Shown here one piece after another: positions 1 to 45,207 of a stretch of 45,207 nucleotides of DNA (position 1 is the first letter of the stretch; each line of letters opens with the position of its first letter). This DNA comes from Desulfobacterales bacterium. Its GTDB lineage: Bacteria > Desulfobacterota > DSM-4660 > Desulfatiglandales > Desulfatiglandaceae. Below the pieces are notes generated by a model. It made no database searches. It was not told the DNA's origin and saw nothing but the letters and a program-made list of their open reading frames with translations. Where the stretch lies: positions 1 to 45,207 of the forward strand of contig JALVMN010000076.1 of NCBI GenBank assembly GCA_027027005.1, in the 5' to 3' direction. The translations under genes were made by a program, and so were the position numbers.

Positions 1-1043
1 ATCTATGGGCCGAGCCTGGCACACGATGCATTCATCTGGAACAAACCCACCAAATCATAAAGCTTTTTAGGGATATCCTGGATGTGGTGGCCCCACATGT
101 GGCCATCATCACCGAGACAAATGTCCCCCATGAGGAAAACATATCCTATTTTGGCAACGGATATGACGAGGCACAAATGGTTTACAACTTTGCCCTCCCA
201 CCCCTTGTTCTCTATACCATGTATAAGGAGGACGCCACTGTGCTAAGTGATTGGGCCGAGACCTTGGTTCCGCCTTCAGAGGATACGCACTTTTTCAATT
301 TCCTCGACTCCCACGATGGCATTGGTTTGATGGGTGTCAAAGACATATTGCCTAAAGAAGAAATCAATTTTATCATTGAGAGAGCCAAGGAACATGGAGG
401 CCTTATCTCCTTTAGGTCCGGGGAGGATGGAGGTCGGGAACCGTATGAAATCAATATCACTTGGTTTAGTGCCTTAAATAAAGAAGGCGATGAGGAGGAT
501 ATAGCATTCCAAGTTCACCGGTTCGTAGCCTCTCGAGTAATCGCCCTGGTTCTAAAAGGGGTCCCAGGTATTTATCTCCATAGTCTCATAGGCACAAAAA
601 ATGATATTGACTCGGTCATTGCCACCCATTCAAATAGGGAGATAAACCGCACTATCATAGATGACAAGTTCATTTCTGAGGCCCTCCAGGACCCCCTTTC
701 AAAAATATCCCGTATCAACAGGGAGCTGGGACGTCTCGTAAAGCTTAGAACAAAGCTTAGGGCCTTCCATCCAAGAGGTGGGCAAAAAATAATCAGGGTG
801 CACCCACGCGTATTTTCCCTGCTGCGTACCTCTCCTGAGGGGGATCAGCACATACTATCCCTTATCAATGTATCCTCTAAGGTGGTGCGCCTGGAGATTC
901 CTCTACTAACCTTGGGGGTCAAGGAAAATCAATGGTATGACCTGGTAAGCGAAATGGAATGGTGGGCCGAAAACGCTCTCTTGACACTGACACTGCAGCC
1001 CTACGATATTGCCTGGCTTGCCCCGGTTACTGAAGCGGAATAA
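1..1043 (+). CDS. GH13 sucrose/glucosylglycerate phosphorylase-like enzyme, 5' truncated
   Basis: The reading frame is open from the left edge, so this is the C-terminal part (about 347 residues) of a longer gene. It resembles the GH13 subfamily 18 alpha-glucoside phosphorylases, which split sucrose or glucosylglycerate with phosphate to give glucose-1-phosphate. Visible marks are the segment ITETNVPHEEN, which holds the probable acid/base Glu, and the segment FLDSHDGIG with the transition-state Asp. A C-terminal all-beta region follows, typical of domain C. The nucleophile Asp would lie outside the window. The motif spacing looks closer to the YcjM (glucosylglycerate) branch than to classical sucrose phosphorylase, but this is recollection, so the substrate is not settled. 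It converges with the HDOD gene, ending 6 bases before that gene's stop. Confidence 0.75.
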   Translation, partial: LWAEPGTRCIHLEQTHQIIKLFRDILDVVAPHVAIITETNVPHEENISYFGNGYDEAQMVYNFALPPLVLYTMYKEDATVLSDWAETLVPPSEDTHFFNFLDSHDGIGLMGVKDILPKEEINFIIERAKEHGGLISFRSGEDGGREPYEINITWFSALNKEGDEEDIAFQVHRFVASRVIALVLKGVPGIYLHSLIGTKNDIDSVIATHSNREINRTIIDDKFISEALQDPLSKISRINRELGRLVKLRTKLRAFHPRGGQKIIRVHPRVFSLLRTSPEGDQHILSLINVSSKVVRLEIPLLTLGVKENQWYDLVSEMEWWAENALLTLTLQPYDIAWLAPVTEAE

Positions 1044-1049
1044 TGCTCC

Positions 1050-1961
1050 CTACTGAATAGCATGAAAAAAACCGTAAATTCCTTCCTCCACCTCTCCCAG
1101 TTTTTCTCTCACCTTTCCCACGGTTTGCCTATCCATTTTCAAAATCTCCAAAGCCTTTTCCGACACTTCACCAACCGGGCCGCTGCACGCATTTCCTATG
1201 GAGGCTTGGCGGGCCAATGCATCAGCTATAGTCAATATTGCAGTTTCCCCTAAAAAGTCTGTCCAGGATTCTTCAGGGCTGTGATGCTTGGTAACAGGCT
1301 CCACAATTACATTTGGAAACTTCCAGCGAGATAGCAATATACCTCCGACTTCTCCGTGATCAATACCTATAATTTGCCGCTCCGCCTCATACAAGGGTTC
1401 TGCAACATCCGATCTACTCCTTTCTACTGCTGCTGCAAATTCATTTGGCAAGAACTCGGCAAGGATAATCTTCCCCACGTCATGAAGGAGTCCGACAATA
1501 AAAAGGGTCTCTGTGTACTCAGAATGACCCTTTCCTTCCTCCATTCGCCTGATGGCTGTAGCCACTGCAAGGCTGTGAACCCACAAATCCTCTATGCTGA
1601 ACGCCTCCGCCGTAACCTTTGAAGGCAGGCTCCGGATAACTCCGACCGAAACGGCCAGGGACTTCACCATGTTGAAACCCAACAAGGCCACTGCCCTATC
1701 AAGACTGCTTATTTTCTGAGGGAACCCATAGTACGCGGAATTGGCTACTTTTAGTATCTTGGAGGTCAGGGCAGGGTCGTGGGAAATAGCTTCTGTGATC
1801 TTTTCAACGTCACTGCTTGCCTCCTCCATGAGGGACAGGATCCTTGGTACCACAGTGGGTAGTGTGGGTAGCTCATCGATCTTGGAGTATATTATAGATC
1901 GAAGCTTTTCTATTTTCACGTCAGTTTGGCCTCCATTCACACTTTGCGGTTGGAACTCCAA
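1050..1961 (-). CDS. HDOD domain regulatory protein
   Basis: A 303-residue soluble protein. Residues about 25-230 match the HDOD domain, a degenerate relative of HD phosphohydrolases used in bacterial signalling and often linked to chemotaxis, motility or c-di-GMP control. The N-terminal block DELPTLPTVVPRIL and the following segment ISHDPALTSKILKVANSAYYG are typical, and the segment GLLHDVGKIILAEF keeps an HD pair. The start shown is TTG, with a GGAGG sequence 12 bases upstream, which is a long spacing, so the start is uncertain. The gene is monocistronic and lies downstream of the chemoreceptor/binding-protein pair in the same direction. Its exact output is unknown. Confidence 0.85.
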   Translation of the reverse strand: MEFQPQSVNGGQTDVKIEKLRSIIYSKIDELPTLPTVVPRILSLMEEASSDVEKITEAISHDPALTSKILKVANSAYYGFPQKISSLDRAVALLGFNMVKSLAVSVGVIRSLPSKVTAEAFSIEDLWVHSLAVATAIRRMEEGKGHSEYTETLFIVGLLHDVGKIILAEFLPNEFAAAVERSRSDVAEPLYEAERQIIGIDHGEVGGILLSRWKFPNVIVEPVTKHHSPEESWTDFLGETAILTIADALARQASIGNACSGPVGEVSEKALEILKMDRQTVGKVREKLGEVEEGIYGFFHAIQ

Positions 1962-2005
1962 GGCCGTTTACACCTCCTCGGCACGCACGCTTCTTCCATG
2001 AAGGT

Positions 2006-2079
2006 AGCACAGTAATTAACTCCATTTTCCCGTCCAGCTTCCTAACCAAGAGGCCCATATTTGTCAAGATAACTGTGCT
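2006..2079 (-). promoter_or_regulatory. Possible promoter and 8-bp inverted repeat upstream of the HDOD gene
   Basis: On the minus strand a TTGACA lies at 2067-2062, with a weak -10 candidate (TAGGAA) 17 bases further on. The candidate is flanked by an inverted pair, AGCACAGT at 2006-2013 and ACTGTGCT at 2072-2079. The rest of the 250-base gap (1962-2211) shows no convincing gene. Confidence 0.35.
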
Positions 2080-2178
2080 GTCTCACATAAATCAAGGAGA
2101 GATGAATACCTTAGGCGCCTACATCGGATGAACCAGATTTATAATGAATATGGCAATATTTAGAGACCTAGCGGAGGA

Positions 2179-2199
2179 GGGCGGCCGGTGTGGCCGCCC
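2179..2199. repeat. GC-rich inverted repeat downstream of the binding-protein gene
   Basis: An 8-bp perfect stem (GGGCGGCC/GGCCGCCC) with a 5-base loop sits 13 bases beyond the stop codon of the leftward binding-protein gene. It could end or protect that transcript. There is no T-run after it in the leftward direction, so it is not a textbook intrinsic terminator. Confidence 0.5.
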
Positions 2200-2211
2200 C
2201 CTTTGGTCTTC

Positions 2212-3147
2212 CTATTGGAGGGTATTAAAGTTCAGGATCCTATCGGTATGTTCCCAGTACTTGAACTTTGCCTTAAGTCCTTTCCCTTGTGCCAAGGTGA
2301 CCGTGCCCTGGGATTCGATAACCTTCTGCCCTTCAGGCGACGTGATCCAGTCCAGGAAAGCCTTTACTTGTCCTGTGGGTTTCCCCTTGGTGGCCAGGTA
2401 AAGGGGTCGAAAGAGAGGATACTTTCCGGTTGAGATTGCCTCAACAGAAGGGTAAGCCCCATCCAGTTTCAATATTTTCAGTTTCCTCCCTTTGAAGACC
2501 CGTTTCTTGGCACTGCTGATCCCCGTAATGCCAATGGCATTTTTATCTTTCAACACGGTCTTCTCCAGGGGGCCTGAAGACTTGACAAGCTTTGCCCGCG
2601 GAGTGAATTCCACCTCAGGGTCATTAAATATCATTTTTCTGGCCATGTACCCTACTCCGCTCACCTTGCCGGTCCTGGCAACCACCAGAATCTCTTGATC
2701 AGGGCCGCCCACTTCCTTCCAATTGGTTATCCGGCCGGTCATTATCTTTTTGAGCTGTTCGACGGTTAGTGAATCCACAGGGTTGTCAGGATGGACCACG
2801 GCAACCAGGGCATCCCAGGCAACCACTGTGAGAAACACCTCACCCTCTTTTTGCGGGAATTTATCGGGCAGTGCAGGTCTGCAGGTCCCTCCCATATCGC
2901 TCAAGCCCGCATTGGTGAACCGTATCCCTTTTGTGGCGCCTCCTCCGGAGAGTTTGATATCTACACCACTTTTTTCCTTGTATGCAGCGGCAGCCTCTTT
3001 CATGTAGGCCTTTTTACTTATGCCGCACCCGGTCCAGGTAAGGTTGTCGCTTACTGCATCCCCCGGGTTACCAAACAAAAACACTAGGGTGATGAGAAAT
3101 GCCGTAATAAAAATACTAAATCTTCCAATAAACAAGTGATGCCTCAT
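2212..3147 (-). CDS. PstS-like periplasmic phosphate-type substrate-binding protein
   Basis: A 311-residue exported protein. The N-terminus has a basic start and a hydrophobic stretch (about residues 8-27) that fits a signal peptide. The mature part follows the PBP-II phosphate-like fold: a glycine/serine-rich ligand loop (LSGGGATKGI), DPALTV-like hinge elements such as LTVEQLKKIMTGRITNW, and the C-terminal FLDWITSPEGQKVI. These are typical of PstS-family proteins. An AAGGAGG ribosome site precedes ATG. It starts 23 bases after the chemoreceptor stop and is surely in the same transcript. There is no PstC/PstA/PstB permease nearby. The ligand may therefore be phosphate or another oxyanion, and the protein may serve as a ligand-presenting partner of the chemoreceptor rather than a transporter part; that role is inference. 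Confidence 0.8.
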   Translation of the reverse strand: MRHHLFIGRFSIFITAFLITLVFLFGNPGDAVSDNLTWTGCGISKKAYMKEAAAAYKEKSGVDIKLSGGGATKGIRFTNAGLSDMGGTCRPALPDKFPQKEGEVFLTVVAWDALVAVVHPDNPVDSLTVEQLKKIMTGRITNWKEVGGPDQEILVVARTGKVSGVGYMARKMIFNDPEVEFTPRAKLVKSSGPLEKTVLKDKNAIGITGISSAKKRVFKGRKLKILKLDGAYPSVEAISTGKYPLFRPLYLATKGKPTGQVKAFLDWITSPEGQKVIESQGTVTLAQGKGLKAKFKYWEHTDRILNFNTLQ

Positions 3148-3170
3148 TTTTCCCTCCTTTGTCTGATTAT

Positions 3171-5507
3171 TTAGAATGTCTCCATATCCTCTCTGTGAGA
3201 CTCCATTGGAACTACCCGGGAATCCTGGTCTTCTCGGTTATCTGGGTCCTTCTTTTCCGGTTCTGCCTCAAAGGGCGCTCGATCTTGAGACGACCTTTTT
3301 CCACCTATTAGGACCTCCAGATCCATTGCAACTGACTTCATGGTCTCTGCCTGGGCACTGAGCTGTTCTGCTGCAGAAGCACATTCCTCGGTGGTTGCTG
3401 CAGACCTCTGGGTAACTGTCTCTATCTCCTCTGCACCATTGCTCACCTGCTGGATGCCCTCTGCCTGTTCCTGAGAGGCCGTAGCGATCTCTTTTACCAG
3501 TTGGCTTATCTTGGAGATATTGGAACTCACCTCGGAGAAGACCTCGTTTGTCCGGCTCACAAGCCCTGAGCCGGTTTCTACACTGTTTGTGGTTTCTTCC
3601 AGGAGCTTGGTGGTCTCCTTGGCAGCATCGGCAGCCCTCATGGCAAGATTCCTCACCTCATCTGCCACCACTGCGAACCCTGCCCCTGCCTCTCCGGCCC
3701 TGGCCGCCTCCACTGCTGCATTCAATGCCAGCAAATTGGTCTGAAAGGCAATTTCATCGATGGTCTTGATGATCTTGGATGTCTTCTCACTTGCACTCAT
3801 TATCTCTTCCATTGATCGGGTCAGATCACCCATGGACTGGTCAGCTTGGTCCATTATCTGGGTTATTCGACCCGCCATTTCTTTAGCCTCGGATGCGTTC
3901 CGGGAATTTTGCTTGGTCTGGGAAGCGAGCTCCTGTAATGTGGAGGAGACCTCTTCCAAGGAGGCAGCTTGCCGGCTTGCATCCCCTGCAAGGGATTGAA
4001 TCGCAGATGAGACCTCTATGGAGGCTGCTGCCACCTGGTTTGCGCCTTCACCCATCTGCTGAGAGATGTGCTTTAAGGACCTTATCAATTTTCTAGAGAT
4101 GAAAAAGGCGGCCACTAGCGCGATTGTAATGGCCCCCATCCCCAATAAAAGCACATTTCTCTTGAGGGAGCGGGCTGCCGCAAGAAGCGACTCATCAGTG
4201 GTGGTTGCTGACATCAGCTCCTTTGCGCACTGGCTGAAAAGTCTCATCAGGGCAGTTTTTGCAGGTAACGTCTCCTCGCTGTATATGGCTCTGGCCCTCT
4301 GATCCATTCTTACCAAGTCTCTTGTTACAGAATGAATTACATTAAGTGAGTCATCTAGCCTCTTTACCACAGGGATGAAATACCGCTGGTATGCATCCCT
4401 GGCCTCCTTTTGGGAGAGGAGTTGCCCCTGATATTTAATGGCTTCCATGAGATGTTTTTTAAGGAGCCTCTCTGCAATCGAGAAATTATCGACGAAAAGG
4501 GAGCGGGCCGTCTCGCTGTCACCATCGACCATTGCATCATTAATCTTTTCAGCCGAATCACACATATCCTTAAGGGCTGCCCTTGCCTGATCCATGTGGG
4601 TCTTGAGTTTTGGGAATTGTCCTGTGTATTGAATCCATTTCGGGTCTGAGAGAAATTTTCCAAGGGCGGTTTTTTCCGGGCTTGTTTCAACTCCCAGTTC
4701 TTCAAGCCCTTCCATGATGGCGGCTGAGATCATGGTGACCCATTCAGTGTGTTCATCCATGGCGGATTTAAGTGCGGGCAAAAACCCGACATCTGCCTCA
4801 AGATACGCCCCTTTCACTTTGGAAAAAGCATCTGTTAATTCCTGATATGAGGCCTTGAGTTCCGCAAGTGCCTGGGAATATCTGGGATCCACAGAAGAGA
4901 CCTTTTTGACATTCTCTATAAGCGAGACAACTTCGCCGTTCACAAGAGCTTCTTTTGAGGGCAATCCTTTGTGAGGATCAGAGAGTCCATCCTCTATCCG
5001 CTTGGTTAGTCCTCTAAGCCATCTCTCCACATCACTTACGTCTGAAAGCAGGCCTTCCGGGGCGTTCTTGTAAGTGTCTCGAATCTTGCGGCTGCTTTCG
5101 TGAAGCCGTTTATGCTCTTCTTCCATTTTGCTGAGAATTGGCACAAGATCTGGGAACAGGGTTTCGGCATGCCGTCTGTCCTGGCCATGGATGAATTTAC
5201 CCAGGGTACACTTTGTGGGATCCAATTGAATGTCCAGATTCTTGACATCACCTGCCAAAAAACTGCCAAGCTTTGCCATCCATTTGTGGTGGGCGGTCTC
5301 GGCATCCTTGAACACCGCCACCAGACGGCTGCCCCTTACGGTGTCTTCCACCTTTTTGTACATCCCGCTCACTCCAAATAAGGTGAAGATACAAAGGAGC
5401 ACAAGCACCAGGATTACGCAGCCGAACCCCAGCCAGATCCTTTGGGACACCGACAATCCTTGCTTTTTTTGACTTCCACTCTCTTGTTTTCGTCGGAAAA
5501 CGTTCAT
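3171..5507 (-). CDS. Methyl-accepting chemotaxis protein with CZB zinc-binding modules
   Basis: A 778-residue transmembrane chemoreceptor. TM1 spans about residues 24-47 and TM2 about 451-471, leaving a large helical periplasmic part of about 400 residues. Residues about 65-140 form a chemoreceptor zinc-binding (CZB) module with candidate ligands H73/H74, C100 (in TKCTLGKF), H132 and H136. A second, degenerate copy lies at about 248-320: H253 and H304 remain, but the Cys is T280 (EKTALGKF). The cytoplasmic end holds the hairpin tip (segment [20 protein letters not shown], about 583-602) that binds CheA/CheW, flanked by methylation helices. There is no clear HAMP domain. A good GGAGG precedes ATG, and a sigma-54-like promoter lies upstream. 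It is co-directional with the binding-protein gene downstream. Confidence 0.93.
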
Positions 5508-5567
5508 AATCTTCCTCCAGCTTAAAAGGGGAGATGTGCACTCAGAGGCCCATTGGTGTTACATTTC

Positions 5568-5583
5568 AGCAAAGATTATGCCA
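5568..5583 (-). promoter_or_regulatory. Sigma-54 (RpoN)-type promoter for the chemoreceptor operon
   Basis: Read leftward, the 16-mer TGGCATAATCTTTGCT matches the -24/-12 consensus (GG and GC elements, exact 12-base register). It lies 61 bases before the chemoreceptor ATG and would give a leader of about 50 bases. Sigma-54 control is common for flagellar and chemotaxis genes. No enhancer site was identified. Confidence 0.65.
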
Positions 5584-5671
5584 AGTTATCGAAAATCATG
5601 GTAACCATGAGCAGTGGGTATGGGTTGTCTTTTGTGCCCAAGTTTTGTTAGAGTTTAGGCTCGCTATCAGG

Positions 5672-6046
5672 ATGACTATAAAAAGAGATCCCGCAGTGAA
5701 GAAAATGACAAGAAAACGCACAAAAAAAACCTTCCATGAAATCCGAAAACAGCTTGAGGGCATTGAGGAAGAGTTGCAGCGCAGGGGGGTAAAGGTTCGC
5801 TACGAGAGACTTGAGGCCTCAGGCCTGAAACTCCGAAGCGGTCTTTGCAAAGTCAAAGGCCAGATTTACCTGTTCGTGGACAAAAGGAAACCCCTTTCAG
5901 AGATGAAGGAGATAATGAAAGAATGCCTGGAAGAGCTGCCCTCATTCGCCCGGATTCCTGAAGCAGGCCCCACCCATCGAGGGCTGATAGATACCCGCCA
6001 GGAGCCAGGGGGACCGGGCCTTGAGACCTCAGGCCATGAGAGCTAA
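5672..6046 (+). CDS. Small basic protein of unknown function
   Basis: About 124 residues with a Lys/Arg-rich N-terminus (MTIKRDPAVKKMTRKRTKK). A helical stretch follows (EIRKQLEGIEEELQRRGVKVRYERL), then a short beta-like part (KLRSGLCKVKGQIYLFVDKRKPL). I do not recognise the family. The middle (SGLCKVKGQIYLFVDKR) looks conserved in style, as in small proteins with one compact alpha/beta unit. The start is uncertain: ATG at 5672, GTG at 5696 or ATG at 5705 are all possible, and none has a strong ribosome site. The end overlaps the carboxypeptidase gene, which suggests co-transcription. Confidence 0.6.
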   Translation: MTIKRDPAVKKMTRKRTKKTFHEIRKQLEGIEEELQRRGVKVRYERLEASGLKLRSGLCKVKGQIYLFVDKRKPLSEMKEIMKECLEELPSFARIPEAGPTHRGLIDTRQEPGGPGLETSGHES

Positions 6047-7280
6047 GCTTTTCTTTGACGGCAGGCTGGAGGAACTCGCCGTTTTTTACCTGTTATTTCA
6101 AATCTGTTTTTGTGTTCTATCCTGCTCTGAGGCCTGGGCGACAATGGCAGGATGCGGGATCACCCTTGGGCCCAATGACTCTCTCCTTATAAAAGGCATG
6201 GGCGGCAGGGTGTATGCCAGCCATTATCCGGAGATACCCAGGATACCTGCCTCCACCATAAAGCTGCTCACCTCCCTTGCAGCCTTTGACTTTTGGGGGC
6301 CGTCTCACAGATTCAAGACCGAACTTTTCACGGACCAAGAAGGGAATTTGTACGTAAAGGGGTATGGAGATCCCCTGCTCATCTCAGAAGTGCTAACTCA
6401 CATGGCCTTCAAGATCTCCCAGAAGGTCAAAAATGTCAAAGATATAATAGTAGATGACTCTTACTTTGATAAGCCGATCCAGATCCCTGGACGAGCATTT
6501 TCCTCCAATCCCTATGACGCACCCATAGGGGCGCTTTGTGCCAATTTCAACACCATTTTTTTCAAGAGGGATTCCCATGGAAGGCCTGTGTCAGCCGAAC
6601 CCCAGACCCCCCTCATCCCTTTTGCCCGAAAAAAGATCCTGGAACTAGGCCTTCCAGAAGGCCGGGTCACCCTTTCACACCACCCCGACGACCCTTCAAG
6701 ATATGTTGGGGAACTCTTGGCCCATTTCTTGAGAGAAAATAATGTAAAGGTCCGGGGAAAGGTCAGGGTCGGTATCAGGCCAGAGGGGCTCGAGCCATTG
6801 CTGATCTACTTTTCTCCCTTTACCTTGAAGCAAGTGATTGCAAAGATGCTCGAGTTTTCCAATAACTTCATGGCCAATCAGATTCTCGTCAGCATGGGGG
6901 CTGGGAGGCTCGGTCCTCCCGGCACGATTTCCAAGGGGGTAAGGGTGGTAACAGATTATGCTCAACGGGTCTTGGGGCTTCGGAGCCTCCGACTTGTGGA
7001 GGGCTCAGGGCTTTCCAGAGAAAACAGGATCTCGGCCACTGACATGATAAGGGTCCTTCAGGAATTTGCCCCCTATCGAACCATTCTGAAGAAAGACGGA
7101 AGGCTTTTCTACAAGACCGGCACATTGAAGAACATAAGTTCCTTGGCCGGGTACTTACATATTCCCGGTAGTAGAAAAACAGTACTGTTTGCCATTTTTA
7201 CATCAGGCTACCAAGACAAGCTCCCAAGGGTGAAGGCCTGCCTGGATTCCATAAAGCTGGATGGGGGTCTCGGGGAGTAA
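6036..7280 (+). CDS. dacB: D-alanyl-D-alanine carboxypeptidase/endopeptidase (PBP4-type, peptidase S13)
   Basis: About 414 residues. An N-terminal hydrophobic segment ending in AWA fits a signal peptide, so the enzyme acts on peptidoglycan stem peptides in the periplasm. The three penicillin-binding motifs are present: SxxK (STIKLL), SxN (SNN, in LEFSNNFMANQ) and KTG (FYKTGTLKNISSLAGY). The segment VEGSGLSRENRISA is also characteristic of the S13 family. The length is a little short of E. coli DacB (about 477). The start is ATG at 6036, overlapping the upstream gene by 11 bases; an in-frame TTG at 6021 with GGGGGA before it is an alternative. It is probably co-transcribed with the small upstream gene. 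Confidence 0.88.
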   Translation: MRAKLFFDGRLEELAVFYLLFQICFCVLSCSEAWATMAGCGITLGPNDSLLIKGMGGRVYASHYPEIPRIPASTIKLLTSLAAFDFWGPSHRFKTELFTDQEGNLYVKGYGDPLLISEVLTHMAFKISQKVKNVKDIIVDDSYFDKPIQIPGRAFSSNPYDAPIGALCANFNTIFFKRDSHGRPVSAEPQTPLIPFARKKILELGLPEGRVTLSHHPDDPSRYVGELLAHFLRENNVKVRGKVRVGIRPEGLEPLLIYFSPFTLKQVIAKMLEFSNNFMANQILVSMGAGRLGPPGTISKGVRVVTDYAQRVLGLRSLRLVEGSGLSRENRISATDMIRVLQEFAPYRTILKKDGRLFYKTGTLKNISSLAGYLHIPGSRKTVLFAIFTSGYQDKLPRVKACLDSIKLDGGLGE

Positions 7281-7291
7281 CAACGCCCAAT

Positions 7292-7573
7292 TTACTTCTT
7301 CTTGAAGAGCTTTTCCAATGCCTCACGGGCCTCTTGGGCCCTGTTGATCCCGTTCCTCGCATCCCCTTTCATGATAAAATACTCACAAAAGTTGGCCCTT
7401 TCTTTGTCAACCACCCGCTCGGCTGAGACCTCCCTGCACTCGTTGTAGGCATGGGGGTCATAAAATTTGCACTGCATACAACAGTGTAGATCCCTTCCGC
7501 AATGAGGGCATACATCCCGGCGGCCCACCTTTTCCTCAATCTCCAGTTGGGCCTTGCAGAATACACATTTCAT
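7292..7573 (-). CDS. Small double CxxC zinc-ribbon protein
   Basis: 93 residues. The first 25 residues hold two knuckles (CVFCKAQ and CPHCGRDLHCC), as in a rubredoxin-like zinc ribbon, and further Cys/His follow (CMQCKFYDP, NECRE, NFCEYF). The C-terminal 25 residues form a charged helix (AQEAREALEKLFKKK). A GGAGG at good spacing precedes ATG. The family appears often in Desulfobacterota as an unnamed conserved protein; its function is unknown. It converges with dacB, leaving 11 bases between stops, and is divergent from archease. Confidence 0.8.
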   Translation of the reverse strand: MKCVFCKAQLEIEEKVGRRDVCPHCGRDLHCCMQCKFYDPHAYNECREVSAERVVDKERANFCEYFIMKGDARNGINRAQEAREALEKLFKKK

Positions 7574-7696
7574 TATACTTCACCTCCAACTTGGGTTAAA
7601 ATTCTTCACAACGGACCAAAAGGGATACTGGCAATTACCCCTTTCACTAGATTCCATGGTTTCGACAACCGCTACTGGCGCTATCAGGTTCTTGCT

Positions 7697-8152
7697 ATGA
7701 GAGAAAAAACGCTTGATTATACAATGTTAGACCACACGGCGGACTTAGGGATGATTGTGCGCGCCACAAGCCTTGAAGGGCTCTTTGAGGCAGCGGCCCT
7801 TTCCATGATACACATTATGTTGAAATTTGACACCACTAATCACGCTACCAAATCACCTTTATCGGCCGAAGGCCAGGATCTTGAGGACCTCATGGTGCGG
7901 TGGTTGGGAGAGGTCCTGTATCTCTTTGAAGGGGAGAAAATGATTCCCGTTGATGTAGACGTGATGAGAATTTCTTCCACCTCCGGCTCCCATCCACACC
8001 CAGACATCAACGTGGAGGCCATGGTGAGCACGATCCCCTTTGACCCGCAAGTCCACGAGCTTCTCTGTGAGATAAAGGCCGTTACCTATCATCAAATTGA
8101 AGTCAGACAAAAAAACAGCCACTGGGAAACACGGGTCATATTTGACCTTTAA
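7697..8152 (+). CDS. Archease, RtcB activating factor
   Basis: About 151 residues. The N-terminus (YTMLDHTADLGMIVRA) carries the DHTAD signature of archease. The rest follows the family: SLEGLFEAAALSM, then EDLMVRWLGEVLYLFEGE, and the end (CEIKAVTYHQIEV...WETRVIFDL), where ALTYH-like and C-terminal IFDI/L elements are typical. Archease speeds guanylylation of RtcB and lets the ligase turn over. RtcB follows 81 bases downstream, so the pair is functionally linked. The chosen ATG gives the usual family length; the frame extends further upstream without family resemblance, and an internal ATG at 7724 is also possible. Confidence 0.88.
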   Translation: MREKTLDYTMLDHTADLGMIVRATSLEGLFEAAALSMIHIMLKFDTTNHATKSPLSAEGQDLEDLMVRWLGEVLYLFEGEKMIPVDVDVMRISSTSGSHPHPDINVEAMVSTIPFDPQVHELLCEIKAVTYHQIEVRQKNSHWETRVIFDL

Positions 8153-8233
8153 GAGCCCATAACCGATGGTGTAGCAGCTTCATAATCGGACTGTTTGCTC
8201 CTTTGCTTAACTACTAATTTCGGAGGTAATACC

Positions 8234-9673
8234 ATGGATATAGAACTAAAGAAATTGGATGATGTCAGATGGCTCATCCCCAAAAAGGGTCAGATGCGTG
8301 TGCCCGGCCTGATATATTCCAGCCCGGAACTGATCGAGGCGGTCCGCCAGGACCAGAGCCTCGTGCAGGTAAGCAATGTGGCGACATTGCCCGGCATCGT
8401 GGGTCACTCTCTTGCTATGCCAGACATCCACTGGGGCTATGGATTCCCCATAGGAGGTGTGGCCGCCTTTGTGGAGGAGGAGGGCGTCATATCTCCGGGC
8501 GGGGTGGGCTATGACATTAATTGTGGTTGCAGGATCATGACCACTGCACTCAGGGCGGATGAGATAAGGCCCATGATAAAGGACCTGGTGGCAGCACTTT
8601 TCACAAATATCCCCACCGGGGTTGGCTCCAGGGGGGCCGTAAAACTCAGCAAGGCCGATGAAGCCAAAGTGGCGGTGGAGGGAGCTTCGTGGGCCGTGAA
8701 AAAGGGATTCGGCCATCTCCAGGACCTGGAAAGGACCGAGGACCGAGGCGCAATACCTGGGGCTGACCCATCTGTGGTGAGCGACAAGGCCTTCAAGCGC
8801 GGCATTGACCAGTTGGGCACCCTGGGCTCAGGGAACCACTTCCTGGAGATCCAGGTGGTGGATGAAATCTACGACGAATCCAAGGCCAAGGCCTTTGGGC
8901 TGTTTGAAGGCCAGATCACCATCATGATTCACTCCGGCTCAAGGGGATTTGGGCACCAAATATGTGATGACTTCCTCAAGGAAATGGCAAGAAAGGTTCA
9001 GGAGGAACGCTTCCAACTGCCCGACAGGCAGCTTGCCTGTGCTTACATAAGGTCGGACCTGGGGCGCAGATACCTGGCCGCCATGGCCTGTGCAGCCAAC
9101 TATGCCTGGGCCAATCGTCAGATACTGATGCATCTCACCCACGAGACACTGCTCAAGGCCCTCTCAGTAAGTCCTTCTGAGCTTGGAATGAAGCTACTCT
9201 ATGACGTGTGCCACAACATTGCAAAGATCGAACGCCACACCGTAGAGGGCCAGGAATTGACCGTATGTGTTCACCGCAAAGGGGCAACCCGTGCCTTGCC
9301 CCCAGGCCACCCTCTCCTGCCAGATATCTACAAGGATGTTGGCCAGCCCGTGCTCATACCCGGTGACATGGGGACCCATTCATATGTGCTGGCCGGTGCA
9401 GAAGGGGCCTTGAGAGAGACATTTGCATCCAGTTGCCATGGGGCAGGGAGGGTGCTAAGCCGCTCCCAGGCCACAAAGAAGGCCAAGGGGCGGGCAATTC
9501 ACAGGGAGCTGGAAGACAGGGGAATATTTGTCCAGTCAAGGGGTAAGAAGACCCTGAAGGAAGAAATGCCCGAGGCTTACAAGGATGTCTCCCAGGTGGT
9601 GGAAGTGGTCCACCGAGCCGGCCTTGCCCTGAAAGTTGCCCGCATGAGGCCGCTCGGGGTAATCAAGGGTTGA
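8234..9673 (+). CDS. rtcB: RNA-splicing ligase RtcB
   Basis: 479 residues, the normal RtcB length. The enzyme joins 2',3'-cyclic phosphate (or 3'-phosphate) and 5'-OH RNA ends using GTP and Mn2+. Metal-site segments are visible: DIHWGYGFPIGG, SPGGVGYDINCGCR (D94, C97), GTLGSGNHFLE and HSGSRGFGHQ. The guanylylation His lies in the segment SSCHGAGR. The family usually reads GGVGFDINCGVR, so the variant here has a second Cys, C99, next to the metal Cys. A strong GGAGG lies 8 bases before ATG, which fixes the start well inside a longer open frame. It acts with the archease encoded just upstream. No RtcR regulator or sigma-54 site is visible near it. Confidence 0.96.
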   Translation: MDIELKKLDDVRWLIPKKGQMRVPGLIYSSPELIEAVRQDQSLVQVSNVATLPGIVGHSLAMPDIHWGYGFPIGGVAAFVEEEGVISPGGVGYDINCGCRIMTTALRADEIRPMIKDLVAALFTNIPTGVGSRGAVKLSKADEAKVAVEGASWAVKKGFGHLQDLERTEDRGAIPGADPSVVSDKAFKRGIDQLGTLGSGNHFLEIQVVDEIYDESKAKAFGLFEGQITIMIHSGSRGFGHQICDDFLKEMARKVQEERFQLPDRQLACAYIRSDLGRRYLAAMACAANYAWANRQILMHLTHETLLKALSVSPSELGMKLLYDVCHNIAKIERHTVEGQELTVCVHRKGATRALPPGHPLLPDIYKDVGQPVLIPGDMGTHSYVLAGAEGALRETFASSCHGAGRVLSRSQATKKAKGRAIHRELEDRGIFVQSRGKKTLKEEMPEAYKDVSQVVEVVHRAGLALKVARMRPLGVIKG

Positions 9674-9692
9674 TATTCTCCTGACTTGTACG

Positions 9693-9708
9693 AGGGGCAG
9701 CAGCCCCT
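9693..9708 (+). other. Short stem-loop after rtcB
   Basis: A 6-bp stem (AGGGGC/GCCCCT) with an AGCA loop lies 20 bases after the rtcB stop. No T-run follows, so it may stabilise the 3' end rather than terminate. Confidence 0.35.
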
Positions 9709-9737
9709 GAAGCCAGCCCTTAACTTGACGAAATTGC

Positions 9738-9765
9738 TTGCCGCACCAAGCCGCTTTGGTATATA
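9738..9765 (+). promoter_or_regulatory. Candidate promoter with a dyad in its spacer, upstream of the acyl-CoA dehydrogenase
   Basis: TTGCCG at 9738-9743 and TATATA at 9760-9765, 16 bases apart. The spacer holds an exact dyad ACCAA-N6-TTGGT (9745-9760), the kind of site a dimeric repressor would use to block polymerase. The regulator is unknown. Confidence 0.4.
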
Positions 9766-9864
9766 GAGAGGCCCTGGAATAACCGTCCGTGCTCCTGGCT
9801 AAAGGAGCTTGGGCCTGATTCGCCATTTGTGGATCGATTATTCTATACGGAAAGGAGAAGAGAT

Positions 9865-11019
9865 ATGTACGAACTCACCGAAGAACAAAAGATGCTGAAA
9901 GATACAGTGGCCCGCATTGCCAAAGAGCAGGTGGCCGCGGGCGCGGAACAGAGGGACGAAGAGGCCAAATTTCCTTGGGACATGGTGGAACTCCTGAGGG
10001 AAAATGCACTCTTCGGGGCCGACTTCCCTGAAAAATACGGGGGCTCTGAAATGGGCCTCCTGGCATTGTGCCTGGCCATTGAAGAGCTTGCAAAGGTATG
10101 CGCATCCACTGCAGTGCTTCTCCTGGTCCATGAACTGGGTGCCACCCCGATTCTCCTTGCAGGCAATGAGGCCCAAAAAGACAAATATCTCCCAAAACTG
10201 GCCACAGGTGAACACCTGGCAGCCTTTGGACTTACCGAACCCAATGCCGGCTCTGATGTTGCAGGCCTCAAGACCAGGGCCGTAAAGGATGGGGATCATT
10301 ACATCCTGAACGGCACCAAGATATTTATCTCCCACGGCGATGTCTCAGAGGTGATATGCATTGCCGCAAGGACCAATGCAGAGCAGCCCGGCCACAAGGG
10401 GATCAGCTTTTTTATCGTTGATCGCAACACACCAGGGCTCAGCATAGGCAAGCACGAGAAAAAACTGGGCCTCAGGGCCTCTTCCACCGTGGAAATCATC
10501 ATGGAGGATGCAAAGGTCCCGGCCGAAAACCTCTTGCTTGAAGAGGGAAAAGGGTTTCATATCGCCATGAAGACCCTGGATTTTACCAGGATCCCTGTGG
10601 CTGCCCAGGCAGTGGGAATCGCCCAAGGGGCCCTTGACTACGCCATCCAGTACACCAAGGAGAGGGTGCAGTTCGGAAAGCCGCTCTTTTCCTTTCAGGG
10701 GCTTCAGTGGATGATGGCCGACATGGCCGCGGAGGTGGAGGCGGCACGCCAGCTCATGTACAAGGCAGCCTCTGTGTTTGAAAAGCTCCCCAAAAACATG
10801 GACAGGCTCCCCAAAGAGACCATCCGGTACTCGGCCATGGCAAAACTGGTGGCGGCCGAGACCGCCATGAAGGTCACCACTGACGCAGTGCAACTATTGG
10901 GAGGTTATGGCTACATAAGGGAATATCCTCTTGAGAGGATGATGAGAGATGCCAAGATAACCCAGATATACGAAGGAACCAGCCAGATACAGAAAATCAT
11001 TATTGCAAACACACTGTAA
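9865..11019 (+). CDS. Acyl-CoA dehydrogenase
   Basis: 384 residues, the usual length for the short/medium-chain group. The enzyme is a FAD flavoprotein that oxidises acyl-CoA to enoyl-CoA and passes electrons to ETF. Both family signatures are present: GLTEPNAGSDVAGLKT in the middle domain, and the C-terminal run GGYGYIREYPLERMMRD followed by QIYEGTSQIQ. The Glu in YEGTSQ is at the catalytic base position used by short-chain-type enzymes. ATG at 9865 has AAAGGAG at proper spacing and gives the family N-terminus (LTEEQKMLKDTVARIA). No ETF or acyl-CoA ligase lies alongside, so the substrate cannot be told. It is followed at once by the nucleotidyltransferase gene. Confidence 0.93.
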   Translation: MYELTEEQKMLKDTVARIAKEQVAAGAEQRDEEAKFPWDMVELLRENALFGADFPEKYGGSEMGLLALCLAIEELAKVCASTAVLLLVHELGATPILLAGNEAQKDKYLPKLATGEHLAAFGLTEPNAGSDVAGLKTRAVKDGDHYILNGTKIFISHGDVSEVICIAARTNAEQPGHKGISFFIVDRNTPGLSIGKHEKKLGLRASSTVEIIMEDAKVPAENLLLEEGKGFHIAMKTLDFTRIPVAAQAVGIAQGALDYAIQYTKERVQFGKPLFSFQGLQWMMADMAAEVEAARQLMYKAASVFEKLPKNMDRLPKETIRYSAMAKLVAAETAMKVTTDAVQLLGGYGYIREYPLERMMRDAKITQIYEGTSQIQKIIIANTL

Positions 11020-11046
11020 TCAGGCAGTTTGATTGTTCTTGGGGGA

Positions 11047-11868
11047 ATGGAAGAAAGCGCATGGATTGCATCACTGATACTTGCTGCAGGAAGGGGCAGC
11101 AGGATGAAGGGATACCAGGGGAGCAAGGCCCTGCTTCCCCTTATCCCAGAAAAATGCCCTTTCCAAGGCCGACACTCCATCCTTGAAAACATAGTGGCCA
11201 ATCTTCCCAGGGGCCTCCGTGTGGTGGTGGTGCATCACCAAAAGGACCGGGTAATAGCAGAGGCCCAGCGATTGGGACTCATCCATGTGGAACAACCCAT
11301 GCTGAACGGAACGGGTGGTGCACTGCTGGCAGCGAGCTCCCTCTTACAAATCCTTCAGTGGCAGCGTCTCATCATCACCATGGGGGATGTGCCCTTCGTA
11401 ACAAGGGAGACCTACATGAAACTGGCAGATGCCCTCTATGAATGGCCGATGGTGGTGCTTGGTTTCGTGCCTGAAGACAGGAAACAATACGGGCTTCTTG
11501 AGACCAAGGACGGGCATGTAGCCAGGATAGTTGAATGGAAATACTGGAAGGATTTCAGTGAAAAGCAGTTGCAAGAACTCAACATCTGCAATGCAGGGAT
11601 CTATGCCATTCGAAGGGAGGTGCTCTTTTATTATCTCCCCCTGCTACGCTCCCTGCCCCACAAGGTGAAAAAGGAACTGGACGGCAAATGGGAGACCTTT
11701 CCCGAATACTTTATCACTGACCTTGTTCATTTCTTGGCAAGAGACGGAAGGCCTGCAGGTTACATCCTGGCACCAGATGAAACCGAGGTCATGGGAGTTG
11801 ACGACCTGGAGGCCTTGCTCCGTGCCCAGGAGATATTTGCCCTCAGGCACGGCCATCCAAGATCTTAG
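11047..11868 (+). CDS. Sugar-phosphate nucleotidyltransferase (GlmU/MobA-like NTP transferase)
   Basis: 273 residues with a single Rossmann-like nucleotidyltransferase domain. The segment LILAAGRGSRMKG is the G-x-G-x-R nucleotide loop, followed by SKALLPL with the conserved Lys. The segment NGTGGALLAA and the metal-site ITMGDVP match GlmU-like pyrophosphorylases. There is no left-handed beta-helix acyltransferase domain, unlike true bifunctional GlmU, so only a uridylyl/nucleotidyl transfer is expected. The ATG at 11047 has its purine run too close; a TTG at 11029 in frame is an alternative start. The 3' end overlaps the convergent channel gene by 26 bases. Confidence 0.85.
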   Translation: MEESAWIASLILAAGRGSRMKGYQGSKALLPLIPEKCPFQGRHSILENIVANLPRGLRVVVVHHQKDRVIAEAQRLGLIHVEQPMLNGTGGALLAASSLLQILQWQRLIITMGDVPFVTRETYMKLADALYEWPMVVLGFVPEDRKQYGLLETKDGHVARIVEWKYWKDFSEKQLQELNICNAGIYAIRREVLFYYLPLLRSLPHKVKKELDGKWETFPEYFITDLVHFLARDGRPAGYILAPDETEVMGVDDLEALLRAQEIFALRHGHPRS

Positions 11869-12865
11869 CAAGCCTTTCCAGATCATTGCCGTGACCCAGG
11901 GCGATCAAGGTATCACCTGCCTCTATCTTGGCACTTGAGGAAGGGTTGAAGAGCATGGTGCCGTCGGCCTTCCTTATGGCCACGATGATCACGTTCATCT
12001 CCTGTCTGATGCCAGAGTCAAGGAGGGTAACCCCGTTGAGCCTGGACTTTTCACTTACCCTGAGCTGTTCCAGTTGAAGCTCAATGCTTTCGTCCTGGAC
12101 AGTCAATTCCAGGAAATCATCCACTGCCGGTCTGATTATGGTCTGGGCCATCTTGTGGCCACCTATGAGATAGGGCAAGACCACCCTATTGGCCCCGGCC
12201 CTCATCAGTTTTTTCTGGGTCTGTTCCTCGTCCGCCCTGGAGAGTATGAAAAGATCGGGGTTGAGGCCTCTTGCCGTAAGGATGATGAAGAGATTGTCTG
12301 AGTCAGAGGATACCACCGCCACCAGGCCCCTGGCCTTTTCAATGCCTGCTTGGATCAAGATCTCTTCGCTGGTGGCATCCCCTTTGAGGAACGGAATCCC
12401 CTCTGCCTCCAGGATCTCGCGCAATCCTTCGTCTTTGTCGATCACCAGGACGGGTATCTCGTTGGCCTTCAGTTCATGGGCTATGATTCGCCCTATTCGA
12501 CCATACCCACATATGATGTAGTGCCCTTTTAATTTTCTTATCTGGCGGTCCAATTTACGCCTCCCGAGTATGTCTCTTAATTGAAATTCCACCATGGCCT
12601 GAGCCACCATACCCATGAAATAAGCAATTATCCCAATGCCCATAAAAATAAGAAAGATGGAAAAAACCCTGCCATTTTCTGACAAGGGCCTTATCTCTCC
12701 ATAGCCGACAGTGGTAATGGTAATTACGGTCATGTAAAGGGCCTCTAAAAACTTCCAACCCTCGATGATCATGTAGCCCAGGGTCCCGGTTGTAAGAACC
12801 AAGGCCAGCAGGACCAGGCCCCTGAGTATTTTTTTGCTGTCAAATGGATACAAAGCTATGTTCAC
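11843..12865 (-). CDS. Two-TM potassium channel with RCK (TrkA-N/TrkA-C) domains
   Basis: 340 residues. The N-terminus has TM1 (about 14-35), a pore helix and selectivity filter TTVGYGE (about 51-57), and TM2 (about 67-88), the MthK/Kch plan. A Rossmann RCK domain follows (YIICGYGRIGRIIAHEL, with the GxGxxG nucleotide loop), then a TrkA-C domain (about 250-340) ending in IEAGDTLIALG. RCK channels are gated by nucleotides, Ca2+ or cyclic dinucleotides; which one applies here is unknown. The start is GTG with AAGGA upstream. A terminator hairpin lies just 21 bases before it. Confidence 0.93.
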   Translation of the reverse strand: MNIALYPFDSKKILRGLVLLALVLTTGTLGYMIIEGWKFLEALYMTVITITTVGYGEIRPLSENGRVFSIFLIFMGIGIIAYFMGMVAQAMVEFQLRDILGRRKLDRQIRKLKGHYIICGYGRIGRIIAHELKANEIPVLVIDKDEGLREILEAEGIPFLKGDATSEEILIQAGIEKARGLVAVVSSDSDNLFIILTARGLNPDLFILSRADEEQTQKKLMRAGANRVVLPYLIGGHKMAQTIIRPAVDDFLELTVQDESIELQLEQLRVSEKSRLNGVTLLDSGIRQEMNVIIVAIRKADGTMLFNPSSSAKIEAGDTLIALGHGNDLERLAKILDGRA

Positions 12866-12886
12866 GCTCAGTCCTTGTTATTGGTC

Positions 12887-12912
12887 AAAAAAAGGCCTCC
12901 CTGTCCGGAGGC
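12887..12912 (-). terminator. Intrinsic terminator after the DUF3426 gene
   Basis: Read leftward: stem GCCTCC-GGACAG-GGAGGC followed by seven T. It ends the DUF3426 transcript, but also sits only 21 bases before the GTG of the channel gene, leaving no room for a separate promoter after it. Confidence 0.75.
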
Positions 12913-12966
12913 AGACAGGTATGCTCAAACAGTATTTCACCAAAAAGATGACTATGGATGTTCTTC

Positions 12967-13920
12967 TCAGGCGGCGGGTGAAGATCTGACCGCCTCCACA
13001 CTGAACTCGCTCAGGTCAGGGGGTAAATTTTCAAACACTATCATGAAGGGGACGCTTCCACCGGGAGGAACCGATACATTTGAGTCATTCCTTCCCCTCT
13101 TGTTGGAAAGGGCCTTGTTTATTTCCGCCAAGGGCAAGGTCTTGAGTTCCTCTTCAGAAAAAGTAGTCCCAGCATAACCCACCTTTTCCTTGACCACCTT
13201 GCCCCTTTCGTCCAGCACACTTGCCTTGATCCGGATAAAGCTCCGGGGCTTTGGATAGTTGTTCACCACAAAACCCTTTACCACGAAGAGCTGCCCTGAT
13301 ACCTTGGATTCCACGAAGCTGCCGCTAACTCCTGTGAAATCCAGGCGCTTTACCCCTGCCTCGGTTGAAGGGCCCGGTTCTCCAGGGCTAAGGTATTTGA
13401 GCAGTGGTTTGGGGATGTATTGGGGGGCAAATTTCACCACGGCAGCCCCTCCAGCCACTATCAACAATAGAATCAGGAGGATAATGAGCCCTGCCCTTGA
13501 ACGCCTGGGGCGTTCAACCCCTATTTCTCTTTCTTCTTCCAGAGCCTCTGGAGCCTCTTCTTCCATTCCAGGCTCTGGCTCCTCCTTCTCTTCTTCTGGC
13601 TCTTTATCAAGAGATGGGAGGTCTTCCACCAGCCCCTCTTCCTCTAGGACGGCCTCCAGTTCCCTGTCAAAAAGCTCTTCCTCCCCTTCGCGAGCAGCTT
13701 CCTTTTCAGGGATGGAGGTATCAATGGCAATGGTCTCTTCAAACTCCTCCTCATCAATGGCCGTCACTTCCTGGCCTTCTCCGGCCCCTGGCTCGGTGGT
13801 GGGAGGATACACCAAAAAGATGTGCTGGCACACGGTACACCTTACTTTTGAGCCTTCGGGCTTCAGAAGGCCCTCGTCCAGATTGAATTTCGTCTTACAC
13901 TCCTCGCATTGAACAATCAT
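12967..13920 (-). CDS. MJ0042-type zinc-ribbon membrane protein with DUF3426 domain
   Basis: 317 residues in three parts. Residues 1-40 are an MJ0042-type zinc finger (C5, C8, C28, C31; segments CEECKTKF and CTVCQHIF). Residues about 45-140 are a very acidic, probably disordered linker. One transmembrane helix lies at about 146-167 (GLIILLILLLIVAGGAAVV). The rest is a DUF3426-type extracytoplasmic beta domain (LFVVKGFVVNNYPKPRSFI..., then GTTFSEEELKTL and the FMIVFENLP segment). Function is unknown; the domain order suggests a membrane-anchored protein with a cytoplasmic zinc ribbon. It is 11 bases downstream of hpt and co-directional. Confidence 0.85.
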   Translation of the reverse strand: MIVQCEECKTKFNLDEGLLKPEGSKVRCTVCQHIFLVYPPTTEPGAGEGQEVTAIDEEEFEETIAIDTSIPEKEAAREGEEELFDRELEAVLEEEGLVEDLPSLDKEPEEEKEEPEPGMEEEAPEALEEEREIGVERPRRSRAGLIILLILLLIVAGGAAVVKFAPQYIPKPLLKYLSPGEPGPSTEAGVKRLDFTGVSGSFVESKVSGQLFVVKGFVVNNYPKPRSFIRIKASVLDERGKVVKEKVGYAGTTFSEEELKTLPLAEINKALSNKRGRNDSNVSVPPGGSVPFMIVFENLPPDLSEFSVEAVRSSPAA

Positions 13921-13931
13921 GGGACCCTCCT

Positions 13932-14492
13932 TCAGGCATCAGCTCCTCGGGCCTCTTTCAACACAAAGATATCGGGCAGATACCTGTATTCTTCATTGAA
14001 GTCCAGTCCATAGCCCACCAGGAATCCCTTTGGCACATGGAACCCCCGGTAATCTATCGGCACATCAACCTCCCGCCTCTCTGTCTTGTCTATAAGCACA
14101 CAGACCTTGAGACTTTCGGGCTCTCTTTGCTTTATCTTTTCCATGATATTCACAAGGGTCAGACCGGTATCAATAATATCTTCCACGACAATTACAGGCT
14201 TCCCTCGTATCTCGATCTCCACATCTTTTGTAAATCTTATCTCCCCACTGGAGCTCATGGCCGAGCCATAACTCGCAGCCCTCACAAAATCCATCTTTAC
14301 CGGAATGGTCAGGGCCCTTACCAGGTCTGCAAAAAAGAACACAACCCCGTTCAAAACACCGATAAGCACCAAATCCTTGCCCTGATAATCACTGGATATC
14401 TCTCGGGCCAACTCCTCTACTTTTGAATGAATCTCCTCCCTGGAAATGAGGAGTTCCTTTTTCCATACTCTCTGGTCTTGTGACAAAACCAC
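13932..14492 (-). CDS. hpt: Hypoxanthine phosphoribosyltransferase
   Basis: 186 residues, normal for the family. The enzyme salvages hypoxanthine (and guanine) with PRPP to give IMP/GMP. The PRPP loop VVEDIIDTGLT is exact, the flexible loop region is RAASYGSAMSSSGEI, and the C-terminal base-binding part reads FLVGYGLDFNEEYRYLPDI. The start shown is GTG with AGGGGG upstream. The 227 bases upstream are AT-rich and hold the promoter. The DUF3426 gene follows directly. Confidence 0.95.
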   Translation of the reverse strand: MVLSQDQRVWKKELLISREEIHSKVEELAREISSDYQGKDLVLIGVLNGVVFFFADLVRALTIPVKMDFVRAASYGSAMSSSGEIRFTKDVEIEIRGKPVIVVEDIIDTGLTLVNIMEKIKQREPESLKVCVLIDKTERREVDVPIDYRGFHVPKGFLVGYGLDFNEEYRYLPDIFVLKEARGADA

Positions 14493-14719
14493 CCAACCCC
14501 CTGGCTATCAAAATTTCCCCTCTACCCCTTTTCAAGGGGAATATGTAAAGAGTTACCCTCAGATTTTTACAAAGCCTGGATAAAATTCAATTAAATATAA
14601 AAAGACCAAAATTAATCCGTATTTATTTAATTTTTTGCATTAAGTCAATAAAAGTGCATATTAGTGTTCCACTAACTCTCACTTAGACCTTCAATAGCAA
14701 GCCACTCCACCACCCGCGC
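14493..14719 (-). promoter_or_regulatory. AT-rich leader and promoter region of hpt
   Basis: Read leftward, a TTGACT with TAAATA 17 bases on is the best promoter candidate. A hairpin CCCCTT-GAA-AAGGGG (14525-14539) lies in the leader. It is no riboswitch class I recognise. No gene is seen in the gap. Confidence 0.4.
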
Positions 14720-15844
14720 TCAGGAAATCTTCTCCCCGCAGTAGTTGCAGTAAATGGCTCCAGGGAGGGCCTCCTTCCCACAATGGGGACATCTATCAGA
14801 GCTTTTGCCCACCGGTGTGCCACATGCCATACAGAATTTGGCATCCCCTGGCAGGTCTGTTCCGCATTTTATGCACTTGTTTATGACCAGCATCTGGTGT
14901 CCGCACATGGGACAAAACCTTGCCCCTGCATCTATCTCGGAGTGGCAATCAGGACATTTCACCTTGGGAGGGGCACCCTGGGTTCCAGGTCCTGTCCCAC
15001 TCTGATGGATCATCCCCGGCAACAGGAAGCCAAGGCCCGCCCCAAGTCCCAAACCCATTCCAGTGCCAGTGGCTCCCTCGACACCCCCTCCCGCAGTGGC
15101 CGCATCGCCTATGGCCTTGGCAGCCCTGAACTTCATGAAACTGTCCAGGTTCCCCACTGCCATGAGGCTGCTCTTTTCATCGATCATGCGTTGGACCTCT
15201 TTTGGGGGAGTGATGGAATTAATGAACAGGTCCTCGAGGCGCATACCGAACTTAGCAAAATCCTCTTGCACCCTTGCCTTGAGGGCCACTCCAAGTTCGT
15301 CATAATACTGGGGTAGGTTGAATATGGTATCCAGGGTCTCACCTATCATGTCATTGAACCGCGACACAATGATCTCCCTCATGTAGTCGCCGATACTGTC
15401 TGAGTCATACTGGCCCTGGGTCCCGACTATGGTGTTTATGAAAAGCAGCGGCTGGACTATCCTCATGGAATAGACCCCGAACGCCCTCAGTCTAACCAGG
15501 CCCAGCTCATTGTCTCGAAAGGCCACCGGGTCCCTGGTGCCCCACTTCATGTTGGTGAAACTCTTTAGGTTTACGAAGTAGACCTCGGCCCTGAACGGGC
15601 TCTTGAAACCGAAGGGGAGGCTCAGTGCCTTGGTGAGCAGGGGAAGGTTTAAGGTGGAAAGGGTGTGGCGACCCGGGCCCAAGACATCCAGCCCCTTTCC
15701 ATCCCTGAAAAACACCGCAGCCTGATTTTCCCTGACAATCAGTTGAGCCCCGAACTTGATGTCTCCGGATCCTTCCTCAGGTATTCTATGGACGATTTCC
15801 TGACCTGTGTCGTCAAACCACTCAATGACTTCTAAAAAAACCAT
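14720..15844 (-). CDS. SPFH-domain protein with three C-terminal zinc ribbons (YdjI-like)
   Basis: 374 residues. The first 240 residues match the SPFH/virion-core-like domain of Bacillus YdjI (segments [46 protein letters not shown]). A Gly-rich, mildly hydrophobic linker follows (about 250-285), then three tandem zinc ribbons, each with two Cys pairs: CPDC/CPMC, CIKC/CMAC and CPHC/CNYC. In Bacillus the relative works with a PspA-like protein in membrane-stress response. No PspA is seen here, but a helical protein gene lies immediately upstream in the same direction. The membrane-linked role is inference from family. Confidence 0.85.
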
Positions 15845-15894
15845 GGATAACCTCTTTTCCTTTTGAGAGGGTTTTTCTATGCGAGGAACGGCTT

Positions 15895-16419
15895 TTAAGT
15901 AATATTATCGGACTTTTGGGACCATTCCTTGAACACCAACTCCCTGTCATTCACCATCCTTTCAAGCCTTCGCAAAATGGCGCGTATCTCCTCTATCTTC
16001 TCGCTCCTGGGTATGGCCCTTTCTGCGGTTATCTTTTCAATCTCTTCCTGAATATCGGACACCAGGTCCCACATTCCCAGGTCATGTCGGTAGAGGCGTG
16101 CCAGGGAGTCTTCGTCAGCCTTCCACTGGGCAAACACAGGAGCCCATCCCCTGGCAGCAGTCTCAATAAGGCGAGAGAGTTTCTCCAGGTCTCGCGAGAG
16201 GTCGTCTATTGCCTTGAGATGCTTGTAGCCCCCTTTTTTGGCCTGGTCTGTCTTGAGCCACTCCACTGCCCCCAGGAACTCGTCCAGCTTCCTGCTGATC
16301 CTCTCCCTGAGGGCATGATCTGCCTCCCTTATGGCCTCCTTGTCCTGGTACGACCCGATGCCAGGAATCCACCTGGCAGCCCCTTTTAAAAAATCCCCCA
16401 CCTTTTCCTTGGTTCCCAT
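15895..16419 (-). CDS. Helical protein of unknown function, partner of the SPFH gene
   Basis: 174 residues starting at the ATG with GGGAGG upstream; the frame runs further upstream into the kinase gene but without a convincing start. The N-terminal segment [16 protein letters not shown] is a small motif, and the remainder is a charged helical bundle (about residues 20-170) with no signal peptide or TM segment. I do not recognise a named family. It lies 50 bases upstream of the SPFH/zinc-ribbon gene and 49 bases downstream of the histidine kinase, so these three look like one transcript. Confidence 0.75.
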
Positions 16420-16468
16420 ATGGGGCCTCCCTTCTGCGTATTGGTTCTCGCCGGGTGATCTCCTTAAG

Positions 16469-18745
16469 CTACTGTCCCTCACTATCACTTTCGGCTTTGG
16501 CAGTGGAAAAATAAAGGGTAAAAGCCGATCCCCCTGATTTATGACAATCTGCAACCTCCTTGCAAAACCGGCACTTTTCTATGTCTCCGGGGCACTGGTC
16601 CTCGTCCCTGGGGATGTAGATACATCTGGATGAGCTCATAACTATTTGAAAATTATATCTTTCAGAAAATATTCTGGCCCGAAGAAGGTCAGCCCCCTTG
16701 CCCCCGGCATTGAAATCAAAAGGCTTTCTGGAAGAGTAATCCAGGGTCTCTTGGGTCATGAAGAATCCTTCAAAGATACGCCCCTGATTCTCAGCAGTAA
16801 TCCCTATTCCATAATCCCTCACCGTGAGTTCCACCCTATCGCCCACCCTCTTCAGTATAATCTCGATCTTGCCTTTATCAGGGGTGTTCTCCACTGCGTT
16901 TCTCACCAGTCCCACAAAAACCTTTTTAAGGACTTCCCTGGGTATCAATATTGGGGGCACCTCTTGCAGTTGTTGCAGGATTTGCACATCCCTGTGGGCC
17001 ATGCTCGGGCCAATCTCGGCAAGCATCTCAGGCACTGCCTCGTGAAGGTAAATCTTCTCAGGTGTGACTTCCTTGATTCCAAAGAGCTCATTGATTTTTG
17101 CCCTGATGCTCTCAACTATCTTTCCTTCTCCCACCTCCTCGGCCACCAATGTCTCCAGTTGGTCGGCACACTGGTCCAGGAGCCACGAGATCATTTGATG
17201 GCTCTCATACCTCCTTTCCCTGACAATATCTTCCACCTGGTATTGAATATCCAGGAGACGCTCAAGGTTGCGGCGGGCTCTATTGATTGTGGGCTCCCAT
17301 GTCTCCTTGGGGAGGGAGGATAGCTTTTTGGACAGAATCACCAATGATGCGCTGAGCACGGACAGAGGGGTCTTTAGTTCATGACTGAGGCGGTTTATCA
17401 CCTTGTCCTTGGCCCTGCTGAGGCTGCTCACTTCCACATATGCCTTTTTCAATTCATCAGCAAATCTCGCATTTTCGATGGACAGCGCCACTGTGGTCCC
17501 CACCAGGTTGAGAAGCTCAAGGTCCATCTTGTCAAACACGCCCTCTTTTTTGTTGAGGGCGCAGAGCACACCTATGATCCGATCATGGCTCCTCAGGGGC
17601 ACTGCAATAAGGCTATGGGTCTTTAATCCGGCCTCCCTGTCCACTACCACCTGGAGATCGGTCACCTTTGCCATATCCTCTATGAGCAGGGGTTTGCCGG
17701 TCTTGAGTATTCTGCCTGAAATCCCTTGATCTGAAGGGAACCTGATCTCTTTCACCCTCCTCCTCATGAGGTCATCGTCGTGGGCTGCCGCCTTGAAGAA
17801 AAACTCCTGGCGCTCCTCATCCAGGAGTACCACAAGGGCGCTCTCCGCCTTGACCAAGCTCTTGACCTCATTGCTTATGAACTCCAACAACTCTTCCAGG
17901 TCAGGATATTCAGGCAGTGCCATGCTTATCTTAAGGAGGATCTCGTTGTTTCGTGCGATCCTCTTTTCATGGGTTATATCGCGCAAGAGCACCAGTTCAC
18001 CAGAGGGACTTCCTTCATCCTCTGAGAAGACCGCGGCCCTGATCACCACATCAAGTCTTCGACCGTCCTTTGTAAGCCGCTGGGTCTCGAGCCTGCGTAT
18101 TACCTTTTCCTCCATCAAGCGCTTGATTTGCCTACTTGTCTCTTCCTGAAGCTCAGGAGGCACATAAGGTATGTTTTTTCCTCGAAGCTCATCCAGGGTC
18201 CACCCAAAGGTCTCGGTGAAAGCAGGATTGAGATATGTGACCTTGCCCTCTGGAGTGAAGACCACTATTGGATATGGCACAAAGTCCAGGAGGGTCCTGT
18301 AACGCTGCTCAGACCTCTTCAGGGCCTCTTGAGCCTTGAACTTCTCAGTAACATCCCTTACCACGCCTCTGAAGCCGATCTTTCCGCCTTCTTCGTCCCT
18401 GATTAGGCTGGCAGAGAGCTCGATAATCCTCTCGTTGCCCTCTTTGTCCACCACCCGCCATATCACGTCCGAGACAGGCTCACCGGTCTCAAAGATCCGG
18501 TTGAAGGTCTCGAAGGCAAGCTTGGCGTGTTTCTCATCCATGAACTTTGAAAAATTCTGGGATTGAATCTCTTCCCTGGGATAACCAAAGATCCTGGCAA
18601 AGGAATTGTTGAAGTAAAGAAAATTACCTTGAAGATCCACTTCATACACGCCGTCTTGGATGTTCTCCACAAATGCCTGGTATCTTTCGCTGGATATGGT
18701 GGCGCAACTCTTGAGAAGCTCTAAGCCTTTTTCCATCTCCTCCAC
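16469..18745 (-). CDS. PAS-PAS-GAF sensor histidine kinase with Cys cluster in the ATPase domain
   Basis: 758 residues, no membrane segment, so it is cytoplasmic. Order: PAS (about 20-137), PAS (about 145-262), GAF (about 270-425), HisKA with the phospho-acceptor H455 (NRLSHELKTP), a long helical spacer, then the HATPase domain (about 600-750; NAVENTPDK is the N box and DYGIGI the G1 box). Near the end, between ATPase strands, is a cluster C708, C718, C725, C728, C734. This is unusual and may bind metal or sense redox. The start is GTG with AGGGAG upstream. There is no response regulator gene beside it. It is divergent from rex. Confidence 0.92.
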   Translation of the reverse strand: MEEMEKGLELLKSCATISSERYQAFVENIQDGVYEVDLQGNFLYFNNSFARIFGYPREEIQSQNFSKFMDEKHAKLAFETFNRIFETGEPVSDVIWRVVDKEGNERIIELSASLIRDEEGGKIGFRGVVRDVTEKFKAQEALKRSEQRYRTLLDFVPYPIVVFTPEGKVTYLNPAFTETFGWTLDELRGKNIPYVPPELQEETSRQIKRLMEEKVIRRLETQRLTKDGRRLDVVIRAAVFSEDEGSPSGELVLLRDITHEKRIARNNEILLKISMALPEYPDLEELLEFISNEVKSLVKAESALVVLLDEERQEFFFKAAAHDDDLMRRRVKEIRFPSDQGISGRILKTGKPLLIEDMAKVTDLQVVVDREAGLKTHSLIAVPLRSHDRIIGVLCALNKKEGVFDKMDLELLNLVGTTVALSIENARFADELKKAYVEVSSLSRAKDKVINRLSHELKTPLSVLSASLVILSKKLSSLPKETWEPTINRARRNLERLLDIQYQVEDIVRERRYESHQMISWLLDQCADQLETLVAEEVGEGKIVESIRAKINELFGIKEVTPEKIYLHEAVPEMLAEIGPSMAHRDVQILQQLQEVPPILIPREVLKKVFVGLVRNAVENTPDKGKIEIILKRVGDRVELTVRDYGIGITAENQGRIFEGFFMTQETLDYSSRKPFDFNAGGKGADLLRARIFSERYNFQIVMSSSRCIYIPRDEDQCPGDIEKCRFCKEVADCHKSGGSAFTLYFSTAKAESDSEGQ

Positions 18746-18912
18746 GGATTGTCTCCCTCACGTGTTATAAGTCTGTATATTGCCGATCTGAAAATCCTTG
18801 GCAAAATTATATCTCCTCCTAAATTTTCAATTAAATACCTCAACACCCCGCAGTTGTCATTACAAATGTGCTTCCCTCAGGAACATATAGGCCGGAGCGC
18901 CTCAATTTTGAA

Positions 18913-18942
18913 TGGACACTGGAGGGGTCCTTACCCTATAAT
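18913..18942 (+). promoter_or_regulatory. Promoter of rex
   Basis: TGGACA (18913-18918), 18-base spacer, perfect TATAAT (18937-18942). The start would be near 18949, giving a leader of about 28 bases before the rex ATG. No consensus Rex operator (TTGTGAA-like dyad) is seen. Confidence 0.7.
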
Positions 18943-18976
18943 CCCATCATTAGGTCAAGGTGCAGGGGGGTTAGCC

Positions 18977-19615
18977 ATGCCGAAACTCAAGAAAATACCG
19001 AAGCCCACCATCACCAGGCTCTCACACTATTACAGGCAACTGGAACTAATGAGTTTCGACGGCTACCGCATGGTCTCGTCGGAGAAACTGGCCTGGCTGT
19101 GTCAGGTCAATCCTGCCCAGGTGAGAAAAGATCTGGGATATTTCGGTGAATTTGGGATTCGCGGCGTGGGCTACGATGTCCAACAACTCCAAGCCCAGAT
19201 CAAGAAGATTCTGGCCGTCAACAGGGACTGGAACACTGCCATAGCAGGCCTCGGGCGCTTGGGCTCTGCACTCCTCCAACACAAGAACTTGCCTGAAAGG
19301 GGTTTTAAGTGTGTGGCGGTATTTGATGTTGACCCTAAAAAGGTGGGCACTGTAACTCCCACCGGTCTTGTCATAAAACACATCAACGAAATGAAAGAGG
19401 CCGTTGAGGAGCTTGACATAAAGATAGGGATCATCACAACCCCACCCGCTGAAGCCCAGAAGGTGGCCGACTACTTTTTTGATGCCGGCATCAATGCAAT
19501 CCTCAACTTCTCACCCACCAGGATCCAGGCCCCTGATTGTTGTCTGGTGGAAAACATAGATTTTACGGTAAGGCTAGATATATTGACTTACAAACTCACA
19601 CGGGGACTCAACTGA
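18977..19615 (+). CDS. rex: Redox-sensing transcriptional repressor Rex
   Basis: 212 residues, normal for Rex. The N-terminal winged helix begins PKPTITRLSHYYR and includes the segment VNPAQVRKDLGYFGEFG, which is near-invariant in the family. The C-terminal Rossmann domain has the NAD(H) loop AGLGRLGSALL and a domain-swapped terminal helix (VRLDILTYKLTRGL). Rex releases DNA when NADH rises and controls fermentation and anaerobic respiration genes. The start is chosen by GGGGGG and a promoter just upstream; the longer open frame to 18749 is not used. The selenoprotein candidate gene starts 56 bases downstream and may share the transcript. Confidence 0.95.
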   Translation: MPKLKKIPKPTITRLSHYYRQLELMSFDGYRMVSSEKLAWLCQVNPAQVRKDLGYFGEFGIRGVGYDVQQLQAQIKKILAVNRDWNTAIAGLGRLGSALLQHKNLPERGFKCVAVFDVDPKKVGTVTPTGLVIKHINEMKEAVEELDIKIGIITTPPAEAQKVADYFFDAGINAILNFSPTRIQAPDCCLVENIDFTVRLDILTYKLTRGLN

Positions 19616-19671
19616 AATCCAACATTTCTGTTTGGAGCAGATGCGGTTAATCCACGGGAAAGGAGGCATAG

Positions 19672-20442
19672 ATGGCATTCAATGGAAGAGCTTTTGGACT
19701 GATACTTGCCTCAATTGCCCTGCTGGGTCTGTGTGTAGCTGCTGAGAAGGCGTTGGGGCAAACCCAAGGAGTGCCAAAACTGCTCATAGAACACCTCTCT
19801 TACGACTTCAAAGAGGTCAAGGAAGGCCAGGTCCTGGAACGCAGCTTTGTATTACAAAACAGGGGCACTGCCCCTTTGCAAATAAAGAAAGTGCGGCCTG
19901 GTTGAGGCTGTGCTGTGGCCTCTTACGACAAGGTCATCCCCCCTGGAGGGGAGGGAAGGATCACACTAAAGGTCAACACAAAGGGCTATCAGGGCAAAAT
20001 TTCAAAGGGGGCCAGGGTCTATACCAATGATCCAAAAAAAGCTTTTTTTGTGTTGAGGCTCACTGCCTTTGTTAAGGTCCCGATTCATGTCTCTCCAAGA
20101 TATGTTTACCTGGTCGGCAGGTCTGATCAGGCCATAAGCAGGACGGTTTATATCGAGGCAAGGGAAGAAAGGCCCTTGGAACTCACCCCCATAGAGTTCA
20201 CCCTGAATGGAAAGGTGAATTTCACCACCCAGGCCTTGGTGCCAGGGCGAAAATACTCCGTGCACCTGGCCACCGCCCCAGGGTTCAGTGGCCCTTTGAG
20301 GGGTGTGTTGAAATTCAAGACCAATTACCCTGAAAAACCTGAAATCTTAATCAAGATTCGGGGAAGGATAAGGGCACCAAAGGGCTCTAGGCCAAAACCT
20401 CCCTCCCCACCTAAGTCTCCCAAGGTGGAAGGCGTCGAATGA
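19672..20442 (+). CDS. DUF1573-family exported protein, probable selenoprotein (UGA = Sec78)
   Basis: Two open stretches in the same frame are separated only by TGA at 19903-19905. Read through, they give 256 residues: a signal peptide (hydrophobic 8-23, cleavage near residue 30), a DUF1573-type immunoglobulin-like domain (about 35-130) and a second beta domain, then a Pro/Lys-rich tail. DUF1573 proteins have a conserved Cys-Gly-Cys after a KKV-type strand; here the read is KKVRPG[11 protein letters not shown], so UGA replaces the first Cys. The strand after it ([13 protein letters not shown]) continues the family pattern. AAAGGAGG precedes ATG. The 3' end overlaps rnhA by ATGA. The other reading, two fragments or a nonsense mutation, is less likely because the stop falls exactly at the motif Cys. 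The function of DUF1573 is not established. Confidence 0.82.
19915..19937 (+). promoter_or_regulatory. Candidate bacterial SECIS stem-loop
   Basis: Stem GTGGCCT/AGGTCAT (7 pairs including two G-U) with the 9-base loop CTTACGACA. The loop starts 17 bases after the UGA, inside the 16-37 base window expected for SelB-binding hairpins in bacteria. The loop has one G. A second hairpin (CCCC...GGGG) follows at about 19938. Confidence 0.6.
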
Positions 20443-20888
20443 ACAAGGAGGGAGAAAGTCCTGTGGAGATCTATGCCGACGGCGCATGCCAGGGCAATCC
20501 CGGGCCCGGAGGTTACGGCGCCATCCTTCGCTACCAGGGAAAGGTCAGAAAGATTTCTGGCTGCCACCCCAAGACCACTAATAATCGCATGGAGCTCATG
20601 GCGGTCATCAAGGCACTGGAGGCCCTCGAGCGGCCCAGCAAAGTGACGGTGTTCACCGACTCCAATTACGTCGTCAAAGGAATGACAGAGTGGCTGCCGG
20701 GTTGGCTCAGGCGAGGTTGGAAGAACAGTCAGAACAGGCCCGTATTGAATCGAGATCTCTGGGAAAGACTCGTCTCCCTTTCCAGCCGACACCAGGTTGA
20801 ATGGGTATGGGTGCGGGGACATTCAGGCCACCCTGAAAACGAGCAATGTGATCAACTGGCCAAAGAGGCCATCCGCAAATGTGTTTAA
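20439..20888 (+). CDS. rnhA: Ribonuclease HI
   Basis: 149 residues, standard length. The enzyme cuts RNA in RNA-DNA hybrids with Mg2+. The catalytic carboxylates are seen in [15 protein letters not shown] (Asp), [13 protein letters not shown] (Glu), [11 protein letters not shown] (Asp) and [12 protein letters not shown] (Asp), with the [10 protein letters not shown] loop carrying the active-site His. The ATG overlaps the stop of the selenoprotein gene (ATGA), so translation is probably coupled. Confidence 0.96.
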
Positions 20889-20903
20889 GAAAGGAAGCAA
20901 AAT

Positions 20904-21377
20904 ATGGAGAGAGACTGGGAAAGGGCGCTTGGCAAGTTTTCCTATGGCATCTATGTGCTCACCACATCACACCAGGGTGAAATCAACGGTATGATCGCAT
21001 CATGGGTGTCACAGGTCTCATATGACCCACCACTTGTGATGGTGGCAGTCCACCCGAATCGTTACTCCCACGGTATGGTGGACAAAAGCGGGAAATTTGC
21101 CTTGAATGTGGTGGCAAAGGAGCAGGGCCACTGGCTGGGTCGTTTCAAGGGCCCAGATCCTGCCGCAAAATTCCAGGGGCTCAAGTGGAAAAAGGGGGCT
21201 ACGGGTTGTCCCATCTTGGAAGAATCCCTTGCATATGTGGAGTGCCAGGTGGTGGATTCCTATCGACCCGGCAATCACACCCTTTTTGTGGGGCGCATAA
21301 TTGCTGCTCAACTGTTGGAGGACAATATACCTCTAACCACTCTGGATTACGAGGGAACTTACCTGGGCAAAAGGTAG
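20904..21377 (+). CDS. Flavin reductase-like FMN-binding protein
   Basis: 157 residues with a split-barrel fold: GKFSYGIYVLTTSHQGEINGMIASWVSQVS, then DPPLVMVAVHPNRYSHGMV and GKFALNVVAKEQ, all typical of the flavin reductase domain family that binds FMN. The C-terminus (HTLFVGRIIAAQLL) is also characteristic. The electron donor is unknown; similar proteins sit beside rubredoxin or flavodoxin genes. GAAAGGAAG precedes ATG. It lies 15 bases after rnhA and closes the rex-to-rnhA run. It shares the transcript with the redox selenoprotein candidate. Confidence 0.85.
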   Translation: MERDWERALGKFSYGIYVLTTSHQGEINGMIASWVSQVSYDPPLVMVAVHPNRYSHGMVDKSGKFALNVVAKEQGHWLGRFKGPDPAAKFQGLKWKKGATGCPILEESLAYVECQVVDSYRPGNHTLFVGRIIAAQLLEDNIPLTTLDYEGTYLGKR

Positions 21378-21409
21378 GGGCATCCGCTTTGGGGGCGGGT
21401 AAAATTGCC

Positions 21410-21438
21410 TTGACCTTTGGCCGGGCCGTAAATATAAT
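21410..21438 (+). promoter_or_regulatory. Promoter of tRNA-Phe
   Basis: TTGACC (21410-21415), 17-base spacer, TATAAT (21433-21438). Transcription would begin near 21445, eight bases before the tRNA. Confidence 0.8.
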
Positions 21439-21452
21439 TTTATTCAAAAGGT

Positions 21453-21528
21453 GCCGAGATAGCTCAGTCGGTAGAGCAGGGGACTGAAAATCCCCGTGTC
21501 CGCAGTTCGATTCTGCGTCTCGGCACCA
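21453..21528 (+). tRNA. tRNA-Phe (GAA)
   Basis: 76 bases including an encoded CCA. Acceptor arms GCCGAGA/TCTCGGC pair fully (7 bp). The D arm reads AGCTCAGTCGGTAGAGC. The anticodon stem GGGGA/TCCCC encloses the loop CTGAAAA, giving anticodon GAA for Phe. The T arm has TTCGATT. Discriminator A precedes CCA. Promoter and terminator are both close by, so it is a single-gene unit. Confidence 0.98.
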
Positions 21529-21540
21529 TTTTTAAAAAAC

Positions 21541-21575
21541 AAAGAGGGCTGAACCAGAAATTCAGCCCTCTTTTT
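21541..21575 (+). terminator. Intrinsic terminator after tRNA-Phe
   Basis: Stem AAAGAGGGCTGAA/TTCAGCCCTCTTT (13 bp) with loop CCAGAAA, followed by T-rich sequence. Confidence 0.93.
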
Positions 21576-21682
21576 CTTGTTTGGGATCGTCAATTTGCGT
21601 GTTTGCCTTTGAAAGACAGCGGCCTGTGGCAAAAAATTTGCAGATCATTCCTGGTGAACTATTGATAGGGAGGACAAGTTGA

Positions 21683-21856
21683 ATGAAGAGATCCTGCTGG
21701 GGTTGCAAATACCATTACACCTCGGTTGAAAGGGTAAAGGACGGCATATATATCATCTCCCACTGCAGCAAATTTCAAAGAAAACACCAGGAAGACCCGG
21801 AGGAATTGGAGCAGGGGTGTTTCGAGGTGCCTGTCTCCAACCCTGGCTCCAAGTAG
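21683..21856 (+). CDS. 57-residue cysteine-containing small protein
   Basis: Short frame not listed in ordinary gene calls. It begins MKRSCWGCKYHYTSVERV, with a CxxC at residues 5-8, and further Cys near positions 31 and 46. A GGGAGG lies nine bases before ATG. Four Cys in a 57-residue protein suggest a small zinc-binding or redox protein. It lies between the tRNA terminator and the DUF4139 gene, same strand. I do not recognise a family. Confidence 0.6.
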   Translation: MKRSCWGCKYHYTSVERVKDGIYIISHCSKFQRKHQEDPEELEQGCFEVPVSNPGSK

Positions 21857-21961
21857 CCTTCCCTCTCTATCCCTATAATTATTGTGGACATACCCGCCTT
21901 CCAACTTTATCCTGAGGGATACCGGCCGAAACCGTAATATTTCCCACGGAGGTAAAAAGCC

Positions 21962-23389
21962 ATGAGACACCCAATCCAGCTCATTTCCCTACTATGGGCC
22001 TTGGCACTTTCTTTGGCAGGGACAAGCCTTGCGGCAGAAAAGATTCCTCCTTCTGCCACCACCCGGCTCACCTTGACCATCTACAACCAGGGCACTGCAC
22101 TGATAAACGAAGTGAGAGATGTCACCGTAAAGACGGCACGAAAGCCGTTTGAGCTGGTATTTGAAGGTGTGCCCACAACCATTGATGCCCCCTCTCTTCA
22201 GGTCAAATCCTCATCCGAAGGATTCAGGATCCTGGAGCAAAACTATGAATACGACCTCATCAACACCCAGAATCTCCTTAACAAATACCTGGGCAAAGAA
22301 CTTTTGGTGGCTGTCCCTGATCTCCGGGAAAGGGACAAGACCGTGTTCAAAAAGGCGGTGTTGATCGCCAATAATGACAGGCCCATATTCCGCATGGACG
22401 ACCAGATCTACCTGGGCTCCTATTCAGCCCTGCTGCTGGCCGAGATCCCAGAAGAGCTGAGAGCTCGGCCCGCGCTCGTCTGGCTGGTCAAAAACACCAC
22501 TGACCGCAAACAGACTTTAGAGGTCTCGTATCTGGCAGGAGGGTTTAGTTGGAAGGCCGACTACGTTCTCAAGGTATCTCCCGATGACACCCTTGGCACC
22601 CTTTCCGGCTGGGTCACCCTGGAGAATCAAAGCGGCATGAGCTTTAGCCAGGCCCACCTCAAGCTGGTGGCAGGCGACATACATCGGGCCGCACCCACGA
22701 GAGTAATGCCCAGGACCACACTACGGTTCGCCAAGCGCGGCATGGAGGAAAAAATCAAACAAGAGAGCTTTTTTGAGTACCACCTCTACACCGTTCCCAG
22801 GAAGGTGACCCTGAAAAACAACCAGACCAAACAGATAATGCTGCTTCAAACCCAGCCCTTTGCGGTCAAGAAACTCCTGAAAGTGACAAATAGCCGACCT
22901 TTCTATTTTGAGAACCCGTGGAGAGGCCCCAGTACAAAAGAGCACCCCACTGTCTACATTGAGTTTCAAAATTCCAAGGAAAACAGTCTGGGTGTCCCGC
23001 TGCCAAAGGGGATTGTAAGAGCCTACAAGAAGGCATCAGACGGATCCGTCCTCCTGATAGGAGAGGACAGGATCCCGCACACGCCTGAGGGAGAAAAGAT
23101 AAGCCTTACCATGGGCAAGGCCTTTGATATAACCGTGGAGCGCAAGCAGACCGATTACAGGAAGTGGGGTGAGAGGCTCTATGAGACCTCGTGGGAAATT
23201 CAGATCAGGAACGCCAAAGATATTCCCCAGGTGGTGGTTTTGGAAGAACATATCCCTGGAGGAGAGTGGCGGCTTACACTTAATCCCGATGGCTTTGAGA
23301 AAATCGCTTCCCACTGGATCAGGGCCACTGTGAAGGTGCCTGCAAAGGAGAAGAAAACCTTGGCTTACAGTGTGCAGATCAAGTACTAA
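21962..23389 (+). CDS. Exported DUF4139 domain protein
   Basis: 475 residues. The N-terminus is a signal peptide (MRHPIQLISLLWALALSLAGTSLAA). The remainder matches DUF4139: LTIYNQGTALINEVRDV near the start, YLAGGFSWKADYVL in the middle and LENQSGMSFSQAHLKLVAGDIHR, then a beta-rich C-terminal half ending with the run VPAKEKKTLAYSVQIKY. These proteins are probably periplasmic beta proteins; their role is not known. GGAGG precedes ATG. Its end overlaps the uvrA stop by 11 bases (convergent). Confidence 0.85.
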   Translation: MRHPIQLISLLWALALSLAGTSLAAEKIPPSATTRLTLTIYNQGTALINEVRDVTVKTARKPFELVFEGVPTTIDAPSLQVKSSSEGFRILEQNYEYDLINTQNLLNKYLGKELLVAVPDLRERDKTVFKKAVLIANNDRPIFRMDDQIYLGSYSALLLAEIPEELRARPALVWLVKNTTDRKQTLEVSYLAGGFSWKADYVLKVSPDDTLGTLSGWVTLENQSGMSFSQAHLKLVAGDIHRAAPTRVMPRTTLRFAKRGMEEKIKQESFFEYHLYTVPRKVTLKNNQTKQIMLLQTQPFAVKKLLKVTNSRPFYFENPWRGPSTKEHPTVYIEFQNSKENSLGVPLPKGIVRAYKKASDGSVLLIGEDRIPHTPEGEKISLTMGKAFDITVERKQTDYRKWGERLYETSWEIQIRNAKDIPQVVVLEEHIPGGEWRLTLNPDGFEKIASHWIRATVKVPAKEKKTLAYSVQIKY

Positions 23390-26300
23390 GGGAGGGGCCA
23401 CTTCCCCTTTCCAGGAATTGGGCAAGAAAATATCCGGTATGGGAGTCCTTGCATTGGACCAACTCGTGAGGGGTGCCTTGAAACACCACCTCCCCTCCCC
23501 CCTGGCCTCCTTCCGGGCCCAGGTCGATCACCCAGTCGGCCTCCTTTATCACCTCCAGGTTGTGCTCTATCACAAGGATGGTGTTTCCCCTCTCAACAAG
23601 GGCATGAAAGAGTCTCATGAGGTTCCTGGTATCTGCCAGATGAAGGCCGGTGGTAGGCTCGTCCAGGATGTATAGTGTGCCACCTTGCCTCCCTTGGAAT
23701 GAACTGCGCGAATCCCTGACAAATGCCCTGGCAAGCTTTATCCTCTGGGCCTCTCCACCAGAAAGGGTGGGGCTCGGCTGACCTAGCCTCAGATACCCCA
23801 GCCCCAGGTCCTCTATCACCTTTAGTGGCTTGAAAAGGTTGGGCACAGGGGAAAAGAACTCGGCTGCCTCGGTAAAGGTCATATCCAATATCTCTGAGAT
23901 GTCCTTGCCCTTGTATTTTACCTCCAATGTCTCATACCCATATCTTTTTCCATCACAGGTCTCGCACTTCACAAAGACCTGGGGCAAGAACTTCATTTCC
24001 ACCTTCAGCACCCCCTGTCCCTTGCAGGCGCTGCATCTGCCCCCTTCCACATTAAAGGAGAAGTGACCTGCCGCCCATCCCCTGGCCCTGGACTCCGGCA
24101 GCCCTGCCATCAAGGCCCTGATATGGCTCATAACCCCTATGTAGGTTGCAGGGGTGGACCTGGGAGTCCTCCCAATGGGGGAGTGATCCACCACCACGGC
24201 CTTGTTGATCAAGTCCCTGCCCTCAAGGCCCAGGCAGTTCTTGGGCCTTGAGCGGCCCCTGGTCCTTCCCTGTCCCAGATTCTCCAAGACCACATCTTCC
24301 ACCAAGGTGGATTTTCCTGACCCTGATACCCCCGTGACACACACCAGTGCACCTAGGGGTATGAAGACATCAATGCCCTTCAGGTTCCTCGCCCTTGCCC
24401 CCCTGATCCAGATTCCAGGAGAGTCGTGGGAGACCCTCGTCTTGGAGGTGATGGCATATCTGGTGGCATCACTGAGGGCCTGGCCCGTAACCGAACGGGA
24501 ATCTTTCTTGAGCCCATGGGGCGGGCCCTGGTAGATGATCTCTCCTCCATACTCCCCACCGCCAGGGCCAAGGTCTATCACCCAATCTGCCCCCCTCACC
24601 ATGTCCTCGTCATGTTCCACCACCAGTATGCTGTTGCCCCTTGCCTTTATCTTTCTTAGTGCCTCCACCAGGCGTTGATTATCCCTTGGGTGAAGTCCGA
24701 TGGTGGGCTCATCCAGGATGTAGGCCACCCCAGTGAGGTTAGAGCCAAGTTCAGAGGCAAGCCTGATCCTCTGTGCCTCCCCTCCAGAGAGGGTTTCTCC
24801 GGATCTGTCCAGCGAAAGATAGTCGAGACCCAGATCCACCAGGAACTCCAGTTTTCTCTTGCATTCGTCCAAAAGGGGCTGAGCAACCAGGGCATCCGAG
24901 GCCTCGAACCTCAGGCCTTTCAAAAAGGCCAAGGCATCTTTTGCTGGCTTGGCGCAGAGCTCGGCGATATTGAGGCCCTCTATCCTGTAACCCAGGGCTT
25001 CTTTGTTTAACCTGCTTCCTCTGCACGCAGGACAAGGCCTCCCAGTCTCTGTCCTCCCCAGGCCTTGACACCTCTCACAGGCCCCAGCCCTCGTATTGAA
25101 TGAGAAGAGGAGGGGGTCGGGAGCAGCCATCCCTTTATTGCAACTTGGGCAAAAATATTGTTCACTCAGGAACCGTTCCTCCTGCCCGCTTACCACCACT
25201 GCCTCCCTTCCGCCCTCCAAAAAGGCCCTTCTAAGCAGTTCCCTGAGCCTTCGGGCCTGTCCTGAGATCATCCTCAGGCTGCCCACCACCACTTCAATGG
25301 TGTGTTCCTGATACCTTGATAGCCGGGGCAGAGGTTCAAGTTCAACCACCTGACCATTGATCCTGGCCTTGGAGTAGCCTGCCTGGCGCGCCTTTTCCAA
25401 CAGTCCCTTGTGGAAGCCCTTCCGTCTCCTGAGCTTTGGGGCTAGTATCGTGACCTCCTGCCCCCTCATCTCTTGGAGCAAGGCCGCCACCATTTCATCA
25501 AGCCCCTTGGCCCACAGTCTTCTTTTGCATTGCGGGCAAAATGGCTCTGCCACCCTTGCATAGAGCAATCTCAGGAAGTGGTAGATCTCTGTGAGGGTTG
25601 CCACAGTGGACCTTGGACCAGCCTGGCTCATCCTTTGCTCAATGGCCACTGTGGGAGGAACGCCCTGGATGGATTCGGCCTCAGGCCTTTCAAATATCTT
25701 AATGAACTGCCTGATGTATGTGGAAAGTGATTCCACATATCGGCGTTGTCCCTCTGCAAAGACCACATCAAAAGCAAGGGTGGATTTGCCTGAGCCTGAA
25801 ACCCCGCTAAAGACCACCAAGCTGTTTCTCGGGATCTCAAGTGTAACATCCTTGAGGTTGTGGTGCGTTGCCCCCTTTATCCTTATGCCATCCGGGGCCC
25901 CTTCCGTTTTTGAGGCATAGGATGCTGCCGGTTCCACGACTTTGGGGCTTGACTGATTCCAGAACCATCGGGCAGTGATGGAGTCTTCCTGTTCCAGGAA
26001 TTGCTCCATCGGCCCCTGATAAACCACTTGCCCTCCCCTTTCACCCCCTTCTGGCCCCAGGTCCACCACCCAGTCTGCTCGGGCAAGCACTGCGAAATTG
26101 TGTTCCACTACCACCACGGTGTTGCAGTTTTGCAGAAGGCCCTGGAGTGCCTCCATAAGGTAGTGGATGTCACTCATGTGCAAGCCCACGGTGGGCTCGT
26201 CAAGGAGCACGAGGGCATTCAGGAGGGGTTTGGTAAACAGCAACCTTGCAAGCTTCAGCCTCTGGGCCTCGCCTCCCGAGAGGGTGTGAATGGGTTGGCC

Positions 26301-28664
26301 AAGTTTTAGGTATCCCAGTCCCAATTGAGCCGGACCATTAAGTGAGTAAGATAGCCTCGGATGCTCTTTGAAAAATTCCGAGGCCTCGGTAAATGTCATA
26401 TCCAGTATCTGGGCTATGTTCTTCCCTTTATAAGTTGGGACAAGCACCTCTGGTCTGAACCTCTTGCCCTTGCAGGCAGGACACAGCAGATAAACATCTG
26501 AGAGGAACTGCATCTCCACTCTCTCATAGCCCTGGCCCTTACACTCCTGGCACCTTCCCCCATCCACATTGAATGAAAAGGAGGAAGCCGACAACCCCAG
26601 GGCCCTGGCCTCGGGTGTGTCGGCCATCACCTTGCGGATATCATCATAGAGCTTCAGGTAACTGGCCGGATTTGCCCTTGGGCTCCTCCCCACAGGGGAC
26701 TGGTCCACCAGTAGCACATCACCAACCCGGTCAATTCCCTTGAGTTCCTTGAAGGCCCCCGGGCTCTCGGTGGAAAGACCCTTGAGCCTCAGGGCCCCCC
26801 TGTAGAGCACCAACTCCAGGAGGGTGGATTTCCCGGAGCCCGACACCCCGGTGATCACTGTGAGCCTCTGGAGCGGGATTCTTACCTCGATCCCCTTCAA
26901 ATTGTTCTCTGAGGCCCCTTTTATGATCAAAAAATCCTTTGGTCTTCCGTTCTTCTTGAATTCCAGGGGTCGGGATAGGCCAGCCAGTGCCTTGGCCGTC
27001 TTCCCCCGGGAAGAAAGGAGCCCTCCAGGTGGACCTTCATAGACCACCCTTCCGCCCCCCTCCCCTGCTCCAGGGCCCATGTCAATAACATGATGGGCCT
27101 GGAGGATCAGTTGAGGGTCGTGCTCTACCACACAAATGGTGTTCCGCTGGGCAGAGAGGCCGTGCAAGATATTGGTGATGCGCGAGATATCCCTTGCATG
27201 GAGTCCCTTGGAGGGCTCGTCCAGCACATAGAGGGTTTCCACCAGGTTGGAGGCGAGGGCACGGGTGAGCATGGCCCTTGCCACCTCGCCTCCTGAGAGG
27301 GTCCTGGACTGCCTATCCAGGGAAAGGTAGTCAAGGCCGATATCGCAGAGGTAATCCACCCTCCTTGTCAACTCCTCCAAAACCAGCTCGCTTGCAGGGT
27401 CTTCATCAAATGGGCCAACATGGGCCAAGTATTCCCTTGCCTCTCCCACACTCAAGGCATAAAACTCGGCGATGTTAAGGCCCTCCAGCCTGTAGTTAAG
27501 AGCTTGGTCCTTGAACCTTGTGCCCTTGCACCTGGGGCAGGTCACATATGCCCTGAAACGAGAAAGAAAAATGCGAACATGGGCCTTGTACCGCTTGGTC
27601 TCAAGCCAATTGAAAAAGCCCCTTACACCATACCATGCCCCCTTCCCCTCCAGAATCTCCTTCCGCGCCCCCGGGGGGAGTGAGCACCACGGCACATCCA
27701 ATGGGATCCCCCGAGACCTGCAAAAAGAAAGCATGTCCTCCTTTTCGCCCCTGGCAGCCGGCACCTCAAAGACCTTCACCGCACCTTGAGAGATGGAAAG
27801 AGCAGGATTGGGCACCACCAGGTCCCAGTCAATGTCTATAGTCCGGCCAAAGCCGTGGCACTCGGCACAGGCCCCCACCGGACTGTTAAAGGAAAAGAGA
27901 TTGGGTGTTGGGAGAGGAAAGTCGAGCTTGCAGGACGGGCACCCATAGCGGGTTGAAAATGGTATTGGCGCCTCGCCCTCCACATAAACCCTTGATATCC
28001 CCTTGCCAACGGAAAATGCCCGCTCAAATGAGTCCATCAGCCTTCTGAGCCTCTTTTCCTCAAGGCGGAGCCTGTCTATCACCACCTCCAACTCTTCCCT
28101 CTCATGGAGGTCATTGATGTCAATGATCCGCCCATCTTCAAACACTCTCCAGTAGCCAGCCTGCACCAGGCCTTGACGCAGCAGTTCAAAGTCGCTCACC
28201 ACCCGCACCGGGGCCACAATTGTCGCCGCCTTGCCTTGATGGTGCTTTGTCAACAAGCGGGCTGCATCCCGAGGGGTGTCTCTCTTTACACGCCTGGTGC
28301 AGGTCGGGCAAACGAGGGCCGCCTCCCTGAAAAACAGCATCTTGGCAAAGTGGTTTATCTCTGTAAGGGTGCCCAGTGTGGAGCGCGAACTCTTGACAGG
28401 ATTTGTGTGCTCTACGGCTATGGCTGGCGGGATGTTCTCAATTCGGTCCACCCTCGGCCTTGGCATCCGCTCCAGGAACTGGCGGACATAGGGAGAGAAG
28501 GTCTCCACATATCGTCTCTGCCCCTCGGCATAAAGGGTGTCAAGGGCAAGGCTTGACTTGCCGGAGCCCGACACCCCGGTAATCACCACCACCCTGTGAA
28601 AAGGGACCTTCAGATCAAATCCCTTCAAGTTGTTCTGCCGTGCTTTATGTACCTGGATAAACAT
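23379..28664 (-). CDS. uvrA: Tandem-duplicated UvrA-type excinuclease ABC subunit A
   Basis: 1761 residues, about twice UvrA length. Unit one spans about 1-900 and unit two about 926-1761. Each unit has a complete UvrA plan: two ABC ATPase domains, zinc modules (CPTC, CPSC, CAEC, CQEC and equivalents) and the UvrB-binding and insertion regions. All four Walker A loops read GVSGSGKS(S/T) near 31, 605, 953 and 1445. All four Walker B ends keep the Glu (DEPSKGLH, DEPTVGLH, DEPTIGLH, DEPTTGLH). The first signature is altered (LSGGEVAR instead of LSGGEAQR). UvrA is dimeric, so this chain could form an internal dimer. Whether it acts in nucleotide excision repair or another DNA task is unknown. Confidence 0.92.
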   Translation of the reverse strand: MFIQVHKARQNNLKGFDLKVPFHRVVVITGVSGSGKSSLALDTLYAEGQRRYVETFSPYVRQFLERMPRPRVDRIENIPPAIAVEHTNPVKSSRSTLGTLTEINHFAKMLFFREAALVCPTCTRRVKRDTPRDAARLLTKHHQGKAATIVAPVRVVSDFELLRQGLVQAGYWRVFEDGRIIDINDLHEREELEVVIDRLRLEEKRLRRLMDSFERAFSVGKGISRVYVEGEAPIPFSTRYGCPSCKLDFPLPTPNLFSFNSPVGACAECHGFGRTIDIDWDLVVPNPALSISQGAVKVFEVPAARGEKEDMLSFCRSRGIPLDVPWCSLPPGARKEILEGKGAWYGVRGFFNWLETKRYKAHVRIFLSRFRAYVTCPRCKGTRFKDQALNYRLEGLNIAEFYALSVGEAREYLAHVGPFDEDPASELVLEELTRRVDYLCDIGLDYLSLDRQSRTLSGGEVARAMLTRALASNLVETLYVLDEPSKGLHARDISRITNILHGLSAQRNTICVVEHDPQLILQAHHVIDMGPGAGEGGGRVVYEGPPGGLLSSRGKTAKALAGLSRPLEFKKNGRPKDFLIIKGASENNLKGIEVRIPLQRLTVITGVSGSGKSTLLELVLYRGALRLKGLSTESPGAFKELKGIDRVGDVLLVDQSPVGRSPRANPASYLKLYDDIRKVMADTPEARALGLSASSFSFNVDGGRCQECKGQGYERVEMQFLSDVYLLCPACKGKRFRPEVLVPTYKGKNIAQILDMTFTEASEFFKEHPRLSYSLNGPAQLGLGYLKLGQPIHTLSGGEAQRLKLARLLFTKPLLNALVLLDEPTVGLHMSDIHYLMEALQGLLQNCNTVVVVEHNFAVLARADWVVDLGPEGGERGGQVVYQGPMEQFLEQEDSITARWFWNQSSPKVVEPAASYASKTEGAPDGIRIKGATHHNLKDVTLEIPRNSLVVFSGVSGSGKSTLAFDVVFAEGQRRYVESLSTYIRQFIKIFERPEAESIQGVPPTVAIEQRMSQAGPRSTVATLTEIYHFLRLLYARVAEPFCPQCKRRLWAKGLDEMVAALLQEMRGQEVTILAPKLRRRKGFHKGLLEKARQAGYSKARINGQVVELEPLPRLSRYQEHTIEVVVGSLRMISGQARRLRELLRRAFLEGGREAVVVSGQEERFLSEQYFCPSCNKGMAAPDPLLFSFNTRAGACERCQGLGRTETGRPCPACRGSRLNKEALGYRIEGLNIAELCAKPAKDALAFLKGLRFEASDALVAQPLLDECKRKLEFLVDLGLDYLSLDRSGETLSGGEAQRIRLASELGSNLTGVAYILDEPTIGLHPRDNQRLVEALRKIKARGNSILVVEHDEDMVRGADWVIDLGPGGGEYGGEIIYQGPPHGLKKDSRSVTGQALSDATRYAITSKTRVSHDSPGIWIRGARARNLKGIDVFIPLGALVCVTGVSGSGKSTLVEDVVLENLGQGRTRGRSRPKNCLGLEGRDLINKAVVVDHSPIGRTPRSTPATYIGVMSHIRALMAGLPESRARGWAAGHFSFNVEGGRCSACKGQGVLKVEMKFLPQVFVKCETCDGKRYGYETLEVKYKGKDISEILDMTFTEAAEFFSPVPNLFKPLKVIEDLGLGYLRLGQPSPTLSGGEAQRIKLARAFVRDSRSSFQGRQGGTLYILDEPTTGLHLADTRNLMRLFHALVERGNTILVIEHNLEVIKEADWVIDLGPEGGQGGGEVVFQGTPHELVQCKDSHTGYFLAQFLERGSGPSLST

Positions 28665-28982
28665 CCTGCATCATGAATCCGTGCTGTGGTCCCCTTTCTC
28701 AAAAGGGACAGAGGCAACTCATTAAATAATTGTGGCAAAAAAAGGCCAATAGGTTAACCTTATTCTATCCTTTCTTGTCTTTTTAGGAATTATCCTGGAT
28801 TAATCAAATCTTATGGTGGGAGCCCTCAGAGGGGCCTTTGGGGGGATGGAAACGATGTGGGACCAACTCACCCACATGAAGGTAATGCTCCAGGCCATGG
28901 GGGGCACAACACAAACCTTCCCACCCCCGCCAACTATTTTGCACACATTCTAAAGGCCTTGGATACTTGAGAAGTATTGCCG
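28665..28982. other. 318-base gap between uvrA and ridA
   Basis: It holds a 10-bp perfect palindrome AGGTTAACCT (28751-28760) in the uvrA upstream region, next to a weak leftward -10 (TAGAAT), and a 6-bp hairpin near 28690. A 46-codon rightward frame (28813-28953) has no ribosome site and is not called. The T-rich stretch around 28780 is the only other feature. Confidence 0.4.
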
Positions 28983-29363
28983 TTATGTCCTGACTGCAAT
29001 GAATGAAAGCTCGATGGCCGCATCAAACGCAAGGCCTGAGACGGCCACTGTCTCCCTGGCAGGGGGATTCTCCTTAAAATAGGACGCATAGACCTGGTTA
29101 AATTCCTGATAGTCATCCATGCTTTTCAGATATACCGTGACCTTGACCACATCTCTAAGGTCCATGCCGGCCTTTTTCAGCGTATCTTGGAGATTTTCTA
29201 TTGCCTTCTTGGTCTCAGGGACTATCCCACCGGGGACGATCTTGCCCTCATTCTTGTCAAAGCCTATTGACCCTGACATGTAGAGGGTGTCTCCAACCAT
29301 TACAGCCTCACAAAATGGAAGCCCTTTAGGCCCCTTACCTATAATCCTCTTTTCCTTTCCCAT
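28983..29363 (-). CDS. RidA-family imine/enamine deaminase
   Basis: 126 residues. The YjgF/RidA fold is clear: GDTLYMSGSIGFD, ENLQDTLKKAGMDLRDVVKVTVYLKSM and PARETVAVSGLAFDAAIELSFIAV, where the Arg of PPARET is the substrate-binding residue. RidA hydrolyses reactive 2-aminoacrylate made by PLP enzymes. AAGGAGG precedes ATG. It lies 40 bases after the MFS gene and closes the leftward cluster. Confidence 0.92.
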   Translation of the reverse strand: MGKEKRIIGKGPKGLPFCEAVMVGDTLYMSGSIGFDKNEGKIVPGGIVPETKKAIENLQDTLKKAGMDLRDVVKVTVYLKSMDDYQEFNQVYASYFKENPPARETVAVSGLAFDAAIELSFIAVRT

Positions 29364-29403
29364 GGTCTTTCCTCCTTTCGTCTGGATGGCGGACCAGCAT
29401 TGA

Positions 29404-30582
29404 TCAGGATGCCCGTAGGCCCTGGATTATAATCCAAAAGATTATTCCTAGCACAATCAATACCATCCCTGCCACCACAAATGCCCATGCATAACCAAAG
29501 TAAGAGGCTGCAACTCCAGCCACAATGGGGCCCGTGGTATGGCCAATGTCCATGACAGAGCCCAACACCCCCATGGCAGAGCCTCGGCTCTGCTGCTGGC
29601 TCAAGTCTCCGATATAGGCGGATGTGGCAGAGGTGACCACCGAGAGGCTCAGTCCGAAAAATATGCTCAATATCAGGATGGGAACAAACGTGGTAAAGAG
29701 ATGAAAACTGCCGATGCATACGGCCCCCAACAAGGCCCCGACAAATATCTGGGGCGGCCGGCCGTGCCTGTCAGAGAATCGGCCCATCATGGGCTTTGAT
29801 AACGCCAGGGTGAGGACCTGGGAGGATAGGAATATGCCGATTTCATAAGGGCTCAACCCCACACTCAGGCAATAGAGGGGAAGAAATGTTTCAAATGTCC
29901 CGTATGCAAAGAGTATGGCCGCCTCAACCCCGCTGGTGATAAGGATGCCTTTGTGGACGATCACACCCTTGAATGCCTTGAAGGTCTCGGCCCAACTCTC
30001 TTGAGCACGGTTGTTTTGGCGGGGCTCTGAAACCTTTAGACTCAGAACAAGTGCCACCAAGGCTGCCCCGCCACAGACCAGATAAACCACCTTGTAGCTC
30101 ATGGCAGGGTTATAGAGCAGGGCCCCTATGATTCCGCCTCCAACCACAGGGGCCACAAATCTCCCCATAAGTGTGGAGGTGGAAAACCAACCGAGTTTCT
30201 CGCCCCTGCTCTCTTCATAGACATCAGAGACGAGCGCCATTGCAACCGGTACAAATATGGCAGTGGCAAGCCCGTGGTAAAACCGAACCAAGGCAAGCTG
30301 CCATAGCGACTCCACCCACAAATACAAAAAGGGGGCGGTTGAAAATACCATGAGGGAAAAGAGGAGCATCCTTTTCCTCCCGAATCTATCCGAGAGGATC
30401 CCTGCCGGTATACTTGCAACCACCCCTGTAAAGGCCGACACAGAGGCCACAAGTCCCACACCTGAAGGATCTGCGCCCAGGTGCTTGGCAAACAACGGCA
30501 GCACGGGCGACTTGGAAATGGTGGAACTGAATATGGCAAACAGCCCGGTGCCGCAAAGAAGCATGAAGGGGCTAAAGATCAT
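29404..30582 (-). CDS. MFS transporter, 12 TM
   Basis: 392 residues, nearly all hydrophobic helices. The MFS loop 2-3 motif is GILSDRFGRKRMLLF and its half-repeat is GRFSDRHGRPPQI. It is close in length to drug efflux members. Its ATG overlaps the HDIG gene stop (ATGA). The substrate is unknown; the cluster with ChrB raises efflux of a toxic anion or metal, but nothing in the sequence proves this. Confidence 0.88.
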   Translation of the reverse strand: MIFSPFMLLCGTGLFAIFSSTISKSPVLPLFAKHLGADPSGVGLVASVSAFTGVVASIPAGILSDRFGRKRMLLFSLMVFSTAPFLYLWVESLWQLALVRFYHGLATAIFVPVAMALVSDVYEESRGEKLGWFSTSTLMGRFVAPVVGGGIIGALLYNPAMSYKVVYLVCGGAALVALVLSLKVSEPRQNNRAQESWAETFKAFKGVIVHKGILITSGVEAAILFAYGTFETFLPLYCLSVGLSPYEIGIFLSSQVLTLALSKPMMGRFSDRHGRPPQIFVGALLGAVCIGSFHLFTTFVPILILSIFFGLSLSVVTSATSAYIGDLSQQQSRGSAMGVLGSVMDIGHTTGPIVAGVAASYFGYAWAFVVAGMVLIVLGIIFWIIIQGLRAS

Positions 30583-31127
30583 GGCCCGATCAATTGCTGT
30601 ATCTCCCGGTGATATTGGAAGTAGCGGGTCATTGTCTTTTCATTTTTTCCGTACTTGGGATAGTTTTTTAGGATCTCCTCAAAACGCTCCTCTGCTTCTT
30701 TTTCAGAAGAGAGGGTGACAAGGTCCTCGGTGATGATGTCCACAAGCCTGTCAGCATAGATGACGATCTTTTCTTCAAGGTTCTTGAGAGAGTAATCCTT
30801 TGGAGGAAGCCCCAGTTCTTCTGCCTCCTCCCTTGTGAGACCACCCCTTATATGCTTTTCCATGATGGCCGTGATCTCTTCTGGGAGGCCGAGCTCTTTA
30901 CCAAGCTCAGCACCCACCTTGCCGTGTTCAATCTCCCGGGTCTTTGCCTTGCCGAGGTCATGAAACAGGGCCCCTCGAGCAATCAGTTCCATATCAAGGT
31001 CAAGCCCGGTCCTTTCTGCAATCTCAATGGCCTTCTCGGCCACCTTCACGCAATGGGCAATGTCATCCTCTGCCACGCCAGCGCTTCTCAGCAGATTCAC
31101 ATCCTCTTCCCTGATTTGGTAAGTCAT
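30579..31127 (-). CDS. HDIG-domain phosphohydrolase
   Basis: 182 residues from ATG at 31127; the longer upstream frame is unrelated to the family. The HD motif sits in IARGALFHDLGKAKT, preceded by a His in HCVKVAEKAIEIAERTGL, and HGKVGAELGKELGL follows. This is the HDIG pattern of small metal-dependent phosphohydrolases, often archaeal-like, whose substrate is not known. The MFS gene overlaps its stop by ATGA, so the two are coupled. Confidence 0.85.
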   Translation of the reverse strand: MTYQIREEDVNLLRSAGVAEDDIAHCVKVAEKAIEIAERTGLDLDMELIARGALFHDLGKAKTREIEHGKVGAELGKELGLPEEITAIMEKHIRGGLTREEAEELGLPPKDYSLKNLEEKIVIYADRLVDIITEDLVTLSSEKEAEERFEEILKNYPKYGKNEKTMTRYFQYHREIQQLIGP

Positions 31128-31242
31128 TTGTCTTCTCCTTTTCAAATCCCTGTCCCTCTCCCTCTTCAAAAGACGGAGAGATCCAGATGGTCTCCATCCT
31201 GCCAATGGGCAGGTGCTTTCAAAAGGATGGATAAGGTATGGT

Positions 31243-31527
31243 CTATTTAACTCCAAAGTATTGAAGGGTCTCTTTGAGCGCCTTTTCCAGGTCCTCCTGG
31301 AGGTGGCCGAACTTGCCCTTGAGGTCATCATGGATGTGCTGGATGTATTCTTCTGCCGCCTCTTTGCCCCACTTATCTTCAAACATCTTGGCATACTCAT
31401 ACATCTTTGTTATGTTATGTTTTTGGGCCTTTTTGTCGGCATCTCCGTCCAGCCACTCGTGCACCTCCCTGTATTCCTTCCCTGTCCTGGCCTTGCTGAT
31501 CTCCACGTGTTTCTCAATGGGTGGCAT
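31243..31527 (-). CDS. 94-residue helical protein, unknown function
   Basis: A charged, His-rich helical protein (EKHVEISKARTGKEYREVHEWLDG, then EYIQHIHDDLKGKFGHLQED). A strong GGAGG precedes ATG. It follows chrB by 18 bases. I do not recognise the family; His positions such as the HIHDD stretch could bind metal, but this is a guess. Confidence 0.75.
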   Translation of the reverse strand: MPPIEKHVEISKARTGKEYREVHEWLDGDADKKAQKHNITKMYEYAKMFEDKWGKEAAEEYIQHIHDDLKGKFGHLQEDLEKALKETLQYFGVK

Positions 31528-31545
31528 CCTCTAGTCCTCCTTTCC

Positions 31546-32556
31546 TTAGAATTTTGTCTTTGATGCATAGAGCATCTCAAAGACCTCTATGCCCTTTTCA
31601 AGGGCCTCCATATCATCCTTGGCCGTCTTCCTGATGCCCATGAGGACAGACTCCAGGCCGCGGGCATCCGGGGACCTGAACTTTTCATCCTTCATGTCCA
31701 GGTCATGGACAATCTCTGCGATCTTTCGCACCACCTTGTCCTTAATGCCAAAGGCCTTTGTGAGCACCTCAAAGGTGCAGAGGTCACCCACATGGGTAAA
31801 CTCCGCCCCAGCCATATCGAAAGTTACATGTGAGGGCTCTTGTCCTCTCCTCTTGCGTTCATCGACGAATTGAAAGCTGGCTTGGTGGTCTATGAACCTC
31901 TTTATGAGCCATGCAGAGGCCATCCTGTCCACATAGGGCTTTTTCCTGGTAACCCATACCCTCCCCTGATAGTCCCTCAAGGCCTTGGGCTGGATGGAAA
32001 CAGGAGCAAGCCCTGTGGCTCTTTCCCCTTCTCCAGATTCGAGCCTTCCAAGTTCCCGCTTCAGGGTCTGGATCTTATCCTGTAGCTTGCGGCCCGCAGT
32101 ACATGAAAAAAAATCTATGCCTCTTATCTGGTCAAATTCTGCCACACACCTATCAAGCTTATCTCTTATGGCCTTAACCCTTGCTCCCTTTCCCCCTTTT
32201 CTTATGCTGTATATCCGTCTTTCCAACTGATTGAGTTTGCCCTCCAGTGCCTTGTAATCCGACTCCCTTTGATGGTTGAAAAGTTCCACAATCTGCTGGT
32301 TCCCAAGCATTTCAAACCGCTGGGCCACGACAAAATCCCCTTCTCCTCCCATGGCCTTTACCTCGGCCATGATCCACTGGCAGAGCTCGTAATGCTCCTC
32401 ATTGTAAGGAAGCACATACACGGCACCCTTGAGTGATATGGCACCCACCTTGGCAAGCTTTCTCCATATTTTGACCCTGTTTCCCACGGGCCTTGAAGGG
32501 AGACTATAAAAGATGAGAAGCCATTGGGGCGCTTTGGAACCCTTTGCCTGCTTCAT
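31546..32556 (-). CDS. chrB: ChrB-type chromate resistance protein
   Basis: About 336 residues in two parts. The N-terminal half is the ChrB regulator-like domain (WLLIFYSLPSRPVGNRVKIWRKLAK, then GAVYVLPYNEEH and a coiled coil RESDYKALEGKLNQLERRI). The C-terminal half is the ChrB_C domain (VWVTRKKPYVDRMASAWLIKRFIDHQASFQFVDE, then FDMAGAEFTHVGDLCTFEVL). Known ChrB proteins act as chromate-sensing regulators with ChrA efflux pumps. There is no chrA here. AGGA precedes ATG at 32556, one codon inside a TTG start. Confidence 0.88.
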   Translation of the reverse strand: MKQAKGSKAPQWLLIFYSLPSRPVGNRVKIWRKLAKVGAISLKGAVYVLPYNEEHYELCQWIMAEVKAMGGEGDFVVAQRFEMLGNQQIVELFNHQRESDYKALEGKLNQLERRIYSIRKGGKGARVKAIRDKLDRCVAEFDQIRGIDFFSCTAGRKLQDKIQTLKRELGRLESGEGERATGLAPVSIQPKALRDYQGRVWVTRKKPYVDRMASAWLIKRFIDHQASFQFVDERKRRGQEPSHVTFDMAGAEFTHVGDLCTFEVLTKAFGIKDKVVRKIAEIVHDLDMKDEKFRSPDARGLESVLMGIRKTAKDDMEALEKGIEVFEMLYASKTKF

Positions 32557-32607
32557 CAAAAATTCCTGACCGGTGATCTAAGGAGTTGTTATGCTTTGTT
32601 GCGTATG

Positions 32608-32739
32608 TTATACCTTGTAACACCTGTTACATTCCATGTCAACCACCTTCCCGCCCTTTTTGACCCTTTCCCATGGCAACAATTGGATTGTTTCCTCTTC
32701 TCCGTGCCTTTCAACATGCCTTGTCACTTTTATACGCAT
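32608..32739 (-). CDS. 43-residue CxxC protein upstream of chrB
   Basis: MRIKVTRHVERHGEEETIQ is the N-terminus; the end holds CNRC and the C-terminal YKV. Arg is mostly AGG and Glu GAA, as in neighbours, which supports coding. Its stop lies 51 bases before chrB, same strand. The ribosome site is weak. The ORF extends upstream beyond the ATG but that part overlaps the aminotransferase promoter and is not counted. Confidence 0.5.
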   Translation of the reverse strand: MRIKVTRHVERHGEEETIQLLPWERVKKGGKVVDMECNRCYKV

Positions 32740-32768
32740 TGACACCGAAAAAAGCTCTCTTATATACT
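32739..32768 (+). promoter_or_regulatory. Promoter of the aminotransferase gene
   Basis: Perfect TTGACA (32739-32744), 18-base spacer, TATACT (32763-32768). Start near 32775, a leader of about 50 bases to the ATG. Confidence 0.75.
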
Positions 32769-32823
32769 GCCTTCCACCCACACCTCGACCCCACATTGTG
32801 GTGTTATTCAAAGGAGGACTATT

Positions 32824-34026
32824 ATGCAGGTCGATCCAATGACATATAGGGACCTTGATCCTGGACAAAGGATCTTGATGGGGCCTGGACCCAGCAATGT
32901 CCCTTCCAGGGTGCTTCAGGCCATGGCTTCGCCGTGCATCGGCCACCTGGACCCTTACTTTCTTGAAATAATGGACGAGACCCAGGAACTTCTCCGCTTT
33001 CTTTTTCAGACAGAAAATTCATTGACCATTTCGGTATCAGGCACAGGAAGCTCTGGCATGGAAACATGCCTTGTAAATCTCGTGGAGCCTGGCGACAAGG
33101 TCTTGGTGTGTGTAAATGGCGTCTTTGGAACCCGCATGTGCGACATTGTCACCAGGATAGGGGGCCAGTTGATCCGAGTGGACGCCCCATGGGGACGCGC
33201 CATTGACCCAGATGATGTAAGAAGAGCGACCAAGGACAAGGGGGCGAGCCTCATAGCGGTGGTCCATGCCGAGACCTCCACCGGAGCCTGCTCACCCGTG
33301 GCCGACATATCAAAGGTTGCACGTGAAGTGGGGGCCCTCTTCTTGGTGGATGTGGTCACCTCCCTTGGAGGAATGGAGGTTTCGCTGGACAGCATGGGAA
33401 TTGATGCGGCTTACGGCGGCACCCAGAAGTGCATCTCCTGCCCACCCGGACTCTCTCCTGTCTCATTCAGTCCAAGGGCCATGGAAAAGCTCAATGGCAG
33501 AAAAACCCCGGTGCCCTCATGGTATCTTGACATGACAATGGTCTCCAGCTACTGGGGACCCGAGAGAAAGTATCACCACACCGCCCCCATCAACATGATA
33601 TATGCCTTTAGGGAGGCGCTTCGGATCATCGCAGAGGAAGGCCTGGAGGAGCGATGGGCCAGGCACAGGTTGAATCATGGTGCACTGGTTTCAGGCCTAG
33701 AGGCCATGGGACTTGAGATGCTGGTGCCAGAAGACCAGCGCCTCCCCATGTTAAGTGCAGTGCTCATCCCAGAAGGTTGCGATGATCTTGCAGCCAGACG
33801 GGCACTGCTTGAGCGATTCGGCATTGAGATAGGCGGAGGGCTCGGGGACCTTGCAGGCAGGATATGGCGCATTGGGCTGATGGGCCATTCGTGCCGGCCA
33901 GAAAATGTGTTTATCTTCCTCTCTGCCCTTGAGAGCATCCTCAGGGCACAAGGCGTAAAGATAAGGGAAGGAGGCCTCCAGGCCGCCTCCCGGGTCTATG
34001 ATGAAGCCTCGGAATATAGGGGCTGA
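32824..34026 (+). CDS. Alanine/serine-glyoxylate aminotransferase family enzyme
   Basis: 400 residues. This is a class V PLP aminotransferase of the AGXT branch: MGPGPSNVPSRVLQAM near the start, the SGTGSSGMETCLVNL phosphate-binding region, LVDVVTSLGGMEV (PLP Asp) and the Schiff-base Lys in the segment GGTQKCISCPPG. It likely moves an amino group between serine or alanine and glyoxylate or pyruvate. GGAGG precedes ATG. It faces a hydroxyacid dehydrogenase gene, as in serine-glyoxylate metabolism; direct partnership is inferred. Confidence 0.9.
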   Translation: MQVDPMTYRDLDPGQRILMGPGPSNVPSRVLQAMASPCIGHLDPYFLEIMDETQELLRFLFQTENSLTISVSGTGSSGMETCLVNLVEPGDKVLVCVNGVFGTRMCDIVTRIGGQLIRVDAPWGRAIDPDDVRRATKDKGASLIAVVHAETSTGACSPVADISKVAREVGALFLVDVVTSLGGMEVSLDSMGIDAAYGGTQKCISCPPGLSPVSFSPRAMEKLNGRKTPVPSWYLDMTMVSSYWGPERKYHHTAPINMIYAFREALRIIAEEGLEERWARHRLNHGALVSGLEAMGLEMLVPEDQRLPMLSAVLIPEGCDDLAARRALLERFGIEIGGGLGDLAGRIWRIGLMGHSCRPENVFIFLSALESILRAQGVKIREGGLQAASRVYDEASEYRG

Positions 34027-34047
34027 TTCAGATACGCAGGTAAAGTT

Positions 34048-35028
34048 TTACGCGACCTTTGCCTTTACAGCATCCCAGTTGAGGCAGGTGGGGGGTCTCT
34101 TGTTATCCAGGCCTGCCAGGAGGTTTTCCACTGCCAACTCGCCCATCCTGGTCCTGGTCTCCACCGTGGCACTCCCTATGTGGGGAAGCAGCACGGTGTT
34201 TTTCATCTCCAGGAGGGCCTCGTGGACCTTGGGTTCGTGCTCGTATACATCCAGCCCTGCTCCTGCTATGCGCCCACTTTTGAGGGCCTCGGCCAGGGCC
34301 TCTTCGTCCACCACCGCCCCCCTTGAAGTATTGATGAGATAGGCAGTGCGCTTCATCAGGGAAAATTCTTCCCTCCCGATCATGTGGCGGGTCCCATCCG
34401 TGAGGGGCACATGTATTGAAACGAAATCCGATTCCTTCAAGAGCCCTTCCAGATCAGTGTAATCCACTTGAAGGGCGTGCTCCTGGTCACCAGGTAGCCT
34501 GGTTCGGCTGTAATAGATGACCTTCATGGAAAAGGCGTTTGCGCGCTTTGCAACTGCCCTTCCAATTCGACCCAGGCCAATGATACCCAGAGTCTTCCCG
34601 GAGACCTCGCGGCCCAGGAAACCAAAGGGAGTCCAGGCCTTAAATCTTCCTTGTCTCACCATCTGGTCTCCTTCCAGCAAACGCCTTGCCACTGCAAGGA
34701 TCAAGGCCATGGTGAGATCGGCGGTGGCCTCAGTAAGCACCCCAGGGGTGTTTGTGACCAGTATGCCTTTCGCGGTGCAGGCCTCCACATCTATGTTGTC
34801 GTAGCCGACCCCGTAGTTGGCCACTACGCGTAATTGATCCGCCCTTTGGAGCAACTCCCCATCAACCTTGTCCGTGATGGTGCAAAGCAGCCCGGCCTTG
34901 CCCTGGATGAGGGTCTCCAGGGCCCCTCTTGAAATGGGAGAGTCTTCATTGTGTAAGGTTACGGTGTGATGGCGCTCGATCCTGCTCAAAAGCTTTTCTG
35001 GCAAAGGCACGGTGACCAAGACGTCCAA
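34048..35028 (-). CDS. D-isomer-specific 2-hydroxyacid dehydrogenase (glyoxylate reductase-like)
   Basis: 326 residues. The NAD(P)H loop is GIIGLGRIGRAVAKRA. The catalytic Arg lies in INTSRGAVVDEEALAEAL, the Glu in YEHEPKVHEALL region and the His in LLPHIGSAT, all family hallmarks. YGVGYDNIDVEAC is the segment before the cofactor domain. It probably reduces glyoxylate or hydroxypyruvate. The start is TTG with GGAGG 8 bases before. It converges with the aminotransferase gene. Confidence 0.9.
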   Translation of the reverse strand: MDVLVTVPLPEKLLSRIERHHTVTLHNEDSPISRGALETLIQGKAGLLCTITDKVDGELLQRADQLRVVANYGVGYDNIDVEACTAKGILVTNTPGVLTEATADLTMALILAVARRLLEGDQMVRQGRFKAWTPFGFLGREVSGKTLGIIGLGRIGRAVAKRANAFSMKVIYYSRTRLPGDQEHALQVDYTDLEGLLKESDFVSIHVPLTDGTRHMIGREEFSLMKRTAYLINTSRGAVVDEEALAEALKSGRIAGAGLDVYEHEPKVHEALLEMKNTVLLPHIGSATVETRTRMGELAVENLLAGLDNKRPPTCLNWDAVKAKVA

Positions 35029-35102
35029 TGAAACAACCTCCTGCTAGAATACAGCATATGACCGGAATTAGACCATAACCTTATCCCTTTTTACGCGATA
35101 TG

Positions 35103-35411
35103 TCAGGATTTTTTTAGATAATCTGCCCTTGGCATGAAGGCGGTGACGTTCACTTCTCCATCGAGGTGCGGCAAAAGCTTTTTCTCCAGTTCCTCCCATT
35201 CCTTTTTCTCATACCAGGCTTCCCATTCCTCCAGGCTGGACCACGACGAGATAACCAGCACCTCTTTGCTATCGTCGCAATTTACAAGGGTTTCTCCTCC
35301 GATGTAGCCCTTGTCCTTCAGCGCCTTCATCCTTATCTCGTCAATGATCTCTAAGGTCTCAGCGCTGACTGGCTCTTTAAACCTCCTCTTGATCATGATC
35401 TTGATACTCAT
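35103..35411 (-). CDS. Antibiotic biosynthesis monooxygenase (ABM)-fold protein
   Basis: 102 residues with an ABM/ferredoxin-like alpha-beta barrel: IKIMIKRRFKEP, ALKDKGYIGGETLVN and VLVISSWSSLEEWEAWYEKKEW are typical of dimeric ABM proteins. Many are heme- or quinol-acting, but this one has no telling residues. GGAGG precedes ATG. It has its own promoter (TTGAAT-17-TATAAT). Confidence 0.82.
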   Translation of the reverse strand: MSIKIMIKRRFKEPVSAETLEIIDEIRMKALKDKGYIGGETLVNCDDSKEVLVISSWSSLEEWEAWYEKKEWEELEKKLLPHLDGEVNVTAFMPRADYLKKS

Positions 35412-35515
35412 AACCGCCTCCTTTCCATTTGCTTGAGAGTTTAGAGAAGGGAATCATTTGTTTTAGTCCAGCCTAATGATGTGTGAGGCCTGGAAACTAA
35501 AAATGAAGCGGATTC

Positions 35516-35544
35516 ATTATAACCAAGTCCTGTTAATTATTCAA
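35516..35544 (-). promoter_or_regulatory. Promoter of the ABM gene
   Basis: Leftward TTGAAT (35544-35539), 17 bases, TATAAT (35521-35516), about 100 bases before the gene. Confidence 0.65.
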
Positions 35545-35600
35545 TTATTAAATAGTAAAAAGGTCGACATTAGTCTGGCCTATTTGGAAACAGTTTTTGC

Positions 35601-35629
35601 TTGACACTCAGTTTAAAGATTAATATGTT
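35601..35629 (+). promoter_or_regulatory. Promoter of the PxxKW gene
   Basis: Perfect TTGACA (35601-35606), 17 bases, TATGTT (35624-35629). Start near 35636. Confidence 0.75.
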
Positions 35630-35644
35630 AAAAGATTAAGATTT

Positions 35645-35677
35645 AGGCCGCCCTGAAAAGGGGCGCCTATTTTTTTT
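35645..35677 (+). terminator. Terminator-like hairpin in the leader of the PxxKW gene
   Basis: AGGCCGCCCT-GAAA-AGGGGCGCCT pairs with two small bulges or mismatches, then one A and eight T. It starts about ten bases after the predicted transcription start and ends before the ribosome site, so it would act as an attenuator rather than a gene end. Confidence 0.65.
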
Positions 35678-35704
35678 AAATCCAGAAGAAAGGATGTGAT
35701 AATC

Positions 35705-35983
35705 ATGGTTTGTACAAGCGTAAAGCAGGGTTTTGATTGCCACTTCATGACCAAGAAGGGCTGCGGTTTCAATGGCGGCACCTGTCATCGGATCGTGGAG
35801 CAGTGCGAAGGGTGCCAAAGAATAGGCGAATTTGCCTCTGGAAAATACTGCTTGATCTATCCTGACCCTTCGGCCAAATGGCGGCTGGGCAAGTGCCAGA
35901 TGGCCACACACCTCAAAGAAACCACCAGGAAAGAAAACGGAAGGATCAATCCCTTGAAGGCCTCCAAGAGAAAGTTACACTGA
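35705..35983 (+). CDS. PxxKW family cysteine-rich protein
   Basis: 92 residues with eight Cys in the first 60 residues or so (C3, C12, C20 and so on) and the diagnostic PSAKWRLGKC. The ordering (TKKGCGFNGGTCHRIVEQCEG region) resembles a small metal- or cluster-binding protein. Found in Desulfobacterota; function unknown. The ATG has AAAGGA ten bases upstream; the GTG at 35696 is too close to it. Confidence 0.88.
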   Translation: MVCTSVKQGFDCHFMTKKGCGFNGGTCHRIVEQCEGCQRIGEFASGKYCLIYPDPSAKWRLGKCQMATHLKETTRKENGRINPLKASKRKLH

Positions 35984-36006
35984 TTCAAGGGTAGGTGGTT
36001 TCCACT

Positions 36007-36744
36007 CTATTTTCGGAGGTACATAAGATATTCCTGGTTCCCTTTTGGGCCGGGGATGGGGGATTCTATGTGCCCCATCACTTTCCAGCCCAGGGCTCGG
36101 GAAAAGGCGGCGATATCTGAGACCACCCTTTCCCGAGCCCCTGGATCACGCACGACTCCACCCTTTCCCACCTGCCCCTTTCCCACTTCGAATTGCGGCT
36201 TTACGAGCGCCATCAAAAAGGTATTGGCTGAAAGGATCCGAGAAAGAGGGGGCAGGATTAGCTTCAAGGAAATGAATGAAACATCCACCACGGCTCCATG
36301 AACCTCGCAGTCTATTTGCTCTGGCTCAAGGTGGCGCGCGTTTACCCGCTCCAGCACCACCACCCTGGGGTCTTGACGCAGGCGCCAGTGGAGCTGCCCA
36401 TAGCCCACATCTATCGCTATCACCTTTTGGGCGCCGTGTTTCAGGAGGCAATCGGTGAACCCGCCTGTAGAGGCCCCTATGTCAAGCAGTGTAAGCCCTC
36501 TTACATCAAGCTGGAAATGTTTGAGGGCAGCTTCCAGCTTTGTTCCACCCCTGCTCACATATCTAGGAGTGGCCTTCAACTCAATGGAGACGCCTAAAGG
36601 GAGATGTTTACCAGGCTTGTCTTCCACCCTCCCATCCACCCTCACAAGGCCTGCTATGATGAGGGCCCTGGCCTTTTCCCGGGATTCGGCCATGCCTTTT
36701 TCCACCAGGAGCTGGTCCAGGCGGGCTTTAACTTTCCGGCTCAT
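36007..36744 (-). CDS. tlyA: TlyA-family S4/FtsJ-type rRNA 2'-O-methyltransferase
   Basis: 245 residues. The N-terminal S4 domain ([21 protein letters not shown]) binds RNA; the FtsJ-like domain has the SAM loop [25 protein letters not shown] and VVDVSFISL, then VKPQFEVG. Relatives methylate 16S/23S rRNA. It overlaps dxs by 17 bases and is the last gene of the block. In other bacteria it often follows dxs. Confidence 0.93.
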
Positions 36745-38635
36745 CTCTCAAAAGGGCCTTGGCCTCCCTGATGATACCCTTGGGATCGAGGCCGTATTTT
36801 TCTCTCAAAAGGGCCACGGCTCCGTGCTCAATAAATTTGTCAGGCAATCCCAGGCGGCGAACCTTGATCCCATGGAGTCCAGAATCACTCAGGAGTTCCA
36901 AGACTGCACCGCCAAATCCGCCTTGGCGCATGTTTTCTTCCACCACCAGGACCCGACCTATGGAACCTGCCATACCAGCAATTTCAGGATCCAGGGGCTT
37001 TACAAAACGGCAGTTTATGACGCAGGTCTCCACACCTTCCCGGGCCAGTTCCTGGGCCGCATCCACAGAGGGCCAAACCATGCTCCCCACCGCGAGGATC
37101 AGGATATCACTACCCTGCCTCATTATCTCGGCCTTGCCTATGGGGATCTCTCTGAACTCTTCATCCAACTCCACCCCCCGGCCCCGACCCCTTGGGTAGC
37201 GAATGGCCACAGGACAGTCCTGTTTGAGGGCCGTATACAACATGTGGCGTAATTCGTTTTCATCCCGGGGGGCCATCAGGATCATGTTCGGCAGGGTGCG
37301 AAGGTAGCTGAGGTCAAAGTGGCCGTGGTGGGTGGGGCCATCCTCCCCCACTATACCTCCCCTGTCAATGGCAAACACAACCGGGAGGTTTTGGAGACAA
37401 ACATCATGGATCACCTGATCATAGGCCCTCTGCAGAAAGGTGGAATAGATGGCAACAACCGGCCGGAATCCTTCCACAGCAAGCCCTGCTGCAAAGGTGA
37501 CCGCATGCTGCTCGGCAATCCCAACATCAAAAAAGCGCCCCGGAAACCTTTCGGCAAATTTGATAAGCCCGGTGCCTTCAGGCATGGCAGCAGTGATGGC
37601 AAGGATCCTGTGGTCCTTTTCCCCAAGTTCCACCACCGTATCACCAAACACCTCTGTGTAGGAAGGCGGACACGGCCCTTCCGACTTTACAGGGGCCCCT
37701 GAGGATATGTCGAAACAGCCCACACCGTGAAATTTGGAGGGCTTCTCCTCTGCAGGTCGATAACCCCTGCCCTTTACCGTAAGGGTGTGAACCAGGACCG
37801 GCCCTTCAAGGTGTTGTATGTTTTTGAACGTCCTTATGAGCTGATCCAGCTTGTGACCGTTGATTGGCCCGATGTACTTAAACTTCAAGGCCTCAAAGAG
37901 CATGCCGGGGGTAAAAAAGGTGATAAAGGAATCCTCGCTCTTCTTGAGCACACTGACGATATTTTCCCCAACCCCTGGAAGGGATTTTAAAAAATTTTCC
38001 ATCTCTTTTTTGAAGGTTTGAAACCTCTTGCCCGTTATCCTCCTGCTGAGAAACGAGGACAGGGCGCCTACATTTGGAGAGATGGACATTTCGTTGTCGT
38101 TCAGCACCACGATGAGGTCCTTTTCCATGTGGCCGGCCTGGTTGAGGGCCTCAAAGGCCATCCCAGCGGTCATGGCGCCATCGCCGATTACGGCGATGAC
38201 CTTGGCCTTTTCTCCTTTGTGCGCCTTGGCAGTGCTGATCCCCAATCCCGCGGAGATGGAGGTGCTGCTGTGGCCCGTGTCAAAGGTATCGTATGGGCTT
38301 TCATGGCGTTTGGGGAACCCACTGATTCCCCCATATGTCCTGAGGGTGTGGAATCTTTCCCTGCGACCTGTAACCAGTTTGTGGGCATAGGATTGGTGAC
38401 CAACATCCCAGATGATCTTGTCCTTTGGGGCATCGAATACATAGTGGAGGGCAAGGGTCAACTCCACTGCCCCCAGATTTGGCGCCAGATGCCCCCCTCT
38501 TTCTGCCACGGTTATTACTATCTCTTGGCGGATCTCCTCTGCCAGAATTTCCAGTTCTTTCAAAGATAGGCGTTTGAGGTCAGAAGGAGAGTCGATCCTG
38601 TTGAGCACCTTGTAATTGCCATCCTGTTGGTTCAT
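36728..38635 (-). CDS. dxs: 1-deoxy-D-xylulose-5-phosphate synthase
   Basis: About 635 residues. The first enzyme of the MEP isoprenoid pathway, joining pyruvate and glyceraldehyde-3-phosphate with thiamine diphosphate. Visible: the TPP motif region ([15 protein letters not shown]), [11 protein letters not shown], the [15 protein letters not shown] segment and [15 protein letters not shown] in the pyrimidine domain. ATG at 38635 overlaps the ispA stop (ATGA) with GAGGAAG upstream; an alternative start at 38659 is less likely. Confidence 0.96.
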
Positions 38636-39534
38636 CTCTTCCTCTTGATTATGTACCATGCAATCTCCCTCAAAGGCTGGGCAGCTTTGCCAAAGGGCTC
38701 CAGGGCCTCAACCGCATCTCGGACAAGGCGCTCCCCAATCGCTCTTGACTCATGAATCCCTACCACACCGGGATAGGTGATCTTACCCCTTTTCTGGTCG
38801 CTGCCTACCTCCTTTCCCATGAGCCCTGGATCGCCTTCGATATCCAAGATGTCGTCGGAAATCTGGAAGGCCAGCCCTATATTGTCTCCATAGACACCAA
38901 TTGCACCGATGGCTGCTTCATCTCCACCACCCATGATGGCCCCTGCCCTAACAGAGGCCGAAATCAAGGCGCCTGTCTTATTCCTGTGGATAAATTCCAC
39001 AAGGCCTTGGTCGGCCTCCTTTCCCTCCGACTCTATGTCCACGGCCTGACCAGCCACCATGCCGGAGCATCCTGCCGCAGTGGCAATCAGATTTATCACC
39101 CTGAGGGCGGCTTCGATGGAAACGGAGGATATGACCTCTTGGGAGCTCATCCACCTGAAGGCCTCTGTGAGGAGCCCATCGCCTGCCAGCACTGCCAGGG
39201 CCTCACCAAAGACCTTGTGATTGGTAGGGACACCGCGCCTGAAGTCATCATCGTCCATGGAGGGAAGGTCATCGTGAATCAATGAGTAAGTATGTATGAG
39301 TTCCAGGGCACAGGCCACAGGCAGCACATCATCTGGATCCCCTCCCACGGCCTCTGCCCCCGCCATACAAAGAATCGGCCTCAACCTCTTGCCCCCCGCA
39401 AAGAGGCTGTACTTCATGGCACTGAAAAGTCGAGCAGCAGGCCCTTTCTCTGAATCCCTGAAGTAAGCCTCCAGGGCCCCTTCCACCATGTCTCTCTTCT
39501 GTGCCAGGTATTGTTTCAAGTCCATCTCTTTCAA
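38632..39534 (-). CDS. ispA: Farnesyl/geranylgeranyl diphosphate synthase
   Basis: 300 residues. The first Asp-rich motif is in [15 protein letters not shown] and the second in [23 protein letters not shown] binds pyrophosphate. It makes C15 (possibly C20) prenyl diphosphate for quinones and carrier lipids. The start is TTG at 39534 overlapping the xseB stop (TTGA); ATG at 39525 is an alternative. Confidence 0.94.
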
Positions 39535-39782
39535 GTGTCCTCTGCCCCGGGCTCTGCTTCAAAAGGGACCTGGGTATAACTGTCTTCACCTTGCTTTACC
39601 AGCATGGTCACCTTTTTTTCCGCCTCTTCCAGTTTGGCAGAGCAAAACTTGGCAAGCTTCATCCCCTCCTCAAAAATATTCAATGACTCCTCCAAGGAGA
39701 GGTCTCCACTTTCAAGTTGAGTCACGATCTCCTCCAGCCTGGCCATGGCATCTTCAAATTTCTTTTCTTTCATATCTTCCAT
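39531..39782 (-). CDS. xseB: Exodeoxyribonuclease VII small subunit
   Basis: 83 residues. FEDAMARLEEIVTQLESGDLSLEESL and the following FEEGMKLAKFCSAKLEEAEKKV are the family's helix-hairpin. It binds the XseA subunit. GAGGAG precedes ATG. It lies between xseA and ispA. Confidence 0.93.
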   Translation of the reverse strand: MEDMKEKKFEDAMARLEEIVTQLESGDLSLEESLNIFEEGMKLAKFCSAKLEEAEKKVTMLVKQGEDSYTQVPFEAEPGAEDT

Positions 39783-39850
39783 GTCTTCTCCTCTAACACC
39801 TCAATCAATATACTCTATACCTTAAGGAGATGCGGGTCAAACCCTTGGTC

Positions 39851-41170
39851 TCAATCCACTTTTTCCACCCTGCAATTGAGTCTCCCCTTGTGCAGTATTA
39901 CCTCCACCCCTTCACCTTCGGCCACCACCTTGCTGTGGGTCAAGATCTCTCCCGTGGCAACCTTTCGGGTGATGCTGTAGCCACGGGCCAGCACTGCCAG
40001 AGGATTCAGGTCGTTGAGGCGGGAGTTCAGTTCAGAGACCTTGGCCCTTTCTTGCTGTAAAAGGCCGCTTATCCCGCTCACAAGAGAGTTACATGAAGAT
40101 ATCAAGCGCTCCTTCAAGGCACCGATCCTTTGGCCTGGCGATGCCAGGAGAAGCGCCCTTTGCTCTGCTGCCAGTTTTCGGTGGGCCTCTTTAATCCTCA
40201 AATGCGCGGCCCGCACAAGCCTTGTGGTCAATTCGTCGAGCCTCAGCCAAGTGTCGGCCATCACCTTCCTCGGGTCCTTCATGCGTCGGCACAGTTGATC
40301 CAACCTTTCCCTCTCCCTCTGAATCCGCATCTCCATCAGGGACCTTAAACGGCTCTGGTACTCTAGCACCTTGTTTTTCACTTGCTCCTTTTCCACCACC
40401 AGTAGCTCTGCAGCGGCCGAAGGAGTGGGTGCCCTCAGATCTGCCGCAAGGTCTGCGATGGTGGTATCTATCTCATGGCCCACTGCCGATACAATGGGGA
40501 TACGAGACCCCCTGATGGCGTAAGCCAGTTCCTCACGGTTAAAAGGCCAGAGATCTTCCAGCGACCCGCCACCCCTGGTAAGCACGATCACATCCACGTC
40601 AAGCTCCCTGTTGACCACCTCTATGGCCTTTATGAGGTCCCAAACCGCCTCTTCTCCTTGCACCCTGGCGGGCACCAGTATGATCTCAAGGTTTGCGAAT
40701 CTCCTTTGGACTATCTTTAAAAAATCCCTTATGGCAGCCCCTGTGGGTGATGTTATTACGGCAACCCTTTGGGGCAAGAACGGGATAGGCCTCTTTGCCT
40801 TTTCATCAAAAAGCCCTTCTGCAGCTAGCTTTTTCTTTGTCTGCTCAAAGGCCAGGGCCAGGGCCCCCATCCCAAGGGGTTCAAGGTAGTCGAGGATGAG
40901 CTGATACTCGCCCCTTGGCTCATAGATGCTTATCCTTCCCTGGGCTATCACCTTCATCCCGTCCTGGGGTCTGAATTTCAATAACCTCACCTTTGGAAGG
41001 AACATGACCGCCCTGATCTGGGCCTTTTCATCCTTTAACACCATGTAATAGTGACCTGACATGGGGCTCCTGAAATTGGAGATCTCGCCCTCCACCCACA
41101 CAAAATCAAACTTTTGCTCCAGGACCTGGCGGATTTCCTCTGTAAGCTCTTTTACGCTGTATACCTTCAA
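39851..41170 (-). CDS. xseA: Exodeoxyribonuclease VII large subunit
   Basis: 439 residues. The N-terminal OB-fold (VEGEISNFRSPMSGHYYMVLKD) binds DNA; the nuclease core has ITSPTGAAIRDFL, DVIVLTRGGGSLEDLWPFN and VGHEIDTTIADLAADLRAPTPSAAAE. A long coiled coil follows, where XseB binds. The end has LARGYSI. The start is TTG with GAGGAG nearby. It is the first gene of the leftward block. Confidence 0.96.
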   Translation of the reverse strand: MKVYSVKELTEEIRQVLEQKFDFVWVEGEISNFRSPMSGHYYMVLKDEKAQIRAVMFLPKVRLLKFRPQDGMKVIAQGRISIYEPRGEYQLILDYLEPLGMGALALAFEQTKKKLAAEGLFDEKAKRPIPFLPQRVAVITSPTGAAIRDFLKIVQRRFANLEIILVPARVQGEEAVWDLIKAIEVVNRELDVDVIVLTRGGGSLEDLWPFNREELAYAIRGSRIPIVSAVGHEIDTTIADLAADLRAPTPSAAAELLVVEKEQVKNKVLEYQSRLRSLMEMRIQRERERLDQLCRRMKDPRKVMADTWLRLDELTTRLVRAAHLRIKEAHRKLAAEQRALLLASPGQRIGALKERLISSCNSLVSGISGLLQQERAKVSELNSRLNDLNPLAVLARGYSITRKVATGEILTHSKVVAEGEGVEVILHKGRLNCRVEKVD

Positions 41171-41657
41171 CAGACCATCTCCTCTCCGAGAACCCTCATT
41201 TCACCTCCATGTCCAAGCCACCTTCGGTTGATCTGCCCCTCAAAATTCTCGAATCTTGCTCTTATCTTAAATCCTCCTAATCCCCCTCATGTCTTTACCG
41301 GCCCCTGCAAATGGTTTAGAAGGGAATTGAAGGGGTTAAGACTACTTGGGAATCGTGTTTTAAAGGAGTAGCACTTCTGCTCCCCATTTTCCACATAATA
41401 AGAGCATTAGGGCCCCGTTGCCACAAGATTGAAAGACCTTTTGCAGAGGGCCCTTCTCTTATCCTTGACAACTGGACATCCCTATGAATAAATACATTTG
41501 AATTTGAAGGGGAGGGCGCCTTCCCCGGCCTCTTGCCCTTGCAGTTTCGGGCAGCGGTCCAGCATCAACCTTCAATGCTCATGCCTTGCGCCCACCTCCT
41601 GTTCTAGAGCTTTCCCAAATGCTTGGTAAATAATCAAACAAAGTAGGAGGATGAAAA
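41171..41657 (+). promoter_or_regulatory. 487-base gap with promoter and long leader of the carboxyltransferase gene
   Basis: A perfect TTGACA at 41465-41470 is followed after 17 bases by ATAAAT (or TAAATA one base on). A GC hairpin (41509-41526, GGGGAGG...CCTTCCCC) lies in the leader, which would be about 150 bases. No riboswitch class is recognised, no gene is seen. The left part (41171-41460) shows nothing clear. Confidence 0.4.
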
Positions 41658-43034
41658 ATGGAGAATAACCCTGTTAAAATCCAAGACCTTACATTCAGAG
41701 ATGGCCATCAATCCCTCTTTGCAACGAGGATGCGCACCGAGGACATGATACCCTTAGCTGAAGACATGGACAAGGTGGGCTTTTGGGCCATGGAGGTATG
41801 GGGAGGGGCCACCTTTGACACCATGCATCGCTTCCTGGGAGAGGACCCGTGGGAGCGGGTCCGAACCCTGAAAAAGTACATTAAGAAAACACCGTTTTCC
41901 ATGCTGCTTCGCGGGCAAAACCTGGTGGGTTACAGGAATTATGCCGACGATGTGGTGCGGGCATTTGTGGACAAGTCATGCGAAGTCGGCATAGACATAT
42001 TCAGGGTGTTCGATGCCCTAAATGACCTCAGGAACTTTGAGACCTCGGTTGAGGTCATCAAGAAGAACGGCAAACACTTCCAGGGTGCCATCTGCTTCTC
42101 ACTGACCGAGCGTAAGATGGGAGGCCCTGTCTTCAATCTCCAGTATTATTTGGACAAGGCCAAGGCCCTGGAAGACATGGGCGCTGATTCCATTTGTATA
42201 AAAGACATGGCCGGCATCATCTCTCCTTATGATGCCTACGAGCTTGTTCGGGCCTTGAAAGAGGCGGTATCTGTGCCCATCCACCTCCATACCCACTATA
42301 CCTCTGGCATGGCGTCCATGTGCCTGCTCAAGGGGATCGAGGCAGGGGTGGACATCATTGACACATGCCTTGCCCCCTTTGCCCTGAGGACCTCTCACGC
42401 AGCAGTTGAGCCCTTGGTGGCCACACTCCAGGGGACACCCAGAGACCCTGGCTTTGACTTGGACCACCTCCTTGACATGAGCGACCGGCTGGAAGAGGTG
42501 GGCCAGAAGTACAAGGACCTCTTGGACACCACCAAGCTCTCGGTTATTGACACTGGCGTGCTTAAACACCAGGTGCCCGGCGGCATGATATCCAACCTGG
42601 TGAACCAGCTCAAAGAGGCCAATGCCTTGCACAGGCTGGACGAGGTCTATGCCGAGGTGCCCAAGACCCGCAAAGACCTCGGCACTCCCCCGTTGGTGAC
42701 CCCCACTTCCCAGATAGTGGGAGTCCAGGCCGTGCTTAACGTGCTATTTGGCCGCTACAAGATGATCACCAATCAAGTAAAGGACCTCTGTTACGGCCTT
42801 TATGGGAAGACCCCTACTGAGATAGACCCCGAGGTGAGGGCCAAGGCGCTGAAAGGGTATAGCCGAGGCGAAACTCCTATTACGGGAAGGCCTGGTGACT
42901 ATCTGGAACCAGAGCTGGACAAGGTAAGGGAGGAGGTTGGAGACCTTGCCAAGACAGAGGAGGACTTGCTCATCTGCGCCATTTATCCCACCACGGGCAA
43001 GGAATTCCTCAAGAAAAAGTACGGGGTAGAATAG
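41658..43034 (+). CDS. Biotin-dependent carboxyltransferase subunit (PycB/OadA-like), without biotinyl domain
   Basis: 458 residues. The TIM-barrel begins IQDLTFRDGHQSLFATRM, with the metal- and substrate-binding residues of pyruvate/oxaloacetate carboxyltransferases. Also seen are EVWGGATFDTMHRFL, LLRGQNLVGYRNYADDVV, DSICIKDMAGI (with the carbamylated-Lys region) and HTHYTSGMA. Full-length OadA or PycB has about 590 residues with a C-terminal biotin domain (AMKM); here the chain stops at KKKYGVE. The biotin carrier must come from elsewhere. Carboxylation of pyruvate or the reverse cannot be told. AGGAGG precedes ATG. Confidence 0.92.
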   Translation: MENNPVKIQDLTFRDGHQSLFATRMRTEDMIPLAEDMDKVGFWAMEVWGGATFDTMHRFLGEDPWERVRTLKKYIKKTPFSMLLRGQNLVGYRNYADDVVRAFVDKSCEVGIDIFRVFDALNDLRNFETSVEVIKKNGKHFQGAICFSLTERKMGGPVFNLQYYLDKAKALEDMGADSICIKDMAGIISPYDAYELVRALKEAVSVPIHLHTHYTSGMASMCLLKGIEAGVDIIDTCLAPFALRTSHAAVEPLVATLQGTPRDPGFDLDHLLDMSDRLEEVGQKYKDLLDTTKLSVIDTGVLKHQVPGGMISNLVNQLKEANALHRLDEVYAEVPKTRKDLGTPPLVTPTSQIVGVQAVLNVLFGRYKMITNQVKDLCYGLYGKTPTEIDPEVRAKALKGYSRGETPITGRPGDYLEPELDKVREEVGDLAKTEEDLLICAIYPTTGKEFLKKKYGVE

Positions 43035-43040
43035 TGACCA

Positions 43041-43056
43041 CGGTATGGTAGTTGCA
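43041..43056 (+). promoter_or_regulatory. Possible sigma-54 promoter of the PilZ gene
   Basis: CGGTATGGTAGTTGCA keeps the GG and GC doublets at the right 12-base register and TTGC, with two mismatches in the -24 element. A hairpin TCTTATG/CATAAGA follows at about 43062-43081. Confidence 0.4.
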
Positions 43057-43131
43057 TAAATGTCTTATGTTCAACCATAAGATGCCGTATATGTTAATAA
43101 ATTGACACTTTGTCCGGGAATACGAAGCTAA

Positions 43132-43902
43132 ATGGCTGAGGCAGGAGAAAGGCGTGTTCAAACCGCTGGCGCCCTTGGTCGTGATGATGATGTAGAGCGC
43201 CTCAGGGGCAAGGCCATGGAGAGGATCTTCAACCAGTTGGTGGAGGATAAGACCGTATTAAGGGTCTTTCTCCTTGGCAAGGATTACGAGCGCCTCACCA
43301 TTGTAACAGACTTCAGAGAGGAGGATGAAGAGCGCTTCTTGGTTGTGGACCATCCTTCTGGATTCACCAATGTGGCCGCTAGAGCAGAACCCTGGAAACT
43401 CAGATTTGAATTCACTGGGCGAGACCGTCTTCCTTATGTGTTCCGAACCACCGGTGGTGAGGTGGCCCCTGAGGGACTCATTCTCCCGGCCCCCAAGTTT
43501 GTTGAAAGGAGGCAGAGGAGACGGAGCTTCAGGTTGGAGCCTCCCCTTGGAACGAAGCTTTATATCGGCCCTGAGGAAGAGGAGATAGAGGCCGTGGTCT
43601 ATAACATCAGCGTGGGAGGGGCCTTCATTTCCCTTGAAAGGGAAAAGGAGAGGAAGCCCCTCCTGGCTCTCGACCAGAAACTAAGACCTCTAAGGATAAT
43701 CTTTCCAGACAAAGAAGGCCCGGTAAGGGTAAACATAAAGGAAGCAATAGTAAAAAGGCTTGAAAGGGATCTCTTCTCCCATCAGTACAAGTATGCCCTC
43801 CAGTTCACCCAGATATCCAAGGAAGACATAAATCTCCTTGAAAGGCTCATATTCAAATATCAGAGGGAGTACTTGAGGAAGAGTCGTCTGCTGGACTCTT
43901 GA
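43132..43902 (+). CDS. PilZ-domain c-di-GMP-binding protein (YcgR-like)
   Basis: 256 residues. The N-terminal half resembles the YcgR N-domain. The C-terminal PilZ domain carries the c-di-GMP motifs RRxxR (RRSFRLEPP) and NISVGGAFIS (the D/NxSxxG box), and ends at LIFKYQREYLR. YcgR-like proteins slow or stop flagella when c-di-GMP rises. A possible sigma-54 promoter lies upstream, as for chemotaxis genes here. Confidence 0.85.
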   Translation: MAEAGERRVQTAGALGRDDDVERLRGKAMERIFNQLVEDKTVLRVFLLGKDYERLTIVTDFREEDEERFLVVDHPSGFTNVAARAEPWKLRFEFTGRDRLPYVFRTTGGEVAPEGLILPAPKFVERRQRRRSFRLEPPLGTKLYIGPEEEEIEAVVYNISVGGAFISLEREKERKPLLALDQKLRPLRIIFPDKEGPVRVNIKEAIVKRLERDLFSHQYKYALQFTQISKEDINLLERLIFKYQREYLRKSRLLDS

Positions 43903-43917
43903 AAAACGGCTTGCCGG

Positions 43918-44145
43918 CTAGACGTAGAAGTCTATGATGCGACCTGATTCCTTAAACCTCAAGGTCTCCTTGCCCTTCCTGTTGTAGAGGACCTTGCATC
44001 TGGAGGCCTCTTCCCCTCTATAAACAATCCCATTGCCCGGGGCCCGTTCAGCAAAAGAGTGGCCGCGGGTGTCATGGCTCCACGGAAATGGGGTGGCTGA
44101 CACTGGTAACACCAGGGCCAGTTCAGTGGTGGATTGGACATTCAT
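43918..44145 (-). CDS. Small protein, unknown function
   Basis: 75 residues (TPFPWSHDTRGHSFAE... then the end ESGRIIDFYV). I recall similar short proteins with a C-terminal IDxxV in Geobacter-like genomes, but cannot name the family. It has no signal peptide or Cys pair. Its codon use resembles that of neighbours. It converges with the PilZ gene and lies just before a FliL-like gene, so a motility link is possible. Confidence 0.55.
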   Translation of the reverse strand: MNVQSTTELALVLPVSATPFPWSHDTRGHSFAERAPGNGIVYRGEEASRCKVLYNRKGKETLRFKESGRIIDFYV

Positions 44146-44366
44146 AGGCTTCAGGCCCTACACTTGAATCCAACCAACTATTACCAATATCACCAACTAA
44201 AGGCAAGTATTGTTTTACATACCTTTATTGGGACGATTTTACAACAATTTTTTTATTTTTTACCTCCCGGGCCACTCCACAAGTAGGCTGCTCTTTTTCA
44301 TGTCCCCGGTGCCAGATGCCGATAAAATCTTGGGAAATTGCTTTGGCCCTTAGAGACAGGTTTTCT

Positions 44367-44801
44367 ATGAAGCTTTGGAAAAAGAAGGGGAAAAAGGACA
44401 GGCGAGCACTTTACTGGTACCTCACCATGCTTGGGATCGTAAGCGCCTTTTGGGCTCTCCAAGGGAAGATTCAACTCCCCTCCGAGATATTCCAAATGCC
44501 TGGTATCGGCACCCTCAAGGGCACGGTAAGGTGTACGCTCATATCATCGGTGAATGATACCCAGCACCTGAGGATGGAACTGGCCATCCCTTACAAGAGT
44601 CGCAATCAATGGGTAGAGATCAGGAAGGCGGTGCCGCGGCTAAAGCACGAGTTCATGATGTCCATGCAGACCAAGGGACTGGAAGAGGTGGTAAAGAGGC
44701 GGGATTTCAACACGTTGAGGAGCCACTTACTCCGCCTGATCAACAGGCACCTCAAGAATCCTGTGGAAGAGATCTATTTTGAGAGCTTTTTTGTGGATTA
44801 A
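44367..44801 (+). CDS. FliL-like membrane protein
   Basis: About 144 residues. A basic start (MKLWKKKGKKDRR) and one TM helix (about 15-35, LYWYLTMLGIVSAFWAL) fit a type II membrane anchor. The rest resembles the FliL C-domain: LRMELAIPYKSR..., KEVRKAVPR-like strand, then LRSHLLRLINRHL and VEEIYFESFFVD, where FliL normally ends in VYFTEFVIQ. FliL sits around the flagellar motor stator. It is not in a flagellar cluster here. Start could also be ATG at 44316. Confidence 0.6.
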   Translation: MKLWKKKGKKDRRALYWYLTMLGIVSAFWALQGKIQLPSEIFQMPGIGTLKGTVRCTLISSVNDTQHLRMELAIPYKSRNQWVEIRKAVPRLKHEFMMSMQTKGLEEVVKRRDFNTLRSHLLRLINRHLKNPVEEIYFESFFVD

Positions 44802-44810
44802 GGGGCCTTC

Positions 44811-45207
44811 CTAACGGCACTTTATGAACACAAAGCGCTTCGCAGCAGTTGCTATCCAGGGGATGAGTTCAGGCCTATCCTTGGCCAAGGCCTCCAGGTT
44901 CTCCCACCTGTTGCATCCTCGGTCCCCAGGCTCCAGGTCTTTTACAAAGGTAGCCAACACTATTGAATTGGCCAGAGAGCAGGCAAAACTTCTAATAAGC
45001 CTGCAAAACTCTTTCGAATAAACTGTGCGTGGGGGATATTTCCAGATCAACTCCTTCCTGGGCCTTAGCTTAAGACCGGTGATCCTCTCAAAGTCATCGA
45101 ATTCCATTCTTGTAACAAACACCTGGCCTTGCGGCCCAGTAAAAAGATATCCCCTCACTGGAATACCTTTATACACCCGATCTTCCACACGGGAAAACCT
45201 AAATGGC
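44811..45207 (-). CDS. Unassigned protein, possibly 5' truncated at the window edge
   Basis: The frame stays open to the right edge; a GTG at 45188 could be its start (125 residues). Content: GYLFTGPQGQVFVTRMEFDDFERITG, then a mixed helical part with Cys residues (EFCRLIRSFACSL, RGCNRWENLEAL). No family is recognised. It converges with the FliL-like gene, leaving nine bases. Confidence 0.6.
   Translation of the reverse strand, partial: PFRFSRVEDRVYKGIPVRGYLFTGPQGQVFVTRMEFDDFERITGLKLRPRKELIWKYPPRTVYSKEFCRLIRSFACSLANSIVLATFVKDLEPGDRGCNRWENLEALAKDRPELIPWIATAAKRFVFIKCR

Follow-up and report, generated by a model that had tools for sequence, protein, structure and literature searches.

The OS_HP2 selenoprotein family is said to go back to Zhang and Gladyshev in 2007 and to an Olavius symbiont. 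The 2008 Global Ocean Sampling paper equates OS_HP2 with pfam07610 in one of its tables and gives it the motif UxC (PMC2398784), and the selenoprotein listings of two reviews, of 2022 and 2026, carry DUF1573 with the motif UGC, crediting Zhang and Gladyshev 2007 (PMC9312934, PMC13188914). A DUF1573 protein is also named in the iron-stimulon table of B. thetaiotaomicron (PMC10434189). Our full-text literature search for DUF1573 found, in the passages that it retrieved, no function for the OS_HP2/DUF1573 family.

The DUF1573 gene between rex and rnhA

The gene described here is located on a contig of 45,207 nucleotides, contig C76 of the Desulfobacterales genome G000, and the whole of this stretch is denoted the window (Table 1). 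Its reading frame is interrupted by a TGA codon. The product read through the TGA matches Pfam DUF1573 (PF07610) over residues 40-132 (E 6.6e-20), on both sides of the TGA, and NCBIfam NF041425, 'OS_HP2 family (seleno)protein', at 116.9 bits (cut-off 100; 106.7 bits in the six-frame search); its N-terminal domain is thus DUF1573 / NF041425. As a first-pass annotation of this DNA had it, the TGA takes the place of the first Cys of the DUF1573 CxC motif: it is residue 78 of U78-G79-C80, a UGC motif that lies within the pfam07610 domain, as the UxC / UGC definition of the family has it. The same annotation proposed a new selenoprotein family, no DUF1573 selenoprotein family being known to have been described, a proposal ruled out by the NF041425 match together with the OS_HP2/DUF1573 entries in the three listings cited above. 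The gene is a well-supported further member of the catalogued OS_HP2/DUF1573 family and not the founder of a new one. On sequence grounds we regard it as very nearly certain that it encodes a selenoprotein and belongs to the known OS_HP2 (NF041425, DUF1573) family.

With OS_HP2 as modelled by NF041425 the window protein shares the domain and the U-x-C motif, and we found no essential difference, the window copy being located in another genome, between rex and rnhA. Ordinary Cys-x-Cys DUF1573 proteins (PF07610) share the domain and the position of the motif; they differ in the Cys itself, present in 9 of the 91 homologues read, and in forming 2-5 of the 7 SECIS pairs (eight Cys forms), compared with 7 in the window. 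The likeness to the HYDIN/VesB/CFA65-like Ig domain (PF22544) and to PDB 2qsv is confined to an Ig-like scaffold. All 65 members of our protein alignment (A2, 65 rows of 215-300 aa out of 86, five genes open at the 3' end having been excluded beforehand) match NF041425 at E 0.001 or better. Across the phylum the model has matches in 161 of 395 sampled genomes, 45 of them over the cut-off, and in the window's own genome this gene is the only PF07610 match. In another genome a frame of 1477 aa (G019:C27:42511-43764) carries four consecutive DUF1573-like matches with no internal stop.

Table 1. Features at the locus, in window coordinates.
Feature	Position	Strand	Details
Redox-sensing repressor Rex, upstream gene	18749..19615	+	NF003993, 275 bits, cut-off 217
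Ribosome-binding site AGGAGG	19661..19666	+	5 bases upstream of the ATG; from the sequence
Gene of the exported DUF1573 / OS_HP2 selenoprotein (predicted)	19672..20442	+	256 aa with UGA read as Sec; start ATG at 19672, terminating TGA at 20440-20442
UGA codon for predicted Sec78	19903..19905	+	in-frame TGA; of the 91 homologues read, 82 have TGA in this alignment column and 9 have Cys
Cys80 codon, predicted Sec partner in U-G-C motif	19909..19911	+	invariant in the 65-row alignment A2
Predicted SECIS hairpin	19915..19937	+	helix 19915-19921 with 19931-19937, apical loop 19922-19930; 7/7 pairs in the window
Possible second hairpin	19938..19953	+	19938-19943 with 19948-19953, one mismatch; covers the IPPGGEG codons
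Ribonuclease HI (rnhA), downstream gene	20439..20888	+	NF001236, 223.8 bits, cut-off 160

The ribosome site and the signal peptide, both judged good in the first-pass annotation, hold up, the former as AGGAGG and the latter as a hydrophobic, export-type N-terminus that forms a helix of residues 5-29 in an AlphaFold2 model of the 256-residue product and is followed by two beta domains (65 homologues as input; mean pLDDT 95.0, pTM 0.77). Among solved folds the model comes closest to Ig/ASH-type modules from the central apparatus of cilia and to 2qsv, an uncharacterised protein of Porphyromonas; the query TM-scores among the top 20 structure matches are low, 0.31-0.40 across both domains. The model thus suggests an Ig/ASH-like scaffold related to 2qsv and to ciliary HYDIN-type modules, a fold that does not discriminate between a redox role and metal binding. 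Upstream, the true start of Rex probably lies inside the open reading frame given in Table 1, where the Rex match begins at residue 79; downstream, the ATG of rnhA overlaps the stop codon of the DUF1573 gene (ATGA). Further along the window, 3' of a tRNA-Phe gene, a DUF4139-domain protein (E 3.2e-12) is encoded at 21962-23389.

Predicted selenocysteine at the in-frame UGA

By itself, an open stretch that resumes beyond a TGA is nothing uncommon. The window contains 26 TGA junctions with at least 60 aa on each side, two of them at this gene, a chance background that favours reading the TGA as a true stop, or as a sequencing or assembly error, with the gene broken or split into two genes. Against this reading stand the homologues. 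A PF07610 search of the window's order gave 114 matches in 69 of 85 genomes, 94 with exactly one internal TGA and 20 with no stop. We read the sequences of 91 (the 23 unread comprise 12 with and 11 without TGA), and 82 of these carry a single in-frame TGA while the remaining 9 have Cys in that column, the pattern for which the first-pass annotation had advised a search. The column of the TGA is identical in all 82, which places its position beyond chance. The motif reads UGC in 74 of the Sec homologues, USC in 5, UAC in 2 and UDC in 1. Among the best 80 of 255 relatives in a scan of named genomes, partly from the same contigs as the order set, the motif has TGA in 76 and Cys codons in 2, one of them from a Krumholzibacteriia metagenome-assembled genome (MAG), and 2 were left unplaced by the motif search. 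TGA is found at the motif in records of the cultured Desulfacinum hydrothermale, Desulfacinum infernum, Desulfobacter latus and Desulfobacter vibrioformis.

The first-pass annotation's statement that frame and domain continue past the TGA agrees with the PF07610 match and with purifying selection on the coding sequence beyond it, which further opposes a stop or an error. Over the 50 codons after the TGA, comparison of the window gene with the same-genus homologue L023 gave dN 0.08, dS 1.65 and dN/dS 0.05; further downstream dS was saturated (pN 0.29, pS 0.75), and for these 50 codons four comparisons at greater distance gave dN/dS 0.13 in two cases and saturation in two. Synonymous sites downstream of the TGA are constrained as well (see below), and selA, selB and tRNA-Sec are present in the genome. 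The shared TGA column, the synonymous constraint and the purifying selection together rule out sequencing error, true stop and pseudogene, readings that we consider extremely improbable, and the exported bacterial protein almost certainly has selenocysteine at the UGA. A tree of the 91 proteins requires 6 Sec/Cys changes, at least 4 of them forced by starred branches (a quick method, with several long branches and with direction not inferred).

The first-pass annotation had proposed to look for the selenocysteine machinery. The window's own genome encodes selA (606.5 bits), selB (375.6 bits) and tRNA-Sec (74.6 bits), and selD is represented only by a sub-cut-off fragment at a contig edge (97.5 bits, cut-off 125). 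With 8.9% contamination in this MAG assembly, individual machinery genes could derive from another organism. The same-genus genome has selB over the cut-off in addition to the UGA gene L023, and within the order 66 of the 85 genomes have a selB that exceeds the cut-off. In the phylum sample, 66 of the 71 genomes with a TGA-bearing match, among the matches listed, have selA, a co-occurrence that discriminates little because 355 of the 395 genomes have selA anyway, and that counts as a passed test rather than as strong evidence.

In all five selA-less genomes with a TGA-bearing match (G121, G347, G249, G160 and G456) tRNA-Sec exceeds the cut-off, and in four of them selB does so too, G249 having partial selB matches only. 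Two of them, G121, a single contig, and G347, are nearly complete and carry a TGA member, selB and tRNA-Sec, but at E 1e-40 or lower selA had no match in either. Seven genomes with a family match and no selA at E 1e-40 were examined, and four of them have tRNA-Sec. Matches are listed for four of the seven (G117, G152, G174 and G226), all without a stop; G088, G126 and G132 fall outside the matches listed and thus outside the Sec/Cys comparison. G152 and G174 have tRNA-Sec, indicating that a genome need not lack Sec to carry a non-UGA form.

Predicted hairpins downstream of the UGA

The stem-loop that the first-pass annotation had placed at SECIS distance, with its loop 17 bases after the UGA, agrees with the helix supported here, in which the first base of the apical loop, 19922, is the 17th after the UGA. 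Folded alone, the window hairpin is unexceptional (z -0.47, with 53 of 200 shuffles folding equally well), the window stretch compared with its codon-randomised versions gave z -1.52 (p 0.07), and an Rfam search at the hairpin site gave no match. Averaged over the 82 homologues, the minimum free energy is lowest directly after the UGA (mean z -1.2, the 13 other offsets ranging from -0.56 to 0.46). Since single-sequence folding is weak for the window, it was replaced by tests of synonymous sites and covariation.

Synonymous sites and helix pairs were counted in 77 Sec genes, leaving out five with insertions near the UGA (L016, L021, L034, L049 and L099). Relative to the codon usage of the same genes, synonymous third positions deviate chiefly in the first 17 codons after the UGA (+1 to +17), with background values at +18 and +19; isolated codons outside this block also deviate, for example -7 (G=36.3), +21 (G=26.9) and +23. 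Counted from the U of the UGA, the two strongest synonymous positions close the apical loop of the helix 13-19/29-35: base 18 is C in 74 of 77 genes (30 expected, G=121.8) and base 30 is G in 75 of 77 (37 expected, G=97.7).

The helix itself was examined with controls that all ignore the relatedness of the sequences, using 72 distinct sequences over 39 bases for the slide and shuffle test and 74 over 60 bases for codon randomisation. In the first, 82.9% of cells are paired, compared with 31.5-47.0% when the helix is slid, and none of 500 shuffles reaches this value. In the second, pairing is 83.4%, compared with 68.5% for codons drawn from the genes' usage (0/300) and 81.1% for codons permuted within amino acid and column (0/300). 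When any register was allowed, a strong stem was detected in 83% of the 82 order genes and in 82% of 45 additional named genes (45 of 46 extra sequences, L156 being left out as a duplicate of L155), compared with 29% and 23% after codon randomisation, respectively; the commonest of the registers, 48 and 47, are the two main ones. Together these data support a predicted SECIS hairpin just after the UGA.

Six Cys homologues from the order form 2-5 of the 7 SECIS pairs, and two further Cys homologues form 5 of 7. The extra named Sec genes have 1 to 7 pairs in the tested register, the value of 1 being that of Desulfobacter. In L163, L076 and L094 the stem is displaced by one register, pairing 14-20 with 27-33 or else 16-20 with 27-31, indicating that the hairpin drifts while the UGA stays. 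The four Desulfobacter genes (L175, L176, L179 and L187) form only 1 of 7 pairs in the usual register, yet a second hairpin is perfect in them, with 6/6 pairs.

This possible second hairpin directly follows the first. Its pairing in the helix counts is 92.1%, compared with 77.0% for codons drawn from the genes' usage (0/300) and 89.0% for codons permuted within amino acid and column (0/300); by the measure of all but one pair formed, 54 of 300 permutations match it. Two Cys homologues also form it (L181 with 6/6 pairs, L167 with 5/6), and in five distant Sec members no more than 3-4 of the 6 pairs are formed. The candidate is possibly driven by the conserved IPPGGEG peptide, from whose conservation it is not separable in every test.

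Possible role of the Sec-Gly-Cys pair

We surveyed the neighbours of 71 of the best 80 named loci (all except L125, L148, L156, L167, L168, L176, L179, L181 and L188), whose direct neighbours amount to 139 proteins from a simple ORF caller. No conserved partner shared across the 71 loci was found among these direct neighbours, which include 10 proteins with a Rex-type N-terminus, 10 RNase H proteins, 12 HAD hydrolases, 4 rhodaneses and 4 cation-efflux proteins. Within three genes, blastp clusters place rhodanese-like genes in 6 of the 71 loci, DsbD-TM-like genes in 5 and MauE-like genes in 3. The genes upstream in L123 encode DsbD-TM, rhodanese and MauE proteins, L124 is surrounded by genes for DsbD-TM, an SBF-family transporter, rhodanese, MauE and ArsR, the neighbours in L160 are thioredoxin and DsbD-TM, and in L128 DsbD-TM-like and rhodanese-like genes are clustered with the Sec-DUF1573 gene. 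Next to the window copy we found no thiol-carrier genes; its redox-related neighbour is the upstream gene of Rex. The clusters in L123, L124 and L128, some of them with MauE, the SBF transporter or ArsR, suggest a thiol- or arsenic-related module.

An exported protein with a Sec-Gly-Cys pair, and with thiol and sulfur neighbours in a few relatives, is most simply read as a periplasmic selenol/thiol redox protein. From motif and neighbourhood, the most likely role is that of a periplasmic selenol-based electron-transfer or thiol-exchange protein, a prediction to which we give about an even chance. The UGA is almost certainly decoded as Sec by the genome's own machinery, directed by the predicted SECIS hairpin described above. 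After export, the N-terminal Ig-like domain would display the Sec78-Gly79-Cys80 pair, which may cycle between the reduced selenol/thiol and the selenenylsulfide, and it could be fed by thiol carriers in the membrane, either CcdA/DsbD or MauE/DoxX in type. In its fullest form this would be an undescribed path from NADH-linked cytoplasmic thiols through a CcdA/DsbD-like or MauE/DoxX carrier to an Ig scaffold that bears Sec-Gly-Cys, in some cases joined by a periplasmic rhodanese, combined with a double-hairpin recoding signal in which the stem at the IPPGGEG codons assists the SECIS; we regard this whole as a doubtful, speculative extension.

A U-x-C pair can also chelate soft metals, and the main rival to a redox role is that the Sec coordinates a metal or metalloid, so that arsenic or a soft metal would be bound or trapped in the periplasm, instead of transferring electrons between thiol and disulfide. 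The L124 gene, beside an SBF-family transporter and an ArsR-type regulator, fits such a ligand, as do the genes, grouped with this transporter by blastp, that are located near the family gene in L119, L122, L127, L128 and L132, and the cation-efflux genes counted above. DsbD-TM-like and rhodanese-like genes are, however, also present in L123, L124 and L128, a metal-related neighbour is absent beside the window copy, and invariance in A2 is limited to N63, C78, C80 and G108, leaving no further conserved Cys or His as a ligand, so that metal binding appears possible yet rather unlikely. The nearest folds, the Ig/ASH ciliary modules and 2qsv, would suit a protein that is mainly a structural or assembly module of the Ig-like type, with Sec-Cys just a stabilising link within a loop, although the low TM-scores qualify this likeness. 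By a general argument Sec, a SECIS and the machinery would be costly for a purely structural link, and against it also stand the invariance of Cys80 in A2 and the excess of Sec over Cys forms; we consider a structural role improbable.

The standard-code ORF list truncates the gene, retaining just the part from 19915, and the locus is a clean, well-supported case of UGA recoding that such a list does not give in full. To the known family, common in this phylum, our analysis adds that Sec forms greatly outnumber Cys forms among the homologues read (82 and 9, respectively), that the SECIS has two main registers and that a few relatives have neighbours of the thiol type. The thiol-carrier neighbourhoods of these few relatives provide a testable hypothesis for the task that the Sec-Gly-Cys pair may perform.
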